Shown: positions 1 to 64,000 of the stretch, in pieces
Numbering within the stretch: position 1 is the first letter of the stretch
How the letters are laid out: every line of letters begins with the position of its first letter
Origin: Planctomycetota bacterium
Lineage (GTDB): Bacteria > Planctomycetota > UBA1135 > GCA-002686595
Direction: 5' to 3'
NCBI GenBank assembly: GCA_012959525.1
Contig: DUDB01000037.1
Span: 1 to 64,000, forward strand
Length of the DNA: 64,000 nucleotides
Position numbers and translations under genes: made by a program
The notes under the pieces: generated by a model
The model's database searches: none
Told to the model about the DNA's origin: nothing
What the model saw: the letters and a program-made list of their open reading frames with translations, nothing else

Positions 1-1
1 C

Positions 2-82
2 CAGCTGTGGTATCGCGATCCAACCGGCGGGCCTGCAGGCTCGAACACGACCGACGGCCTGATGGTCACGTTCTGTCCGTAG
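2..82 (+). CDS. C-terminal end of a secreted protein (truncated by window edge)
   Basis: The frame from base 2 reads into a stop at 80-82 and encodes 26 residues beginning QLWYRDPTGG and ending VTFCP. The tail has the same shape as the end of the RCC1-like protein at 1708-3009 (FQYWHRD) and as the relic at 1443-1523 (LQFIYRD). I infer a shared C-terminal module of about 100 residues in secreted proteins of this organism, perhaps a surface or sorting domain. Only the last 26 residues are inside the window, so the rest of the protein is unknown. Confidence 0.6.
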   Translation, partial: QLWYRDPTGGPAGSNTTDGLMVTFCP

Positions 83-95
83 GTTCGAGTCTGTC

Positions 96-1199
96 ATGCT
101 CTTATCCACCCCAGGCAAGCTGGCGAGAATTGCGGTTCTGGGTGCCTGCACCCTCTTGGTTCAGGCTCCATGTTCCGCCCAGGACACCAAAGCCGACGAC
201 GTTGTCTCCACACCCGAGGAGATCTTCGACGAAATCTGGGGCGAGTTTCACGACCGCTACGCTTTCTTCGAACTGCGGGGTGTGGATTGGGACAAGCAGC
301 GCGAGACCTACAAAGCTCGAGTGAACTCCAAGACCACGGACGACGAGCTGTTCTCGATCCTCTCGGAGATGTTGGCGCCCCTTGGGGACGCCCACGTGAA
401 CCTCATCATGAAGGGGGAGAAGAGAAGAGCCTTCTGCGCGGAGAAGACAGCCCGGTTTGAACGGGAATTTTCCACCGACGACCTCCTGAAACAATTCTGG
501 TCGCTGGTCGACGGGACTCTCGAGGCCAGAGGCTTCGGTGAGTCCGTGAAGGTGGCGAAGGTGTTCCACTACCGTCGCAACAGTGACTATGGATACCTGA
601 GAATCACGGATTTGGAAGGGCCGAAGAAAAAGGCCCTTGATAAAGGGCTTGACCAGATCCTGGACGCCCTCCAGGACACGCAAGGACTCATCATCGATAT
701 CAGGGCCAACCCCGGCGGGACGGATGATTTCGTCTATCGGATCATGCGGCGCTTTGCGGACAAGAAGCGGGTCGGGCACTACAAGAAAACCAAGAAAGGG
801 CCCGGGGACGATGAGTTCGGCAAATTACGTACGCGGCATTTCGAGCCCGGTGGGGATGTGCGCTACGCGGGAAAAATCGTGCTCCTCCAAAATGATGCCT
901 CCTACAGCGCGGCGGATATGTTCGCCATGCTCATGGGCGACCTTCCCAATGTCGTCAGCATCGGAGAGCACACCAACGGGGTCTTCAGTGACATGCTCGT
1001 TCGCAAGCTCCCCAACGGCTGGAAATACACCCTCTCTCACCAGCGCTACTACTCTGCAGCAAAGGTCTGTTACGAGGGAAAGGGCATCCCTGCCGATCAC
1101 AAGGTCCTGAATGTGCGTGCAGACCTGGAGACGGGAGTCGACCCGGTGATCCCCAAGGCATTGACGTTGCTGACAGAGGAAGAACTCAGCCCACGGTGA
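96..1199 (+). CDS. Secreted S41 family peptidase-like protein
   Basis: This 367-residue protein begins with a signal peptide (hydrophobic stretch about 8-22, likely cleavage after CSA before QDT). An N-terminal helical region (40-110, WDKQRETY and DDELFSIL) is followed by a tail-specific-protease (S41) fold: LIIDIRANPGG near 198-208 and NDASYSAADMFAM near 266-278, where the second Ser is the expected nucleophile. S41 enzymes cleave unfolded or C-terminal segments in the periplasm. No PDZ domain is obvious, as in the shorter C-terminal-processing or IRBP-like branch. The gene starts 13 nt after the preceding stop. Its substrate cannot be read from the context. Confidence 0.85.
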   Translation: MLLSTPGKLARIAVLGACTLLVQAPCSAQDTKADDVVSTPEEIFDEIWGEFHDRYAFFELRGVDWDKQRETYKARVNSKTTDDELFSILSEMLAPLGDAHVNLIMKGEKRRAFCAEKTARFEREFSTDDLLKQFWSLVDGTLEARGFGESVKVAKVFHYRRNSDYGYLRITDLEGPKKKALDKGLDQILDALQDTQGLIIDIRANPGGTDDFVYRIMRRFADKKRVGHYKKTKKGPGDDEFGKLRTRHFEPGGDVRYAGKIVLLQNDASYSAADMFAMLMGDLPNVVSIGEHTNGVFSDMLVRKLPNGWKYTLSHQRYYSAAKVCYEGKGIPADHKVLNVRADLETGVDPVIPKALTLLTEEELSPR

Positions 1200-1222
1200 T
1201 GGGGGTATGGGCCGCGAAGGCC

Positions 1223-1440
1223 TCAATCCAAGAGCTGTTCCAGTCGCGTAGCCTCGTCCATCTGGTGCTGCCAGGAGCCGTCGGGGCGGAACTCGCAGGG
1301 GACCCCAGCTCGCAGGCTCAGGGCCTCGGCGGCGCGGTGCTTGGACCAGGTCAGATGAATGCTCGGCTCCCAGTCGCCCGGGTCGTCCTTCTCCGCCGGG
1401 GTGCCGGCGCGTAGGACGCGCACCAGGAACGGCACGACCC
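1223..1440 (-). pseudogene. Relic copy of the 3' end of the HEAT-like lipoprotein gene
   Basis: Reading leftward from about 1440 to the stop at 1223-1225, this segment encodes about 72 residues that match the C-terminus of the protein encoded at 3049-3777. About 20 of some 216 bases differ (roughly 91% identity by hand count). Shared blocks include VVPFLVRVLRAGTPAEKDD and the WQHQMDEA region. There is no signal peptide and no N-terminal two thirds, and an in-frame Met lies only in unrelated sequence just past the breakpoint. It is best read as a recent duplication fragment, not a functional gene. Confidence 0.8.
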
Positions 1441-1523
1441 GCACCCTCCAGTTCATCTATCGCGACTCCCTGAATAATCAGAACCCCTACGTCTCCAACG
1501 CCCTGTCCACCACGTTCCAGTAA
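1441..1523 (+). pseudogene. Relic 3' end of a secreted-protein gene
   Basis: The frame 1443-1523 encodes 26 residues (LQFIYRDSLNN through ALSTTFQ) and a TAA stop. It resembles the C-termini of the proteins ending at 82 and 3009. It has no start or upstream coding sequence, because at about 1440 it joins the opposite-strand lipoprotein fragment. The two pieces form a head-to-head chimera of two gene tails, probably left by a deletion between copies of an adjacent secreted-protein/lipoprotein unit. Confidence 0.6.
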
Positions 1524-1550
1524 GCGGGACGCTGGCTGATCACCCAGGAA

Positions 1551-1587
1551 CCCCCCTCCCGCAGCCCAGCGTTGCGGCTTTGGGGGG
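1551..1587 (+). terminator. GC-rich hairpin after the relic tail
   Basis: CCCCCC pairs with GGGGGG, and inside it CCGCA pairs with TGCGG around a 9-nt loop, with small asymmetric bulges between the two stems. It lies 28 nt after the relic stop at 1523 and has no T tract. It may be the terminator of the lost gene. The remainder of 1524-1707 shows no gene. Confidence 0.35.
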
Positions 1588-1707
1588 AGGTGCGATGATG
1601 GGGTAGCCGAAAACACGGTAATCCCTGTTTCAATTGTAGTTCGTGGTGCTACGGATCATCGGTGGGCATGTGCCTGCTCTTTTCCTACCCCGATAACGGT
1701 TCCCAGC

Positions 1708-3009
1708 ATGAAGATTTCTCGCTCCGCTGTTGGCTTCGCTCTGTTCGGTGTCCTGACCTCCTCGCTGATGGCCCAGGGGTCGATCGCCTCCTGGGGATCT
1801 GACGGGTTCGGCCAGGTCACGGACACCCCGCCGGGAACGGGGTTCGTCCAGGTGGCCGGGGGGGGGGACCATTCGCTGGCGCTGCGCGCCGACGGGTCGA
1901 TCGTCTCCTGGGGAAACGACATATGGGGTCAGGTCTCGAACACCCCACCCGGAACGGGGTTCGTCAAGGTGGCCGGGGGGTTGGTCCACTCACTGGCGCT
2001 ACGCGCCGACGGGTCGATCGCCTCCTGGGGGTACGACCTGTACGGTCAGGTCACGGACACCCCACCCGGTACGGGGTTCGTCCAGGTGGCCGGGGGAGGG
2101 CACCACTCGTTGGCCCTGCGCGCCGACGGGTCAATCGCATCCTGGGGATGGGACGAGTGGAACCAGGTCTCGAACACTCCACCGGGAACGGGGTTCGTTC
2201 AGGTGGCCGGGGGGGCCGCTCACTCGCTGGCGCTGCGCGCCGACGGGTCGATCGTCTCCTGGGGATATGACGACCAGGGCCAGGTCTCGGGCACCCCACC
2301 CGGAACGGGGTTCCTCCAGGTGGCCGGAGGTGTAATCCACTCGCTGGCGCTGCGCGCCGATGGGTCGATCGTCTCCTGGGGAGATGACAGCCAGGGCCAG
2401 GTCTCGAACACCCCACCCGGAACGGGGTTCCTCCAATTGGCCGGGGGCAAGTGGCACTCACTGGCGCTGCGCGCCGACGGGTCGATCGCCTCCTGGGGAG
2501 ACGACTTTGCCAACCAGGTCACGGACACACCACCCGGAACGGGGTTCGTCCAGGTGGCCGGGGGGGGGCTGCACTCTCTGGCGCTGGTGGGCGGGGGCAA
2601 TTGCAACGTCGTCTTCTGTGACACGGACGCGGACAACCTGGGCGATGTCACCCTGAGCACTTGTGACTGCTCGGGTGGTTCCATCATGCTCAGCCTGAGC
2701 ACGCCCTTCAGCAAGCAGTTCACCTACCCGCTCGTGGGTCTGGGCACCACGGCCGTGAGCCCGACCGGTGTGTCCGAACTATGCCTGGCCGGCTCAACAA
2801 TCGGCCGCTACAACAAGGACGCTGGCGCCATCAGCGCCGCGGGCACCTTCAGTATCGACCTGTTGAACGCATCCTCCGCCCCCGGCGGCGGCGTGCCCAC
2901 CATCGGTGGTGCGCTGTGCAACGGCAACACCTGGCGCTTCCAGTACTGGCACCGTGACGGCATGAACCCCTCGCGGTTCTCGAAGGGAATCTCGGGCCTG
3001 ATCAACTGA
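1708..3009 (+). CDS. Secreted RCC1-like seven-repeat beta-propeller protein
   Basis: This 433-residue protein starts with a signal peptide (1-23, ending LMAQ). Seven tandem 39-residue RCC1-like repeats follow (about 24-296), each of the form GSIxSWGxDxxxQVxxTPPG followed by TGFxQVAGGxxHSLALRAD. Seven such repeats would close one propeller. Repeats are almost identical except at about six positions per unit (the residues after SWG and the two before HSLAL). A Cys-rich segment (CNVVFCDTDAD, CDCSG) and a C-terminal domain ending FQYWHRD follow. RCC1-like propellers usually bind protein or carbohydrate partners. The ligand here is unknown, and the protein is probably secreted or surface attached. 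Confidence 0.85.
   Translation: MKISRSAVGFALFGVLTSSLMAQGSIASWGSDGFGQVTDTPPGTGFVQVAGGGDHSLALRADGSIVSWGNDIWGQVSNTPPGTGFVKVAGGLVHSLALRADGSIASWGYDLYGQVTDTPPGTGFVQVAGGGHHSLALRADGSIASWGWDEWNQVSNTPPGTGFVQVAGGAAHSLALRADGSIVSWGYDDQGQVSGTPPGTGFLQVAGGVIHSLALRADGSIVSWGDDSQGQVSNTPPGTGFLQLAGGKWHSLALRADGSIASWGDDFANQVTDTPPGTGFVQVAGGGLHSLALVGGGNCNVVFCDTDADNLGDVTLSTCDCSGGSIMLSLSTPFSKQFTYPLVGLGTTAVSPTGVSELCLAGSTIGRYNKDAGAISAAGTFSIDLLNASSAPGGGVPTIGGALCNGNTWRFQYWHRDGMNPSRFSKGISGLIN
1777..2595 (+). repeat. Seven tandem 117-bp repeats coding RCC1-like units
   Basis: Seven consecutive in-frame units of 117 bp encode the 39-residue propeller repeats. High DNA similarity between units suggests recent expansion or gene conversion. 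Two units contain long G runs (10 G at 1858-1867, 9 G at 2560-2568) inside the V-A-G-G-G coding segment. Confidence 0.9.
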
Positions 3010-3048
3010 TCTCTGGGTCGGGCACCCGGGGGATGCGCAGGCAGGGTC

Positions 3049-3777
3049 TCAACCCAGCAGCCGTTCCAGCCTGTCGGCCTCGTCCATCTGGTGCTGCCAG
3101 GAGCCGTCGGGGCGAAACTCGCTGGGGACACCGGCTCGCAGGCTCAATGCCTCGGCAGCGCGGTGCTTGGACCAGGTCAGATGAATGCTCGGCTCCCAAT
3201 CGCCCGGGTCGTCCTTCTCCGCCGGGGTGCCGGCGCGTAGGACGCGCACCAGGAACGGAACAACCGAATCGACCCCGGCGCCCAGGGCGGCACGCGCACA
3301 CTCCACGCGTACCTCAAGATCGGGGTGGGGGCTGGGGCCGCTGGCGAGTTGGGCGAGGCGCTTTGCAAGCGCTGCATCGCTCGGACACGCGCGGCCCAGG
3401 GCAGAGGCGGCCACCACGTCCCCCGCGTCATGGGCGCGGCTCGGGGCGGGCACGCGGCGTTCGAGTCGAGCGAGCAGGGCACGGCGCGCGTTGGCGGCGT
3501 CACTCTGTCCAAGGAGTACCGCCGCGCGCAGGGCGACCTCGCCCGCATCATCCAGGCCCGCGCTCAATGCGCTGAGGCTGGCGGAGGACCAGGCCCATGT
3601 TCCGGGCTGCTCCTGCAAGCCCTGCACCAGGGACTCGAAGCGCAGGGTGCTGGAATCGGACCAATCGGCGGGCAGGTCCGGTGCCCGGGACGAAGAGGTC
3701 AGGCCACAGGCACCCAGTAGCAGGGCGGCCGCGAGGCAACCGATGCTCCGGAGTCGGGTGGAGTCGCGCGAAGTCAC
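3049..3777 (-). CDS. HEAT-like repeat lipoprotein
   Basis: This 242-residue protein has a lipoprotein signal: hydrophobic residues 12-23 and a lipobox LLGAC with Cys24. The mature part is alanine/leucine-rich and helical, with HEAT-like units (DAGEVALRAAVLLGQ, DAALAKRLAQLASG, LEVRVECARAALGAG) of the type used to build alpha-solenoids. The last 70 residues (EKDDPGDWEPSIHL, SWQHQMDEADRL) are not repeat-like and are the part duplicated at 1223-1440. It converges with the RCC1-like gene, 39 nt between stops. No enzymatic motif is visible. A binding or scaffolding role at the membrane is inferred. Confidence 0.7.
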   Translation of the reverse strand: MTSRDSTRLRSIGCLAAALLLGACGLTSSSRAPDLPADWSDSSTLRFESLVQGLQEQPGTWAWSSASLSALSAGLDDAGEVALRAAVLLGQSDAANARRALLARLERRVPAPSRAHDAGDVVAASALGRACPSDAALAKRLAQLASGPSPHPDLEVRVECARAALGAGVDSVVPFLVRVLRAGTPAEKDDPGDWEPSIHLTWSKHRAAEALSLRAGVPSEFRPDGSWQHQMDEADRLERLLG

Positions 3778-3816
3778 GCCCGCAGTCTAGCGACCGGGGC
3801 GCACCGGCACCCTTGT

Positions 3817-6800
3817 CTATCGGGGAACGAACGAACGCAGGCCAGCCCCGTCCGAGATCCAAAGGCGTCCCTCGGGGGCATCCACGGAGGACTGCTCCCA
3901 GGCCACGTACTCCCAGGAACCGGTGAGCAGGACCGTGTCGGCGGCCTCCTCGGCAGATCCGTGCCAGTGCACGAAGTAGGCCCCGGCCTTCAGGACCACC
4001 GAGTGCTTGCCCTCGGCATCCGGGAACTGCGTGCGCTCGGGGGCCTCCCGGCGGCGGTAGACGTGCAGACCCCGCTCCCCGCCGAAGCGCTGGGAGTCGT
4101 GGTTCAGGTCCTCGTCGTCCACGTTGGTAAGGACCTTGGGCGCGAGCTCGTGGGTCCAACCCAGGCCGCGACCGTCGGCCAGGCGCACACTGATGCAGTC
4201 CGGACTGGGGGCGGGGCCCGAGACCGGCGCGGAGCCCAGGTCGAGGGGACCCTCGGTCGTGCCGTCCTCGGCGTTCAGGATCCAGACACGGCCGCCCTCG
4301 CTGACGAGCAGCATGTGCCCGGGACGGCGGGGCAGGAAGACCGGCGCGCGGGCGATGCCCGAGAGGGTCTCCAGACTCTGCTCCCAGAGCACCTTGCCGT
4401 GCGCGTCCAGACAGGCGATGTGTCCATCCCGGTCGGTGACCACGCGGTTGGCGTTGACCTCCACGGGCAGGGCGTCCACACGCGCTTCCCGTTGCCAGGC
4501 GTGAAGAGGAACGCGGGAGAGAACCACCAGCTGGTCACTGGGCCGCTGAACCTGGATCTCACGCGACTCATAGCCGGGGTGGGAGATCTCGAGGTGGATC
4601 ACTTCGTCGAGGGCGGATTCCAGATGCACAGGGTGCGCACCGAGGGGCTCGCCCCCGCGCATGATCGCGGCATCCGCCGGAAGGGTCTGCACGGTCCAGG
4701 GCAGCTCGAAGAGGCGTAGATCCTCGACGACTTCGCCAAGCCGTTCTAGGCCGAGGCCGTGTTGGCCTTGTTGTGCCAGCTCGCGAGCCTCGTCCAGGCG
4801 ATCACGCTGCAGGGTGAGCTTGTCCAGACGCTCGGCTAGGGCCAACTCGAGGTCGCCGCTGGAGTCGATGCGCAGGATGTCTCCGTACAACTCAAGAGCG
4901 CGGTGGAACGAGCCCTTCGTGGCCAGGGCCTCCGCCTGACGCATCCAGGTCTCCTGACGCGTCAGATTCTCGACACGGCGTTTCTCAAGGGTGAGTATCG
5001 CGCGCGTCTCCTGCCTGGTCTCGAGTAACTCCTCGGCTTCAGCGAGAGCGCTGACCCAAACCTGACGCTCGAGAGTTGAGAGTCCGCTGGACTCCAACTT
5101 GGATGCGATGGCCGCGAGGTGTGCTTCAACCCCCTCTTCATCTTCGATCTGCTGGGCATGATCCGCTTCGGGCTCACCGCCACGCTTCAGGTTCGCGACC
5201 AGGCGTTGCACGAGGGCCTGACGGAGGTCACCCACGTCGGGGAAGCCGCGTGAGACCCGGCGCACCTTGGGCGGCGACGGGAGCTGCAAGATCTGCTCCA
5301 GGGCGAGGATGGGGTCGCCCAGGGTGGCCTGGTGCTGGACACCTCCATAGGCCTCCAGCCAATCGGCGCGCAGCTGCGTGTCGTGGCGCAGCTCCTCCTC
5401 TCGCAACTGCTCGCGCAGCTCCTGTACGTCGGCCCCGTCGTCTTCCGCGAAGTCGCCGGCCAGCTGGGCGAGAGCCTGGGTGGGGGAGGCGGAGAGGGAT
5501 TGGACCTGCTGGAGCCGCTCGGCCCGGTCGCGCTTGCCGCGCACCTGTACCAGGGCGGTGCCGGCCACGAGCAATGCCATGGCCAAGAGGGCCACGAGGG
5601 GGCGGCCGGTCAAGAGCGGGTGCAGGTCCAGACTGCGAATACCCGCCGCCCGGCGCGCTTCCGCGAGGGCCTGACGTGCTTCACGGTTGCGACCGTCGTG
5701 TTCGAGCAGGATGCGCAGGGGCGCGATGGCCTCGCCCGCACGGTCTTCTTCAAGCAGCTGGCGGGTCGCGCCCAAAATCCAAGGCGTTGCCTCCTCCGTT
5801 CGGTCGGCGATGGCCAGGCCTATGCCCAACTCCAGGCGGATCTCAAGGGGTGAGTCACTCGCGGATCCCATGTGGCGCGCCGCCAGGTTCAGGAGGGGCA
5901 GGGCGCGATGCGGCGTACCGCGGGATTGGAAATTGCGGGCCAGTGTCAGCCAGTCCTCGATGGGGGGAGGCGACTCGGGGCAGATCTCGTCGCGTTCCAG
6001 CACCTGGGTGGGGACTCGGCGAGGGTGGACGCTGTGCAGCAACGCGATGGGGTCGAGTTGATCGATCTCTACGATTGCGGACCACTGCTGGTCAGCCAGG
6101 GTCGGGTCGGCGAGGGTCGCGTGCAGACGCCGCAGCAGCGTGCGGCGAGCGGATGCCGGCATCGGGCGCACGAGGGACAACAAGCTCCCAGCCAGACGTT
6201 GCGCCGCAACGGCCGGCATGGGACCCGGCGTGCCTTCGCATGCCCAGGTCTGCAGGCGCCTGCTGGCACGGCTGGTCTGGCCCGCATTCAGGCAGGCCTG
6301 GGCCAGGTCCAGGTATTCATCACCGCGGCGGATTCCGAGAGCTCCGAGGCGCACGCCGCGGGCCATGCAGGAGAGGGCACGGCGCAGAGGCCAGCCCAGG
6401 CGGTCGGCGATCTCTTGCAGGGTGCGTTGGCCGGTTACCGCCGCCAGGAATTCAGCGGGCAACTCCCGGGCGGCCTGTCCTTCGGGGTCGGCCTCAAGCG
6501 TGCATCCAACCGTGTCCGGACTCAGGCCGTCACAGGCGCTCTCTTGTTCACACTCGTCCTGCACGCGCGCGTACTCGAGGAGAAGATGTTCCACGTCGTG
6601 GGGGTGTTCGGGGCCGTCCATGTCCTCGGAGGGCTCAAAGCAGAAACGCACCTCGCTGCCATCCAGGAGGGTGTAGCACTGCTCCAGCCGGCGCCCGAAG
6701 GCCACGGTCTCCATGTGCAAGCCACCGGCCTGGCTATCGCCCTCGTCGGCCCAGGCATCCTGCGCGGCATTGCGCCAGCGCTCGCTGTCCTCGCCCTCGG

Positions 6801-6954
6801 GGGCGAGCAGCTGGACGCGACCCTGCAGCAGGCTGAAGACCAGACTCTGTCCCTTGTGGACGGTCAGGGTCAGACGCCCGGTCCGACACCCACCGGCCAG
6901 ACCCTGCAACAGCTCGGCCAGGCCGATTCCTTTGACGTCTCCATGAAAGCTCAT
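3817..6954 (-). CDS. DUF4388 - TPR - transmembrane - PEGA - propeller protein
   Basis: This is a 1045-residue multidomain protein. Residues 1-110 match the DUF4388 (PATAN-like) pattern (GIGLAELLQGLAGGCRTGRL), common in proteins tied to bacterial signalling and surface motility. A winged-helix-like segment (about 165-210) and TPR-like helices (210-440) follow. One membrane span (about 450-468, LVALLAMALLVAG) leads to a long charged coiled-coil/TPR region (480-750). A PEGA-like domain lies near 755-810 (GGEPLGAHPVHLESA, HPGYESREI). The last 230 residues have PQQ/WD-type blade motifs (GHIACLDAHGKVLWEQ, GGRVWILNAEDG). The N-terminal half should be cytoplasmic and the propeller periplasmic. Function unknown; a trans-membrane sensor or scaffold is inferred. 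Confidence 0.75.
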   Translation of the reverse strand: MSFHGDVKGIGLAELLQGLAGGCRTGRLTLTVHKGQSLVFSLLQGRVQLLAPEGEDSERWRNAAQDAWADEGDSQAGGLHMETVAFGRRLEQCYTLLDGSEVRFCFEPSEDMDGPEHPHDVEHLLLEYARVQDECEQESACDGLSPDTVGCTLEADPEGQAARELPAEFLAAVTGQRTLQEIADRLGWPLRRALSCMARGVRLGALGIRRGDEYLDLAQACLNAGQTSRASRRLQTWACEGTPGPMPAVAAQRLAGSLLSLVRPMPASARRTLLRRLHATLADPTLADQQWSAIVEIDQLDPIALLHSVHPRRVPTQVLERDEICPESPPPIEDWLTLARNFQSRGTPHRALPLLNLAARHMGSASDSPLEIRLELGIGLAIADRTEEATPWILGATRQLLEEDRAGEAIAPLRILLEHDGRNREARQALAEARRAAGIRSLDLHPLLTGRPLVALLAMALLVAGTALVQVRGKRDRAERLQQVQSLSASPTQALAQLAGDFAEDDGADVQELREQLREEELRHDTQLRADWLEAYGGVQHQATLGDPILALEQILQLPSPPKVRRVSRGFPDVGDLRQALVQRLVANLKRGGEPEADHAQQIEDEEGVEAHLAAIASKLESSGLSTLERQVWVSALAEAEELLETRQETRAILTLEKRRVENLTRQETWMRQAEALATKGSFHRALELYGDILRIDSSGDLELALAERLDKLTLQRDRLDEARELAQQGQHGLGLERLGEVVEDLRLFELPWTVQTLPADAAIMRGGEPLGAHPVHLESALDEVIHLEISHPGYESREIQVQRPSDQLVVLSRVPLHAWQREARVDALPVEVNANRVVTDRDGHIACLDAHGKVLWEQSLETLSGIARAPVFLPRRPGHMLLVSEGGRVWILNAEDGTTEGPLDLGSAPVSGPAPSPDCISVRLADGRGLGWTHELAPKVLTNVDDEDLNHDSQRFGGERGLHVYRRREAPERTQFPDAEGKHSVVLKAGAYFVHWHGSAEEAADTVLLTGSWEYVAWEQSSVDAPEGRLWISDGAGLRSFVPR

Positions 6955-7052
6955 CTACGGTTCTCCCGGGGGCCCATGGGGGAAGGCGGAAATTGCCTGT
7001 GGGCCCAGGGGTTTCATCGACCCCACCGGGAAAAACCCTGAGCAGAACGGGG

Positions 7053-7673
7053 TCAGCGGGCGCGTAGTCGGTCCAGGTCTTCGGGCCGGTCCAGGTTGTC
7101 CAGGATGGCGCGGTCCTCCACCGCCACGGAAAGCAGCGGGAGAGCCCTTTGGCGCAGGTCACGCAGGGATTCCTTTCCGTCCCATTTTGAGAGCAGTTCG
7201 CGCCCCAGGAGCATCGGGTGGCCATGGGGGGCGCTGGGGTCCGTACCCAGCCGTGGACCCAACCAACCCGATGCGGGCCGGCCCGCCTCCGCCCAGGCGC
7301 GGGCGAGAGCCTCGAACACCTGCGGGCACACGAGGGGGCAGTCCACGGGAGCCACACACAGATCCCGACCCACTCGCAGGCTGGCGGCCAACAGCAGTCC
7401 GCTGCCCCGGCCCTCGGACCAGTTCGGATTGTGGACGAGCTCGGGCAGGCCGGCATGGTCGAGAGCTTCCAGCGTGTCGGAGATGGCTCCCCTGTCGGCA
7501 CCCGTGATCACCAAGGGCGCGGAATCCCCGAGAGCTCTTCCGGCCCGCAGGAGGTGGGCGATGGCGGGTTCGCCTCGCAACTCGACCAGGGCCTTGTGCT
7601 GACCCAGGCGCGTCGAGGCCCCCGCCGCCAGGATGACCAGAGCCGGGGTGGAGAGGGTGGGGTCAGGTTCCAA
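7053..7673 (-). CDS. MobA-like NTP transferase (molybdenum cofactor type)
   Basis: About 206 residues with the nucleotidyltransferase signature LVILAAGASTRLGQHKALV at the N-terminus, a GRGSGLLLAAS-type segment, the metal-binding APVDCPLV motif and GHPMLLG near the C-terminus. This matches the MobA/MocA group that transfers GMP or CMP to molybdopterin. The TTG at 7673 is preferred because the first ATG (7739) would add a Trp-rich stretch that is simply the upstream gene read out of frame. From TTG the overlap with the E1-like gene is 11 nt. Translational coupling with that gene fits a shared cofactor pathway. Whether the nucleotide is GTP or CTP is not resolved. Confidence 0.75.
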   Translation of the reverse strand: MEPDPTLSTPALVILAAGASTRLGQHKALVELRGEPAIAHLLRAGRALGDSAPLVITGADRGAISDTLEALDHAGLPELVHNPNWSEGRGSGLLLAASLRVGRDLCVAPVDCPLVCPQVFEALARAWAEAGRPASGWLGPRLGTDPSAPHGHPMLLGRELLSKWDGKESLRDLRQRALPLLSVAVEDRAILDNLDRPEDLDRLRAR

Positions 7674-8679
7674 CGTAGCGGTCCACCAGGGCCAGGGCCC
7701 GATCGGTGTCTTCGGTGCCCTCCACCAGGGCGCGGCCATCGGGGAACAGGGTCAGCTGATGGTCCTCGACGCAAAAGCGCAGGATCGGACCGGCGCGCCG
7801 CAGGTCACTTGCCACGCCCTCGAGCTTCTTGGTCAGGCTGTCCAGGTCGAGACCGGCGCCCTGGCCGCGCACTTGCACCGTGTTGCGACCGCAGAGCGAA
7901 ACGGCGCGCTGGGTCTTGGGCTGGTCGAGCCAGGGAAACTGCCCCTGCCCACAGGCGGGGCACTCGGGGTCGGCCTGGGTGCGAATGCTGCGTACCTCAC
8001 CGTTCCACGCATCCAACTCCAGAAGGGCGGGCTTTGGATCGGGCGCGCCGCTGACGAGGCGTAGGGCCAGGCCCGCCTGCATGGAGGCGATGAGTCCGAC
8101 AGCCGGTGAGATGACGCCCGCCGTATCGCAGGTGGCCAGGGTGCCGGCGGGGGGTGGGTCGCGGAAGATGCAGCGCAGGCACGGGCCGCGACCGGGGAGA
8201 ATGGGCAGGACCAGGCCGGCGCCGCCCACCACTCCACCGTAGATCCAGGGCACACCGTGGCGCACCGCGTAGTCGTTCAGGAGATAGCGCGTGCCCAGGT
8301 TGTCGGTGCCGTCGAGCAGCAGGTCGCAGTCTCGGGCCAGGTCCGGGAGGTTGTCCGCGTCCAGATGGGTGGCGTGGGTCTCCAGTTCGGTGGGTCCACC
8401 GGCGCGGGCCAAGGTCTCGGCGCTGGCGAGGACCTTGGGCGTGCCCTCCTCGGCGTGCCGCTCGTCGAACAGGACCTGGCGCGGGAGGTTCGAGAGCTCC
8501 ACCACGTCGCGGTCCACGAGGACCAGGGTGCCCACGCCCGCACGGTGGAGATGTTGGGCCAGCACCCCGCCGAGGGCGCCGCAACCCACAAGCAGAACGC
8601 GTGCTTCTCGAACTCGCGCCTGTCCCGCGCTCCCCAAGGCGGCGAAGCGCTCCTGCCGATCGAATCGGGGGTCTGACAT
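7663..8679 (-). CDS. MoeB/ThiF/HesA family E1-like adenylyltransferase
   Basis: This 338-residue protein has an N-terminal RFDRQERF motif, a Rossmann GCGALGG nucleotide site (33-39), VDRDVVELSNLPRQ (56-69) and the DGTDN motif (near 125), all standard for enzymes that adenylate the C-terminus of MoaD or ThiS. Two CxxC pairs (CLRC near 168, CPAC near 243) should bind structural zinc. About 70 extra C-terminal residues replace the rhodanese domain found in some relatives. It is followed by the MobA-like gene (overlap) and preceded by a zinc-ribbon gene 3 nt away. Molybdopterin synthase activation (MoeB) is more likely than thiamin thiazole synthesis given the MobA-like partner. No MoaD or MoaE is in the window. 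Confidence 0.85.
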   Translation of the reverse strand: MSDPRFDRQERFAALGSAGQARVREARVLLVGCGALGGVLAQHLHRAGVGTLVLVDRDVVELSNLPRQVLFDERHAEEGTPKVLASAETLARAGGPTELETHATHLDADNLPDLARDCDLLLDGTDNLGTRYLLNDYAVRHGVPWIYGGVVGGAGLVLPILPGRGPCLRCIFRDPPPAGTLATCDTAGVISPAVGLIASMQAGLALRLVSGAPDPKPALLELDAWNGEVRSIRTQADPECPACGQGQFPWLDQPKTQRAVSLCGRNTVQVRGQGAGLDLDSLTKKLEGVASDLRRAGPILRFCVEDHQLTLFPDGRALVEGTEDTDRALALVDRYVGT

Positions 8680-8682
8680 GGG

Positions 8683-9042
8683 TCAGCTGTTGAAGTACCA
8701 GAGGGTCAGCAAGGAGATCAGGACGAGGATCGCCACGGCGTAGGGAAGCAGGGCGGCGACATCGCTCTCCGGCGGCGTGTCGATCTCGACCCAGTTGAAG
8801 TAGCGCCGCGCGGAGCCTCGGACCTCGGCTCCGCAGTGGGGGCAGGAAAGGTCACCCTCTTCGAAGGGGATCACGCCCTCGCACTCCATGCAGTAGAAGT
8901 TGCGGGCCTCGCCGCCCTCGGCCACCCCGGGGGCCTTGGAGCGCTCGCGCAGGTACTCGATATCCTCTGCGTTTGCGTCTTTGCGGGTACGCGTCCAGTG
9001 GTGGTCGCCGATGTTTCCGAAGCTCTTGCGCGGTTGGCCCAT
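8683..9042 (-). CDS. Zinc-ribbon, C-terminally membrane-anchored protein
   Basis: This 119-residue protein contains CMEC and CPHC pairs (about 49-52 and 67-70) forming a zinc ribbon, and ends in one hydrophobic span (LLPYAVAILVLISLLTLWYF), so the ribbon should face the cytoplasm. The ATG at 9042 has an AGGA five bases upstream. An in-frame GTG at 9078 is possible but less likely. It lies 3 nt upstream of the MoeB-like gene and is probably cotranscribed. Function unknown. Confidence 0.7.
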   Translation of the reverse strand: MGQPRKSFGNIGDHHWTRTRKDANAEDIEYLRERSKAPGVAEGGEARNFYCMECEGVIPFEEGDLSCPHCGAEVRGSARRYFNWVEIDTPPESDVAALLPYAVAILVLISLLTLWYFNS

Positions 9043-9131
9043 GGTGATCCTGCAAGCATAGGGTACCGCCGGGTCCACGGATCACCTCACCCGGGGGCAA
9101 GAATCGCCCGGGACTGGCCGATTGGAACGGT

Positions 9132-9587
9132 ATGGAGACTTTGAAATCCGGTCAGTCAGGTCACGCTTCGATTCCCACGCCCGCTCGCGCTGCGGGTCCC
9201 GCGTCCTTGAGACGCGTAAGCGTGGATGGGGACGTCGAGCTCACTCCGCGGCTGCGAATCGTCGGTCCCGGGCGCCGCGAGCGTCAGTACGTGGCGAGTA
9301 TCGAACAGCTAGAGCGTGAGGCACTGGAGAAGGACTCTGCCCTGATTGCGGCAACCCTGATCGAGCGCGGGACCGAGCGCTACGTGGATCGGATCGAGCA
9401 AGAGCGGATCGCGGATCGGAAGCAGCTGCAAGAAGTTCAAGCCCAGGGGAATCGACTGCTCGTGGCCATGGGTAGCATGCAGAAAGAGAACGAGCGCCTC
9501 GTGGGGGAGTTGCAACGGGCGAACAACAGGATCGCCGCAGCGCAGACGCCCGGAGTGTTCGGGCGGCTCCGGCGATTGCTGCGCTAG
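9132..9587 (+). CDS. Hypothetical coiled-coil protein
   Basis: This 151-residue protein is charged and helical from about residue 50. Heptad-like stretches (SIEQLEREALEKDSALI, RIEQERIADRKQLQEVQAQG, QKENERLVGELQRANNR) predict a coiled coil of about 90 residues, and it ends in a basic GRLRRLLR segment. There is no signal peptide or membrane span. The 5' 40 residues look disordered. I do not recognise a family. It stands alone between divergent genes, ahead of the tRNA. Confidence 0.55.
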   Translation: METLKSGQSGHASIPTPARAAGPASLRRVSVDGDVELTPRLRIVGPGRRERQYVASIEQLEREALEKDSALIAATLIERGTERYVDRIEQERIADRKQLQEVQAQGNRLLVAMGSMQKENERLVGELQRANNRIAAAQTPGVFGRLRRLLR

Positions 9588-9683
9588 GTTGCAAGTTCAG
9601 CCCGGCGAGAGGGTGACCTCGCGCGCGTCTTGACGCCCGGAGTCTGTTCGTGACTGCCGGGGGCAAATGTTCCTCTCGCACGC

Positions 9684-9712
9684 TTGACATCGCTCCTGCT
9701 GACCCAGATGCT
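9684..9712 (+). promoter_or_regulatory. Sigma-70-like promoter for the tRNA-His gene
   Basis: A perfect -35 box TTGACA (9684-9689) is followed by a 17-bp spacer and GATGCT (9707-9712), which matches the -10 consensus at three positions including A2 and T6. The start would be near 9719, about 40 nt before the tRNA. This is the most consensus-like promoter I found in the window. Confidence 0.55.
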
Positions 9713-9758
9713 CTCTCGCGCACGGGACCGTCAATACCGCAAGGTCCCGGCTTCGGAT

Positions 9759-9836
9759 GGTGGGTGTAGCTCAGTTGGTTAGAGCGCCGGTTTGTGGTAC
9801 CGGAGGCCGGGGGTTCGAGTCCCCTTACCCACCCCA
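9759..9836 (+). tRNA. tRNA-His (anticodon GTG)
   Basis: A full cloverleaf can be drawn by hand. The acceptor strand GTGGGTG (9760-9766) pairs with TACCCAC (9826-9832). The D arm is GCTCAGTTGGTTAGAGC. The anticodon stem CCGGT/ACCGG holds loop TTGTGGT, giving anticodon GTG. The T arm is GGGGG-TTCGAGT-CCCCT. The extra G at 9759 pairs with the discriminator C at 9833, the G-1:C73 pair that marks tRNA-His. CCA is encoded (9834-9836). Confidence 0.97.
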
Positions 9837-9860
9837 TCCGCGCCTCGACGGAGGCCGCGC

Positions 9861-10838
9861 CTAGAACTCGAAGTACGCTTCGCCGTAGGTGAGGATGCCT
9901 CCCCAGTGACCGGTGATGGCGATCAGTGTTGCGGTCAGGAAGATGAGCCAGGTCGTTCTCCGCGACCACGGATTCGCGGCGTCTGCGCGCACGCTTTTCT
10001 CAGAGACCCACAGGCACACGACGCACATCAGTGCAGAGCTCACGCCGAGCCAACGGTGCTGGGTCAGGGTTGTCTCGGCGCGCACGGTCTCGCCCACGAT
10101 CCAACCCATTCCCGCGGCGGGAATAGATGAAATGGCGGCAATGTAGAGGCAAAAACGTCGCGCCTGGGGCAGGGCCCACGCCGCTCCGATTCCCAGCAGC
10201 AGCAATAGCTCGGCCAGAGCCGCGCCGTAGATGAACGCGATCGGGAAGTGGACCACGGACGCATGACTGTGACCCAGGAGGCGCCACAGTCGCGCTCCAA
10301 AGGAAGGCGGCGCCGGGAGAGGCGCGGTGACCTCCATAGCCGGAGTCTCATCCACCTGCGTCGCTTGGACCTCGGCGCTCTCAGCGACGAGAACACGCGC
10401 CAGTAGGCCCTCACCCCTACGCTGGGCCACGGACAACTCTTCGGCCGATGGCAGGGGGGCGCCCGCATCGATCCAGTTCCTCAGGGCCTCGGTCTGCTCT
10501 GCGCTCAAGCTCGCTCCCGAACCATCCACGCCAGCCCAGTCCTCGGGCGGCATGTCCCCGTCGAGCACCATCAGGAACACCAGGGAGTCCTCCGCATCCC
10601 CGGGCGTGACGAAGTCCTCCACAGCCAAGGTGGCGGGCAGGTCGAGGGCATCGGGCCAGTCGCGCACGGCCTTCTTGTCCGGCGACTCCGGGTGGTGACA
10701 GGGCAGGCACGTGTCCACCAGGACCTCCAGTGCCGCGCGCGTTGTCTCATCGCCACCGCGTTTGGCTCCCGCACCCGCATCCGCCTGTAGGGCACAGGCC
10801 AGACCGGCGGCCAGGATCAACAATGAAGGCGGGTTCAT
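9861..10838 (-). CDS. Membrane c-type cytochrome with DUF2231 domain
   Basis: This 325-residue protein has a signal peptide (1-19) and a planctomycete-type cytochrome module: CLPCH at about 44-48 is the CxxCH haem site, GDMPP near 95 supplies a likely Met ligand, and LRNWIDAGAPLP is typical of these domains. From about 180 there are four to five membrane spans (HFPIAFIYGAALAELLLLLG onward) with the DUF2231 pattern. Such fusions are thought to pass electrons at the membrane. Its start overlaps the stop of the aminotransferase gene by ATGA, so the pair should be coupled. Confidence 0.8.
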   Translation of the reverse strand: MNPPSLLILAAGLACALQADAGAGAKRGGDETTRAALEVLVDTCLPCHHPESPDKKAVRDWPDALDLPATLAVEDFVTPGDAEDSLVFLMVLDGDMPPEDWAGVDGSGASLSAEQTEALRNWIDAGAPLPSAEELSVAQRRGEGLLARVLVAESAEVQATQVDETPAMEVTAPLPAPPSFGARLWRLLGHSHASVVHFPIAFIYGAALAELLLLLGIGAAWALPQARRFCLYIAAISSIPAAGMGWIVGETVRAETTLTQHRWLGVSSALMCVVCLWVSEKSVRADAANPWSRRTTWLIFLTATLIAITGHWGGILTYGEAYFEF

Positions 10839-12163
10839 GCGGGTAGGCCGTGCTCTAGCACGTTCTCAATCACCGCACCGAAGCGGTCCACCTCTTCCAG
10901 CGTGGAGTAGAACGAGGGAGAGACCCGCAGGCCGTCGATCTGCAAGGGGGCCTCGGCGGGCAGCTCCTGTCCATCGGTGCCCACACCCCGGTGGCGGATC
11001 GTGATCGTGTAGATGCGGTGGTCTTCCCAGAGGTGTTTTTGCAGCGCGGCGGTGTCCACACCCTCGATGCCGAAGTTGGCTATCCCGCCGGCCCGTCCGG
11101 GGCTGCGGTCGGTGTTCCAGCGCACGCGCGGGTCGCCCTCGATGCGCTGGGCCCAGCGCTCGCGCAGGTAGGTCAGGCGCGCGTGCACGTTCACGGTCCC
11201 GAGGCGCTGGTGGAAGCGGACCGCGTCCAGGATGGAGAGCACCAGAGGCAGTGAGTAGGTCCCGATCTCCTCGAACTTGCGAATGTCCGCGCGCTGGGAT
11301 TCGGAGGAGGCCATCAGGGGCCACAGGTCGCCGATACGCTCCTTGCGTACGTACAGCATTCCCGTCCCGAAGGGCGCACTGAGCCACTTGTGCAGGGAGG
11401 TGGCGTAGTAGTCGCAGTCCAACTCGTCCATCTTGAAGGGCACGTGCGCGAAGCCGTGGGCTCCATCGACAATCACGGCAATGCCGTGCTTGCGTCCCAG
11501 AGCACAGACCGCGTCCACGGGCAAGAACTGGCCCGTCAGGTTGATGACCTGGGAGACGAGCAGTACCCGTGTGCGCGGCGTGATGCGCGCTTCGAACCGC
11601 CGCACGACCTCGTCCGGATCGGTCAGGGGGACGGGTATCGGAAAGCGCACCAGCTCGATCCCGTCCCGGCGCGAACGCTGCAGGAAGGTGTTGATCATGC
11701 GCGGGTACTCCTGATCGCAGCACAGGACCTGATCGCCGCGCTCGAGGTTCATTCCGAACTGGCAGATCTGCAGACCCTCAGAGGTGTTGCGCGTGATCGC
11801 CACTTGCTCGGGGTCGGTGCCCAGCAGCTCGGCCAGGGCGGTGCGTACCTCCTCGCGCCGCTTGTCCTGGAGGCGCCACATGACGTAGGCCGGTGCGCCG
11901 TTGGCCTCGGCGGTCAGCCGCTTGAGAGATTCCTGGACGGGCTCGGACGAGGGGCTGACGCCGCCATTGTTGAAGTTCACCATGCTGCGATCCACGGCGA
12001 AGGCGTCCTGCACGGCGCGCCACTCGGACTCCTCCCCTGCGAGTTCGGCAGCCGTGCGGTCGTCGGCTCGCAGGTTGGGGAGGCTTGCCAGGCTCGCGGG
12101 ATCCTGAGCTGAGCGGCAGGCGGCCAGGGCGGGCAGCGAGGCGAGGAAGTGGCGGCGTTTCAT
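10835..12163 (-). CDS. Class V PLP-dependent aminotransferase, exported lipoprotein-like
   Basis: This 442-residue protein has a twin-arginine style signal (KRRHFLASLPALAACRSA) with a possible lipobox Cys at 16. The fold is class V aminotransferase/cysteine desulfurase-like: TRNTSEGLQ near 125, VIVDGAHGFAHVP near 230-242 and SLHKWLSAPFGTG near 256-268, where the Lys should carry PLP. The family includes isopenicillin N epimerase-like enzymes. It forms an operon with the downstream cytochrome. Export of a PLP enzyme by Tat is plausible because the cofactor is loaded in the cytoplasm. Substrate unknown. Confidence 0.85.
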   Translation of the reverse strand: MKRRHFLASLPALAACRSAQDPASLASLPNLRADDRTAAELAGEESEWRAVQDAFAVDRSMVNFNNGGVSPSSEPVQESLKRLTAEANGAPAYVMWRLQDKRREEVRTALAELLGTDPEQVAITRNTSEGLQICQFGMNLERGDQVLCCDQEYPRMINTFLQRSRRDGIELVRFPIPVPLTDPDEVVRRFEARITPRTRVLLVSQVINLTGQFLPVDAVCALGRKHGIAVIVDGAHGFAHVPFKMDELDCDYYATSLHKWLSAPFGTGMLYVRKERIGDLWPLMASSESQRADIRKFEEIGTYSLPLVLSILDAVRFHQRLGTVNVHARLTYLRERWAQRIEGDPRVRWNTDRSPGRAGGIANFGIEGVDTAALQKHLWEDHRIYTITIRHRGVGTDGQELPAEAPLQIDGLRVSPSFYSTLEEVDRFGAVIENVLEHGLPA

Positions 12164-12227
12164 GGGCTCAGGATACGAATCCGGAGCCGTCCAGGCTTCC
12201 CTGGATCGTCCTTCGCCTGGAATGGCC

Positions 12228-12611
12228 CTAACGGAAGGTGTTGCGCGGGGGCGCCGCCGTCGGGCCCGTGCTGCCCCGAAACGCCCGCCGAGCGGAACCC
12301 GCCTGGGGGCCGGCTGATGCGGAAGGCCTGCCGTGTCCAGGGTGGCGGGCGCGACCCTGTGTGCCGGGGCGATGGCCCACCTGATCGCGCAGGTGGGCGA
12401 GGGGTTCGTGCACCTGGGTTATCTCCTCCATTTCGATCTCGGCCTCGATGGCCTTGCGCTCGCGCGGGGAGGGGCTGTCGCCGAAGAGCCCGCCCTCGGG
12501 GCGCAAGGCGACCTGTAGCTCATCGTACAGCGCCTTGGCGAAGGGTCCCCAGAGGGGGAAGGCCGCCAGGACGAGGCCGATCTTGAGGAAGTCTGTGCCT
12601 GTTTCTTCCAT
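12228..12611 (-). CDS. Hypothetical small membrane protein
   Basis: About 127 residues from the ATG at 12611. The N-terminus has one hydrophobic segment (FLKIGLVLAAFPLWGPFAKAL), then an acidic helix (KAIEAEIEMEEITQ) and a long Gly/Pro/Arg-rich tail that looks disordered. No family recognised. The C-terminal third has low-complexity composition and could be poorly conserved, so the exact extent of the gene is uncertain. Confidence 0.45.
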   Translation of the reverse strand: MEETGTDFLKIGLVLAAFPLWGPFAKALYDELQVALRPEGGLFGDSPSPRERKAIEAEIEMEEITQVHEPLAHLRDQVGHRPGTQGRARHPGHGRPSASAGPQAGSARRAFRGSTGPTAAPPRNTFR

Positions 12612-12761
12612 GGGGGTGGTGCGCGTGGCGAGGCCAGCGTCAGCCAAGTATCGGCCAACGGGGGCGTGTCACGTGCGTCCAACCTCAGGGAATCTCACCT
12701 GTCCACCTCAATCCCCGCCAGCGGCGTTCCGTAGGGGGCCAGAGGGCCCGGCAAGCCGCAT

Positions 12762-12977
12762 TCAGCGGGCGTTGCTGCCCGTCAGCTTGACCTGCTCGGG
12801 GGTGGGATTCTCCACCCGATTCGCACAGCGGACGCACTCCAGGAAGCGCAGCGGGGCACCCTCCTCGGGAGCCTCCATGTGCAGTTCGGTCATGTCCTTG
12901 TCTGCATACCAACGGATCTTGGGCTGCTCAGACTTGTAGACGTAGGTGTGACCGATGAGCTTGCAGTACCACTTCAT
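12762..12977 (-). CDS. Small protein with Cys/His zinc-binding pattern
   Basis: This 71-residue protein starts MKWYCKLIGHTY and carries CVRC near residue 48-51. C5, H10 and the CxxC pair could form one zinc site. It has no signal peptide or membrane span. Regular codon usage and a defined motif support it as real, but I do not recognise a family. It is divergent from the sugar oxidoreductase gene; the 175-nt gap between them should hold both promoters. Confidence 0.6.
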   Translation of the reverse strand: MKWYCKLIGHTYVYKSEQPKIRWYADKDMTELHMEAPEEGAPLRFLECVRCANRVENPTPEQVKLTGSNAR

Positions 12978-13152
12978 GGAATCAAGGGGCGAGGGCCGGG
13001 GGGTGCGTTGTATTCGCTCGCGGACCTGGGGGCAAGGGTGGGCGGCCGATTGGGGGGCACGCAGTTGGGGAGGGCTTGGTATCCTCCGCTCCTACCGGCA
13101 CTCGGCCGCTGTCCGCCTTCCTCTGCCTCTTTCCCCCGACTCGCAGAAGATC

Positions 13153-14301
13153 ATGCCACGCCCCATCCACGTCGCTCTCATCGGCCAGAAGTTTATGGGC
13201 CGTGCCCACTCCAACGCCTGGAACCAGGTGGGGCACTTCTTCGACGGTCCCCGGCCCGTGCACCTGCACACCGTGGCCGCTCGGGACCAGAGCGAGCTGA
13301 TCCCCTTCGCCAAGCGTTGGGGTTGGGATAGCTGCAGTGATGACTGGCGCTCCCTGGCATCCATCGACGAGGTGGAGCTGGTGGACGTGGGCACTCCCAA
13401 TCACCTGCACGCCGAGCAGGCCCTGACCATGCTCGCGGCGGGCAAGCACGTGGCCTGCGAGAAGCCCCTGGCCGGGACCCTGGCCGACGCCCGTCAGATG
13501 CGGGATGCGGCACGCAAGGCCAAAGGCTCGAAGACCTTCGTGTGGTTCAACTATCGGCGTTGCCCCGCGGTGGCTCTGGCTCACCAGCTTGTGCGCGCCG
13601 GCAAGATCGGGAGCGTGCTGCACGTCCGCGCGCAGTACCTGCAGGACTGGGGCGGGCCCTCCACACCCATGTCCTGGCGCTTCAAGAAGAGCCTGGCCGG
13701 TTCGGGGGCCCACGGGGACCTGAACGCCCACATCGTGGACATGGCGCGCTTCATCACCGGGGACGAGATACACGAAGTCCACGGCGCGGTGGCGCGCACC
13801 TTCATCAAGGAGCGCGCCCAGGAGGGCAAGCGCGGCAAAGCGCGCAGCGACGTGGACGACTGCGTTCTCTTCGTGGCGTCCTTCAAGGGCGGAGCCACGG
13901 CGAGCTTCGAGGCGACGCGCCTCGCCTGTGGGAACCAGAACCGCAACACGATCGAGATCAACGGGACCAAGGGGTCGGTGCGCTTCGACTTCGAGGACAT
14001 GAACGTCCTGCACTTCATCGGGCCGTCGGATGACCCGCGCATCGACGGCTGGCAGCGCATCATGTGCACCTCGGCGGGCAATCATCCCTACGCCGATGCC
14101 TGGTGGCCGGACGCCCACGTGATCGGCTACGAGCACTGTTTTACGAACATGGCCGCGGACATCGTTAAGGTCCTCTCGCGCCGCAAGCCTCTGGTGCCTC
14201 TGCCAGATTTCGAGGATGCCTACCAGACCCAGCGCGTGCTGGAGGCCGCTCTGGTGAGCGCCCGCGAGCGAACCGCCATCCGATTGAGCGAGGTCAAGTA
14301 A
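13153..14301 (+). CDS. Gfo/Idh/MocA family NAD(P)-dependent oxidoreductase
   Basis: This 382-residue protein starts with the Rossmann segment [17 protein letters not shown] and has the family hallmark CEKPLAG near 103-109 and the second-domain motif [16 protein letters not shown] near 195. Such enzymes oxidise or reduce sugar hydroxyl groups, often making 3-keto sugars. ATG 13153 is chosen because the upstream in-frame extension lies in the intergenic region and precedes the Rossmann start by 66 unlikely residues. It leads a four-gene block with a sugar isomerase, an MFS transporter and a DUF1080 protein. Confidence 0.9.
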
Positions 14302-14345
14302 CCTCTTGGCTCTCCTTCTCCTCCCGATTGCATAGGAATCTCCCC

Positions 14346-15395
14346 ATGGCACGTCCTCTTTGTCTATTCACCGGCCAGTGGGCCGATCTGTCCCTGGAGG
14401 AGCTGGGCGGCTTGGCGGCCTCCATGGGCTACGAGGGCTTGGAGTTGGCCTGTTGGGGAGACCACTTCGACGTGCAGCGCGCCTTGGGAGAGGCCGACTA
14501 CTGCGAACAGCACTGGGCCCTCTTGGCTTCCAAGGGGCTGGTCTCCTATGCCATCTCGTCTCACCTAGTGGGGCAGGCCGTGGCGGACCGGGTGGACGAG
14601 CGCCACCAATCAATCCTCTCGGAGACCATCTGGGGTGATGGGGATCCGGATGGCGTCCGCGCCCGAGCGGCCGAGGAGATGAAGGACACGGCCCGTGCGG
14701 CGCGCAAGTTCTACGACTGCGCCCCCGACGAGGTGCGCGCGACTCTGGAGGCCAATGGGGGACACGCGGTGGTGAACGGCTTCACCGGCAGCCCGATCTG
14801 GCACCTGCTGTATCTGTTCCCGCCCGCCGCTCCGGGTTCCATCGAGGCGGGCTTTGAGGAGTTTGCTTCCCTTTGGATGCCCATCCTCGACGTGTTCACC
14901 GAGGAGAACGTGAAATTTGCACTCGAAGTACACCCGACCGAGATCGCTTTCGACCTGGCTTCTTCCCGGCGTGCTCTGGCGGCGATTGATGGGCACCCTG
15001 CTTTTGGATTCAACTTCGATCCCAGCCACTTCGGCTATCAGGGCGCGGACTACCTCGGCTTCCTGCGCGAGTTCGGGGATCGCATCTACAACGTGCACAT
15101 GAAGGACGTGTGGTGGTCCGACAAGCCCGAGGCGGCGGGGGTCTTCGGGGGCCACCAGAGCTTCGGCACCGATGGCCGCTTCTGGGACTTCTGTTCGGTG
15201 GGCCGCGGCAAGATCGACTTCGAGGGCATCATCCGCCAGCTGAATCACTCCGGATACGGCGGACCGCTCACCGTGGAGTGGGAGGATCCGGGCATGCACC
15301 GCGAGCACGGGGCGCGCGAGTCGGCCGAATTCTGCAAGAAACTCGACTTCGAGGTGAGCCCCCAGGCATTCGATGCCGCTTTCGCCAAGGACTGA
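14346..15395 (+). CDS. Sugar phosphate isomerase/epimerase-like TIM barrel protein
   Basis: This 349-residue protein matches the xylose isomerase-like/AP endonuclease 2 TIM barrel: [11 protein letters not shown] near 195, [12 protein letters not shown] near 222, [10 protein letters not shown] near 250 and [10 protein letters not shown] near 308 provide the Glu, Asp and His metal ligands of the family. A GGAAT element precedes the ATG by 6 nt. It follows the oxidoreductase by 44 nt. In similar planctomycete gene sets these proteins act with Gfo/Idh enzymes on oxidised sugars or inositol-like substrates. The exact sugar is unknown. Confidence 0.87.
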
Positions 15396-15452
15396 TTCAC
15401 CCTGCCAGCGCGAACACCTTCTCTCTCACCGCACCCCCTCAAGCAATTCAAC

Positions 15453-16700
15453 ATGCCTCCCTCTCTGCTGAAGACACGCCTCTCGGCCATGATGTTCCTG
15501 CAGTACGCCGCTTGGGGGGCTTGGCTGCCCTTTCTGTGGTCGTTCCTCTCGGGCCACCGGGAAATGGCGCCCGGGCAGATCGGGGACATGTTCGCCGCCG
15601 GCGCAGTGGGCGCCATCATTGGGCCCTTCGTCGCGGGGCAGGTAGCGGACCGCTACTTTTCCACCGAGCGCTTTCTTGCCTTCAGTCACCTGATCGGCGC
15701 CGGGCTGATCTGGCAGTTGGCCTCGATCGATTCCTACAACGGCTTCCTGATCTTCTCCTTGCTGTACGGGATGGTGTATGCGCCGACCCTGTCTCTCACC
15801 AACTCCCTGGCTTTCCACCACCTGGAAGACAAGGACCGGGACTTTGGAAAGGTACGCCTGTGGGGCACCTTTGGTTGGATCGCCGTGGGCCTCGCCATGG
15901 GGCAGTGGCTGGCCACGCTCCCGGCGGATCAGGTCATCGCGGGCAAGGCGGATGCCTTCCGGTTGAGCGCCATCATCAGCGCCATCATGGGGGTGTACTG
16001 TTTTACGCTGCCGAACACGCCGCCCTCAGATTCCAGCGAGAGCAACGCCGCTCTCGATGCCTGCGGTGAGGCGGCCAGGCAACCCCTCCTGTCCCTGTTC
16101 CTGTTGGCCATTCCCGTCAGCTGCATCCACCAGTTCTACTTCGTCCACACCGAGTCTTTCCTGGGCTCCCTGCAGGTCGCCGCACCCGAGTGGTCCAAGA
16201 CGATCTTTGGCGTGGGGGGAGGAGGACTGATGACCGTGGGGCAGATGTCCGAAGTCCTCGTGCTGGCGGCCATTCCGTTCCTGGCCAAGAGCTACTCTCG
16301 CAAGACGTTCCTAGCCGTGGGGCTTTTGGCCTACGGATTGCGCATGGCCCTGTTCGCCTACGTGGACGTGATTCCCTTGCCCGTCATGACCACTCTTTTG
16401 GCTGGCATCGCCCTGCACGGGCTGTGTTTCGGTTGTTTCATCTTCGTGGCCTTCATGATCGTGGACGAAAACACTTCCGACAGCGTGCGAGCCAGTGCGC
16501 AGAACCTCTTCAACCTCGTCATTGTGGGCATCGGCGTGATCGTGGGCAGCAAGATCGCTGGCAGCGTGGCAGAATGGGCCACCAGTGACGCGGGCGTTCT
16601 CGACTACACGCGCCTTTTCTCCGTTCCGATGTGGGCATCCGTTGCCGTCTTCATCCTTCTGCTTCTGATCTACCCCTCCAGCCGCCGCGAGGTGGCCTGA
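15453..16700 (+). CDS. MFS transporter, nucleoside:H+ symporter-like
   Basis: This 415-residue protein has about 12 hydrophobic spans and N-terminal features of the NupG/XapB branch: MMFLQYAAWGAWLPFLWSF at 13-31, GAIIGPFVAGQVADRYF in the first inter-domain loop and VRLWGTFGWIAVG at the start of span 5. Members of this branch in sugar-utilisation clusters probably import sugars or nucleosides. It is 57 nt after the isomerase gene and 3 nt before the DUF1080 gene, so cotranscription is likely and uptake of the module's substrate is inferred. Confidence 0.87.
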   Translation: MPPSLLKTRLSAMMFLQYAAWGAWLPFLWSFLSGHREMAPGQIGDMFAAGAVGAIIGPFVAGQVADRYFSTERFLAFSHLIGAGLIWQLASIDSYNGFLIFSLLYGMVYAPTLSLTNSLAFHHLEDKDRDFGKVRLWGTFGWIAVGLAMGQWLATLPADQVIAGKADAFRLSAIISAIMGVYCFTLPNTPPSDSSESNAALDACGEAARQPLLSLFLLAIPVSCIHQFYFVHTESFLGSLQVAAPEWSKTIFGVGGGGLMTVGQMSEVLVLAAIPFLAKSYSRKTFLAVGLLAYGLRMALFAYVDVIPLPVMTTLLAGIALHGLCFGCFIFVAFMIVDENTSDSVRASAQNLFNLVIVGIGVIVGSKIAGSVAEWATSDAGVLDYTRLFSVPMWASVAVFILLLLIYPSSRREVA

Positions 16701-16703
16701 CCC

Positions 16704-17366
16704 ATGCGCTCTACCTCCATCCTGATTCCCTGCCTGCTTCTCGTGGTCTCCTCTTGCGAGAATCCGTCGAAGGCGGCTCTGGCTCCCGCTGGGACCGACA
16801 TCACCTCCCTCGACCACTGGCGTGGCTACAAGAAGGACGCCGTGCCGGAGAACTGGGTGCAGCAGGACGGCGCCATCTACCTGACCAAGGGTGGCGGCGG
16901 CGATCTGATCACGCGCGAGCAGTACGCCAGCTTCGATCTGACAATGGAGTGGAAGATCTCCCCCAAGGGCAACAGTGGGATCATGTACCACGTGGCCGAG
17001 ACCGACGGCCCCACGTACTTCACGGGGCCGGAAATGCAGGTCCTGGACAACGCCGTCGCCGGTGGCGACCTGCTGCACTCCGCGGGAGCCGACTACGCCC
17101 TGCACGCTCCTGAGGCGGACAATTCCAAGCCGGTCGGGCAGTGGAACGCGGCTCGGATCCTGGTCCAGGGACCGCACGTCGAGTACTGGCTGAACGGTGT
17201 GCAGCAGTGCAGCTATGAGCTCTGGAGCGAGGATTGGAGCGCTCGGGTGAAGGCTTCCAAGTTTGCCCAGTGGCCGGGCTTCGGCTTGGAGAAGGCTGGG
17301 CACATCGCGCTCCAGGATCACGGCAACCCGGTCTGGTACCGGGCTATCCGCATCCGGCGTCTTTGA
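16704..17366 (+). CDS. DUF1080 (3-keto-disaccharide hydrolase-like) lipoprotein
   Basis: This 220-residue protein has a lipobox VVSSC (Cys 19) after a hydrophobic stretch. The mature domain has the DUF1080 pattern: SLDHWRGYK, GDLITREQYASFDLTMEWK, GNSGIMYHV, GPEMQVLDN and the final GHIALQDHGNPVWYRAIRIR. These jellyroll proteins hydrolyse 3-keto-glycosides or bind glycans in the periplasm. With the upstream oxidoreductase, isomerase and importer it completes a keto-sugar breakdown module. Confidence 0.9.
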   Translation: MRSTSILIPCLLLVVSSCENPSKAALAPAGTDITSLDHWRGYKKDAVPENWVQQDGAIYLTKGGGGDLITREQYASFDLTMEWKISPKGNSGIMYHVAETDGPTYFTGPEMQVLDNAVAGGDLLHSAGADYALHAPEADNSKPVGQWNAARILVQGPHVEYWLNGVQQCSYELWSEDWSARVKASKFAQWPGFGLEKAGHIALQDHGNPVWYRAIRIRRL

Positions 17367-17420
17367 GCCTGATTCCGCGCTGGGACGCGGCGCAGTCGGC
17401 AATCTCTGCAGGCACGGCAC

Positions 17421-17432
17421 TTTTCGTTTTTT
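17421..17432 (+). terminator. T-rich tract, possible end of the sugar operon
   Basis: TTTTCGTTTTTT is the clearest T run after an operon in this window and lies 55 nt past the DUF1080 stop. A short stem, CCGCG/CGCGG (17375-17390), sits upstream but is not adjacent to the run, so intrinsic termination is uncertain. Confidence 0.3.
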
Positions 17433-17501
17433 GAACAGATCACGGCCGGTGGATGCATGGATCCGCGCAACCTCGGTCCCCATGCCGGGTATCATGCGCC
17501 C

Positions 17502-20500
17502 ATGCTGAGTCTTGGAATTGCCTGCGTGCTGCTTGTTGCTCCGCCCGTCCCCCAGGACGTGGGGGAGCTGAGCGCATTTGGCCTAGCCATCGACCGGGCC
17601 GAGCGGGCCCTGGCGGCCGGGCAGCTGGACCAGGCCCACGCGCTCGTCCTCCGCGCCCTGGAGCGGGACCGCAAGAACACGCGTGCCTGGGACCTGCGGG
17701 CGCGCTGGGCCAAGGCTGCTGAAGACCGGGATGACGAGGTCTACAGTCGCCACCAGCAGTACCGCTTGAGCCTGGCCCAAGGCGTGGATCGCAAGGTCCA
17801 GCGCACCCTGTGGGACGAACTATTGATCCTCGATCCCCTGGCCCGGGATCTCTACGGCCTCAAGGACCGCTTCCTGAAGAAGCTCATCCCCCTGGCGGAG
17901 TCCTACGAGAAGGCTGAGCGGCCGCACTCGGCCATCGATGTTTGGAAGAAGGTGCAGGCCATCGACCCCGAAAACGTGGAGGCCCAGCTCTCCATCGAGC
18001 GCATCGCCGCTAGCCCCGATCCCAGCCTGGCCGGGGAAGCCAAGCCCAAAGACCTCTTCGCCGACGTGTCAGATGAGTGGATCGAGGAGTTTGACGCTGC
18101 ACATGGCACCTGGGATGAGGCCGGGGAGGAGGAGCGGCCCAACTACATCACCGTCACCGACGCGGGCTATCACGTCTTGATCCGCACGGCCGAGGCCATG
18201 GAGCAGATGAACGCCTTCTACCGGGAGTTCTTCCGCTATGGCACCGAGGAGGACGGACGCAGCGTGTCGCGCATCCGGGTGCATGTGTTCCAGAACCGTG
18301 ACGAGTACCTGACCCTGGGCATCGGTCCGCCCGTGGAGTGGTCGGGCGGCCACTTCACCGGCAGCCACGTGGAGACCTACATCTCCAGCGGGTTCGAGAA
18401 CATGGTGGGCACCCTCTTCCATGAGGCGGCGCACCAGTTCGTCTCATTGGCCACCAACGCAGTGGGCTGGTTGAACGAGGGACTGGCCTCCTTCTTCGAG
18501 GGGACACGCATCCTGCCCAACGGGACGGTGATCATGAACATGCCGGCCAACGGCCGCCTGATGCCGCTGGCCGAGCGCATGAGCAAGGGTTGGATGGCCC
18601 ACGCTCAGGATGGCTATGACCCCAACGACTCGGACTCGACTCCCGAGAAGGCGCCCACCTTCCGCATCGTGATCGAGAACCGCTACTCCTGGGGGCCGCC
18701 CTGGTACGCCCCGACATGGGGCCTCGTGTACTTCCTCTACAACTATCAGGATCCGGTGGACGGCCGCTACGTCTATAGGGATGCCTTCAACGAGTTCATC
18801 AATGCCTCGGGGGGCAAGACCGGGGACACGGCTGTGGCGACCTTCGAGGAGGTTGTGCTGGCCAACCCGAAGCCGGCCATGTCCTTCGTGGAGAGGCCCG
18901 AGGATGCGGAAGATGTGCGCCTGCCCCAGACGGTCGACGAGGTGGACGCGGTCTGGAAGGACTGGATCCTGGCCCTGCGCGATGAGGGCAGCGGCAAGCT
19001 CGCCGTAGACAAGCCCTACGGCCAGTGGGGGCGCTACGCCGAGCAGAACGGGGACCTGATCGTGGCCAAGGAGCACTACGAAAAAGGACTGGTGGCCGAT
19101 CGCACCAACATTGAATTGCTCCTGGAGTTCGCGGACCTTCTCGAGGAGCACTTCGAAAACTCGGACCGGGCGGCGAAGCTCGCTCTGGAAGCGCTCTACA
19201 AACTGGAGCAGGAACCCGAACGGGACGAGAAACTCATCCGCACGGTGGAGCGCCTGCTCAGCAAGCTCGATCCCAAGCACAAGACCCTGGCACGCATCCA
19301 GGACGAGCTGGCGGCCAGCACGCGCACTGCCGTCGAGCGCTACAAGGCCGCCGGGTTGGACATGATGGTCATGGACGTCTCCTGGCGAGCAGGCAGCGAC
19401 CTCAAGCTGGATGACATGCTGGGCTACTACGAAGAGGCCGTGCGTCGCAGCGGCCGCAGCCTGGCCCTGTGGGAGCTGGCCTACAACGAGCACAACCTGG
19501 ATGGGTGGGTGACGGGTGTTCCATCGTTCAAGGCTGACAGCGTCGCCTTGGCGGGAGCGTTCGGGGAATACGACGAGAAGGCCTTCGACTTCCAGTCCCT
19601 GACCATGGACCGCGTGACGGCGGGAGACTTCTCCATCGAGGCCGAGGTGCTGGCCAACAAGGGCGAGGTCAACTTCTGTGGGTTCGTATTCGGACACAAG
19701 GGGTCCAGCACCTTCCAGGGGATGCTGCTGTTCCCGGGTAAGGAGGTGGCCGAAGGTGGGGTACAAACCGCCTGGCTCGACCTGATGTCCTCCTACGGTG
19801 GAGGCCCCGCCAAGACCTGGCTGCACATACCTGTGGACACTCAGGATCCGGAAGCGGAACCCGAAGAGGCCGAGGCGCGTACCAGCGCAGGGGAGTGGCA
19901 CACCCTGCGTTTGGACGTGGTCGGGCGCAGTGTGGACCTGTGGTACGACGGCGACTTGGTGGGCACCAAGGACTTCGCCGGCAAGGAGGCCTTGCGTGGG
20001 GGCTTTGGCCTGGTGATGGGCCCGGGCAAGGCACGCTTCCAAAACGTGCGCTTCCTGGCCCGCGATCCCGCCGACCCGGCCAGCGCCATTGAGCGTGCCA
20101 TCACCCATGAAGCCCTAGCGGATCTCGATGGCGGCACGGGCGCGGTGCAGGGCAGCTACCAGGGCGTGATTCCGCCCTTTCCCGAGGTGTCGCGCTGGCT
20201 CCAGGAGCCACGTGAAGACTGGGCCGAGGCGCGTGGAGGCCCGCAGCTCCTGGTGCTCTGGTCCATCGATCAGAACAAGCTCGTGCGCATTGACCAGTGG
20301 TTGACCTATCTCGAAGAGGGCTTTCGGGACGTGGGGCTCAAGATTGTGTCGGTGGTCTCGACCCACGATGACGAGAGGATGGAGGACTACCTGCGCGCAC
20401 ACCCCTTACCCGGCTCAGTGGGCATCGACCTTCTGCCCGAAAACAGCGTGGGCATCGGCGAATCCTTTGAGAGCTACTTCATCCGCCGCTTCAACCTGCC

Positions 20501-21236
20501 GCGCGTGCTCCTCCTGGACCTGGACGGCACCGTGCTGTGGGAAGGGGACCCGGGCTTCGAAATCAATGAGGAGCCCGTCGAGCCCTTCGATAGCTTCCTG
20601 GACGATCCGTTGGAAGAGCTGGTCACGGACCGCAAGTTGCGCGAGCTTGCCGTGTGGCGCACCAAGTGGGAGCGCTACGGCGCACCGGCCCTGGCCCAGG
20701 GGGACTTCGAGGAGGCCCTGCCCATGCTCGTGGAGGCCGGGGACTACGATCCGGTCTGCGAACCGCGCGCGGCCCAGGCCTCGGCGGCCCTGCGTTCGGT
20801 GCAGGCGGCCCTGGCCGACCTGGAGGGCAGCGCGGCCTCACTGGAGGCGCGCGGTGTTGAGACGGGCATGGACGTGCTCATCGGGTGGGGGGCGATCCTC
20901 GCGGGCGAGGAGGCCGAAGTGTTCGAGAAGGAGCACCGCGCACGCAAGGAGGCACGCGCTGTGCTGCAGTCCAAGAACCACCGTGACTGGATCAAGGTTC
21001 TCAAGGCTTGTGCGGCCTTCCCCAACCGCCGCGGGACGGACGCCGAGAAGGCGCTGGCCATGTTCGTCGAGCTCGACAAGCGCAGCGGGTTGTTGGTGGA
21101 GCGTCTGCGAGACGAGTTGGAGGAGGCTCAGGCGGCCGCAAACTGGGAGATGTTCGCCGAAGCTGTGGAGGCCGCCCCGACCATGGGGGCGCGTTTCCTG
21201 GCCGAGTCCTACTTCGGATGGGAGGAGGGCCAGTGA
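17502..21236 (+). CDS. Secreted gluzincin-like metallopeptidase with jellyroll and thioredoxin-like domains
   Basis: This 1244-residue protein is read from ATG 17502, which gives a short hydrophobic signal (LSLGIACVLLVAPP). TPR-like helices (20-170) precede a zinc-peptidase region: HEAAHQF near 306-312 and WLNEGLASFFEG near 322-333, the HExxH...E arrangement of DUF1570/M1-like gluzincins. More TPR-like helices (490-680) lead to a LamG/DUF1080-like jellyroll (about 695-855, GEWHTLRLDVVGRSVDLWYDG) and a thioredoxin-like domain (about 910-1040, LLVLWSIDQNKLVRI) that lacks CxxC. The final 200 residues are helical. The combination suggests an exported, non-redox scaffold with peptidase activity. 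Substrate unknown. Confidence 0.8.
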   Translation: MLSLGIACVLLVAPPVPQDVGELSAFGLAIDRAERALAAGQLDQAHALVLRALERDRKNTRAWDLRARWAKAAEDRDDEVYSRHQQYRLSLAQGVDRKVQRTLWDELLILDPLARDLYGLKDRFLKKLIPLAESYEKAERPHSAIDVWKKVQAIDPENVEAQLSIERIAASPDPSLAGEAKPKDLFADVSDEWIEEFDAAHGTWDEAGEEERPNYITVTDAGYHVLIRTAEAMEQMNAFYREFFRYGTEEDGRSVSRIRVHVFQNRDEYLTLGIGPPVEWSGGHFTGSHVETYISSGFENMVGTLFHEAAHQFVSLATNAVGWLNEGLASFFEGTRILPNGTVIMNMPANGRLMPLAERMSKGWMAHAQDGYDPNDSDSTPEKAPTFRIVIENRYSWGPPWYAPTWGLVYFLYNYQDPVDGRYVYRDAFNEFINASGGKTGDTAVATFEEVVLANPKPAMSFVERPEDAEDVRLPQTVDEVDAVWKDWILALRDEGSGKLAVDKPYGQWGRYAEQNGDLIVAKEHYEKGLVADRTNIELLLEFADLLEEHFENSDRAAKLALEALYKLEQEPERDEKLIRTVERLLSKLDPKHKTLARIQDELAASTRTAVERYKAAGLDMMVMDVSWRAGSDLKLDDMLGYYEEAVRRSGRSLALWELAYNEHNLDGWVTGVPSFKADSVALAGAFGEYDEKAFDFQSLTMDRVTAGDFSIEAEVLANKGEVNFCGFVFGHKGSSTFQGMLLFPGKEVAEGGVQTAWLDLMSSYGGGPAKTWLHIPVDTQDPEAEPEEAEARTSAGEWHTLRLDVVGRSVDLWYDGDLVGTKDFAGKEALRGGFGLVMGPGKARFQNVRFLARDPADPASAIERAITHEALADLDGGTGAVQGSYQGVIPPFPEVSRWLQEPREDWAEARGGPQLLVLWSIDQNKLVRIDQWLTYLEEGFRDVGLKIVSVVSTHDDERMEDYLRAHPLPGSVGIDLLPENSVGIGESFESYFIRRFNLPRVLLLDLDGTVLWEGDPGFEINEEPVEPFDSFLDDPLEELVTDRKLRELAVWRTKWERYGAPALAQGDFEEALPMLVEAGDYDPVCEPRAAQASAALRSVQAALADLEGSAASLEARGVETGMDVLIGWGAILAGEEAEVFEKEHRARKEARAVLQSKNHRDWIKVLKACAAFPNRRGTDAEKALAMFVELDKRSGLLVERLRDELEEAQAAANWEMFAEAVEAAPTMGARFLAESYFGWEEGQ

Positions 21237-21315
21237 GGCTCCTCTTCTTGTTTCCTTTCGCGTGAATGGGACCCGACTGCTAGCGTAGTGTCCACATCCC
21301 CCCTACCCAGAGAGA

Positions 21316-21522
21316 ATGATGAGTAGACAAGAAACCGTATCGGAGCCTGAAGCCACCCAGTGCTGCCGCAAGATCAACTGGGTGTCGTATTGTCTGTCCA
21401 TTGGCGCCGGATTGGGCATCGTGTTTGGCGGCGCGTTTGCGAACCCGGGTCTGGGCCTGACCCTGGGTGTCGGAATCGGCGTGGCTGTGGGCTCCGCTCT
21501 GAATTCACGAGTATGCGCATGA
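21316..21522 (+). CDS. Small glycine-rich membrane protein
   Basis: This 68-residue protein has a polar N-terminus with a CC pair (QCCRKINW), then two short hydrophobic glycine-rich segments (GAGLGIVFGGAFAN and LGLTLGVGIGVAVGSAL), a glycine-zipper style hairpin. An AGAGAGA stretch lies just before the ATG, and a second ATG follows immediately. Its stop overlaps the start of the next gene (ATGA at 21519-21522), indicating coupling. Confidence 0.6.
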   Translation: MMSRQETVSEPEATQCCRKINWVSYCLSIGAGLGIVFGGAFANPGLGLTLGVGIGVAVGSALNSRVCA

Positions 21523-22010
21523 AGTCTGGGGGCAAGTTGCACCTGGGAGGGCTGCTGATTGCCTTGCTCCTGACCACGGCTTGCGCCGGGCCGCCCAAGG
21601 ACGAGACTCCGGCCTGGGCTTCGGTGGCCGATGTCCTCGATGACTGGCACGATGCCGCCGCCAAGGCCGACGAGGCGCGCTACCTGGACCACTTCGCACC
21701 CGAGGCCGTGTTCCTCGGTACGGATGCCACCGAGCGCTGGACTCTGGAGGAGTTCACGGCCTACGTACGGTTGTACTTCCCCAAAGGCGGTTGGACCTAT
21801 CACCCCCGGTGTCGCTACGTGCGTTTCGCGCAAGGGGGATCCCACGCCTGGGTGGATGAGTTGCTCGACAACGAGAAATACGGAACCCTGCGCGGGACCG
21901 CCGTGCTGCAGCGCATCGACGGTCGATGGCGCATCGCCCACTACAGCATGACCTTCGCCGTACCCAACGAGCGCGCTGCAGCGGTCGTCGAGGTCATCGG
22001 CGAGGAGTAG
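21519..22010 (+). CDS. SnoaL/DUF4440-like (NTF2 fold) lipoprotein
   Basis: About 163 residues from ATG 21519 (ATG 21513 is an alternative). The signal ends LLLTTACAG with a lipobox Cys. The mature domain has the NTF2-fold pattern of DUF4440/SnoaL-like proteins: DWHDAAAKADEARYLDHFAP, FLGTDATERWTLEEFTAY and a final DGRWRIAHYSMTFAVPNE. Such domains bind small hydrophobic ligands or act as isomerases. No catalytic role can be assigned. It is coupled to the small membrane protein upstream. Confidence 0.75.
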   Translation: MKSGGKLHLGGLLIALLLTTACAGPPKDETPAWASVADVLDDWHDAAAKADEARYLDHFAPEAVFLGTDATERWTLEEFTAYVRLYFPKGGWTYHPRCRYVRFAQGGSHAWVDELLDNEKYGTLRGTAVLQRIDGRWRIAHYSMTFAVPNERAAAVVEVIGEE

Positions 22011-22019
22011 TCCGTTGGC

Positions 22020-23240
22020 CTAGCGGCCCAGGCCCAGCGTCTGCTCGGCCCTTTTCGCCAGCCAGTCTCCAATGGCCAGGCACGCGGTCGCCGCGGGCGA
22101 GGGAGCGCTCAACACGTGCAGGGCGTTCGGCCCTTCCACGATGCGGAAGTCATCGGCCAGGGTACCGTCGGGGTCGAGGGCCTGGGCGCGCACCCCCGAG
22201 CCTCCCGGTTGAAGATCGGATGCAGTCAGCTCGGGCAGCAGCTCCTGGAGCGCACGGGTGAAGGCGGCCTTGGAGTACGACCGCCAGACCTCGCCCAATC
22301 CGGACCTCCAGTGGCGCGCTGCCATCTTCCAGAAGGCGCCGTAGCTGACCAGGTCCAACAGATCCCGGCCATTCACCTGACCCCGGTGGTAGCCATTGCG
22401 GGAGAGGGCCAGGACCGCGTTGGGTCCCGCTTCCACGCTCCCATCGAGACGGGTCGTGAAGTGCACACCCAGGAAGGGGAAGGCCGGATCGGGGACCGGG
22501 TAGATGGGTCCGTTCACCAGCGCGCTCGCCTCGGCACGAAGTTCCATGTACTCGCCCCGGAAGGGCGCGATGCGCAGGCCCGGGTCCACGCCCGCGCGGC
22601 GGGCCACGCGGTCGGCCTGAATGCCGGCGCAGTTGACCAGCCAACGGGCGCGTACTTCGCCCTTGGGCGTCTCGATCACGTAGCCCTCGGACTCCTGCCG
22701 GATGTCGCCTGCCGCGCAGGACAGGCGCAGGTCGGCCCCTGCCGCTTGCAGCGCGCTCGCCAGGTGCCGGGCCACGGCTCCGAAGTCGACGATCCCCGTC
22801 TCGCCCACCCACAGGCCCTCGACCCCGCGCGCGTGCGGCTCGCGCTCACGGATACCGGCGGGTCCCAGGCGCTCCAGGTCGACCAGGCCGTTGGCGCGCC
22901 CGCGCCGTTCGAGCTCATCAAGCCGGGGCCGCTGCTCTTCCCGGGTCGCCAGTACCAGTTTTCCGGTGCGCTTGTGGTCGATGCCTTCCTCCTCGCACAG
23001 GCGTAGCAAACTCTCACGGCCCCGCGCGCACAACTCCGCCTTGAGGGAGCCGGGACGGTAGTAGAGTCCCGAGTGGATCACCCCGCTGTTGTGCCCTGTC
23101 TGGTGGGCCGCCTCGCGCTCTTCCGCCTCGAGCAGGACAAGCGTTAGGTGGGGGTGACGGGCGAGCAGGGCCCGGGCCGTCGCCAGGCCGACGATGCCAG
23201 CCCCGATCACGCACAGGTCTGTCTGATGGGAGGGGGGCAT
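22020..23240 (-). CDS. lhgO: L-2-hydroxyglutarate oxidase
   Basis: This 406-residue FAD enzyme oxidises L-2-hydroxyglutarate to 2-oxoglutarate. The N-terminus DLCVIGAGIVGLATARAL is the FAD-binding fold, followed by the family signature QTGHNSGVIHSGLYY and PGSLKAELC, which separates LhgO from other DAO-family oxidases. The C-terminus has SPAATACLAIGDWLA. ATG 23240 is chosen; the upstream in-frame ATG adds 14 residues without similarity. The length is normal for the family. The nearby palindrome at 23252-23265 may control it. Confidence 0.9.
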   Translation of the reverse strand: MPPSHQTDLCVIGAGIVGLATARALLARHPHLTLVLLEAEEREAAHQTGHNSGVIHSGLYYRPGSLKAELCARGRESLLRLCEEEGIDHKRTGKLVLATREEQRPRLDELERRGRANGLVDLERLGPAGIREREPHARGVEGLWVGETGIVDFGAVARHLASALQAAGADLRLSCAAGDIRQESEGYVIETPKGEVRARWLVNCAGIQADRVARRAGVDPGLRIAPFRGEYMELRAEASALVNGPIYPVPDPAFPFLGVHFTTRLDGSVEAGPNAVLALSRNGYHRGQVNGRDLLDLVSYGAFWKMAARHWRSGLGEVWRSYSKAAFTRALQELLPELTASDLQPGGSGVRAQALDPDGTLADDFRIVEGPNALHVLSAPSPAATACLAIGDWLAKRAEQTLGLGR

Positions 23241-23251
23241 GAGTGAAATGC

Positions 23252-23265
23252 GAATTGCCCAATTC
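23252..23265. promoter_or_regulatory. Palindrome GAATTG-CC-CAATTC upstream of lhgO
   Basis: Two perfect 6-bp arms are separated by 2 bp, 12 bases upstream of the lhgO start and in an AT-richer patch of the 276-bp divergent intergenic region. It looks like a repressor operator. No regulator gene is adjacent. The rest of 23241-23516 shows no gene. Confidence 0.35.
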
Positions 23266-23516
23266 AATGGAACCTGGGTCAACTCGGGACACTCTGAGTG
23301 GCATCTGTCGCCCTGTCGACGTCCATTCGCAACAAGCGTGAACCCGGCGGCAGGGGAGTTGGTAGGTTTGACTGGTCTTGTAGGCTAGTGACACCTGCCC
23401 GATTCGTCCCCTCACATCTCAAGATCTCCGCTTTGAACCCTCTCGGTGACCTGCCGCTCGATACGGCTGCCAGTCCGAGGGAAGCGCATCTGCCCGAAAC
23501 TGACCCAACGTTGACC

Positions 23517-25031
23517 ATGAAACTCTCCCGTCTGACTGCAATTCTCCCTCTGATTGCTCTGCTGTTTGTCGCGACCCCCACCAGCATGGCCCAGCACGGC
23601 GCTGGCGCTGGTAACACCCCGGGGGGAGAGGACCCAAGAGTCTCCGTGCTCGAACAGGACGATGGCACGATCGTGGCTACCGATCCCACGGGTAGCTATC
23701 TGTATGCCTCCTGGAACGTCTACTTCGCGTCTCCGTTCTTTATGCGTAACAAGATGCGTTGCGGTCAGCCGTTCCTGCCCTCCGACCAAGGCCAACAGAC
23801 CTACGGTTCCAAGAACGATTGCGCCTACGGCTCCACCAATCCCAAGGCCGAGTACGACCCCGCCGTCCAGAAGTTCAGCATTCCCGTGGTGGTGCACATT
23901 CTGATGCACACCAACGGAAATGGGGCCGTCAGCGATGCCATGGCGCAGAGCCAGATCGACATCCTGAACGAGGACTTCATGGCCCTGCCCGGAACCAACG
24001 GTTCCCCGGGTACCGACTGCCAGGTGGACTTCTACCTGGCGACGGTCGACCCCAACGGGAACGCAACAACGGGTATCACCCGCACGACCAACAACAACTG
24101 GTACAACGACAGCGGCAACTTCAAGTCCGCGCTGGCCTGGAACACCAACAAGTACTTCAACATCTACACCAACACGGCCAGCGGCTACCTGGGCTACGCC
24201 TACCTGCCCCAGCAGGGCGGTGTGGTTGGAAACAGCATCGACGGTGTGGTCTGCCACTGGCGGGCTTTCGGGCGCAACAGTCCCTTTGGTCCTCCCTACA
24301 ACCAGGGTCGCACGACCACCCACGAAGCGGGCCACTACCTGGGCCTGTGGCACACGTTTGACTTTGGATGCGGCACCGTCAGCGGTTGCTACTCCTCGGG
24401 TGACACGATCTGCGACACGAACCGCGAGTCGGGACCTGTCTACGGTTGCCCCGGGAACAGCAACACCTGCAGTTCTCAGGATCCGTTCCACAACTACATG
24501 GACTACACCGACGACCTGTGCATGTACAAGTTCACGCCCGAGCAGGCCCGTCGCCTGCGCTGTACCGTCGAGTACTGGCGGCCGAACCTGTTCACTTCGG
24601 GTGGTGGGTCGACGCTCATATTCGGAGACGACTTCGAGAGCGGCGACTATGCGTCCGGTGGGTGGGTCACTCAGAACGGCAAGTGCCGCATCCACAAGAA
24701 ATCGTCCTATTCCGGAGTCTGGGGTGCACGCCTCAAGCGCTTGACCAACGTGGAGAAGACTTTCTCCACCGTTGGCTTCTCCCAGGTTCGGGTGAACTAT
24801 GCGGGCATGGTCACCAACTACACCGCCAAGAAGAAGCTCCTACTGCAGTGGTTTGACGGCACCAATTGGGTCACCGTGGACAACGTCCAGTCTTCCACTT
24901 ACATCAACCAGTCCGTGTTCTTGCCCGCCGGGGCGGAGAACAACCCCAACTGCACCATTCGCTTCAAGTCGAAGGAGAAGACAAAGGGTAGCTTTGCCAG
25001 CTTCGATGACGTGTCTGTCTGGGGTGACTGA
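23517..25031 (+). CDS. Secreted M43 (pappalysin-type) zinc metalloprotease
   Basis: This 504-residue protein is read from ATG 23517 with a signal peptide (1-22, ending SMAQ). The catalytic motif HEAGHYLGLWHTF (about 268) is the extended HExxHxxGxxH zinc site of pappalysins/cytophagalysins, and NYMDYTDDLCMYKFT downstream provides the Met-turn. Paired Cys around it are typical. The last 130 residues (from FGDDFESGDY) form a beta-rich domain ending FDDVSVWGD that resembles cell-surface or carbohydrate-binding jellyrolls. It is likely a secreted digestive or processing protease. Confidence 0.9.
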   Translation: MKLSRLTAILPLIALLFVATPTSMAQHGAGAGNTPGGEDPRVSVLEQDDGTIVATDPTGSYLYASWNVYFASPFFMRNKMRCGQPFLPSDQGQQTYGSKNDCAYGSTNPKAEYDPAVQKFSIPVVVHILMHTNGNGAVSDAMAQSQIDILNEDFMALPGTNGSPGTDCQVDFYLATVDPNGNATTGITRTTNNNWYNDSGNFKSALAWNTNKYFNIYTNTASGYLGYAYLPQQGGVVGNSIDGVVCHWRAFGRNSPFGPPYNQGRTTTHEAGHYLGLWHTFDFGCGTVSGCYSSGDTICDTNRESGPVYGCPGNSNTCSSQDPFHNYMDYTDDLCMYKFTPEQARRLRCTVEYWRPNLFTSGGGSTLIFGDDFESGDYASGGWVTQNGKCRIHKKSSYSGVWGARLKRLTNVEKTFSTVGFSQVRVNYAGMVTNYTAKKKLLLQWFDGTNWVTVDNVQSSTYINQSVFLPAGAENNPNCTIRFKSKEKTKGSFASFDDVSVWGD

Positions 25032-25080
25032 TCGGTAGTCGCACTTGCCAGGGGCCCTTGGGCGGCCTGGTGTGCTCGGT

Positions 25081-25114
25081 AAGCAGGGTCTCCGTTCATG
25101 CGGCGACCCTGCTT
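25081..25114 (+). terminator. 10-bp perfect hairpin after the M43 protease gene
   Basis: AAGCAGGGTC (25081-25090) pairs perfectly with GACCCTGCTT (25105-25114) around a 14-nt loop, followed by GCGTTTGCC with only three T in a row. The stem is strong and sits 50 nt after the M43 stop and before the riboswitch. It could end the protease transcript. Confidence 0.5.
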
Positions 25115-25170
25115 GCGTTTGCCTGGGCAACCATGACGGATGGGTCGTGGAACCCGCCGGACCTGATCGC

Positions 25171-25176
25171 TAAGAT
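25171..25176 (+). promoter_or_regulatory. Possible -10 box for the thiC riboswitch transcript
   Basis: TAAGAT matches the -10 consensus at four of six positions and places a start near 25183, just ahead of the aptamer. The -35 position is not convincing. Confidence 0.25.
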
Positions 25177-25198
25177 GCGGGCGACCCGGAATCCGGGC

Positions 25199-26958
<1,760 letters not shown>

Positions 26959-26991
26959 TTTGCGGCGCATGGACTTGGAGAGCCTAAGCCC

Positions 26992-29900
26992 GTGCTCGGG
27001 CTTCTAAAGAAACGCTCCTTCGGGGCGCTGACTCTGACCCAGTTCTTGGGGGCGTTTAACGACAACGCGTTCAAGCAGGTGATCATCCTGATGGCCACCG
27101 CGGTGGCCGCTGGCGCGGGTCCCGGGGAAGCCATGGGCTGGGTGAGCTCGCACCCCCTGGGCGGAGGCTTGCCGAATTGGCTCTCAGCCCAGGCCATTCC
27201 GCCCTTCCTGTTCGCTCTGCCCTTCGTGCTCTTCGGGCCGATGACGGGCTCCCTGGCAGACCGTCTCTCCAAGAGCCGCATCATCCAGGCGGCGAACTTC
27301 CTGGAGATCGTCGTCATGGCCCTGGCGACCCTGGCCTTCTGGCTGACGGACTACGGGGTCCTCTTGGGCGCGGTCTTCCTGATGGGGACCCAGTCCGCGA
27401 TCTTCGGGCCCAGCAAGTACGGCTGCATCAAGGAGATGGTCGGGAGCCGGGAGCTCAGCCGCGCCAACGCGCTGATCCAGAGCTCGACCATGGTGGCGGT
27501 GCTGGCGGGCGTCTTCCTGGGAGGCATTTTCCGCGAGGAGCTGGGCGACCGCCTTTGGATGGCGGGTTTCTGGTACGTGGGCTTCGCCATAATCGGTTGG
27601 CTGTGTTCCCTGCGCATCGAGCTCCTGCCCGCAGTGGATCCCAAGCGGCGCATCAACTGGAACCCGGTAACGGAGCTGATCTCTCATTGGCGCGCCACCG
27701 AGGGCCAACGCCACCTGGTCCTCTCCATCATCGCCAGCAGCTTCTTCTACCTGATGGCGGCCACCTTCCTGATCGTCATCCCCACCTATGGGCGCTGGAT
27801 GGGCCTGACGGACACCCACACCAGCATGCTCTCGGCCATGCCGGGCCTGGGCATCATCCTCGGGGCGGTGGTCGCCGGGCGCGTCTCGGGGGACCGCATA
27901 GAGGGCGGGCTGATTCCGCTGGGCCTCCTGGGCATGGCCGCGAGTTTGCTGGCCACCTCCTTTGCACCGGACAGTACGACCTGGGTGAGCTTCTGCCTCC
28001 TGGGCATGGGGACGTTCTCGGGGATCTTCACCATCCCCGTGCGCTGCCTGATCCAGAGCCTCCCGCGCGAGGAGAAGCGCGGTGCCGTGCAGGGTCTGGC
28101 GGAGGTGATGGACTTTGTGGGGATCCTGCTGGCCACGCCGCTGTTCATCTTCTGGGACAAGGGCCTGGCCCTGGAGCCGCCGCAGATGTTCGTCGTGGGG
28201 GGGGTCATCATGGCCCTGGGGGGCATCGCTTCCCTCGTGTTGGCAGGGGAGTTCCTCGTGCGCCTGGTGCTCCTGACCCTGACGCACACTCTCTATCGCC
28301 TGCGGGTCAGTGGTAGGGAGAACCTCCCCGAAGAGGGTGGCGCCCTCCTGGTGGCCAATCACGTGTCCTTCGTGGACGGCATGCTCGTGGGGGCCGTGGC
28401 CCAGCGCCCGGCGCGCTTCCTGGTGTACCGGGACTACCTGGACCTTCCCGTGGTGGGGCCCTTCGGCCGCCGCATGGGTTTCATCCCCGTCAGCTCGGGT
28501 GATACACCCGAGGAGAAGGAGCACGCCTTGGATGAGGCCGCTAATGCGGCGCGGCGCGGCTCGCTGGTCTGCATCTTCGCGGAAGGCAGCATCACGCGAA
28601 CCGGCACCATGCTGCCCTTCGCCACGGGGCTGGAGGTCATCGCGCGCGGGGCGGACGTGCCCATCATCCCCGTTGGCCTCGACCGCCTGTGGGGCAGCAT
28701 CTTCAGCTTCGAGGGCGGCAGCTTCTTCTGGAAGTGGCCGCACCGCCTGCCCTATCCGGTAGACGTGGTGGTCGGAAAACCCTTGCCCTCCCACACGCCC
28801 GCGGGCGAGGTGCGTAATGCCATACAGGAGGCCATCGCCACGCGCCGCTCCAAGCGCGATGGCCGGGCGGGCTCGCTGGCCTGGCGCTTCGTGGTCAGCG
28901 CCAAACTCAACCGCCGCCGCACGGCGCTAGTGGATCCGAACGGGCGCATCTCCTACGGCGAACTGCTGGTGGAGGCCATGGCCTTGAGTCGCGTGCTCGA
29001 CCGACAGCTGGGGCAGGCTCGGCGCGTGGCAGTACACCTGGAGTCGGGCATCGAGGAGGCCATCGTGCACCTGGCCCTGATCCTGAGTGACCGGGTGGCG
29101 ATACCTCTCGATCCGGAGCTGTCGGCTGAGGGCTGCGGGCCCCTCGCAGAGCAAGCCCGCGCCCAGGCTCAGATCGCTGGCGAAGTGGACACCGCCCAGG
29201 AAATTCCCGGGTACACCCTCGCCGCTCTGCGCGGCGCGGTCACCGGCCAGGACCGTCTTCGAGCCCGTGCCCTGTCCATGCTTCCGGCGTGGGCCCTGGC
29301 GCGCCGCGTGACGCCCCAGACCTCCGCCCGAGAACCTGCCGCCGTGCTCTTCACCGCGGGGACCACTGGCCCGCCCAAGGCCGTCGAGCTTAGCCACGGA
29401 AACGTTCTGTCGAACGTGCAGAGCCTGCTTGAGGTGCTGCACATCGGCCCCCGGGATCGGGTGCTTTCGCCTGTGCCCCTGGCCAACGCGTTCGGGTATA
29501 CGGTGGGCCTGTGGACGACTCTGCTCAGTGGAGCACGTGCCGTCCTTGTGCGGTCAGAAGGCCCGGACCTGTGCTCGCAGGTGGAATCCCTGGCTCTGGC
29601 TGAAGAGGTGACGGTGGTCTACGGAAGTCCGGTCGCCTTCGCGGCGTTTACCAAGAAGGTGGACCCCGCTGCCTTCGCCAACCTGTGGGTCGCGGCCTGC
29701 GCCGCGGCGGCATTGGACGAGGAGACGGGAGCGGCCTTCGCGGAACGCTTTGGCATCTTGCCTTGCGAAGGCTACGGCCTGACCGAGTGCGGTCCCGTCG
29801 TTTCCTTCAACGTTCCTGGTGGGGATCGACATGAAGGCCGGCAGATGGCCCACCGCCCGGGGAGTATCGGTCGGCCCCTGCCCGGTGTGGCGGTGCGCGT

Positions 29901-30117
29901 TGTGGATCGCCAAACCGGCGCGGTTCTGCCCCAGGACCAGAGCGGTGAGCTGCAGGTCAAGGGACCCAACGTGATGCTCGGCTACGTGGGAGCGGCGGAG
30001 GGAGGCGGCAAGACGAGTGCGGATGGATGGCTGCCCACGGGGGACAGGGCCCACATCGACCGGGGCGGCTTCCTGATCATCGATGGCCGCAGCGGCGTCG
30101 ACGAACCGCAGACCTAG
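26992..30117 (+). CDS. LplT-Aas fusion lacking the C-terminal adenylation lid
   Basis: This 1041-residue protein is read from GTG 26992 (a GGAGAG lies upstream). Residues 1-425 are an LplT-type MFS lysophospholipid flippase (TLTQFLGAFNDNAFKQVII). Residues 430-640 are a PlsC acyltransferase with NHVSFVDGM (about 457) and EGSITRTG (about 530). Residues 650-1041 are an AMP-binding ligase with LFTAGTTGPPKAVELSHGN (about 785), YGLTECGP (928) and TGDRAHIDRGGF. Normally this machine imports lysophospholipids and re-acylates them. Here it stops just after the GR of the hinge, so the lid with the catalytic Lys is absent. The stop interlocks with the convergent oxidoreductase gene. Confidence 0.9.
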   Translation: MLGLLKKRSFGALTLTQFLGAFNDNAFKQVIILMATAVAAGAGPGEAMGWVSSHPLGGGLPNWLSAQAIPPFLFALPFVLFGPMTGSLADRLSKSRIIQAANFLEIVVMALATLAFWLTDYGVLLGAVFLMGTQSAIFGPSKYGCIKEMVGSRELSRANALIQSSTMVAVLAGVFLGGIFREELGDRLWMAGFWYVGFAIIGWLCSLRIELLPAVDPKRRINWNPVTELISHWRATEGQRHLVLSIIASSFFYLMAATFLIVIPTYGRWMGLTDTHTSMLSAMPGLGIILGAVVAGRVSGDRIEGGLIPLGLLGMAASLLATSFAPDSTTWVSFCLLGMGTFSGIFTIPVRCLIQSLPREEKRGAVQGLAEVMDFVGILLATPLFIFWDKGLALEPPQMFVVGGVIMALGGIASLVLAGEFLVRLVLLTLTHTLYRLRVSGRENLPEEGGALLVANHVSFVDGMLVGAVAQRPARFLVYRDYLDLPVVGPFGRRMGFIPVSSGDTPEEKEHALDEAANAARRGSLVCIFAEGSITRTGTMLPFATGLEVIARGADVPIIPVGLDRLWGSIFSFEGGSFFWKWPHRLPYPVDVVVGKPLPSHTPAGEVRNAIQEAIATRRSKRDGRAGSLAWRFVVSAKLNRRRTALVDPNGRISYGELLVEAMALSRVLDRQLGQARRVAVHLESGIEEAIVHLALILSDRVAIPLDPELSAEGCGPLAEQARAQAQIAGEVDTAQEIPGYTLAALRGAVTGQDRLRARALSMLPAWALARRVTPQTSAREPAAVLFTAGTTGPPKAVELSHGNVLSNVQSLLEVLHIGPRDRVLSPVPLANAFGYTVGLWTTLLSGARAVLVRSEGPDLCSQVESLALAEEVTVVYGSPVAFAAFTKKVDPAAFANLWVAACAAAALDEETGAAFAERFGILPCEGYGLTECGPVVSFNVPGGDRHEGRQMAHRPGSIGRPLPGVAVRVVDRQTGAVLPQDQSGELQVKGPNVMLGYVGAAEGGGKTSADGWLPTGDRAHIDRGGFLIIDGRSGVDEPQT

Positions 30118-31247
30118 AGGGGCACTGCGATAGCCGCTTGTCGGCCAGGGTCGAGCGCGGCCTGTAACTCGTCGCTCGGGGAGTGACCGCAGAGCATGGC
30201 GGCCGCCATGCGGCCCGCTGCCGCGCAGACGGACATGCCGTGGCCACCGAACCCGGCCATCCAGAACAACCCCTCGACCTGTGCGTCCGCGCCGAGCCAC
30301 GGCACGTCGTCGTCCGTCAGGGTGCGCAGGCCGGGCCAGAAGTGGGCCATGCCAAGGTCCCCGCAGCTGGGCAGGAGGCGCAGGGTCTTCTCGGCCAAGA
30401 GGTGCCGAACGTCGGGGTCGGCCTTCAGGGGTTCGGGCTGCACCTCGCTGATGTCGCAGGCGGAGACCAGGAGCCCCGAGCTCTCGGGCCTGGCGTACAG
30501 GCCTGCGCGATCATCCCAGACCACGGGCCACTCGGGGCAGACGTCCCGAGCGGGCGCGCTGACCATCAGGTGGCGACGGGTGACGCGCATGGGGGTTGCG
30601 ATGGAGAGCCGCGCGGCCAGGGAGGGCGCCCACGCACCGGCGGCGATCACTACCACGTCCGCTTCGAGCTCCTCACCATCCGCCAGGCGCACACCGGTCA
30701 GCCTTGGGTCGGGACCGCCGGAGGTGATCCAGTCCTTGACCTCCCGTCCGGTTGTCATTCTCACACCCGCGCGCCGTGCTCCGAACGCGAAGCGCTCCAG
30801 CAAGCGGGCCACCTCGATCTCCCCCGCACCCGGGAACCACCAACAGCGCTCGCCCTCCGGATGGAAGTGCGGTGCCAGCTGGCGTTGCCGCGAGGGCGTG
30901 ATGGCCTCCACCGTGTCCCACTCCAGATGGTCGGCGACCCAGGCGGGCAAGCGGTCGCCCTCGGCACCCTCGGCGAGCACGAGGCCGCGTTCATTCAGGA
31001 GGGGGGCGTCGGTGAAGCCTGCAGGTGGCTGTCGAAGAAACCTGCCGGTCTCGTGGGCGAGAGCCCTGGTGGCCCAGGGGGCCACGGCGCTGCGCAGGAT
31101 GGCGGCGTTCTGTCCCGTGGCGTGTTGGCCCAGCAGCCCCTCGCGTTCAAGCAGGACGGTGTTCCTGCCTGCTCCCGATTCACCCAGCCACCAAGCCAGG
31201 GACGTGCCGGCCATGCCGCCGCCGATGATGAGGATGCGTTGACTCAC
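30114..31247 (-). CDS. FAD-dependent oxidoreductase (DAO family)
   Basis: This 377-residue protein opens with ILIIGGGMAGTSLAWWL, the FAD-binding GxGxxG, then EREGLLGQHATGQNAAIL, typical of glycine/D-amino acid oxidase-like enzymes. VVIAAGAWAP near 185 and GLFWMAGFGGHGMSVCAAAG near 333 complete the DAO fold. It probably oxidises an amine or amino acid. Substrate unknown. It follows the Gfo/Idh gene by 6 nt, so the two are likely cotranscribed. Confidence 0.85.
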   Translation of the reverse strand: MSQRILIIGGGMAGTSLAWWLGESGAGRNTVLLEREGLLGQHATGQNAAILRSAVAPWATRALAHETGRFLRQPPAGFTDAPLLNERGLVLAEGAEGDRLPAWVADHLEWDTVEAITPSRQRQLAPHFHPEGERCWWFPGAGEIEVARLLERFAFGARRAGVRMTTGREVKDWITSGGPDPRLTGVRLADGEELEADVVVIAAGAWAPSLAARLSIATPMRVTRRHLMVSAPARDVCPEWPVVWDDRAGLYARPESSGLLVSACDISEVQPEPLKADPDVRHLLAEKTLRLLPSCGDLGMAHFWPGLRTLTDDDVPWLGADAQVEGLFWMAGFGGHGMSVCAAAGRMAAAMLCGHSPSDELQAALDPGRQAAIAVPL

Positions 31248-31253
31248 CGAGCC

Positions 31254-32360
31254 CTACTCGCCCGGAAACTCTAGGCCCATTTGAGCCCGGACCGTGTCGA
31301 GGGTATCCATGATGGCGATGCTCTCGTCCAAGGGCATGAGGGGGCTCTGGGTTTCGCCAGCTGCGACACAGCGCGCCACCTCGCTTGCCTCCAGGTGCAG
31401 GCCGATGCCGCTGAAGGGCAGGCGCAGGCGCTGGGGCCGCGGTGTTTGCCGCGCCATCCAGCGACTCAGGGACCCGGCCCAGCCCGCCGGGGGTCGTGGG
31501 AGCACATGTGCCACCACGGCTAGCCCGAGGCGGCCGCGGAGGCTGGGCTTGTCTTTCAGGCGGTATAGGTGCAGCTCCACCGGACACCACCACGGGGCGG
31601 GGAGATGGATTCGCCCCCGAGTGCCGACGATCGTGGCTTCTTGCGTTCCGGCGCTCTGGATGGAGGAACTGAGAAGAGCCACCGCTCCCGAGGCGTAGGT
31701 CAGGAGAGCTGCGGCGTGGCCGTCCACTCCGGTCTCCACCAGGTGTCCTGCGCCCTGCACGCTCTCTGGCACCCCCAGAACCATGTGGGCCAGAGAGACG
31801 CCATAGGTTCCCAGATCCATCCAGCTGCCGCCGCCCAACTCCGGTGAGTAGATGCGCGCCTTCGGATCAAGGGCCACGGGCAACCCCAGGTCCGCGTGGA
31901 CCTGCAGGACGTCGCCGATGACGCCTTCTGCGAGCAGGGCGCGCAGCCGGTGCATGGCCGGCAGAAAGCGTGTCCACATCGCCTCCATGAGGAACAGGTT
32001 CTTGGAGCGTGCCAAGGAGGCGAGGTCGCGCGCTTGGGCCCCGTTGAGGGTGAAGGGCTTCTCGCACAGGACGTGCTTGCCCGCGTTCAGGGCCAGGGCC
32101 ACGTGATCGGCGTGGAGGTGAGCCGGGGTGGCCACGTAGACCGCGTCGACTTCGCCATCGTTGACGAGGTCTTCGTAGGAGCCATGGGCTCTTTGGACCT
32201 TGTGGGTGGCTGCGAACCCTTCCGCGGTGGATGCGCTGCGCGACCCGACGGCGAGGAGCGTCGCGCCCGCCGAGAGAGGCAGATCTCGGGCAAAGACCCC
32301 CGCGATGGTCCCGGTGCCGAGAATGCCCCAGCGCAGGGGAGTGGTGTTGGGCGCAGTCAC
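31254..32360 (-). CDS. Gfo/Idh/MocA family dehydrogenase
   Basis: This 368-residue protein begins with the Rossmann stretch RWGILGTGTIAGVFARDL, then has VYVATPAHLHADHVALAL and CEKPF near 96-100, the family signature. The second domain includes MEAMWTRFLPAMHRLR and GGGSWMDLGTYGVSLA, as in trans-1,2-dihydrobenzene-1,2-diol dehydrogenase-like members. It leads an operon with the FAD oxidoreductase. It is only distantly related to the other Gfo/Idh protein at 13153-14301. Confidence 0.88.
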   Translation of the reverse strand: MTAPNTTPLRWGILGTGTIAGVFARDLPLSAGATLLAVGSRSASTAEGFAATHKVQRAHGSYEDLVNDGEVDAVYVATPAHLHADHVALALNAGKHVLCEKPFTLNGAQARDLASLARSKNLFLMEAMWTRFLPAMHRLRALLAEGVIGDVLQVHADLGLPVALDPKARIYSPELGGGSWMDLGTYGVSLAHMVLGVPESVQGAGHLVETGVDGHAAALLTYASGAVALLSSSIQSAGTQEATIVGTRGRIHLPAPWWCPVELHLYRLKDKPSLRGRLGLAVVAHVLPRPPAGWAGSLSRWMARQTPRPQRLRLPFSGIGLHLEASEVARCVAAGETQSPLMPLDESIAIMDTLDTVRAQMGLEFPGE

Positions 32361-32494
32361 GCTGGGATCGTGACGAGGCGGGAGGGGGCAGGCAAGAGAG
32401 GACTCGGGAATGGGGTCGGTAGCCTCCCCCGGGCCCGTGTCCTTTGGGCAGATCCCGGGACCGGGGCGCCACTCCAGCCCCTATCCTGTTCTCC

Positions 32495-32920
32495 ATGCAG
32501 CCCCCCGACATCCCCGACCAGCTCAGCACCCACCTGACCCTGCGCACCCGTTGGTCTGACGAGGACAATCAGGACGTCCTCAACAACGCGGTCTACATGA
32601 CCCTCTTTGAAGAGGCGCGCCACGGGTACTTCTCCGCCCTCGGCCTCCTGGAGGAGGGGAAGTTCCCCTTCCTGCTGCTGCAGACCAACATCCGCTTCGT
32701 CCATCCGGGGCGGGGGGGACAGGACGTGGGGGTGGAGGTCGGGACGACCCACCTGGGCCGGAGCTCGATCCAGCAGGCCTACCGGGTCAAGGACACCGAC
32801 GGCACCCTCTGGTGCGAGGGCGAGGCCGTACTGGTCGTGGTCGATGCCGAGAGCGGGTCGTCGAGGCCCATGGACTCGCACTTCAGGGAGGCGGTTGAGG
32901 CGCTTGAGGGTCTCGCCTAG
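32495..32920 (+). CDS. Acyl-CoA thioesterase, 4HBT hotdog family
   Basis: This 141-residue hotdog-fold protein matches the 4-hydroxybenzoyl-CoA thioesterase family: RWSDEDNQDVLNNAVYMTLF contains the Asp and the NN that position substrate, followed by EARHGYFSALGL and QTNIRFVHPGR. Such single-domain enzymes hydrolyse acyl- or aroyl-CoA. ATG 32495 is used because the 17 upstream residues do not look coding. It converges with the EEP gene, 6 nt between stops. Confidence 0.85.
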   Translation: MQPPDIPDQLSTHLTLRTRWSDEDNQDVLNNAVYMTLFEEARHGYFSALGLLEEGKFPFLLLQTNIRFVHPGRGGQDVGVEVGTTHLGRSSIQQAYRVKDTDGTLWCEGEAVLVVVDAESGSSRPMDSHFREAVEALEGLA

Positions 32921-32926
32921 CCGGAG

Positions 32927-33709
32927 CTAGCGGACCGGTGCCCGCCGCTCAAAGACCACCAGCAGCGGCGCGTGGTCCGAGGCGTGGGGCGCGTCCACGA
33001 TGCGGATCGACTTCACGCTCCAGCCCGGCAGGCGGAACAGCACGTGGTCAATGCTCTTGCGGGGCTTGTCCGAGGGGAACGTCGGCAGGGGCTTGCGGCC
33101 GCCCGCGCGCTCGAAGACCTTGAGCAGTCGTTCGATTGGCGGGGAGCCGACCTCGGCGTTCAGATCACCCACGAGGACAATGGCAATCTGATCGGAGAAC
33201 GACGCCCGGAGGGCGATGGCTTGGGCCAGTCGGTCTGCCGGGTCCTTCGTGTGGTCGAGGTGCGTGCCGACGAACAACACCTCTTCGCCACTCGGAAGCC
33301 ACACCGGCACCGCCAGGGCAGCGCGCTCCTCGTGCCCGGGAGAAGCCGGCAGTGGGTGGGTGCGGGGGGCTCCTCCCTTCAGCCCCGACAGCACGGCCTC
33401 CCCGTATTCGCCTCCATCAAAATCGATGGCGCGTCCGAAGTGAGCTTCCATGCCGGTCAGTAGGGCGAGCATCTGTGCCTGGTCGGCGTTGTTAGAGCGC
33501 CTCGTCCGGCGGTCGACCTCCTGCAGGGCGACCAGGTCCGGGCGAGTGGAGAGAATGACCTCCGCGATGCGCTGCAGGTCAACCTGCCCGTCGGCGCCCC
33601 GACCGTGATGGATGTTGTAGGTGAGTACTCGCAACTCCGGTGGTTTCGGGGCCACACAGGAGGCGATGGCAAGAAACCACCCGCCGAGTACGAACCACCC
33701 GGATCTCAC
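32927..33709 (-). CDS. Endonuclease/exonuclease/phosphatase (EEP) family lipoprotein
   Basis: This 260-residue protein carries the EEP signature: LTYNIHHGRG near 31, VALQEVDRR, THLDHT, VGDLNAE, SIDHVLF and a final HASDHAPLLV. These residues bind Mg2+ and catalyse phosphodiester or phosphomonoester cleavage. The GTG at 33709 gives a lipoprotein signal (LAIASC) and overlaps the upstream stop as GTGA. Substrate could be nucleic acid, inositol phosphate or a phospholipid headgroup; export favours the last two or extracellular DNA. Confidence 0.8.
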   Translation of the reverse strand: MRSGWFVLGGWFLAIASCVAPKPPELRVLTYNIHHGRGADGQVDLQRIAEVILSTRPDLVALQEVDRRTRRSNNADQAQMLALLTGMEAHFGRAIDFDGGEYGEAVLSGLKGGAPRTHPLPASPGHEERAALAVPVWLPSGEEVLFVGTHLDHTKDPADRLAQAIALRASFSDQIAIVLVGDLNAEVGSPPIERLLKVFERAGGRKPLPTFPSDKPRKSIDHVLFRLPGWSVKSIRIVDAPHASDHAPLLVVFERRAPVR

Positions 33710-34188
33710 GTTTGTTCGTCGTCGGTCAGGGCCGCAGCGGCCCAGGCCACCCAAGATGCGACGTCGAAAAAGCCCAAGGTTCCTGAGCCGGCCTCGTCAT
33801 GTTCGGCTATCGACGGCTTTCCGATGTTCGGCTGACGATGCAGTCTTGAAAGTAGCTCCGTCAGCGTGGTGGGGTGACGGCAGGCCAGGTCCCTCAGGCT
33901 GTCGATGCCAGCGGCGCGTAGCAGGGGCACCCAGTACGCATCCATTTCAGGTACGAGCAGTAGCTCGGCGGAGATGCGACAGTCCTCTACCTGCTCAACC
34001 CGCAGATCGGCGGCAGTGGCGATGCGTGCACGCCCCGAGCTTGTCGCGCAGTAGAACAGGAGCTCACCCGTCGTGTGAATCGAGAGAGCTGCCAGCTGAA
34101 GGCAAGAGCTTGGTTCCAGCTCAGGCATTGCCTCGAGGACGTCGCAGAGGCGCCGATTCGAACCGCGCTGGGTCTCGTGAGCAGTCAT
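33706..34188 (-). CDS. DUF4332-like helix-hairpin-helix protein
   Basis: This 160-residue cytoplasmic protein has VEQVEDCRISAELLLVPEMD and YWVPLLRAAGIDSLRDLA, resembling DUF4332 repeats, which are HhH-like elements often found beside topological or repair functions. The stop is embedded in the start of the EEP gene (GTGA). No enzymatic motif. DNA binding is possible but not shown. Confidence 0.55.
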   Translation of the reverse strand: MTAHETQRGSNRRLCDVLEAMPELEPSSCLQLAALSIHTTGELLFYCATSSGRARIATAADLRVEQVEDCRISAELLLVPEMDAYWVPLLRAAGIDSLRDLACRHPTTLTELLSRLHRQPNIGKPSIAEHDEAGSGTLGFFDVASWVAWAAAALTDDEQT

Positions 34189-34240
34189 GGACGAAGTCTA
34201 GCGCTCTGGAAGGGGGGAGTGCACGTTTGGGTTTGGAGGA

Positions 34241-37200
34241 CTACTCGGACCACTCCCTCTCACGGCGCGGTGAGAGGGGGATGACGTGTGGGTAGGCCTT
34301 GCGCGTGTTCCACTTCTGCCTCCAGGCACGGTGTTCCGCATCGTCGGGATATTCCATGCCCGGGGGCGGTGGGTAGATCCCCATGGCGTGGTGGGGCAGG
34401 GGTTCGACTTCTAGGGCGAAGAGTGTGTTGGGGTCACGGTCTTTTGCCCAGCCGTCAAGGTAGACCAGGTAGTCCCGGGTCCAACCCTCGGGCAGGGGCG
34501 GCAGATCGCTGGCATCAAAGCTCAACTCGAGCGCGTCCCCAGCACCCATGATGACGAACTGATCGTCCACACCCGTGAGCAGCTCCAGTACGTCCCCGTA
34601 GCGGGTATAAGCACCGGGGTGTTGGTTCCAGCGCGGCTGATCCGCGCGGGTGTCCCAATCAAACATCTCCGGGGATGTGTCCGACTCGGAGGGCAGGGGG
34701 GCGCTAAAGCCTCGGGCCCAGAGGTGTGAGGCGTGGACCGGGAGGGCCGTGGTTACTTGTGCGGCGTCATCACCAACCGCCAGCCGGATGGAATCCCAGT
34801 ACAGGCACAAGGTGGAAGAGATACGCAATCTGGGGTCGTCGCGTCTCACGATAGAGCTCACGTCCAGAACCATGGTCTTGGTCTTGCCGGCGGGAAAGCC
34901 CACGGGCGGCCCGGTCGGCGACCAGCCATCTCCATCGGGAACCAGAATCATGGGCGGCACGAACTCCACGCCCGGCGTGCGTGCGCTGGCCATGTTCACA
35001 CTGGCGTCCGTCCACAGGAACCACCCGGTGCACACCAACCTCAAAGGCGCGTCGGCTGCCGCCTGGGCCAAGGCCTGTGGGTCGAACTCCAATTCAAGCC
35101 AGTGGGGATCAGACAGTCCGTAGAACTGTCCATCTGCCAGACGCTTGAAGGGCGCAGCGTGATCGTTGTCGATCTCTTTCAGAGCGGCGGTCCAATCTTC
35201 ACCATCGCTGCCCGTGACGCGCTGCGGACTGTGCATTGTCTCCATCACGTGCGTGTGCGCCTCGGGGAAAGGTGGGAAAGTGAAGCGCTCGTTTGGCTGC
35301 ACCTCCGTGCCCGCAGGGTGATCCACCACGTCTAGGCGCACGTGGTCCAGGTAGGTGACTTCGCGCAGCTCCTCAGTGAATTGCAGTTGGAGTTTGCCCT
35401 CCCGTGCCACAAGTTGCTCTCCACGGACAAGCACGTACTCGTCGTGATCGGGGGGCACCAACATGCCCGGTGCCATGGGCAAGCCGAGGGGGGTGATGCC
35501 CAATACGTCGGAGACAAATTCAAAGGTGTCGCCGTTCCAGGTGTAGAGGAATGGGCAGGAACCCACCAGGCCCTCAGTCTGAATGCCCAGGCCGCTGGCG
35601 CCCTCCAGGATCTGGTTGCCGGCTTCCACGTCCAGATCGCTGGAGACGACACCGTTCGGCCAGGTGACCCGCAGAACCTCGACGAACTCGCGCGCTCCCA
35701 ATCCATAGAGCGTGGTTGTTCCACGCCAGAAGTGCCGGCGGTAGAGGCTTCCGGCGCGTAACTCCACTACGGCGCCGATGCCCTGGGAGTTGTCTTTCTT
35801 GCCCTTGAAGCGGATCCGGATGGCCTTGCCCATGGGGCCGGTGCTGCGCTGAACGTGAACTCCGTCAGCCTGTAGCTGCAGGATCTCCCAGGCCAAGGCA
35901 TCTCCGTAGCCGGATTCAAGATCCGCGACGACCAGTGGACCGAGAGCTTTCTCCGAGGCGGGGCCCGCTCCGATCCGGACGGCCCGTTCACTGGGGAGGC
36001 CGACGTCCAAGAGTCCGGCGAGGGCACAGTCCGTGCCAGGCCAGAGCACGTCCACGGTGCCGTTCAGGTCCAGGTCGACCTCGACCAGATGGGCACCATT
36101 GGGAATCGAGCGCACGCTCGGCTCCATGGCTCCGTCAGGCTGCTGGAGGTACAGGCGGCCCGCGGCCGGGTCGTCAGTGGGTGAGGGGCACAGAGCATCC
36201 ATGCGCGCGTCTCCATCCACGTCGGCGAAGAGCGGTTGGCTCGCGAGGTCCGCTCCGCCGAACGTCTCGTCGCTCACATCTTCGAAGTTACCTCCGCGGA
36301 GCGAGGAGCCCATCCATAGCAACCCCGGCCCACCGCACAAGAGGTCGACGTCCTGATCTCCATCGATGTCCTCGATGGCACACCAGCGCCAGTCGCCGGC
36401 ACTTGGCAGGCCGATCTCAGCGCTCACGTCAGTGAAGGTCCCCCTGGGGAGGGGTTCCGCCCCGTCCTTGTCTTCTGGAGTTCGCCCTGCGCCATCGTTG
36501 CGCAACCACCGGATGCCGTTCGCGCCCACTACCAAGAGGTCCAGATCGCCATCGTGATCCGCATCGACGGGCTGTATGTCGCGCACCTTCACACCCACTG
36601 CGGGCATGACCAACGGAGACGGTGACCAACTCACCTGCGCGCCTTCGCCACTGGCCTCAAGTACCACGAGGCCTTCGGTGCCCATGAACACCAGATCAAG
36701 TGTCCCGTCCTTATGTAGGTCGATAGTGCGCAGAGTCTGGGCGGCTTCATTCCAGATGGAGGTTGTGTGGAAGGAGCCGTCGCTGCCTTGCAGCGCAACC
36801 CGTATGCCCGCAGTTCCAGCGCTGATGAGGTCTGTCCGCCGATCGCCATTCAGATCGTCGGCTAGCAGTTCGCTACCGCCGCCCAGTTCCGGCGCGATGA
36901 CCTCAGCCGATTCATAGACGGGGGTGAATATCTGTGCCTCGGGCTGATTGCCGATGGCGGGCGGGGGCAGGATGCGTGCCAGGGTCCCCTCGTTGATCTC
37001 CGATTCCTTGACCGCTCGCAGGCCCCGTTGCTGCAGTGCGGCCCACAGGTCGGTGTACTTGCGCAGGGCCTCTTCGTCCTCATTGAGCCAGTTGTGGATG
37101 CGGAACAGGAGGTAGATGGAGGAGACGTACCAAGGGCCGCCGTCTTCGATTCCTGCGCCCTTGAGTTGTTCGCACAGTTCGATGGCTTCTTCGTACTGGT

Positions 37201-37678
37201 CTTGTTGTTCCAGGACCTGGGCAAGCGCGTACTGGGATGCCAGGTCACCTGGGGCAAGGGTCAAGGCCTTGCGGTAGTGGTCGGCGGCCTCCTTCTTGCC
37301 CTCGAGCTGCGCCATGCGTCCCCGTAGAAAGTGCACAATCGCGCTCTCTTGTTCTTGTGCCGCGCGCTTCAAGAACCCCCGCGCCGCCTCTAGGTTGCCG
37401 TCCTTGAGCTCGATCACTGTCGCGCGCAGGAGATCCTCCGCCTGCGCCTTCTCGCGCGCCACCAACGGCGCAAGGACAGAGCGGGCCTGGTCGTAGCGTG
37501 TGGCCGCCACCATGGCGGCTACGCGGTCGCGGGCAAGAGTGTCCTCGGCGCTCGCGTGGGAAGCGGATTCCGGGGGCTTGGGCTCGGGGCCACAGGCCAG
37601 AACCACAAGTCCCAATCCGATTGCCAGAAGAGTTCGAGGAGCTGCGAGGCGGCAGGGGGGCAGCGTGATAGGGGGCAT
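34241..37678 (-). CDS. TPR/VCBS-repeat/ASPIC-UnbV giant lipoprotein
   Basis: This 1145-residue protein is read from ATG 37678, with a lipobox LVVLAC. Residues 30-230 are TPR helices (DLASQYALAQVLEQQDQYEEA). Residues 260-600 hold FG-GAP/VCBS-type Ca2+-binding repeats (DDLNGDRRTDLI, DADHDGDLDLLVVGANG, EDIDGDQDVDLLCGG, DVDGDARMDALCP). Near 640-720 is the ASPIC/UnbV module (NSQGIGAVVELRAG, VLRVTWPNGVVSSD). The last 420 residues are a beta-rich domain. Such CRTAC1-like proteins are frequent in planctomycetes and are thought to be surface-adhesive. It is divergent from the M28 operon. Confidence 0.88.
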   Translation of the reverse strand: MPPITLPPCRLAAPRTLLAIGLGLVVLACGPEPKPPESASHASAEDTLARDRVAAMVAATRYDQARSVLAPLVAREKAQAEDLLRATVIELKDGNLEAARGFLKRAAQEQESAIVHFLRGRMAQLEGKKEAADHYRKALTLAPGDLASQYALAQVLEQQDQYEEAIELCEQLKGAGIEDGGPWYVSSIYLLFRIHNWLNEDEEALRKYTDLWAALQQRGLRAVKESEINEGTLARILPPPAIGNQPEAQIFTPVYESAEVIAPELGGGSELLADDLNGDRRTDLISAGTAGIRVALQGSDGSFHTTSIWNEAAQTLRTIDLHKDGTLDLVFMGTEGLVVLEASGEGAQVSWSPSPLVMPAVGVKVRDIQPVDADHDGDLDLLVVGANGIRWLRNDGAGRTPEDKDGAEPLPRGTFTDVSAEIGLPSAGDWRWCAIEDIDGDQDVDLLCGGPGLLWMGSSLRGGNFEDVSDETFGGADLASQPLFADVDGDARMDALCPSPTDDPAAGRLYLQQPDGAMEPSVRSIPNGAHLVEVDLDLNGTVDVLWPGTDCALAGLLDVGLPSERAVRIGAGPASEKALGPLVVADLESGYGDALAWEILQLQADGVHVQRSTGPMGKAIRIRFKGKKDNSQGIGAVVELRAGSLYRRHFWRGTTTLYGLGAREFVEVLRVTWPNGVVSSDLDVEAGNQILEGASGLGIQTEGLVGSCPFLYTWNGDTFEFVSDVLGITPLGLPMAPGMLVPPDHDEYVLVRGEQLVAREGKLQLQFTEELREVTYLDHVRLDVVDHPAGTEVQPNERFTFPPFPEAHTHVMETMHSPQRVTGSDGEDWTAALKEIDNDHAAPFKRLADGQFYGLSDPHWLELEFDPQALAQAAADAPLRLVCTGWFLWTDASVNMASARTPGVEFVPPMILVPDGDGWSPTGPPVGFPAGKTKTMVLDVSSIVRRDDPRLRISSTLCLYWDSIRLAVGDDAAQVTTALPVHASHLWARGFSAPLPSESDTSPEMFDWDTRADQPRWNQHPGAYTRYGDVLELLTGVDDQFVIMGAGDALELSFDASDLPPLPEGWTRDYLVYLDGWAKDRDPNTLFALEVEPLPHHAMGIYPPPPGMEYPDDAEHRAWRQKWNTRKAYPHVIPLSPRREREWSE

Positions 37679-37770
37679 GGTTCTGGGATCAAGTCGAGGG
37701 GGAGAGGTGCCTGGGGCCGGATCCAACCTAGCGTTAGATCTGAGCCGACTCCAGCGGGAGAACTCGCAGT

Positions 37771-37790
37771 ACGGCGGACTTGCCCGCCGT
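37771..37790. promoter_or_regulatory. Inverted repeat in the divergent region upstream of the M28 operon
   Basis: ACGGCGG and CCGCCGT form perfect 7-bp arms around ACTTGC, in the 230-bp gap between the UnbV lipoprotein and the M28 peptidase genes. It may be an operator or a leader hairpin. Confidence 0.3.
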
Positions 37791-37908
37791 GTTGGCTCAC
37801 GAAGTCACTCTGCGCCCGTAGGTTGCAGAGGGCAATTGCATCCCCGAACCCGGGTGCCCACTATCGGCGCTGTCCCGGGCATCGTCTGGGCGCCGTCCGA
37901 CGACACCC

Positions 37909-40326
37909 ATGGTTGATCCACGCACACTTCAAGCCCCCCCCGCTGGCCCTCGCGCCCACGGGTGGCGTTGCCTACTGGGCCTCGGGGCATGGTTGCTCGC
38001 GAGCCTCCTCGGTTTCTTCGCCATGGATCCGCCTGCACCTCTGCCCGCGACGGTTTCGGGCAATCAGTTCTCAGCCCAACGGGCTGGCGACGCCATGGCC
38101 GGGCTGCTGCAGGGTATGGGCACCCACCCCGCAGGCAGCCCCGAGGCCGGGCGGATGCGCATACGCATTGCGGATCATCTTCGCCTGCTCGGATACCAAC
38201 CCGAGGAGCAGAGTCAATTTGCCGTGGGGAGCGGGGGCACCGCCGGCACCATTCACAACGTCTTCGCCCGGCGCAATGGCCGCGAAGCCGGGCCTGTCCT
38301 GTTGTGCGTGGCTCACTACGACTCCGTCTGGGCGGGACCTGGAGTTTCCGACGACCTCTCCGGAGTGGGCGTACTACTGGAGCTCGCGCGGATTCAGATC
38401 GAGAGCCGCAGATCGCGCCAGCCGGTGGTCTTCCTCTTTACGGATGCGGAAGAGCAGGGCCTCGTGGGCGCTGCGGGGTTCCTTGACCATCCCCTGTGCG
38501 AGGATGTGGGCCTGGTCCTGAACTTCGAGGCCCGAGGTGGGTCGGGTGTGGCCTACATGTTCGAGACGGGTCGCGGTAATGCGGACCTGATGCGCATGTA
38601 TGCCGATTGCGTTTCGCACCCTTCGGCGGCGTCGCTGACCGCCGAGATCTACAAGCGGCTGCCCAACGACACGGACTTCTCGTTTTTTCGTAATGCGGGT
38701 CTGGCGGGCTTCAACTTCGCCTTCATCGAGGACCTGCACGTGTATCACACGCCCCTCGACGATTTCGCTCATCTGTCTCTGGCGAGCTTGCAGCACGAGG
38801 GCGAGCAGGCGGCGCAGTTGATGGAGCGTTGGCTGAATCAGGTTCCCCCGCCCTCGGGTGACGGGGTGGGGGATGTGGTCCACGGGTCCTTGCCCGGTGG
38901 CTGGATGCTCCTCTATGGCGAGGGTACGGCGCGGCTGGTTTCGCTCTTGTGTCTGCTGGCCCTGGTGTGGGCGGCGCAGGGGTGTGTGGCCCGGGGTCGG
39001 GTCAGTTGGGGCGAGGTGGCCGGAGGACTGTCCGTGGCCGGCCTCTGTGTGCTGATCGGGTCAGTGGTCTCGCTGCTCTGGTCGACCGGCCTACGCGGGC
39101 TGGCCGGTACTTCACAACCCTGGTTGGCTCAGCCTCTGTGGCTGCTGGGGATCCAGGTGGGCCTGGCCCTCTGCCTTTGGTGGGGTGTGGTGGTCCGCTG
39201 GGGGCACAGGGTTGGGCGGGTGGGGGCGGTCCTGGGCGCTGCGCTGGGCTGGGGCCTGGGGGCTCTGGCGACGGCACTGTTCCTGCCCGGGATCAGCTTT
39301 CTGTTCACGCCGGTGGCCTTGATCCTCACGGTCACCCTCTACATGACCCCTTGGGACGTCTACCTTCAAAGTCGGCTGGCTCGGGGAATGACGGGTGTTC
39401 TCCCCGTCGCGGCTCTCTTGTGGATCCCCGCTCACCGTGGCCTGGTGGCCGCGGCGGGACCCGGGGTCGAGCTGGCCCTGGCCTTGCCCATCCTGCTGCT
39501 CGGTACCTGTTTCATGCCGCTCATGATCGGGATCCCGACCTGGATGCGACGCAGCCTGGTGGGTCTTGGAGCCCTGGTGCTCTGCGCCTCGTCGGTGGGG
39601 ACGCTGCTGGCTCCGGCACAGAGCGCAGGGCGTCCGGCCAAACTCAATCTGGTCTACGCCCAGGACCTGCCCACGACGGGCGAGGCCCAGTGGCAGGCCC
39701 GGACCTTCGGTCCCCCCTTGCCGGATGCCTACGCGGGTGGCTGGACCTTCACGGAGTACGAGCCGCCCGAGGCCGAGGACCTAGCGCCCCCCCCCGGCTG
39801 GTCCGGTGGCCGCCTCTTCACCTCACCCGCTGCGCACCTGGGTTTGACGCCACCCCATCTGGAGCTTGATCCGGGTGCGTGGGTGGGGCAGGGCGAGGAC
39901 CGGGGCTGGCGCGTGAGTGGCACCCTGTATTCGGGTGCATCCCGGGGTCGCACGAGCCTGCGGGTGTTGGAGGCTCCCGGTCCCGTGAGCCTCGTGGTCT
40001 CAGGACACTCCCTCGGTGTGCGCAAGCGCTTCACCATCATGGACATTCCGCAGGAGGGGCTGCCCGTTGAGATCTGGATAGGGGGGGGAGGTGAGGAAGA
40101 GCCGGAGTCGGAACCGGACGGCGAGTCGCTTGAGGAGGCCGAGGGCCTCGAAGTGCACCTGCGTCTCGTGGATCGCCGCTCGGGCCTGCCCTCCGCGGGT
40201 GCCGACCTGTTGGCTGCCCGGCCTCCGGAGTTTGTTCCCGCCCACGACGGTGATGGGATTCTCGTGGCGGCGGAGCTGAAGCTGACCCTACCCCCGCCTC
40301 CCACGGGAGAGGGGGAGGCCGAGTGA
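37909..40326 (+). CDS. M28 family zinc aminopeptidase with membrane domain
   Basis: This 805-residue protein has an N-terminal membrane anchor (20-38) and an M28 peptidase domain: HYDSVWAGPGVSDDLSG (about 134-150) gives the first His and bridging Asp, DAEEQGLVGA (about 182) the Glu pair, and YHTPLDDF (about 284) the last His. About nine hydrophobic spans follow (340-600), then a soluble beta-rich C-terminal domain with an acidic linker. The layout resembles eukaryotic ER metallopeptidase 1. The stop overlaps the next start (40323-40326, GTGA). Confidence 0.88.
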   Translation: MVDPRTLQAPPAGPRAHGWRCLLGLGAWLLASLLGFFAMDPPAPLPATVSGNQFSAQRAGDAMAGLLQGMGTHPAGSPEAGRMRIRIADHLRLLGYQPEEQSQFAVGSGGTAGTIHNVFARRNGREAGPVLLCVAHYDSVWAGPGVSDDLSGVGVLLELARIQIESRRSRQPVVFLFTDAEEQGLVGAAGFLDHPLCEDVGLVLNFEARGGSGVAYMFETGRGNADLMRMYADCVSHPSAASLTAEIYKRLPNDTDFSFFRNAGLAGFNFAFIEDLHVYHTPLDDFAHLSLASLQHEGEQAAQLMERWLNQVPPPSGDGVGDVVHGSLPGGWMLLYGEGTARLVSLLCLLALVWAAQGCVARGRVSWGEVAGGLSVAGLCVLIGSVVSLLWSTGLRGLAGTSQPWLAQPLWLLGIQVGLALCLWWGVVVRWGHRVGRVGAVLGAALGWGLGALATALFLPGISFLFTPVALILTVTLYMTPWDVYLQSRLARGMTGVLPVAALLWIPAHRGLVAAAGPGVELALALPILLLGTCFMPLMIGIPTWMRRSLVGLGALVLCASSVGTLLAPAQSAGRPAKLNLVYAQDLPTTGEAQWQARTFGPPLPDAYAGGWTFTEYEPPEAEDLAPPPGWSGGRLFTSPAAHLGLTPPHLELDPGAWVGQGEDRGWRVSGTLYSGASRGRTSLRVLEAPGPVSLVVSGHSLGVRKRFTIMDIPQEGLPVEIWIGGGGEEEPESEPDGESLEEAEGLEVHLRLVDRRSGLPSAGADLLAARPPEFVPAHDGDGILVAAELKLTLPPPPTGEGEAE

Positions 40327-42314
40327 GCACCGCTCGCGTGGAGAGCTCGCCGAAGAAGGAACGCCGGGGAGGAACACCCAGGGCTTTCCTGGCCCTGGTG
40401 CTGCTCGTGGCCGCACTACTGCGCGTGTCGTATTTCTTCGAACGCGATGCGTCCATGGATCTGCGCCAGCCGACGGTGGACGCCGGCTTCCACGACGACT
40501 GGGCCCGCAGCCTGGCCTTTGGCTCCGAGGGTGCGAGCGACTGGCGGCCTACGCACTACGCCGACCCACACTTCGACTCCTCGCCCTACCTGCGGCCCCC
40601 GGGATTTCCCTACCTTCTCGCGGGCATCTACCGGATGAGCGGCGGAAGTCACCTGGCCGCCGTGGCGGTGCAGATGATCCTGGGCTGCCTCTCGGTCTGG
40701 CTCCTGTTCTCATTGGTGTGCCGTGCGCTCGGTCCGGGAGCGGCTTTGGTGGCGGCGCTGCTCTTGGGCTGCCATTGGGCGCCCATCTATTTTGAGGGTG
40801 AATTGCATGCGCCGGCTCTTCTGATCGCGCTGGAGCTCGCCTTTGCCTTCTGTCTCCTGCGCTACCACGAGGCGCGCAAGCGAAGTTGGCTGGTTGGCGC
40901 CGCCCTCGCGCTGGGTCTGGCCGTGCTCACCCGGCCCAATGCCTTGCTGTACCTGCCGGCCGCCTGCCTGTGGTTGGCGTGGGTTGGAAAGCGCAGCGCG
41001 CGCGCGTGGGGGAGAGATGCCCTCTGGCTGTGTGCCGGCGTCCTGCTCACCGTGCTACCGGCTACTCTCCGTAACCGGGCGGCCAGCGGCCAATGGGTGC
41101 CGGTGACCACTAACTTCGGGATCAACCTGTACCTGGGGAACCACGCAGGTGCGGATGGCCTGATCCGCGAAGACCCCGCGGGCATCGCCACCTTCAAGAC
41201 CTGCTACGACTACCCCTCGCTCATGGCGCGTTTGGAGACGCGCCTGGGACCCGGGGCTTCCCATGGGGACGTGTCCGACTGGTTTGCCGATCAGGCTTGG
41301 GGGTGGATCTGGGATCACCCGGCCGAATTTGTCGCCCTCACCTGGCGTAAGCTGCGCTGGACCTTGGGGCCCATGGAAGTGGGGCACAACAAGGAGGTCG
41401 CCCTGGAGCGGCGCGCCTCTCCTGTCCTGCGCTATCTGCCCACGCCCTTCCCCTGGATGCTGGGGCTGGCGAGCTTGGGGTGTCTCCTTCACGGTCTAGG
41501 GCGACGAGGGGCGGGTCTGGATGGGGCTCGCGAGGAGGAGGCTCGTCGGCGGCATGAGCTGGCTGCGCTGGCCCTGAGTCTGTTCGCTGCCTATGTCGTC
41601 TCGCTCCTGCCGTTCTTCGCGGCTGCCCGCTACCGGGTTCCTGCCCTGCCTTGGTTGGCCCTGTTGGCCTCCCTCTCGGTGCCCATGCTCCGGCTACAAC
41701 GTTCCCGTGGGCTGATGGCTTTGGGCGGGGCCTGTGCGCTGGTGGTGCTCTGTACCTGGGGTGCCCCTCAAGTTTCTCAGACTGGAGAGAAGTGGCACGT
41801 GGAGCGGGCCATCGCCCAGTCCCTGGCGGGGCATCCTGAAGCCGCGCGTGTGGAGCTGGAGTTGGCCCTGGAGATAAACCCGTCCAGCTTGCGCGCGCTC
41901 TATGAGCTGGCCCTGCTGGAACACAGTCAGGGGCACAAGGCCAAGGCGCGCCAACTCTACGAGCGTGTGCTGCGTAACAATCCCACGCACCATCTGGCCT
42001 TGTTCAACGTGGCGACCCTGCAGAGGGAAGCCGGGGACCTGGACGGCGCCCTGTCGCGTTTTGAGGAGGCGGAAGCCGCTTCACCCATGTTCGCACCCGC
42101 TCTATTCAACCAAGGCCTCTTGCACCTCAATGGGGGCCGCATGCAGAAGGCCGCCCGCTGTCTGGAGCGCGCGATACAGTTGGAGCGTCCCGCCCAGCGA
42201 CTGCTTCAGGAAGCCGAGCGAATCCTGGGGCAGGCCTTGCCCGAGGCTCGCCAGGCGGGCCTCAACGTCGCGCCCCTTGAAGACCTGCTCCAACGCCTGC
42301 GGACGCCGCGCTGA
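40323..42314 (+). CDS. GT-C family glycosyltransferase with C-terminal TPRs
   Basis: This 663-residue protein has an N-terminal span, then many hydrophobic segments and the GT39/GT83-like loop with acidic residues (MDLRQPTVDAGFHDDWA near 40-56). PGFPYLLAGIYR near 94 and RPNALLYLPAACLWLAW near 205 fit the PMT-like fold that uses polyprenyl-phosphate sugars. Residues 490-660 are TPR repeats (ALYELALLEHSQGHKAKARQ, ALFNVATLQREAGDLDGALS) facing the periplasm. It is translationally coupled to the M28 gene and 3 nt before the sulfatase-like gene. It likely glycosylates exported proteins or envelope polymers. Confidence 0.83.
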   Translation: MSTARVESSPKKERRGGTPRAFLALVLLVAALLRVSYFFERDASMDLRQPTVDAGFHDDWARSLAFGSEGASDWRPTHYADPHFDSSPYLRPPGFPYLLAGIYRMSGGSHLAAVAVQMILGCLSVWLLFSLVCRALGPGAALVAALLLGCHWAPIYFEGELHAPALLIALELAFAFCLLRYHEARKRSWLVGAALALGLAVLTRPNALLYLPAACLWLAWVGKRSARAWGRDALWLCAGVLLTVLPATLRNRAASGQWVPVTTNFGINLYLGNHAGADGLIREDPAGIATFKTCYDYPSLMARLETRLGPGASHGDVSDWFADQAWGWIWDHPAEFVALTWRKLRWTLGPMEVGHNKEVALERRASPVLRYLPTPFPWMLGLASLGCLLHGLGRRGAGLDGAREEEARRRHELAALALSLFAAYVVSLLPFFAAARYRVPALPWLALLASLSVPMLRLQRSRGLMALGGACALVVLCTWGAPQVSQTGEKWHVERAIAQSLAGHPEAARVELELALEINPSSLRALYELALLEHSQGHKAKARQLYERVLRNNPTHHLALFNVATLQREAGDLDGALSRFEEAEAASPMFAPALFNQGLLHLNGGRMQKAARCLERAIQLERPAQRLLQEAERILGQALPEARQAGLNVAPLEDLLQRLRTPR

Positions 42315-42317
42315 TCC

Positions 42318-43664
42318 ATGCGAACTACCCTGCAATTTTCCTTGGTCGGCGCGCTCTTGTTGAGCGCCTGTGGGGGGAGCACGGCGGCTGCACCGAACGT
42401 GCTCTTCATCGTCACGGACACCCTGCGAGCCGACCGCCTCGGCTGCTACGGCTCCGATGCCGGACTGACGCCCTACCTGGATCAGCTCGCGGCCGAGGGG
42501 TTGCGCTTCTCCGACGCCTCCTCCCACGCGCCGTGGACCCTGCCGTCCATTGCCTCGATGCTCACCTCTTTGCACCCGGCCGAGCACGGCGCGGGCGGCA
42601 GCCTGGGCGGCTTCAAGCTGATGGACCCGGGGGTCACTACCCTGCCCGCCGTGTTCAAAGGACGCGGCTGGCGCACCCACGCCATCGCCAACGTGGCCTT
42701 CTTGGGCGAGGCGTTCGGAACAACCCGGGACTTCGAGACCACCGATATCGTCGCACCCACGAGCAACCTCGAGATGCGCGTGGCGGGGGCCACGACCCAG
42801 GCCGCTCTGGACTGGCTCGATAAGCGCGACGAGCGCCCTTTCTTCCTGTTCGTGCACTACTTCGATCCCCACGCGGTCTATGCGCCGCCCGATCCCTTCC
42901 GCGAGCGCTTTGCCTCCGGCGTGGACGAGTCCTTCGTTTTCGGCACGCGCCAACAGATGATGGACCTGAGAGCTGGGCGGCTTAACGTTCCCGATGGCGT
43001 GATCCGCCGCGCCGAGCGCCTCTACAACGGGGAGGTGGCATACATGGATGCCCAGATCGGACGCCTGCTCGACGGGCTCAGTGCCCGCGGCTTGGACGAG
43101 AGCACCGTCGTTCTGGTGACGGCCGACCACGGTGAGGAGTTCCTGGACCACGGCGGGTACGAGCATGGCCACACTCTCTACCGGGAGCTGATCCACGTCC
43201 CCCTCATCCTGCGTTACCCCGGGCGCATCATCCCGGGCGTGAACACCATGAGCGTCGCCCACGTGGACCTGGCACCCACGCTTTGCGAGTTGGCGGACAT
43301 CGCGCCCCCAGAGCAGTTCTTGGGGCAGAGTCTGCTAAGAAGCGCGACGGGTGCCTCGGATTCGGAGCCGCGTCCGATCTTGGCCCACGGCAACATGTGG
43401 GGCGAACCTCTGACCTCTTGGCGCAAGGGGCGGTATGCGTTGATTGTGGGTACGGGGGGACGGCAGGAGCTCTACGATTTGGAATCCGATCCACTTCAGG
43501 GGCGAGATTTGGCGCAGGAGATGCCGGACAAGGTGACCGAATTGAGACGCAGTCTGGATCGTGTCCAACTGGCGCTGGGGGCCCTGCATAAGGGGCAGAC
43601 TTTGGATCTGGCCCCTGAGGTGTTGGAGTCCTTGAAAGAGTTCGGTTACGTGGGGGGGGAATAG
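42318..43664 (+). CDS. Sulfatase-fold lipoprotein without formylglycine motif
   Basis: This 448-residue protein has lipobox LLLSAC (Cys18) and the alkaline-phosphatase-superfamily fold: FIVTDTLRADRLGCYG (metal site), HYFDPHAVYAPPDPF and VTADHGEEFLDHGGYEHGH. The position normally filled by C/S-x-P-x-R is APWTLPSIAS, so Thr74 is the probable nucleophile and no formylglycine can form. This resembles phosphoethanolamine transferase-like or phosphonate-type members rather than true sulfatases. Third gene of the M28 operon. Confidence 0.85.
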   Translation: MRTTLQFSLVGALLLSACGGSTAAAPNVLFIVTDTLRADRLGCYGSDAGLTPYLDQLAAEGLRFSDASSHAPWTLPSIASMLTSLHPAEHGAGGSLGGFKLMDPGVTTLPAVFKGRGWRTHAIANVAFLGEAFGTTRDFETTDIVAPTSNLEMRVAGATTQAALDWLDKRDERPFFLFVHYFDPHAVYAPPDPFRERFASGVDESFVFGTRQQMMDLRAGRLNVPDGVIRRAERLYNGEVAYMDAQIGRLLDGLSARGLDESTVVLVTADHGEEFLDHGGYEHGHTLYRELIHVPLILRYPGRIIPGVNTMSVAHVDLAPTLCELADIAPPEQFLGQSLLRSATGASDSEPRPILAHGNMWGEPLTSWRKGRYALIVGTGGRQELYDLESDPLQGRDLAQEMPDKVTELRRSLDRVQLALGALHKGQTLDLAPEVLESLKEFGYVGGE

Positions 43665-43679
43665 CAGGGGGACCCTGCT
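43663..43679 (+). terminator. Hairpin overlapping the stop codon of the sulfatase-fold gene
   Basis: AGCAGGG pairs perfectly with CCCTGCT around GGA, followed by GTTTGC. It begins inside the TAG stop. A similar AGCAGGG-type stem follows the M43 gene, so this may be a recurrent terminator form here. Confidence 0.45.
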
Positions 43680-43754
43680 GTTTGCAAGGCTCTGGCTCCT
43701 GCGGCGAGAAACCAGAGAAGCATGGCTTTCAAGCCCGTAGGATAGGGTTGGGTA

Positions 43755-43784
43755 GGCCGATTGCGTATTGTCTGCCAATCGGCC
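43755..43784 (+). promoter_or_regulatory. 9-bp perfect hairpin upstream of the carboxypeptidase-regulatory-repeat gene
   Basis: GGCCGATTG (43755-43763) pairs with CAATCGGCC (43776-43784) with a 12-nt loop, 37 nt before the GTG start. It could be a leader hairpin or an operator. Confidence 0.35.
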
Positions 43785-43821
43785 CCAGTCTGCCACAGCC
43801 CCTGCTTCCGGTTCTCTCCGC

Positions 43822-46800
43822 GTGAAGAAACGCACCCTCGAATTTCCCCTCGCAACCCTCCTCGTTGCGGTGATGGGGATCTGGTATGTCACGACCACCC
43901 GCGCGCCTGAGGGGCGCGACCGGGTGGTGATGGTCGATGGTGGTGGCGGTGGGCAGGCGGGCGTGCAGGGTCCCGAGGGGACCCTGGTGGCCGTCCAAGC
44001 GGAGGAGGCCAAACCCGCGGCCGATCGCGACCAGGCCGCGCCCCAGGCGGCCCTTGAGGTGGGAGGGGTCAGTGCCGGACGAGCGGGCTGGTGGCGCGCT
44101 CCCAAGAACTCCACCTGGGCGGTCGGACGCGTGGAGCGGCCTGAGGGCACTCCCTCAGACGAAACGCTCTGGGTGACGGCTCAGGGGTCGCGCTTTTCTG
44201 AGCACCAGGACTCGCGCGACACGCACACCGTCATCGCCCAGGCCGACGGGTCTTTCCGGGTGGCATTCTCAGGCCGCACGCACAGCAAGGGCCGGTTGTG
44301 GGTTCGCGGGCGGTATTGCTACATGGACGAGCCCCTCTGGGTGCACCTCGAAGACCTGAAAGAGGAGGTGGTCCTGAAGCCCAAGCTGGGCGGGCGCCTG
44401 CTCGTCAAGGTTCTGCCCCCACGGATTGTGGCGTTTGGGGACGGCGTCCTCGATGGTGTCAGCGTGGAAGCCGTGCGCGGCAGTTTCCCGACGCAGAAAA
44501 AGCTCAACGGATGGAGTCGGGCGGAAGGGGAGTTCGAGATCGGGGGGCTCGCCAGTGGCGTGGCCCACAGGGTGCTGGCCCACTCGGAACTCTACGCCGA
44601 CGGTGAGGTGCGCGGCATCAGCGTAGAGGCGGGCGACACCTTGAACGTGGACGTAGCTCTAGCCCTGGGCGCCACCGTGGCGGGCACCGTGAGCGACTCC
44701 AATGGCGCGCTCCTTGAAGGCGCCCGGGTCTATCACATCAGCGCCGAGCAAGCGGGTCAGCGCATTCCCTTCCTCAAGGCCAACCCGGAATTTGAGAGGC
44801 TGACCCACGCCGGTCGTTTTGAGTTGACCGGTGTGCCGCCCGGCGAGCGCATGCTTGTCGTAGAGGCCGACGGCTTCCTTGAGGCGACCAAGGAGCTCGG
44901 TAACTTGCGCGACGGGGAGCGGCGGTTGGCCGTGGACGTGCGCCTCGACGCTGGGCGCAGTGTGGGCGGGGTCATTCTCTGGCCCGACGGGTCACCCGCC
45001 GTAGGTGCCGACGTGCGCCTAGCCCAGAAGAGCGAGATGATGGGCATGGAAGTGGGCCGCATCATGGGCGAGATCCAGGCGGGCCCCGATGGGAGCTTCA
45101 AATTCCCCGCCCTTGGCGATGGAACCTGTGAGGTGACCGCGAGCTCCCTGCACCCCGATGACCGCCCCGCTTCGGGCAGCAAGCTGTCGAAGCTCAAGGC
45201 GCGTCGCATTCCGCGCTGGATGGCGCGGGTGGAGGACGTGGCTCCCGGTAGCCATCAACTCGCCCTCACCCTCACCTCCGGCAACGTGGTCTCTGGCAAG
45301 GTGGTGGACGACGCTGGGGAGCCGGTCAAGGCCTTCCGGGTTACGGCGACCCCCGAGGCCGATGGCTTCATGAGCGCGGGCTCCATGAAACCGGTGCGCG
45401 AGAAATTCAAGGTCGAGGACGGCGAGTTCGCTCTCCAGGGTGTGCAGGTTGGCCGTTGGGAGGTTCGAGTGACCGCGACAGGGTACGGGGACTCCGACCG
45501 TCAGAAGGTGAGCATTCCAGGCGCCGATGAGTTGCGCTTCGTCTTGGCGCGTACGGGAGTGGTGACGGGTATCGTCCGAGCGCCCGATGGGTCGGGTGCG
45601 GCGGGTGCGAGGATCATGGCCAAACACGGCGAGAACAAGTCCATAGGAGTAGATGCCGATGGTGAGGGCAAGTTCATAGCTGGCAACCTTGAACCTGGAT
45701 GGGTGGAGATCTCGGCCACGGGGGAGGGCTACTCGGGCAGCGAAACCCAGAAATTCCAGATCACGTCGGCAGCCAAGCGCGAGGGGATCGTTCTGGCTCT
45801 TAGACCCGGAGCGGTGATTGTGGCCGAGCTTCACAGGGACATGGAAGAGCGTGCGGGCCGGCGCATCAGTCTTTCGGGACCCACCACTCGCCGCCTAGAG
45901 ACGAACAGTGCCGGCAGCGTGCGCTTCGACGGCTTGGATGCGGGTAAGTACACGGTGAGCCTCGCTCCGACCGGAAGCCGCGGAGGACGCGGCCGCGGCG
46001 ACTGGGTCATGCGCATGGCCAACAGCAAGAAGGCCGACGTGGAGGTGCGCGAGGGCGAGGAGGCCTTCGTGGTCTTGGGCGCGCCCTCGCCCACGGCGGT
46101 GAGGGTGAGTGGCACGGTGACTCGCGGCGACGAGCCTCTCGCTTCAGCACTCGTCGTGGCCGCCCCGGAGCGTGGGGACGACGACCTGACTTCCGCGGTT
46201 AGGGCTGACGATCAGGGGCACTACGAATTGGTACTGGATCATCCCGGGGATTGGCGCTTCCAGGTGGGTTCCAACCAGCGTGAGCTGGTGGCCTTCATGG
46301 AGTCGGTACCCGGGGGCGACAACGTTGTTATCAACTTCAGCCTGCCCGAAGGCCGCATCGAGGGCCGGGTGACCGGTCTGGGGGGCCGTCCGGAGGAAGG
46401 GCTGCGCGTGACCCTGAGCGGGGGTACGACGCCAAGCGCGGGACCGGGCGAAGGCCGGGGCCGACCCAGCCCCTTCGCGGGTCGCTCGTCCACGACCAAC
46501 TCCGATGGGGAGTACTCATTCAAGGACCTTGCGCCAGGCAACTATCTCCTGCGCGCCGGGGGCACCGATGGCTGGGGCTTCAGGCCGGCGCAGCAGAGTG
46601 CAAAGCTGGGACGCGTGCTGATCGACGTGAAGGTCGAGTTCGCGGATCAGGTACAGCGCATCGACCTACCCCTACCTGCGGCCGGGGAGATCACGGGAAC
46701 AGTGCAGGACTCTCAGGGGGGGCCGGTCAGCGGCGCGCGCATCCAGGTTATCGACGAGGCCGGTCACAACCTCTCCAACTTCGGCAACGTCCGCAGTGGT

Positions 46801-46944
46801 ACGGATGGGAGCTTCTCCTACAAGGGGGTGGGTCCGGGCACCTACTCCGTCCACGCCGAGGGGGACACGAGCAGCCCCGCCAAGCAGATCAAGATGTACG
46901 AGGGCGGCCAGGAGTCGTTGCTGCTGGTGCTCAAGAGCAGCTGA
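43822..46944 (+). CDS. Membrane-anchored protein with multiple carboxypeptidase-regulatory-like domains
   Basis: About 1040 residues from GTG 43822, giving a short basic N-terminus and one span (LATLLVAVMGIWYV). The rest is a string of beta-sandwich domains with the CarboxypepD_reg pattern G-x-V-x-D...G-x-P-V-x-G-A: VAGTVSDSNGALLEGARV, VVSGKVVDDAGEPVKAF, VTGIVRAPDGSGAAGARI, EGRVTGLGGRPEEGLRV, ITGTVQDSQGGPVSGARI. At least seven units can be counted. There is no catalytic domain. It is likely a periplasmic or surface stalk or adhesin. A TTG at 43768 would add 18 unlikely residues. Confidence 0.8.
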   Translation: MKKRTLEFPLATLLVAVMGIWYVTTTRAPEGRDRVVMVDGGGGGQAGVQGPEGTLVAVQAEEAKPAADRDQAAPQAALEVGGVSAGRAGWWRAPKNSTWAVGRVERPEGTPSDETLWVTAQGSRFSEHQDSRDTHTVIAQADGSFRVAFSGRTHSKGRLWVRGRYCYMDEPLWVHLEDLKEEVVLKPKLGGRLLVKVLPPRIVAFGDGVLDGVSVEAVRGSFPTQKKLNGWSRAEGEFEIGGLASGVAHRVLAHSELYADGEVRGISVEAGDTLNVDVALALGATVAGTVSDSNGALLEGARVYHISAEQAGQRIPFLKANPEFERLTHAGRFELTGVPPGERMLVVEADGFLEATKELGNLRDGERRLAVDVRLDAGRSVGGVILWPDGSPAVGADVRLAQKSEMMGMEVGRIMGEIQAGPDGSFKFPALGDGTCEVTASSLHPDDRPASGSKLSKLKARRIPRWMARVEDVAPGSHQLALTLTSGNVVSGKVVDDAGEPVKAFRVTATPEADGFMSAGSMKPVREKFKVEDGEFALQGVQVGRWEVRVTATGYGDSDRQKVSIPGADELRFVLARTGVVTGIVRAPDGSGAAGARIMAKHGENKSIGVDADGEGKFIAGNLEPGWVEISATGEGYSGSETQKFQITSAAKREGIVLALRPGAVIVAELHRDMEERAGRRISLSGPTTRRLETNSAGSVRFDGLDAGKYTVSLAPTGSRGGRGRGDWVMRMANSKKADVEVREGEEAFVVLGAPSPTAVRVSGTVTRGDEPLASALVVAAPERGDDDLTSAVRADDQGHYELVLDHPGDWRFQVGSNQRELVAFMESVPGGDNVVINFSLPEGRIEGRVTGLGGRPEEGLRVTLSGGTTPSAGPGEGRGRPSPFAGRSSTTNSDGEYSFKDLAPGNYLLRAGGTDGWGFRPAQQSAKLGRVLIDVKVEFADQVQRIDLPLPAAGEITGTVQDSQGGPVSGARIQVIDEAGHNLSNFGNVRSGTDGSFSYKGVGPGTYSVHAEGDTSSPAKQIKMYEGGQESLLLVLKSS

Positions 46945-47153
46945 GGGTCCCGTTGGGAGAAGATTCGCCCGGGGGTCGATTCCCATGGGGATTCAGGCTT
47001 GGGGTTCGACTCCGGGCGTCCCATAGAGAGGACCAGTCGGCAGGTTCTCCTGTCGATGACCACCTACGGGTGGTGGGCGCTGCTCGTCCCTGGGGGGAAT
47101 GAGTGGCGCCTATCTATACATCTGCTTGTTCGGACAAGGGATGGGGTTGGACC

Positions 47154-48605
47154 TTACTCTCCCGAGGTAGCGTAGCCCAACGCGTTGAGACTTTCGATCC
47201 GATCCGCATCCAGGGTTGTGCGGAGGGTGAACTCCCGCTCCCATTGGGGCAGGGCGTCCGACTCCGCTTGTAGCCGCAAGCCCATGGCCGTGGTCCGCTT
47301 CGGTTGTTCGTGGGCCAGATTCTTCTGAGCCCAGGGGTCAACCGTGAGGTTGAAGAGCAGGCGATCCCCCTGGGGGTGGCGCTCCAGATAGAGCCATTTA
47401 TCCTCTAGGAGGCCATCGATCTTCTCCGTCTCGGTCTTGCCGTGCTCTTTGATTCTCGAGAAGAGTAGGGGGCGCGGCTTGAGTGGTTCGCCTCGTGTGG
47501 CGGGTAGAAGGCTCACGCCGCTCAACCATGGCGGAAACTCGATCTGCAGGGCGTCCAGAATCGTGGGTACCAAGTCAACCAGGCTCGCAGGCCCCTGAAC
47601 GCGGGCGACCTGGACACCACCATTGGGCCAGGAAATAAACAGGGGAATACGCAGTAGCTCGGGATACAGACTGATTGTATGGCCGAGTTGACCGTGCTCG
47701 AGGAACTCCTCACCGTGATCAGCCGTAATGATGACCAGATCATCTTCGCCGACATTGAGCATTTCGAGCGCCGCTGATATCTGAGCATCCACGAAGTGGA
47801 TCTCGCTGTCGTAGCGCGCAATGGTATTGGCCAGCAATTCCTGGACGCGCTCTGATGCTGGCATTTTCTTCTTTGCCCGTAAGTGGCGAAGAGCCGCCTT
47901 GCGAGCCGAACGGCTCTGGTCGAAGAGGGCCTTGGTCTCCCTGCCCTGTCTTGTGCCCTGCGGATCTTCGACGATGTGGGTTTCCCGCTCGAAGTACGGT
48001 TCGTGCGGGTCGATGTAATGCAAATAGACAAATGCGGGTCGGCTGTCTTCCTGCATGTGCTGAAGGAACTGCCTGAGCCGCTTATTGACGGCCGTGGCGT
48101 TCTGGTAGTACATGGTGATGAACTGATCGAAGCCCGCATCAAAACCCTCTGCTGCGCAGATGTTTGGGTTGTCGGCGATCCCGTAGGTCTGGAGGCCCTC
48201 ATCGTGCAGGATCTGGGGAAGAGTATGCAGTGTGCTTGGGATCCGATTGATCGCGAAGTTGTCTTTGCCGTTACTGGTCTTGCTTTGGCGTGTGACCCCG
48301 TATCCAGCAGCAACCCCGTGTTGTCTGGGATAGACCCCGGTGAACAAGGATGCCATGGAGGGGCCTGTCCAGGAGCTAGGCGCCCAGGCGTCGTCGAAGA
48401 TCGCCGATCTGGACGCGAAGCTGCTCAAGAAGGGAGCTGTGAGGCGCTCGCACCCGTAGGTCGTCAGGTGGTCCGCGCGCAGAGTGTCCAGGACGACCAG
48501 GATCACGCGGCTTGGCGTCTTCTTGCCCTTCTCGGATTCTGTTCCCGCGCCGCAACCTGCGAGGAGAAGGATTCCAGTGAGGAGATGTGTGAACGTAGCT
48601 TGCAT
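47154..48605 (-). CDS. Second sulfatase-fold lipoprotein without formylglycine motif
   Basis: This 483-residue protein is read from ATG 48605 with lipobox LLLAGC (Cys18). ILVVLDTLRADHLTTYG gives the metal site, YLHYIDPHEPYF and ITADHGEEFLEHGQLGHT complete it. The nucleophile segment is SSWTGPSMASLFTG, with Thr80 replacing the Cys/Ser of sulfatases. It shares this feature with the gene at 42318-43664 but is only moderately similar overall. A phosphatase or transferase role on envelope polymers is inferred. It faces the repeat protein gene across a 209-nt gap that holds no gene but has a short CCACC-TAC-GGGTGG stem. Confidence 0.82.
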   Translation of the reverse strand: MQATFTHLLTGILLLAGCGAGTESEKGKKTPSRVILVVLDTLRADHLTTYGCERLTAPFLSSFASRSAIFDDAWAPSSWTGPSMASLFTGVYPRQHGVAAGYGVTRQSKTSNGKDNFAINRIPSTLHTLPQILHDEGLQTYGIADNPNICAAEGFDAGFDQFITMYYQNATAVNKRLRQFLQHMQEDSRPAFVYLHYIDPHEPYFERETHIVEDPQGTRQGRETKALFDQSRSARKAALRHLRAKKKMPASERVQELLANTIARYDSEIHFVDAQISAALEMLNVGEDDLVIITADHGEEFLEHGQLGHTISLYPELLRIPLFISWPNGGVQVARVQGPASLVDLVPTILDALQIEFPPWLSGVSLLPATRGEPLKPRPLLFSRIKEHGKTETEKIDGLLEDKWLYLERHPQGDRLLFNLTVDPWAQKNLAHEQPKRTTAMGLRLQAESDALPQWEREFTLRTTLDADRIESLNALGYATSGE

Positions 48606-48701
48606 GGACTCCCAGCATGGGCGTCGTTTGCCCGCTGCTCCATGATACACCTGGATCTTGGTCGCTGGCGAGGTTTGAACACTCAGGATCTGATCTCCCC
48701 C

Positions 48702-50705
48702 TTATTTCTTGACGCTCTTTCTCCGGCGCTTCTTTTTGCCCCGCGCCTTGGGCTTGGCGCCAGCGGGCACCCAATCGGAAGGTGGTTCCTTGGCCTGGAT
48801 CTCCAACAGGAAACGCGAAGGGTGGCACTGGGCGCGGTGGCCTGCGCGCGCGCGCTCCCGACACCAGGAGAGGGTCAATCCCTGGCGGGCGCGGGTCACT
48901 CCCACGTAGGCCAGGCGCCGCTCTTCTTCGACGTTGTCCTCTTCCACGGAGCGGGCGTGGGGCAGGATTCCCTCCTCCATGCCCACCAGGAAAACACGGT
49001 CATACTCCAATCCTTTGGAGGCATGCAGCGTGGAGAGCGTCACTTCAAGTCGGCGGTCTTTCTCGTCTTCCTTGCGATCGTCAGCGCTCAGGCTGAGCTC
49101 GTTGAGGAATCCGAGAAGTCCAGGCTTCTTGTTCCGGCGTACGTAATTCTCAGCGAAGTTCAGAACCTCGGTGACCCCCGTCCAGCGTCGCTCCACCTCG
49201 GCCTCGTCGCGGTACACGCGCACCACCTCGTCGCGATACGCCACCTCTTCGACGAGGCGTTGGACGAGCGGCACCAGCTGCTTGCCGCCCTTGAAGCGGC
49301 CCTTCAGGGAGCGCAGGCGCTTGAGCAGGCCGTTGACCTTCTCCACGGCCTTCATGTTGATGCGTTCGATCTCGCCGGCGCGCTCAAAGGCCTCGGCCAG
49401 GGTGATGCCTTTGGTGGTGGCGAATTCCAAACCCCTATCAATGGTTGTCTTGCCCACCCCACGCGGTGGGCAGTTGATGACTCGTAGTAGGGCGGTCTCG
49501 TCCTTGGGGTTCACTACAAGGCAGAGGTAGGCGAGCATGTCGCGCACCTCTTTGCGATCGAAGAAGCTCATGCCTCCGATGAGCTTGTAGGGCACGTCCT
49601 GTGCTCGCAGCTCGGCCTCGAAGGGGCGCGCCTGCGTGGCGGTGCGGAAGAGGATCGCAAAGTCGTCGTAGTGGGCACCGTCTTGGATCCGCGTCTGGAT
49701 CTCGGTCACGATGCGCTCGGCCTCTGTGTCCTCGTCGCGCATGTTGACGGCCTGGGGTGGCTCGCCAGGGCCCAGGGCCGAGATGAGGGTCTTGGGGTGG
49801 CGCGCTCCGTTGTGCTCGATCAGCCGATTGGCGATGCCCAGGATTGGTTCTGTCGAGCGGTAGTTCGTCTCCAGACGCACGACCTTGGCACCCGGGTAGT
49901 GCTTCTCGAAGGAGAGTATCTTGGTGATGTCCGCTCCGCGCCAGCCGTAGATGGACTGGTCATCATCGCCCACGACGCACAGATTGCGATGCCCATCCGT
50001 CAGCTGGCGCAGGATCTCGTACTGGGGGCCGTTGGTGTCCTGGTACTCGTCCACGTGCACGTAACGGAATCGCTTCCGAAGCTCCTCGCGTACTTTCTTG
50101 TTGCCCTTGAGCAGGCGCAGGGTCTCAAGTAACAAGTCGTCAAAGTCCAGACGCCGCGAACGCTTGAGCAGCTCCTGGTAGCGTTGCCAAGTGCGGCCTA
50201 CCAGCTCGTCCTGGTTGTCACCTGCCTTCTCCAGGTAGCTCTCGGGAGTGAGCAGCCGGTTCTTGGCGAGCGAGATGCGGGCCTGCACGGTGGGGGGGCG
50301 CAGACTGGTCTCAGCGATGTGTAGCTCGCGCATGGCGCCCTTCACCAAGGAGAGCTGGTCGCGCGCATCGCAGATGGTGAAGCCCTGGGGATAGCCGAGC
50401 ACGGCCCTGTGGGCCCGCAGGGCTCGCAGGCAGAAGGCGTGGAAGGTGCCCACGGTCAGGTCTTCGCCCCGACGCTTGCCCACCAATTGCTGGACGCGCT
50501 CGCGCATCTCTCCGGCGGCCCGGTTGGTGAAAGTCATGGCCAGAATCTGGCTGGCCGGGACCCGCTTGGCGAGAAGCATGGCGATGCGGCAGGTAATGAC
50601 CCGTGTCTTTCCCGATCCGGCTCCGGCGAGGACCAGTACGGGCCCCTCGGTGGTCTCCACGGCCTCCCGCTGGGGCGGGTTGAGTTGGGCTAGGATCTTC
50701 TTCAT
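48702..50705 (-). CDS. UvrD/PcrA/Rep-type superfamily 1 DNA helicase
   Basis: This 667-residue helicase is read from ATG 50705. LNPPQREAV is the Q-motif region, VLAGAGSGKTRVITCRI the Walker A, HVDEYQDTNGPQYEIL the Walker B, GDDDQSIYGWRGADI motif III and LSTLHASKGLEYDRVFLVG motif V, followed by RRLAYVGVTRARQ (motif VI). It unwinds DNA 3' to 5' in repair and replication restart. The C-terminus ends in a Lys/Arg-rich tail (KPKARGKKKRRRKSVKK). The long upstream in-frame extension (109 residues) looks like non-coding Arg/Pro-rich sequence and is excluded. Confidence 0.95.
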   Translation of the reverse strand: MKKILAQLNPPQREAVETTEGPVLVLAGAGSGKTRVITCRIAMLLAKRVPASQILAMTFTNRAAGEMRERVQQLVGKRRGEDLTVGTFHAFCLRALRAHRAVLGYPQGFTICDARDQLSLVKGAMRELHIAETSLRPPTVQARISLAKNRLLTPESYLEKAGDNQDELVGRTWQRYQELLKRSRRLDFDDLLLETLRLLKGNKKVREELRKRFRYVHVDEYQDTNGPQYEILRQLTDGHRNLCVVGDDDQSIYGWRGADITKILSFEKHYPGAKVVRLETNYRSTEPILGIANRLIEHNGARHPKTLISALGPGEPPQAVNMRDEDTEAERIVTEIQTRIQDGAHYDDFAILFRTATQARPFEAELRAQDVPYKLIGGMSFFDRKEVRDMLAYLCLVVNPKDETALLRVINCPPRGVGKTTIDRGLEFATTKGITLAEAFERAGEIERINMKAVEKVNGLLKRLRSLKGRFKGGKQLVPLVQRLVEEVAYRDEVVRVYRDEAEVERRWTGVTEVLNFAENYVRRNKKPGLLGFLNELSLSADDRKEDEKDRRLEVTLSTLHASKGLEYDRVFLVGMEEGILPHARSVEEDNVEEERRLAYVGVTRARQGLTLSWCRERARAGHRAQCHPSRFLLEIQAKEPPSDWVPAGAKPKARGKKKRRRKSVKK

Positions 50706-51013
50706 GAGGGGCGGGTAGAGCCCTGGGGGGCAGCGGGTTCGGGCGAAAAAAGGGGACCGCGCGTCGAGTAGCGCCGTCCCTTCGATCGGACCCCGGTGCC
50801 AAGAGGGCCGGGAGAGTGGACCCGAGAGTAGCGACTGGCTCTGGCCCACTCCAGTACCTCCTGATCTGCCAATGAACCTCAACCTCCCGGGCTCTACTTC
50901 GTAGGGTGCGCACACGGGTCCTGCGGGTTCTTCATTTGGGGCGCGCCCGGGCACAAACCTGCCGATATTCTCGGCAGCCGTCTTCTCCCTTTCTCCCTGC
51001 CAACCGCCTCTCC
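50706..51013. other. Divergent intergenic region between the helicase and DprE2-like genes
   Basis: These 308 bases hold no convincing gene. They contain the self-complementary GGGCGCGCCC (50939-50948) and the hairpin at 50959-50977. Promoters for both flanking genes are expected here but no consensus pair stands out. Confidence 0.4.
50959..50977. promoter_or_regulatory. Inverted repeat upstream of the DprE2-like gene
   Basis: CTGCCGA and TCGGCAG form perfect 7-bp arms around TATTC, 36 nt before the start codon. It may be an operator or a leader hairpin. No T tract follows. Confidence 0.4.
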
Positions 51014-51826
51014 ATGTCCGAACCCTCTGCACCCTCCTCGACGGATGACTCCGGACCCGGGGGGGCCATTCTCGGCCGGGCGCTCGTCGTGGGCGCTAGC
51101 TCGGGTATGGGAATGGAGCTCGTGCGCCAGCTGGCCGGTGCCGGTTGGGCCGTGGGCGCCGTGGCCCGCAGCTCTGACAAGCTCGAGGCTCTGGCCGCAG
51201 AGGTGGCCGGGTCGGCTCCCGCCACACCCAGCTATCCCGTGGGGCCCGTCACCATCGCCACCTGCGACGTTACGCAGACGGATCTTGCGGACACCGCCTT
51301 CGCGGAGCTGGTGGAGTCCCTGGGCGGACTAGACCTCATGATCTTCGCCGCAGGGATCATGCCCGTGGTGGGGCGCGAGGAGTACAACACCCCCAAAGAC
51401 CTCGGCATCCTCGACACCAACCTCCTGGGAGCCGTGGCCTGGTGCAACGCGGCGGCTCGGCTCTTCGCCAGTCAACGCTCGGGTACCCTAGTGGGTATCA
51501 GCTCCATCGCTGGTGCTCGCGGGCGCAAGGGCAACCCCGTGTACGGTGCCTCCAAAGCAGGGCTAGATCATTACCTTGAGGCTCTTCGCAATCGCCTGTC
51601 CGAGGTGGGCGTGCACGTGTGCACCATCAAGCCCGGATTTGTCGAGACGCCCATGACCGCGCACCTGGAGCTGGCCGGGGCCATCTCCGCAGAGGAGGCG
51701 GCGCGCCAGATTCTCAAGGCGGCGAAGAGCCGCGCGAACACGCGCTACGTCCCCTGGCGCTGGGCGCTGGTGGCGGTGGTGGTGAAGTCCATTCCCTCGA
51801 TGATCTTCAAGCGGCTGAGCATCTGA
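51014..51826 (+). CDS. Short-chain dehydrogenase, DprE2-like
   Basis: This 270-residue NAD(P)H oxidoreductase has ALVVGASSGMGMELVRQL (cofactor site), SSIAGARG and YGASKAGLDHYLEAL with the catalytic Ser, Tyr and Lys. The C-terminus (SIPSMIFKRLSI) closely resembles the end of mycobacterial DprE2, which reduces the 2-keto intermediate in converting decaprenyl-phospho-ribose to decaprenyl-phospho-arabinose. The next gene, 2 nt away, is DprE1-like, which makes that intermediate. Assignment to the exact lipid-sugar is inference; other 2'-epimerisations are possible. Confidence 0.8.
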   Translation: MSEPSAPSSTDDSGPGGAILGRALVVGASSGMGMELVRQLAGAGWAVGAVARSSDKLEALAAEVAGSAPATPSYPVGPVTIATCDVTQTDLADTAFAELVESLGGLDLMIFAAGIMPVVGREEYNTPKDLGILDTNLLGAVAWCNAAARLFASQRSGTLVGISSIAGARGRKGNPVYGASKAGLDHYLEALRNRLSEVGVHVCTIKPGFVETPMTAHLELAGAISAEEAARQILKAAKSRANTRYVPWRWALVAVVVKSIPSMIFKRLSI

Positions 51827-51828
51827 CC

Positions 51829-53298
51829 GTGAGCCCCAGTCGATCCAATAACTCATCGGCCTCCCACTCCTACGAATACGTAGAGAGCTGGGGCATGAAT
51901 GCGGGAGTCCACGGCCACGTGCTGCGCCCCCATTCGGTGGAGGCCATTCGCGAGGCCTTTTCTGAGGCGACGGCCAAGGGTCGCAAGCTGGGTCTGCGTG
52001 GAACGGGCTGCAGCTATGGCGATGCGTCAATGAACTCAGAGGGTCTCAGCTTGGATCTGACCCAGATGAACCAGATCTTGAGCTTTGATGCCGCTACCGG
52101 CATCGCCGATCTGGAGGGGGGGGTCACCATTGAGCAGCTATGGAAGCACGCCCTGCCCATGGGCTACTGGCCCAAGGTCGTCTCGGGAACCATGTTCCCC
52201 ACGGTGGCCGGCGCGGCGGCCATGAATATCCACGGCAAGAACAACTTCCGCGTAGGCACCTTCGGCGACAACGTCCTCGAGTTTGATCTGGTCCTGCCCT
52301 CCGGGGAGTTACGCACCTGCAATCGAGAGCAAAACGCCGATCTGTTCCACGCCGCCATCGGAGGGCTCGGGATGCTGGGCTGCTTCTCCCGCCTTCGCCT
52401 TCAGACCAAACGCGTCCATTCGGGCAAGGTCCGTGTGCGCGGCGAGTCCGTGCGCAACCTGGCTGCGATGATGGCCTACTTCGAAGCCGAGAAGGGCCGG
52501 GCGGATTATCTGGTGGGCTGGGTGGACTGCTTCGCGCGCGGGGATGGCATGGGTCGGGGACTGATCCACGACGCGGAGTACTTGGCCGAGGGCGAGGATT
52601 CCGAGCAGGAGCAGACCATGCAGGTGGCCTACCAGCAGCTGCCCGGCTCCATTCTGGGTTTCCCCAAGGGTGAGGTGTGGCGCTTCCTGCGTCTGATCAA
52701 CAACCCCTGGGGCATGCGCCTGCTCAACGCGCTCAAGCAGCAGGCTGGCAGGGTCGAGGGGCACCAGGGCTGGCATGAACAGTCCCACGCCGGCTTCAAC
52801 TTCCTGCTCGACTTCGTGCCCAACTGGAAGTTCGCCTACGGGCGCAAGCCCGGCCACGGGCTGATCCAATACCAGGTCTTCCTGCCGGCGGAAGTGGCCC
52901 ACGACACGTTCCTGGAGGTCCTGGGCCTGTGCCAGCGCCAGGGGCACGTGCCTTTCCTTGGGGTCTTCAAGCGTCACCGGCCCGATCCTTTCTGGATGAC
53001 CCACTCCCTCGACGGCTGGAGTATGGCCATGGACTTCAAAGTCACTCCCACGAATCGCATGGATCTCTGGCAGGCCTGCGATCGATTGACACGGATCGTG
53101 CTGGATGCGGGGGGCAAGTTCTACTTCGCCAAGGATTCGCTCATGGGTCACGAGGCCATGGTGCGCGCCTTCCCGGAGGCCAAGCGCGAGGCTTTCCTGG
53201 CCCTGAAACGGGAGACCGACCCCGGCGGGCTGCTCGAAACCGACCTGTGGCGCAGGATCTTCACCTCCAGCTCTTCACTCACGGACGGTGTGGCGTAG
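51829..53298 (+). CDS. FAD-dependent oxidase, DprE1-like
   Basis: This 489-residue PCMH/VAO-family enzyme is read from GTG 51829 so that it keeps ESWGMN, matching the start of the DprE1 fold. GTGCSYGDASMN (about 58-69), AMNIHGKNNFRVGTFGD (about 131-147, with the His that binds FAD covalently in some relatives) and IGGLGMLGCFSRLRL follow. Near 395-402 GWSMAMDF and near 430 FYFAKDS match DprE1 segments. DprE1 oxidises the 2-hydroxyl of decaprenyl-phospho-ribose. The tail reads LETDLWRRIF. It is 2 nt after the DprE2-like gene and 12 nt before the methyltransferase. Confidence 0.82.
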   Translation: MSPSRSNNSSASHSYEYVESWGMNAGVHGHVLRPHSVEAIREAFSEATAKGRKLGLRGTGCSYGDASMNSEGLSLDLTQMNQILSFDAATGIADLEGGVTIEQLWKHALPMGYWPKVVSGTMFPTVAGAAAMNIHGKNNFRVGTFGDNVLEFDLVLPSGELRTCNREQNADLFHAAIGGLGMLGCFSRLRLQTKRVHSGKVRVRGESVRNLAAMMAYFEAEKGRADYLVGWVDCFARGDGMGRGLIHDAEYLAEGEDSEQEQTMQVAYQQLPGSILGFPKGEVWRFLRLINNPWGMRLLNALKQQAGRVEGHQGWHEQSHAGFNFLLDFVPNWKFAYGRKPGHGLIQYQVFLPAEVAHDTFLEVLGLCQRQGHVPFLGVFKRHRPDPFWMTHSLDGWSMAMDFKVTPTNRMDLWQACDRLTRIVLDAGGKFYFAKDSLMGHEAMVRAFPEAKREAFLALKRETDPGGLLETDLWRRIFTSSSSLTDGVA

Positions 53299-53310
53299 CA
53301 TTCGCGCGCC

Positions 53311-54441
53311 ATGACCCGCCACATATTCTTTGCCACCTGCGCCCCGGGCGTCGAGTCGCTGCTCTACGCCGAGGTCCGCGCCCTGGGCCTGAACCGACCT
53401 GAACAGCAGGTGGGGGGCGTGCGCTTCGAGGGCACGCTTGAGGATTGCTGGAAAGCCAATCTCTGGCTGCGCACGGCGGTGCGTGTGCTCCTGCGCCTCG
53501 AACGTTTTCATGCTCCTGATGATGACGCCCTCTATCAAGCCGTGCTTGCGGTGGATTGGAGCGAGCATCTCTCTCCGAGTGGAACCCTCTGGGTGGATGC
53601 GCAGTGCAAGGACTCGAACCTCGATCACTCGCGTTACGTGGCCCAGCGCGTGAAAGATGGCGTGGTGGACCGCTTGCGCACCGAAGACGGCACACGCCCC
53701 GACGTGCAGCGCGAGGATCCGGACCTACGCCTGCACCTGCACCTCTACCGCGACCGCGCCACCCTTGCCTTGGATACCTCGGGGGAGTCCCTGCATAAGC
53801 GCGGTTGGCGTCAGGCCCAAGGTGTCGCGCCCCTCGCCGAGACCTTGGCGGCGGCAATGGTGCTGGCCTCGGGCTGGGACCGTCGCTCGCCCCTTATCGA
53901 CCCTTTCTGCGGCAGTGGTACCTTGCTCGTCGAGGCCGCTCTGATTGCTGGGGACATGGCGCCGGGTGTATTCCGCAAGCGCTTTGGATTTGAAGGCTGG
54001 CCGGGTCATGACGCCGATGCCTACGCGGCGGTGCACGCCGCCGCTGCCAGTGCTGGAGAAATGCCGCGTAAGTTGCGCCTCATGGGATTCGATTCCGACG
54101 GTGCTCGAGCTGCCGAGGCGCAGGCGAACCTGGAGAGCGCGGGCCTTGCCCACACCTGCGAGATTGAGGTGGCCCAGGCTCTTGAGTTTGCACCGCGTCC
54201 CGGCTGGAACGGCTGGATCGTCTGCAACCCACCCTACGGGGAGCGCATGGGTGAAGAGAAGAAGCTGATTCCCCTCTACCGGGACTTCGGCCGCCTGCTG
54301 CGTGAGTGCTGTGAGGGTTTCTCCCTGGCACTCCTTAGCGGTAATCCGGACCTGGCCCGTCGGCTGGAGCTGCCCGATTTCGAGCGCCGTGCGCTCCAGA
54401 ACGGTTCGATTCCCTGTGAGTTGATTCTGGGCCGTATCTAG
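53311..54441 (+). CDS. THUMP-domain rRNA guanine-N2 methyltransferase, RlmL/YpsC-like
   Basis: This 376-residue protein has the N-terminal FFATCAPGVESLLYAEV typical of RlmL/YpsC, a THUMP-type RNA-binding region (60-160), then a SAM-binding fold with DPFCGSGTLLVEAALIAGD (about 195) and the catalytic NPPYGERMG (about 308). It probably makes m2G in 23S rRNA. It lacks the RlmK second domain found in the E. coli fusion. It is 12 nt downstream of the DprE1-like gene, so cotranscription is likely. Confidence 0.88.
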   Translation: MTRHIFFATCAPGVESLLYAEVRALGLNRPEQQVGGVRFEGTLEDCWKANLWLRTAVRVLLRLERFHAPDDDALYQAVLAVDWSEHLSPSGTLWVDAQCKDSNLDHSRYVAQRVKDGVVDRLRTEDGTRPDVQREDPDLRLHLHLYRDRATLALDTSGESLHKRGWRQAQGVAPLAETLAAAMVLASGWDRRSPLIDPFCGSGTLLVEAALIAGDMAPGVFRKRFGFEGWPGHDADAYAAVHAAAASAGEMPRKLRLMGFDSDGARAAEAQANLESAGLAHTCEIEVAQALEFAPRPGWNGWIVCNPPYGERMGEEKKLIPLYRDFGRLLRECCEGFSLALLSGNPDLARRLELPDFERRALQNGSIPCELILGRI

Positions 54442-55448
54442 CTGCTGGCGGCCGCGGCCGTGCTTGCGGAAGTGGCGGCGATGACCGCGGCGGCCTGCTG
54501 GGCGGCGATCAGATCCACTACACCCAGGAGGCGCGACGTGTCTGCGGCCCAGGTACTCTGCTCCCCGTGGGCGGCCAGCTCCTGAAAGGCCGTCATCACC
54601 GCCAGCCGGAACCCCTCTTCCTTGCCCCGGGCTCCGGTATGGGCCAGCAGCTCCCGGCGGTGCTCCAGAACGCACTCCACAATCCGCTCGGGGGTCTCGT
54701 CGAGGAAGGCCAGGGTCGCCACTAGGGCGTAGTCGCGCTGATTCATGCGCAGGCCCGCCCGCTTGAATTCGCCGAAGAGGTCCGCGAAGCGAGCCGCTGC
54801 CAGTTCGTCCTCAAGAGGACAGAAATACAGGAAGTGCGAGGCGGTCTGCAGTGCGTTTCCGCGCCAGAACCCCGCCTTGCGTAGACCATCGTAGAGACCA
54901 TCCACCCGGTCAAGAACCGCCCCAGCTTCGACGTCCGTGCGGCACAGAAGAACACAGGCCGGGTAGTCGTCGACCCCCGTCAGCATGCGCTTGCGCGACT
55001 TCATCGCTCTGAAGAACCCGCCCAGGTGCTCCACGCTGGAGCGCGGCGTTTCCATGTCCTGTTGTGCACCGCTCAGGAGCAGAATGGCTACCACCTCGCG
55101 CATGCCGCCACGCGGCAGGCGCTCTTCGCGCATCATCCGTTGCACCCGGTCCAGCTCCACGGCGAAGCTGCCCGCGGACTGCTCACGCCGGACGAGGGTG
55201 GCCGCCACGGCGAAGCGCACAGAGCTGTTGAGGGCTCCGAACCAGCCCGCGCTACGCTTCAGTTCGTCCGCGGTGTGTTCGAATCGGCTCGCGATTTTCT
55301 CAGGCTCACCTCGGGCCGTGACCAGCCCCATGCACGAGAGGCGCTGGATGATTCCGTTCCGCCACCACTTGCGCGGTGGAACTGCAAAGGACTCGATCTG
55401 AGCGAAGCGTTCGAGGGGATCTTCGGGGATGAAGGGAGTGGGCTGCAT
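54438..55448 (-). CDS. DUF4003-like protein
   Basis: This 336-residue cytoplasmic alpha-helical protein has LTGVDDYPACVLLCRTDVEA near 150, resembling the DDYPLAVLLA-type motif of DUF4003, and FWRGNALQTASHFLYF. No catalytic residues known. The C-terminus is an Ala/Thr/Ser-rich tail. Its stop interlocks with the methyltransferase stop (CTAG). It is separated by 9 nt from the upstream ApaH-like gene start of reading, so it may be the first gene of a short leftward unit. Function unknown. Confidence 0.65.
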   Translation of the reverse strand: MQPTPFIPEDPLERFAQIESFAVPPRKWWRNGIIQRLSCMGLVTARGEPEKIASRFEHTADELKRSAGWFGALNSSVRFAVAATLVRREQSAGSFAVELDRVQRMMREERLPRGGMREVVAILLLSGAQQDMETPRSSVEHLGGFFRAMKSRKRMLTGVDDYPACVLLCRTDVEAGAVLDRVDGLYDGLRKAGFWRGNALQTASHFLYFCPLEDELAAARFADLFGEFKRAGLRMNQRDYALVATLAFLDETPERIVECVLEHRRELLAHTGARGKEEGFRLAVMTAFQELAAHGEQSTWAADTSRLLGVVDLIAAQQAAAVIAATSASTAAAASS

Positions 55449-55457
55449 GCGGACCGA

Positions 55458-56234
55458 TCAGTTCGCTTCATCGGAGGGAGGAAGCGAGGAGGCAGAGTAC
55501 ACGCGCGCCGCGTCCACGTGCACGCAGCGATCCTCTTCGGCAATCCAGGCCGTCAGGCGCTTGCCCCAGACGCAGCCCGTGTCGAGGCCGCGCACGCGTG
55601 GCTCCCGCACGAGGCCCGCGCTGGCCCAGTGACCGTAGACCACAGTACGCGCCTCCCCCTCACGCTCCTGCCAGTACGAATACCAGGGCCTGAAGGGTGG
55701 GCCGGGAGGAGGCCAGTCCTCGTCCGGTCGTTTCCCGGCGGGGTCGCAGGTTCTCACCCGGGTCGCGAAGTCGGTGTGTGTGTGGGATGTCAGGGGATCG
55801 AGATCTCGCAGTGCTGCAAGGGGATCGTCCCAGGTCGGATGAATCCCGGCGTGAACGCAGACAAGGTCCGGCCAGGCCCGCACGAACGGTCGGTTGGCCA
55901 ACCACTCCAACAGGTCGGTGCCGTCATCTGCGCTGAAGAGATCCTCTAGAGTGTCGCGCCTCCCGGGACGGCGCGTTCCCGCCAGAACACGCAGGGCGTG
56001 CACGTCGTGGTTTCCCAGTACTCCCCCCGCTCCCAGGTCGCGCAGGATCCGCAGGACGCCGGCCGAGTCGGGGCCGCGATTGACCAAGTCGCCCACCGGG
56101 TGAACTTCGTCGCGGGCCGGGTCGACGTTCAGCTTTTCGAGCAGTCGCTCGAGCTCGTCCCGGCAGCCCTGGATGTCGCCGATGAAGATGCGGCGCTCCG
56201 GAGTTCGGGCGTGGGTGCTTGCGGTGGGGGTCAC
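55458..56234 (-). CDS. ApaH-like calcineurin-family phosphoesterase
   Basis: About 258 residues from GTG 56234. The metallophosphatase motifs GDIQGCRDELERLL, GDLVNRGPDSAGVLR and GVLGNHDVHALRVLAG match symmetrical Ap4A hydrolases (ApaH), as do VCVHAGIHPTWD and VVYGHWASAGL with the late GLDTGCVWG. The enzyme splits diadenosine tetraphosphate, a stress-related dinucleotide. An in-frame Met 148 residues upstream is rejected because the intervening sequence is unlike any phosphatase and overlaps the small basic gene. Confidence 0.88.
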   Translation of the reverse strand: MTPTASTHARTPERRIFIGDIQGCRDELERLLEKLNVDPARDEVHPVGDLVNRGPDSAGVLRILRDLGAGGVLGNHDVHALRVLAGTRRPGRRDTLEDLFSADDGTDLLEWLANRPFVRAWPDLVCVHAGIHPTWDDPLAALRDLDPLTSHTHTDFATRVRTCDPAGKRPDEDWPPPGPPFRPWYSYWQEREGEARTVVYGHWASAGLVREPRVRGLDTGCVWGKRLTAWIAEEDRCVHVDAARVYSASSLPPSDEAN

Positions 56235-56375
56235 GGGTCCAGTATTCGCTTCCGGGGGCCCCAAGCAAGGGGATCCCCGGCCGGAGGCCTTGCCCAGGGT
56301 GCTGATAGGCGGTACAACCTTCGCCTCCAATGGCCCCTGGGGATCCCCCCCCTGTGCCAGCGACCCCTCTAATTC

Positions 56376-56492
56376 ATGGCCAAATCCCAGTTCAAAGCCG
56401 GCGGACCCACCCGCGGCCGCAAGCGCGTGCGCAAGATGGGCATGGGTGCTGGAAAGCACACTGCCAAGGTGCGCGCCACAAAGAAGGGCTAG
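56376..56492 (+). CDS. 38-residue very basic peptide
   Basis: An ATG at 56376 opens a 38-codon frame ending in TAG at 56490-56492. The peptide starts MAKSQFKAGGPTRGRK and ends KVRATKKG. It has 8 Lys, 5 Arg and one His, and no acidic residue, a composition like small ribosomal or nucleic-acid-binding proteins. I do not recognise a family (it is not bL36, bL34 or Thx by sequence). The two hairpins just downstream could end its transcript. No strong Shine-Dalgarno sequence precedes it. Confidence 0.55.
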   Translation: MAKSQFKAGGPTRGRKRVRKMGMGAGKHTAKVRATKKG

Positions 56493-56501
56493 TCTCTCCT
56501 C

Positions 56502-56545
56502 GGACCCGCCTGAAGGGGTCCTGAACCGTCCCCGGCGCTGCGGGG
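56502..56545 (+). terminator. Two short hairpins after the basic peptide gene
   Basis: GGACCC/GGGTCC (56502-56521, 8-nt loop) and CCCCG/CGGGG (about 56530-56545) lie between the peptide stop and the EamA-fusion start. Neither has a T tract. Confidence 0.35.
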
Positions 56546-56561
56546 ATGCGTAAGACTCAAC

Positions 56562-58685
56562 ATGTCTGCTCTGGCCATCGGTGCGGCTCTGGTTGCAGCC
56601 CTTACCTGGGGACTGTCCGCGTTGCTGATGGATCGCGCCTTTCGGAGCGCAGGTCCGGCGACCCAGGTGCACGGCCAAGGGCCCGGTCCGGCGTCGGCCA
56701 ATTTTCTACGCAACGCCTTCAACCTGGTGGGCTTCGGTCTCCTGTGGCTATTGGGAGGCGGCGGCCTGCCCTCCGATGAGGTTCTGCGCGCCCTCCTGAT
56801 CAGTGGCGTGCTGGGCTTCGCCTTGGGGGACGTACTCTTCTTCGCTTCCTTCAGGTGGTGCGGCGTGCAGACGGCGGCCATGGTGGGTCTGCTCAGCGTG
56901 CCCATCAGCGTGCTCCTGTCCTGGTTCTGGTTGGGTGAGTCTCTGCAGCCCCGCACTCTTTGGAGTATGGCTGTGGTTCTGTTGGGCGTGGCCCTCGTGG
57001 TCACCGACAGTTCGTCGAACTCGGAGCCGGGCCGTCGGCCTTGGCTCGGTGTGGCGATCTGCGTTACCTCGGCCACCATCTGGGCCGGGGCCGTGGTCCT
57101 GGGTCACGATGCCCTCGCGGGTGTGGATGTGATCACTGGCGGTGGGGTGCGGGTGATCGGTGGACTGCTGGGGGCACTTGTTCTGGCTGCCCTTGTGGGA
57201 CTCGCCCGGCCCAGGACGAGCCCCCGCCGGGAGGTGGTACACCTGACCGCAGGCCTTCACTGCCTGCCCGTGTTGCGCCTCCTGTTGATTCCCAGTCTGT
57301 GTGCCTCGCTCTTGAACCAGATCCCGTACAACCTTGCACTGCGCGATCTACCCGGTGGCGTGGCAGCCTTGCTGTTTGCCACGACTCCTTTGTTCACCCT
57401 GCCCATGGGCTATTTCTTCGGAGAGCGATTCGGCATGCGTATGATTCTTGGGACGGTCTTGGGTTTGGCGGGCGTGGCGGGCGTGGTGTTGGAAGCCGGC
57501 CAGGATCCCTCCGCTCCTGTGGAGATCACTTTCCAGGTGCCGGCTTCAGCCGACCTGCAGGTGCGGGCTCTGGAGGGTCCGGGGCACGAGGGTCGCTGGC
57601 CGCGCCTCGTGAGTGACGGGTCGGGGGGCGTACACCTGATCTGGACGCAAAAATCCAAGGGCGCGGATCAACTCCTGCGCTCGGTACTCGCCGATGGCGA
57701 ATGGAGTGAGCCGGACGCTCTGGCCACGGGAGAGAGCTGGTTTGTGAACTGGGCCGACTTCCCGACTCTCGCGGTCGGGGCCGACGGCCGTGTGGCGGCC
57801 TGGCTGCAGATGCTTGGGACGGGCACCTACTCCTATGGTGTGCGCCTGGGTTGGGAGGGCGGCAGCACTTGGTTGCACAGTGATACGAGCCCCGTTGAGC
57901 ACGGCTTCGTGACCCTCACGCCCCTGGATGGGGGGCAGGTGTTCGGGGTGTGGCTCGACGCGCGCTACACCTTGGACGATGAGGGTGACCTGGACCCCAC
58001 GGGGGCCATGAGCCTGTTCGCCCGCTCCTTGTCCCTGGACGGGGAGCTGGGGCCGGAGCTCTGCCTGGACGAGCGTGTCTGTGAATGCTGTCAGACGGAC
58101 GCGGTCCAACTGGACGACGGGCGCGTGCTGGTGGTCTGGCGCGACCGGAGTGAAGAGGAGATCCGCGACATCTCCTGGTGTATCGGTGACCCGCGGAAGG
58201 CGGGCTCATTCAGTGAGCCGAAGTCCTTGCATGAGGATGGCTGGCACATTCCCGGCTGCCCGGTGAACGGGCCCTCAGTGACCTCCCTGGGCAAGCGCGC
58301 GAGCGTGGCCTGGTTCAGCGCCGGTGGGGGAGAGTCCCGCGTTCTGGTCTCTTCAAGTCCCGTTGATTCCGATGGCTCCCTGCAGTTCGCCGAACCTGTG
58401 CGGCTAGATGGGGGACATCCCCTGGGACGAGTGGACACCTGTCCCATGCCCGACGGCTCACTCCTGGTGACTTGGCTGGAAGGCCCCGAGGGCCGTGGCC
58501 GCTGGTGTGCCAGGCGTGTGCTCCCGGGCGGCAGCTTGGGCACCACGCTGGAGCTGGCCGAAGTGGCCGGAAACCGCGGCGATGGTTTCCTGCGGTTGGT
58601 GGCCACGGAGCGCGGAGCCCTGGGTGCCTACCAAGACGCCGAAGCGAACGCTCCCGCCCTGGTCGAGATCACGCTCGCGGACTAG
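56562..58685 (+). CDS. EamA/DMT transporter fused to a sialidase-like beta-propeller
   Basis: This 707-residue protein has about ten membrane spans in 1-310 with the EamA duplication (GLSALLMDRAFRSAG start; LLSVPISVLLSWFWLGE and LFATTPLFTLPMGYFFGERF before the ends of the two halves). From about 325 a soluble domain shows repeated blades like those of exo-alpha-sialidases (GGVHLIWTQKSKGADQLLRS, VVWRDRSEEEIRDISW, LLVTWLEGPEGRGRW) with a CECCQT cluster in the middle. Orientation would put the propeller in the periplasm. DMT proteins usually export metabolites. The stop interlocks with the convergent ABC gene (CTAG). Confidence 0.82.
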   Translation: MSALAIGAALVAALTWGLSALLMDRAFRSAGPATQVHGQGPGPASANFLRNAFNLVGFGLLWLLGGGGLPSDEVLRALLISGVLGFALGDVLFFASFRWCGVQTAAMVGLLSVPISVLLSWFWLGESLQPRTLWSMAVVLLGVALVVTDSSSNSEPGRRPWLGVAICVTSATIWAGAVVLGHDALAGVDVITGGGVRVIGGLLGALVLAALVGLARPRTSPRREVVHLTAGLHCLPVLRLLLIPSLCASLLNQIPYNLALRDLPGGVAALLFATTPLFTLPMGYFFGERFGMRMILGTVLGLAGVAGVVLEAGQDPSAPVEITFQVPASADLQVRALEGPGHEGRWPRLVSDGSGGVHLIWTQKSKGADQLLRSVLADGEWSEPDALATGESWFVNWADFPTLAVGADGRVAAWLQMLGTGTYSYGVRLGWEGGSTWLHSDTSPVEHGFVTLTPLDGGQVFGVWLDARYTLDDEGDLDPTGAMSLFARSLSLDGELGPELCLDERVCECCQTDAVQLDDGRVLVVWRDRSEEEIRDISWCIGDPRKAGSFSEPKSLHEDGWHIPGCPVNGPSVTSLGKRASVAWFSAGGGESRVLVSSSPVDSDGSLQFAEPVRLDGGHPLGRVDTCPMPDGSLLVTWLEGPEGRGRWCARRVLPGGSLGTTLELAEVAGNRGDGFLRLVATERGALGAYQDAEANAPALVEITLAD

Positions 58686-60739
58686 TCCCTCTTCCTGGCC
58701 GGAAGCGCAAGGAGCGCTAGGCCGGGGAGCGCGAGCCAGGGCCCCCAGGTCGAGAGCCAGGTCCCGTCTGTGGAGAGGCGTTCCAATCCCGCCAGCACGA
58801 CCACCGCGTTGTAGCCGGCGTGGACCAGAACGGCGGGCAGAATGCTGGCCGAGCGCAAGGTTAACGCGCCCAGTAGAAGACCTAGGCCAGCGGTGGGCAG
58901 GATGCGGTACAGGCTGGCGTGGGCTGCGCCGAAGAATAGGGCCTGCCAGAGGAGCGCACGCATCGGAGTCAGTCCGCGGCGTAGGCTCCCGAGGATGGCG
59001 CCGCGGAAGAAGAGCTCTTCGCAGATGGCCGGGGAGATGGCCATGAGGAAGATCAGCGTGGGCGTGGAAAGGTGCGTAAGCGCCAGGCCGAGGGTTTCAT
59101 TCTCCAGTACCGACTGGGGTATAGGCAGGATCCGGCTTTGGAACGGGAGGTATACCTCGACCATCAGCTTCGCCAAGGCGGGGATGAGGAGCACGGCGCC
59201 CAGGGCGTGCGCTCCGCTCGGCAGGGATAGGGACAAGAATCGTTTGACCGCCACCGGCCGCGTGGGTGTGGGGCGCGTCTTCAGGGCAAGCGCTGTGAGG
59301 ACGGGGAGTAGGCCCCAGAGGGTCAATGCCAACCCCCAGGCCAGGTCCCACTGCTGGAGGCGAGAACCGATCAGGTACAGGCTTAGCACTCCCACGAAGG
59401 CCCAGGTCTTGCCGTGACCCGCCGAGAGGCCGCGTTGTCCGGCCTCGGCCGTCAGGTCCGTGCTCGACAGGGTCCGCTCGGAGTCGAGCAGGTTCTTCAA
59501 GCGCTCGAGCACCAGCCAGGTCCACAGGCCGTGGCTGGCAAACATGAGAAGGGTGGGCAGGATGGCGAACTGCCCGGCGAGCCCATCGCGCAGGATCAGA
59601 GCCGGACCCGCGAAGGGGACCACACACAGGAGCAGGGAGGCCTCCAGATCGGGACGCAGGACGACCAGGGAAGGCACGATGGAGATCAGCATGACCGGGA
59701 AGAGGGTGAACTGCCCCTCCCGGTAGGTGCGCGCACGACCGCAGAACAGAGAGAGCAGGGCCGCGACCAGGGTGCAGGCCGGCAGGAACAGCAGACCCGC
59801 CAGCAGGCGCGAGGGAGGCAGGCCAGCGGAGCCTTCGGAGAGGCCGGGCATCTCCACAAGTCCGCGCGAGGCACAGATCCCCAGGCTGATCAGATTGATG
59901 AGGAGCGTGGCGAGCCCAGCGCACAAGACGGCGCCGTACTTGCCCAGCGCCACCACCCGGGCGGGCACCGGCTGTACCAGGAGGGTCTCCAGGGTCTTGC
60001 CTTCGCGCTCTCCCGCAAAAGCCCCCAGGGCGGCGAACGCACCGCCGGTGAGAATCATGAGCAGTGAGAACAAGGGCAGCATGCGGCCCAGTCCGGCCCC
60101 GCTCTTGTCCTCGTCGCTGGCCACATCGACGGATTCGAAGGACAGGTGGGCACCCGGGTCGCCTCCCGGGAGGGCATCGAGGCGCGCCTTGCGCGTACGG
60201 GCAGCCAACTCCCGAAGCACATCACGGCTGCGGCCCCGAGCCGTGCGTGATTCGTCGCTTTGGACGTTGAAGAAGACGCGGAACTCATGCCGATCCTCTT
60301 TGATCGTTGATCGCCGGCCCGCTAGCAGGGCGTGAGATTCCCCTAGCAGTTCGAGGCGGGCGAGGGTCAGGGGGTCGGCTTGTGAATCCCCCGGGGTCGA
60401 CGCGGGCTCCTGCGTGTCCCAAAGGGAGCTCGCGTCCCGATCGGCCGCGAGGTCTTCCAGGGTTACATTCCCGCTGGCCTCAAGGCCTGCGCGCAATTCA
60501 GCGCTCAGATCCGCATCCACGTCCTCGAGGGCCAGGATCAGGGTGAGTTCTTGCTCAGCCATGATTCCCTCCGCGACATTCTCGAGCTTCCCCTGGCTCC
60601 AGAACAGCAGCGGATACAAGAGCGCGGGCAGCAGCACCCCTGCGAACAGGGCTCGCCTATCCCGCAGTAACTGGCGCATCTCGCAACGCCAAAGGGTCCA
60701 GGTCTGCTGACCCGGGGAGGATGTTGAGGTGGGGCTCAT
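58682..60739 (-). CDS. NatB-type ABC permease fused to a CPBP intramembrane protease
   Basis: This 685-residue protein is read from ATG 60739. Residues 1-440 form an ABC-2 permease with the internal EREGKTLETLLVQPV motif and a large extracytoplasmic loop between span 1 and span 2. Residues 480-685 are a CPBP (CAAX-like) protease: CEELFFRG (about 575) and FFGAAHAS (about 605) carry the Glu-Glu, Arg and His of the active site. Fusions of this kind are known in Na+/drug export-type operons. It lies 2 nt downstream of the ATPase gene. Confidence 0.88.
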   Translation of the reverse strand: MSPTSTSSPGQQTWTLWRCEMRQLLRDRRALFAGVLLPALLYPLLFWSQGKLENVAEGIMAEQELTLILALEDVDADLSAELRAGLEASGNVTLEDLAADRDASSLWDTQEPASTPGDSQADPLTLARLELLGESHALLAGRRSTIKEDRHEFRVFFNVQSDESRTARGRSRDVLRELAARTRKARLDALPGGDPGAHLSFESVDVASDEDKSGAGLGRMLPLFSLLMILTGGAFAALGAFAGEREGKTLETLLVQPVPARVVALGKYGAVLCAGLATLLINLISLGICASRGLVEMPGLSEGSAGLPPSRLLAGLLFLPACTLVAALLSLFCGRARTYREGQFTLFPVMLISIVPSLVVLRPDLEASLLLCVVPFAGPALILRDGLAGQFAILPTLLMFASHGLWTWLVLERLKNLLDSERTLSSTDLTAEAGQRGLSAGHGKTWAFVGVLSLYLIGSRLQQWDLAWGLALTLWGLLPVLTALALKTRPTPTRPVAVKRFLSLSLPSGAHALGAVLLIPALAKLMVEVYLPFQSRILPIPQSVLENETLGLALTHLSTPTLIFLMAISPAICEELFFRGAILGSLRRGLTPMRALLWQALFFGAAHASLYRILPTAGLGLLLGALTLRSASILPAVLVHAGYNAVVVLAGLERLSTDGTWLSTWGPWLALPGLALLALPARKRD

Positions 60740-60741
60740 TC

Positions 60742-61533
60742 CTAGTTCGCAGGGGGAATGTCCGCGGGGGCTTCGCTGCCCGCCTGCTCCACGAGGGCAC
60801 GGAAGACGTCCTCCAGCCACTCCTTGCCGGTCTGTACGCGCAACTCTTCCAGGCTGCCGACGGCGAGCAGGCGTCCCTGGTCGATCACGCCGATGCGATC
60901 ACAGAGGCGCTCGGCTTCGGAGAGGATGTGAGTCGAGAACAGAACGCAGGTACCGGCCTCTTTGCGCGACTGGATGAAGTCGATCATGTCGCTGGCGGCC
61001 AGGATGTCGAGCCCGGTGGTGGGCTCATCCAGGATCAGAACGGGCGGATCGTGCAGGACGGCCCGGGCGATCGAGACCCGCTGGCGCTGACCCGTGGACA
61101 GGGATTCGCAGCGTCCATCGGCAAAGGGCCGGATGGTGAACGTGTCGAGCAGCTCCTCCACCCGTGCCTGCAGGTGGGCCTCATCCAGGCCGTGCAGGCG
61201 GCCGAAGTACTCCAGGATTTCCCGTGCCGTGAGTCGCGGGTACAGGCCCGTGGTACCCGAGAGGAAACCCAACCGTCGCCGCACCTCGAGGGGATCGTCG
61301 CTGACGCGCACCCCGCCCACCTCGGCCTCGCCGGAAGTGGGGGCCAGGATGGTCGAGAGCATGCGCAAGGTGGTCGTCTTTCCCGCACCGTTGGGGCCCA
61401 GCAGGCCGAAGATCTCGCCTTCCTTGCACTCAAGGTTCAGGTCGCGCACGGCGTGCACGACTCCACGCTTGGGATCGTCGAAGGTCTTGCACAGGTTCGT
61501 GGTGCGAATGGGGAGGGGTTGCATGGTCATCAA
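60742..61533 (-). CDS. ABC transporter ATP-binding protein, NatA-type
   Basis: This 263-residue ATPase has GLLGPNGAGKTTTLRML (Walker A), ESLSTGQRQRVSIARAVLHD (signature) and VLILDEPTTGLDI (Walker B), followed by STHILSEAERLCDRIGVI. The RRRLGFLSGTTGLYPRLT segment is typical of NatA-type exporters. It drives the two permease proteins on either side. Its start overlaps the upstream permease stop (ATGA at 61530-61533). Confidence 0.95.
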   Translation of the reverse strand: MMTMQPLPIRTTNLCKTFDDPKRGVVHAVRDLNLECKEGEIFGLLGPNGAGKTTTLRMLSTILAPTSGEAEVGGVRVSDDPLEVRRRLGFLSGTTGLYPRLTAREILEYFGRLHGLDEAHLQARVEELLDTFTIRPFADGRCESLSTGQRQRVSIARAVLHDPPVLILDEPTTGLDILAASDMIDFIQSRKEAGTCVLFSTHILSEAERLCDRIGVIDQGRLLAVGSLEELRVQTGKEWLEDVFRALVEQAGSEAPADIPPAN

Positions 61534-62858
61534 CGGGTGGAGGCCGTACCGCGCAGGATTTTCAAAAGTCGGCTCAGGGGCAGGGTCTTGCCCGCGAGCA
61601 GCACCGACTCGCGCGAGAGTAGGTGCAGGGCCAAGCGCAGAGCGAGCCAGGCATAGAACGCCAGGGCGAGGGCCGTGACACAGTACTGGCCGTAAAGAGG
61701 CTGACCCATGAGCATGGCCCGGAAGGCCAGGACCACGTTGATCACGGGGATCAACGCCATCGGATAGGTCAATTGAATGCCGGGAATGATGCCCACCATG
61801 GCGGGCAGGATGAACACCATCTGCACGGGACCCAGCAGGGCTTGCCCCTCCTTGAACGTCGCCGCCAAGGAGGCGCAGGCTGTAAGTGCCGCGCTCACGA
61901 ACAGCGAGAAGAAAAAGGCCAGGGGGATGGCACCGATCACGGCGATGGTCGGGATGGAAATGCTGATGTCGACTTCGACGGGCAATCCGGACAGGAGGTG
62001 CTCTGCAGAGAGGGACAGGGCGAAGAGGCTGAGGGCCGTGGCGGACATGGCCAGGGCGCCCACGGCCAGAACCTTGCCCGTGATGATCGACGAGCGGGCT
62101 AAGGGGACGAGCAGCGTCGTCTCGGCCGTGCCGCGCTCTTTTTCACCGGCCGTCAGATCGACCGCGGGAAAGAATGAGCCCATGACGGCCATCACCACCA
62201 ATAGCAGGGGCAGCAGGGAGGCGAGCACTACGGCGCCCTTGGCCCCGCGCCCAGCAAGGTCCACCGTCGAGACGCTGATGGGGTCCAAGTCAGCGGCCTC
62301 AAGCCCTGCCCGGTCCGCGGCTTCCAGCCGCAGGGCGGAGGCATGGGCTGCCAACCTGCTGCGGGCCCGCTCACTGGCGAGGTTGGATGTACTGTCTGTA
62401 CTGAGGTGCAGGATCGTCAGGGGATCCAGGAAGAGCACTGCATCCGGCCTGTCCGGGGCGTCCTCCGTATCCTCCTCCGAATCTTCCGCCAGCCACTCGC
62501 GGGCTTGCTCCATGTCCATGGATTCCGGAGCCCAGATGAGCTTCAAGGAGCTCGCCGCAGCCTCGTCGGGGTCCTCGCTGGGGGGCGAGAGAGCGTGGGT
62601 GAGACCCTCGGTGGCCGTATCGTGTTTTTCGGCGGGAACCCCGGCCGCCGCGATTCCCAATGTGGTCTCGGTCCGGTCCTGAAGGCCCTCGACCACCATC
62701 ACTCCCTGAAGAATGGCCCAAAACAAGACAGGGTACATGCAGATGGGCAGCACGAAGGCGTAGATCACCGTCGCCCTGTCCCGCAGGCTCTCGGTGAGCT
62801 CCTTGCGGGCGACTTCCAGGGCGCCCAAAAGGGGGGAGAGGGTGCGGGTAGTCGGCAT
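61530..62858 (-). CDS. ABC transporter permease, NatB-type
   Basis: This 442-residue membrane protein has an N-terminal span, a large loop (60-210), then five to six spans. GEKERGTAETTLLVPLAR (about 240) is the NatB-type cytoplasmic motif, equivalent to EREGKTLETLLVQPV in the fused partner. It starts the operon natB-natA-natB/CPBP. Substrate unknown. Confidence 0.9.
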   Translation of the reverse strand: MPTTRTLSPLLGALEVARKELTESLRDRATVIYAFVLPICMYPVLFWAILQGVMVVEGLQDRTETTLGIAAAGVPAEKHDTATEGLTHALSPPSEDPDEAAASSLKLIWAPESMDMEQAREWLAEDSEEDTEDAPDRPDAVLFLDPLTILHLSTDSTSNLASERARSRLAAHASALRLEAADRAGLEAADLDPISVSTVDLAGRGAKGAVVLASLLPLLLVVMAVMGSFFPAVDLTAGEKERGTAETTLLVPLARSSIITGKVLAVGALAMSATALSLFALSLSAEHLLSGLPVEVDISISIPTIAVIGAIPLAFFFSLFVSAALTACASLAATFKEGQALLGPVQMVFILPAMVGIIPGIQLTYPMALIPVINVVLAFRAMLMGQPLYGQYCVTALALAFYAWLALRLALHLLSRESVLLAGKTLPLSRLLKILRGTASTR

Positions 62859-63145
62859 GGTGCGCAGACCATACGGGCGCAGCGGCGCAGTTCCTAGTCT
62901 CGGCTGCCGTGGGGAGGATTCAAGAAAGGACCTCCGTGACGCCGATACAGGCGTGAATGGACTCCGCCCACCACGATTCCCTGGTTCCGAACCAGCTTGT
63001 CACGCCCGCCCCTCAGGCTGGGGTGCACGGCACGGTTCTGCCCTCGGGTAATGCGGAATCTCTCGCAAGCCTCATGCGCCATGCGGGCAACGTCCCACTT
63101 GCGGGGGACTTACAGGATTATCGCCCGGGCAGGATCCTGCGTCCC
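62859..63145. other. Intergenic region with several small inverted repeats
   Basis: These 287 bases separate the ABC operon from signal peptidase I. CTGGTTC-C-GAACCAG (62991-63005) is a near-perfect palindrome, ACGCC/GGCGT (about 62939-62954) forms a small stem, and CCCC/GGGG pairs nearby. No gene is convincing. It may hold promoters, operators or a structured RNA leader. Confidence 0.4.
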
Positions 63146-63670
63146 ATGGCCTCGAGTGCCACGCCTTCACGGCGACGCTGGCGTAGTGTGGGACTGCGCC
63201 TCGTTGTGGGGCTGTTCTTCCTTTGGGGGCTGGCCTTCAACGTGTCGGAGGTGCGCGGCAGCTCCATGGAGCCGGGCATCCACGACCGCGACCACGTCAT
63301 GGTGGACCACGTGACCTTCCGCCTGGTGGGCCTCGAATGTGGGGACATCGTCGTGTTGCAGTACCCCTTGGATCCGAGCCTGGACTACATCAAGCGTGTC
63401 ATCGGCCTGCCCGGTGACAAGGTGGTCATCAGTCGGGGCAGGGTCTTCGTCAATGGTGCGATCCTGGACGAGCCCTACGTGGGGCCCCATTCGGTCGAGC
63501 CCTGGACGCACCTGGAGACGGTGGTACGCGCGGATCACTGCTTCGTGCTCGGCGACAACCGCAACCGCTCATCCGACAGCCGGGAGTTCGGGCAGGTGCC
63601 CTACGGCAACGTGCGGGGCAAGGCCATGTTCCGCTTCTGGCCCGTGGGACGCATCGGAACCCTGGACTGA
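63146..63670 (+). CDS. lepB: Signal peptidase I
   Basis: This 174-residue membrane protease removes signal peptides from exported proteins. One span (VGLRLVVGLFFLWGLAF) precedes the catalytic Ser in RGSSMEPGIHDRDHV, and DYIKRVIGLPGDKV carries the catalytic Lys. VLGDNRNRSSDSREFGQVP is the last family box. It has the compact single-span form. ATG 63146 is used; the in-frame extension upstream has no membrane segment or family match and lies in the intergenic region. Confidence 0.9.
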   Translation: MASSATPSRRRWRSVGLRLVVGLFFLWGLAFNVSEVRGSSMEPGIHDRDHVMVDHVTFRLVGLECGDIVVLQYPLDPSLDYIKRVIGLPGDKVVISRGRVFVNGAILDEPYVGPHSVEPWTHLETVVRADHCFVLGDNRNRSSDSREFGQVPYGNVRGKAMFRFWPVGRIGTLD

Positions 63671-63729
63671 GCCCGACTTGCGGTCACAGTAGATGACCCG
63701 GACCCCCAGGTTTTGGTAAACCCTGGCAA

Positions 63730-64000
63730 GTGAATGAGCAGACTGCACGCCCTGTGGCCCTGGTGACCGGCGCTGGCCGGGGTATCGGGCTGGAGACCGC
63801 CATCGACCTTTCTCGAAGGGGCTGGCGTACGCACGTGGTCTGGCGTGAGAACAACCGCGAGAAGCTGGAAGAGCGCTTTCCCGGCCGGGTGCATCGCGGA
63901 GACGTGACCTCCGAGGATGACTGCCGGCGCATCGTAGGCGCCGTGTTGGAGGTGGATGACCGTATCGATGGCGTTGTGCACGCCGTGGGCGAGTACACAC
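63730..64000 (+). CDS. Short-chain dehydrogenase/reductase, 5' part only
   Basis: A GTG at 63730 opens a frame that runs off the window end. The 90 visible residues read VALVTGAGRGIGLETAIDL with the NAD(P)-binding TGxxxGxG motif and HRGDVTSEDDC further on, followed by DGVVHAVGEY, close to the NNAG position. It resembles FabG-type or sugar-modifying reductases. It follows signal peptidase by 59 nt. Confidence 0.8.
   Translation, partial: MNEQTARPVALVTGAGRGIGLETAIDLSRRGWRTHVVWRENNREKLEERFPGRVHRGDVTSEDDCRRIVGAVLEVDDRIDGVVHAVGEYT

Follow-up and report, generated by a model that had tools for sequence, protein, structure and literature searches.

The SDR reductase and FAD-dependent oxidase genes that lie side by side at positions 51014–53298 of the window (the whole stretch of planctomycete DNA that was analyzed, 64,000 nucleotides long) encode a sister of the DprE1/DprE2 pair, placed beside that clade and not inside it. 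The two proteins probably act together as a two-step redox 2′-epimerase of a lipid-linked furanose, working in the manner of DprE1/DprE2. DprE1 (Rv3790) and DprE2 (Rv3791) form the mycobacterial decaprenylphosphoryl-ribose 2′-epimerase, a leading tuberculosis drug target that most accounts present as an enzyme of the actinobacterial cell wall, with relatives scattered among glycosylation cassettes. The features considered are as follows:

51014–51826, + strand: SDR reductase of a DprE2-like sister clade, ATG start, TGA stop, 270 aa
51829–53298, + strand: FAD-dependent oxidase of a DprE1-like sister clade, GTG start, 489 aa
40323–42314: PMT_2 (GT-C-type) membrane protein with C-terminal TPR repeats fused, 8.7 kb upstream of the pair

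Only two nucleotides (cc) separate the SDR stop from the oxidase start, as a preliminary description of this DNA had noted, and the sequence features on which that description relied were all found: RGTGCSYGD (GxGCSYGD), IHGKN, FAKDS and GWSMAMDF (GWxxxxDF) in the oxidase, and IPSMIFKRLSI at the C-terminus of the SDR. The GT-C enzyme that it had placed about 9 kb upstream is the PMT_2 protein, the gene for which lies between those for an M28 peptidase and a sulfatase. Family searches showed a divergent UvrD-like helicase gene upstream of the SDR gene and an RlmL-like methyltransferase gene downstream of the oxidase gene; no arabinosyltransferase-like protein was found among the window proteins examined in this way, in agreement with the earlier account. 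Beyond the pair itself, no gene neighbor was conserved within the planctomycetes that could serve as a functional clue. The rlmL gene follows the pair in close relatives only, and other planctomycete families have ribosomal-protein/rpoA, ppdK-like or DUF72-like genes near it, named by eye from the sequence.

The window-type oxidase (E ≤ 1e-100) was present in 53 of the 61 genomes of the window's own family (f1) and was widespread in the order. The SDR gene lay upstream of the oxidase gene in nearly all loci examined among these family and order relatives, the exception being two genomes of family f7 (L036, L037), where it was 2 kb away and divergent. A scan of named genomes, from which only the best 80 loci were kept, gave identities of 42–67%, so that the true spread may be wider. 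The pair occurred in at least eight phyla among these best 80 loci: Planctomycetota, Armatimonadota, Chloroflexota, Myxococcota, Acidobacteriota (Thermoanaerobaculales), Sumerlaeota, Chlorobiota and Ignavibacteriota. The SDR gene was upstream and on the same strand in 75 of the 80, and four of the other five end at a contig edge near the oxidase gene. Recurrence on this scale shows that the arrangement is not due to chance, and that the pair, far from being an isolated case, belongs to a sister clade conserved across many phyla. Gene order tracks clade, with canonical pairs running oxidase–SDR and the window clade SDR–oxidase; the reversal relative to mycobacteria, already remarked on in the preliminary description, is thus a hallmark of the window clade.

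Phylogenetic trees were made for both proteins with canonical references from M. tuberculosis, Nocardia, Tsukamurella, rhizobia (noe-type), Rhodobacterales, Azospirillum, Burkholderia, Granulicella, Kovacikia and Persicobacter. Distant outgroups considered as roots of the oxidase tree had branches of about 8–10 changes per site and were dropped. The oxidases separated into a window clade (33 rows) and a canonical clade (19 rows), a split supported at 100/100 and spanned by a branch of 1.6 changes per site. The canonical clade holds the mycobacterial, rhizobial (noe) and other DprE1/E2 proteins, including those of Sinorhizobium alkalisoli YIC4027 (L106). The SDR tree resolved the same two clades, with support of 96/91 for the window clade and 100/99 for canonical DprE2, and united them against other SDRs at 97/89. 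Since both trees split the window and canonical clades, the pair stands next to DprE1/DprE2, one of the two placements that the preliminary description had named as support. Of the placements that it had named as refuting, the one for the oxidase was not seen, and the one for the SDR was seen only in part. The designation of the genes as a DprE1/DprE2-like pair therefore holds insofar as they are related to DprE by sequence, fold, active site and trees, but they are not DprE proper; in the same way, the SDR is the sister of DprE2 but falls outside the DprE2 clade itself.

The best curated family for the oxidase, a member of the broad FAD_binding_4 family, was DprE1 (NF053785), at 275.5 bits compared to 56 bits for sugar-lactone oxidases. 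This score is below the curated cut-off of 500 bits; on the same model, an actinobacterial control scored 753, a rhizobial noe-type protein 403 and a cyanobacterial homologue 467 bits. A profile built from 37 relatives matched near-complete DprE1 chains over their full length, at 272–282 bits, whereas all non-DprE1 matches covered the FAD domain only and reached at most 83 bits (lactone dehydrogenases 83, xylitol oxidase 54.9). The AlphaFold2 model of the oxidase (pLDDT 90, pTM 0.90) had DprE1 proteins as its best 49 matches in the PDB (E from 3e-36 to 2.5e-24). The closest solved structures were those of M. tuberculosis DprE1, with which the oxidase shares about 29% identity, and the oxidase is thus predicted to have the full-length DprE1 fold.

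In the following, residue numbers such as His132 and Phe369 are those of M. tuberculosis DprE1 (reference row 6hfv). Oxidase residues His135, Lys137, Trp231, Gln347 and Gln349 correspond to DprE1 His132, Lys134, Trp230, Gln334 and Gln336, and Lys381, Asp402, Tyr432 and Lys435 to DprE1 Lys367, Asp389, Tyr415 and Lys418. All of these positions, together with the equivalent of Gly133, were invariant in 140 of 140 distinct clade oxidases. In M. tuberculosis DprE1, most of them are inhibitor contacts within the active site (PMC6128881). As a control, we considered a lone DprE1-like FAD protein of S. meliloti pSymB (L111:5881–7206), which has no adjacent SDR gene and has lost the equivalents of Lys134, Lys367 and Lys418; it likely has another function.

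The SDR, which belongs to the broad adh_short family, matched PRK07102 best among curated models (199.9 bits, cut-off 267) and scored 128.7 bits with the DprE2 model NF053786, below its cut-off of 250. A solved DprE2 (21gq_C) was the third match in the PDB. The SDR has catalytic residues Ser164, Tyr177 and Lys181, a DprE2-type Arg169-x-Arg171 and a C-terminal IPxxIFKRL motif. It thereby keeps both an Arg-x-Arg before the catalytic Tyr and a C-terminal IPxxIF[KR], which the present analysis derived as DprE2 features from 16 canonical DprE2s. Arg169 and Arg171 were invariant in 132/132 clade SDRs and 16/16 canonical DprE2s, and none of seven other SDRs compared had Arg171. The Arg-x-Arg motif may bind the lipid phosphate.

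On the most likely reading, the two enzymes act on a lipid-linked furanose as DprE1/DprE2 do. The substrate would be supplied by PPPRS, the UbiA-type PRPP:polyprenyl-phosphate phosphoribosyltransferase, which would transfer ribose-5-phosphate from PRPP onto polyprenyl phosphate, after which a phosphatase would take off the 5′-phosphate. The FAD oxidase would then oxidize polyprenyl-phospho-ribofuranose at its 2′-hydroxyl, giving a ketone that the SDR would reduce to the arabino form with NAD(P)H. Finally, after flipping, the epimerized product would serve a GT-C enzyme that acts on an envelope glycan.

Several lines of evidence support a lipid-ribose 2′-epimerase. The first is that a UbiA-type PRPP transferase, which the preliminary description had suggested looking for, is indeed encoded in the window's genome. 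One of the four UbiA proteins there is a PPPRS (G000:C42:69246–70148), scoring 247 bits with PRK12324, above the curated cut-off of 207, and matching the M. tuberculosis enzyme 8j8j with E 2e-40. Its gene and the window pair are on separate contigs and are not adjacent, and the analysis picked out no dedicated phosphatase, flippase or arabinosyltransferase; both points weigh against the epimerase reading. Secondly, six Armatimonadota loci have a PPPRS gene directly upstream of the SDR and oxidase genes, for example, in L171 (complete genome CP021423):

6343–7230: PPPRS
7233–7964: SDR
7971–9383: oxidase

Thirdly, 47 of 50 genomes carrying the pair, drawn from many phyla, have PPPRS, compared to one of 14 controls. 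That one was C. glutamicum, a relative of mycobacteria, which make lipid-linked arabinose.

The fourth line of evidence comes from the window's own family, in which four genomes that lack the window-type pair (G034, G039, G017 and G023; L047, L049, L324 and L325) carry a canonical oxidase–SDR pair. These canonical pairs are orthologous, 67–75% identical to that of G034, and comprise the same two enzyme types in the opposite order, with oxidases only 27–29% identical to the window oxidase. They are found chiefly in genomes that lack the window-type pair: a canonical pair was present in four of the eight family genomes without the window pair compared to one of the 53 with it (p = 6e-4). This figure is uncorrected for kinship, the four replacement genomes could descend from one event, and some of these genomes are incomplete. 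That a canonical pair stands in for the window pair in these four genomes suggests that the two do the same job. Taken with the DprE-like features of both proteins, these results leave the earlier proposal of polyprenyl-phospho-arabinose or a related 2′-epimerized donor partly supported.

A less probable reading, and the strongest of the alternatives, is that the same oxidation and reduction take place, in some or all of the clade, on a lipid-linked sugar or head group other than polyprenyl-phospho-ribose, with PPPRS being a frequent neighbor and not the supplier. This reading draws on the active-site pocket. In the window oxidase, Leu, His and Ala take the places of the inhibitor-pocket residues Ser228, Phe369 and Cys387 of DprE1, the two clade-specific ones being Leu228 and His383 of the window protein. 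The Phe369 to His change was found in 140/140 clade oxidases and, like the replacement of Ser228, mostly by Leu, Ile or Met (n = 140), is peculiar to the window clade; Cys387 is Ala in 140/140 as well, but Ala387 is usual in canonical non-actinobacterial homologues too (14 of 19 canonical rows). The clade oxidases also have longer active-site loops than DprE1, including extra residues 275–289, which fall near a loop reported to straddle the DprE1 active site (PMC6128881). In addition, PPPRS was undetectable in pair-bearing planctomycetes of families f15, f43, f75 and f8, and inside the Planctomycetota there was no association between PPPRS and the pair, PPPRS being present in 11/26 of those that carry the pair and in 57/190 of the others (n = 216, E ≤ 1e-30, p = 0.26). 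With PPPRS undetected in several pair-bearing planctomycete families, the substrate is not certain; together with the two pocket changes, this is the reason for leaving a minority share of the probability to a different lipid-linked sugar. Such a sugar fits poorly, however, with the PPPRS–SDR–oxidase operons of Armatimonadota, the 47/50 co-occurrence across phyla and the canonical pairs of the four relatives, and the catalytic core is identical to that of DprE1 in all members, those from PPPRS-less genomes included.

A more far-reaching version, which we consider somewhat less likely still, is that the clade forms an epimerase system in its own right, conserved across many phyla and dedicated to a lipid-linked substrate other than polyprenyl-phospho-ribose, which a ChlG-like UbiA may supply in PPPRS-less planctomycetes. 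Such a UbiA is present in most pair-bearing planctomycete genomes without PPPRS and is absent from the window's genome. Genomes of family f5 (G064, G068, G072, G075 and others) have PPPRS but no window-type pair, which also counts against the preferred reading; they may rely on ribofuranose as such or on a different epimerase.

It is very unlikely that the two proteins are true DprE1/DprE2 orthologues, either gained from actinobacteria or members of the exact clade, that make polyprenyl-phospho-arabinose for an arabinan-like polymer. The nearest solved structures are those of M. tuberculosis DprE1, as this would predict, but canonical membership was rejected on the trees, with their 100/100 oxidase split and long separating branch, and on the curated cut-offs, of which the proteins fall far short (275 of 500 and 129 of 250 bits). 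Moreover, the gene order is reversed throughout the clade, and even the rhizobial and cyanobacterial homologues outscore the window oxidase on the DprE1 model. Least probable of all is an unrelated catabolic couple for sugars or polyols, consisting of an alditol/xylitol/aldonolactone-type oxidase and a generic SDR, which would suit the broad FAD_binding_4 and adh_short memberships but conflicts with the FAD-domain-only matches to xylitol oxidase and lactone dehydrogenases, the invariant DprE1 catalytic lysines, glutamines and histidine, and the DprE2 Arg-x-Arg motif kept in the SDR; the alditol or xylitol oxidases are accordingly not the closest relatives of the oxidase.

The epimerase reading that we prefer can be compared with known systems. 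With DprE1/DprE2, the window pair has in common full-length homology, the predicted fold, the catalytic His132, Lys134, Gln334, Gln336, Lys367 and Lys418, an adjacent SDR with Arg-x-Arg and the IPxxIF[KR] C-terminus, and a PRPP-dependent UbiA enzyme in the genome; it differs in its low identity, sister-clade position, SDR-first order, lack of an adjacent arabinosyltransferase, and the pocket and loop changes. Homologues of DprE1/E2 outside the actinobacteria are already known from noeCHOP, O-antigen and pilin systems. The noeCHOP genes of Sesbania rhizobia were assigned to Nod-factor arabinosylation (PMC6689892, PMC2443382), and for S. alkalisoli YIC4027 the published account takes them to predict Nod factors bearing arabinose (PMC6689892). 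Like the window's genome, these rhizobia have a set of UbiA enzyme, DprE1-like oxidase and DprE2-like SDR, but theirs clusters with canonical DprE1/E2, has the order UbiA–GtrA–oxidase–SDR and is found in a glycosylation cassette. Kelly et al. (2024) described PPPRS as the entry point for several pentofuranoses, with DprE1/E2 homologues going with arabinofuranose (PMC11127046). The three-component pentofuranose systems of Gram-negative O-antigens share the PPPRS entry enzyme and DprE1/E2 homologues with the window's genome, but they are single cassettes with a phosphatase, flippase and GT-C enzyme, whereas the window has a lone pair with PPPRS on another contig (PMC11127046).

If the pair works as proposed, far more bacteria than supposed may make sugar donors of the mycobacterial-wall type. 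Its presence in 53 of the 61 family genomes and in Chloroflexota, Armatimonadota, Myxococcota and others would imply a core envelope precursor in the form of a 2′-epimerized lipid-linked sugar, and for many of these bacteria no such sugar was described in the literature searched. The clade-wide pocket differences also offer a natural test of what sets the substrate specificity of DprE1.

Some further observations concern the UbiA proteins. The ChlG/BchG-like UbiA, with motif RPFTLLPPLLGM and a conserved NQxxDxxxD, was seen in pair-bearing, mostly PPPRS-less planctomycetes, at loci L321, L328–L338 and L290 (genomes G157, G187, G207, G225, G242, G254, G257, G272, G297, G300, G326, G067 and G071). 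One of these, G297, was initially scored as PPPRS-less and carries a divergent PPPRS-like protein. An EboC/SCO3242-like UbiA was also considered as an alternative partner and set aside, as its occurrence in 188 of 216 Planctomycetota makes it uninformative. At 13 loci (within L224–L244, Chloroflexota and others), the neighbor of the PPPRS gene is a mevalonate-kinase-like one, identified by eye from its sequence, and PPPRS may therefore be tied to isoprenoid supply. Within the window's family, methionine-adenosyltransferase-like and prepilin-like genes precede the PPPRS gene (L273:2434–10152, on G000:C42), and the window's own genome has SecA-like and Kdo-transferase-like genes immediately upstream.
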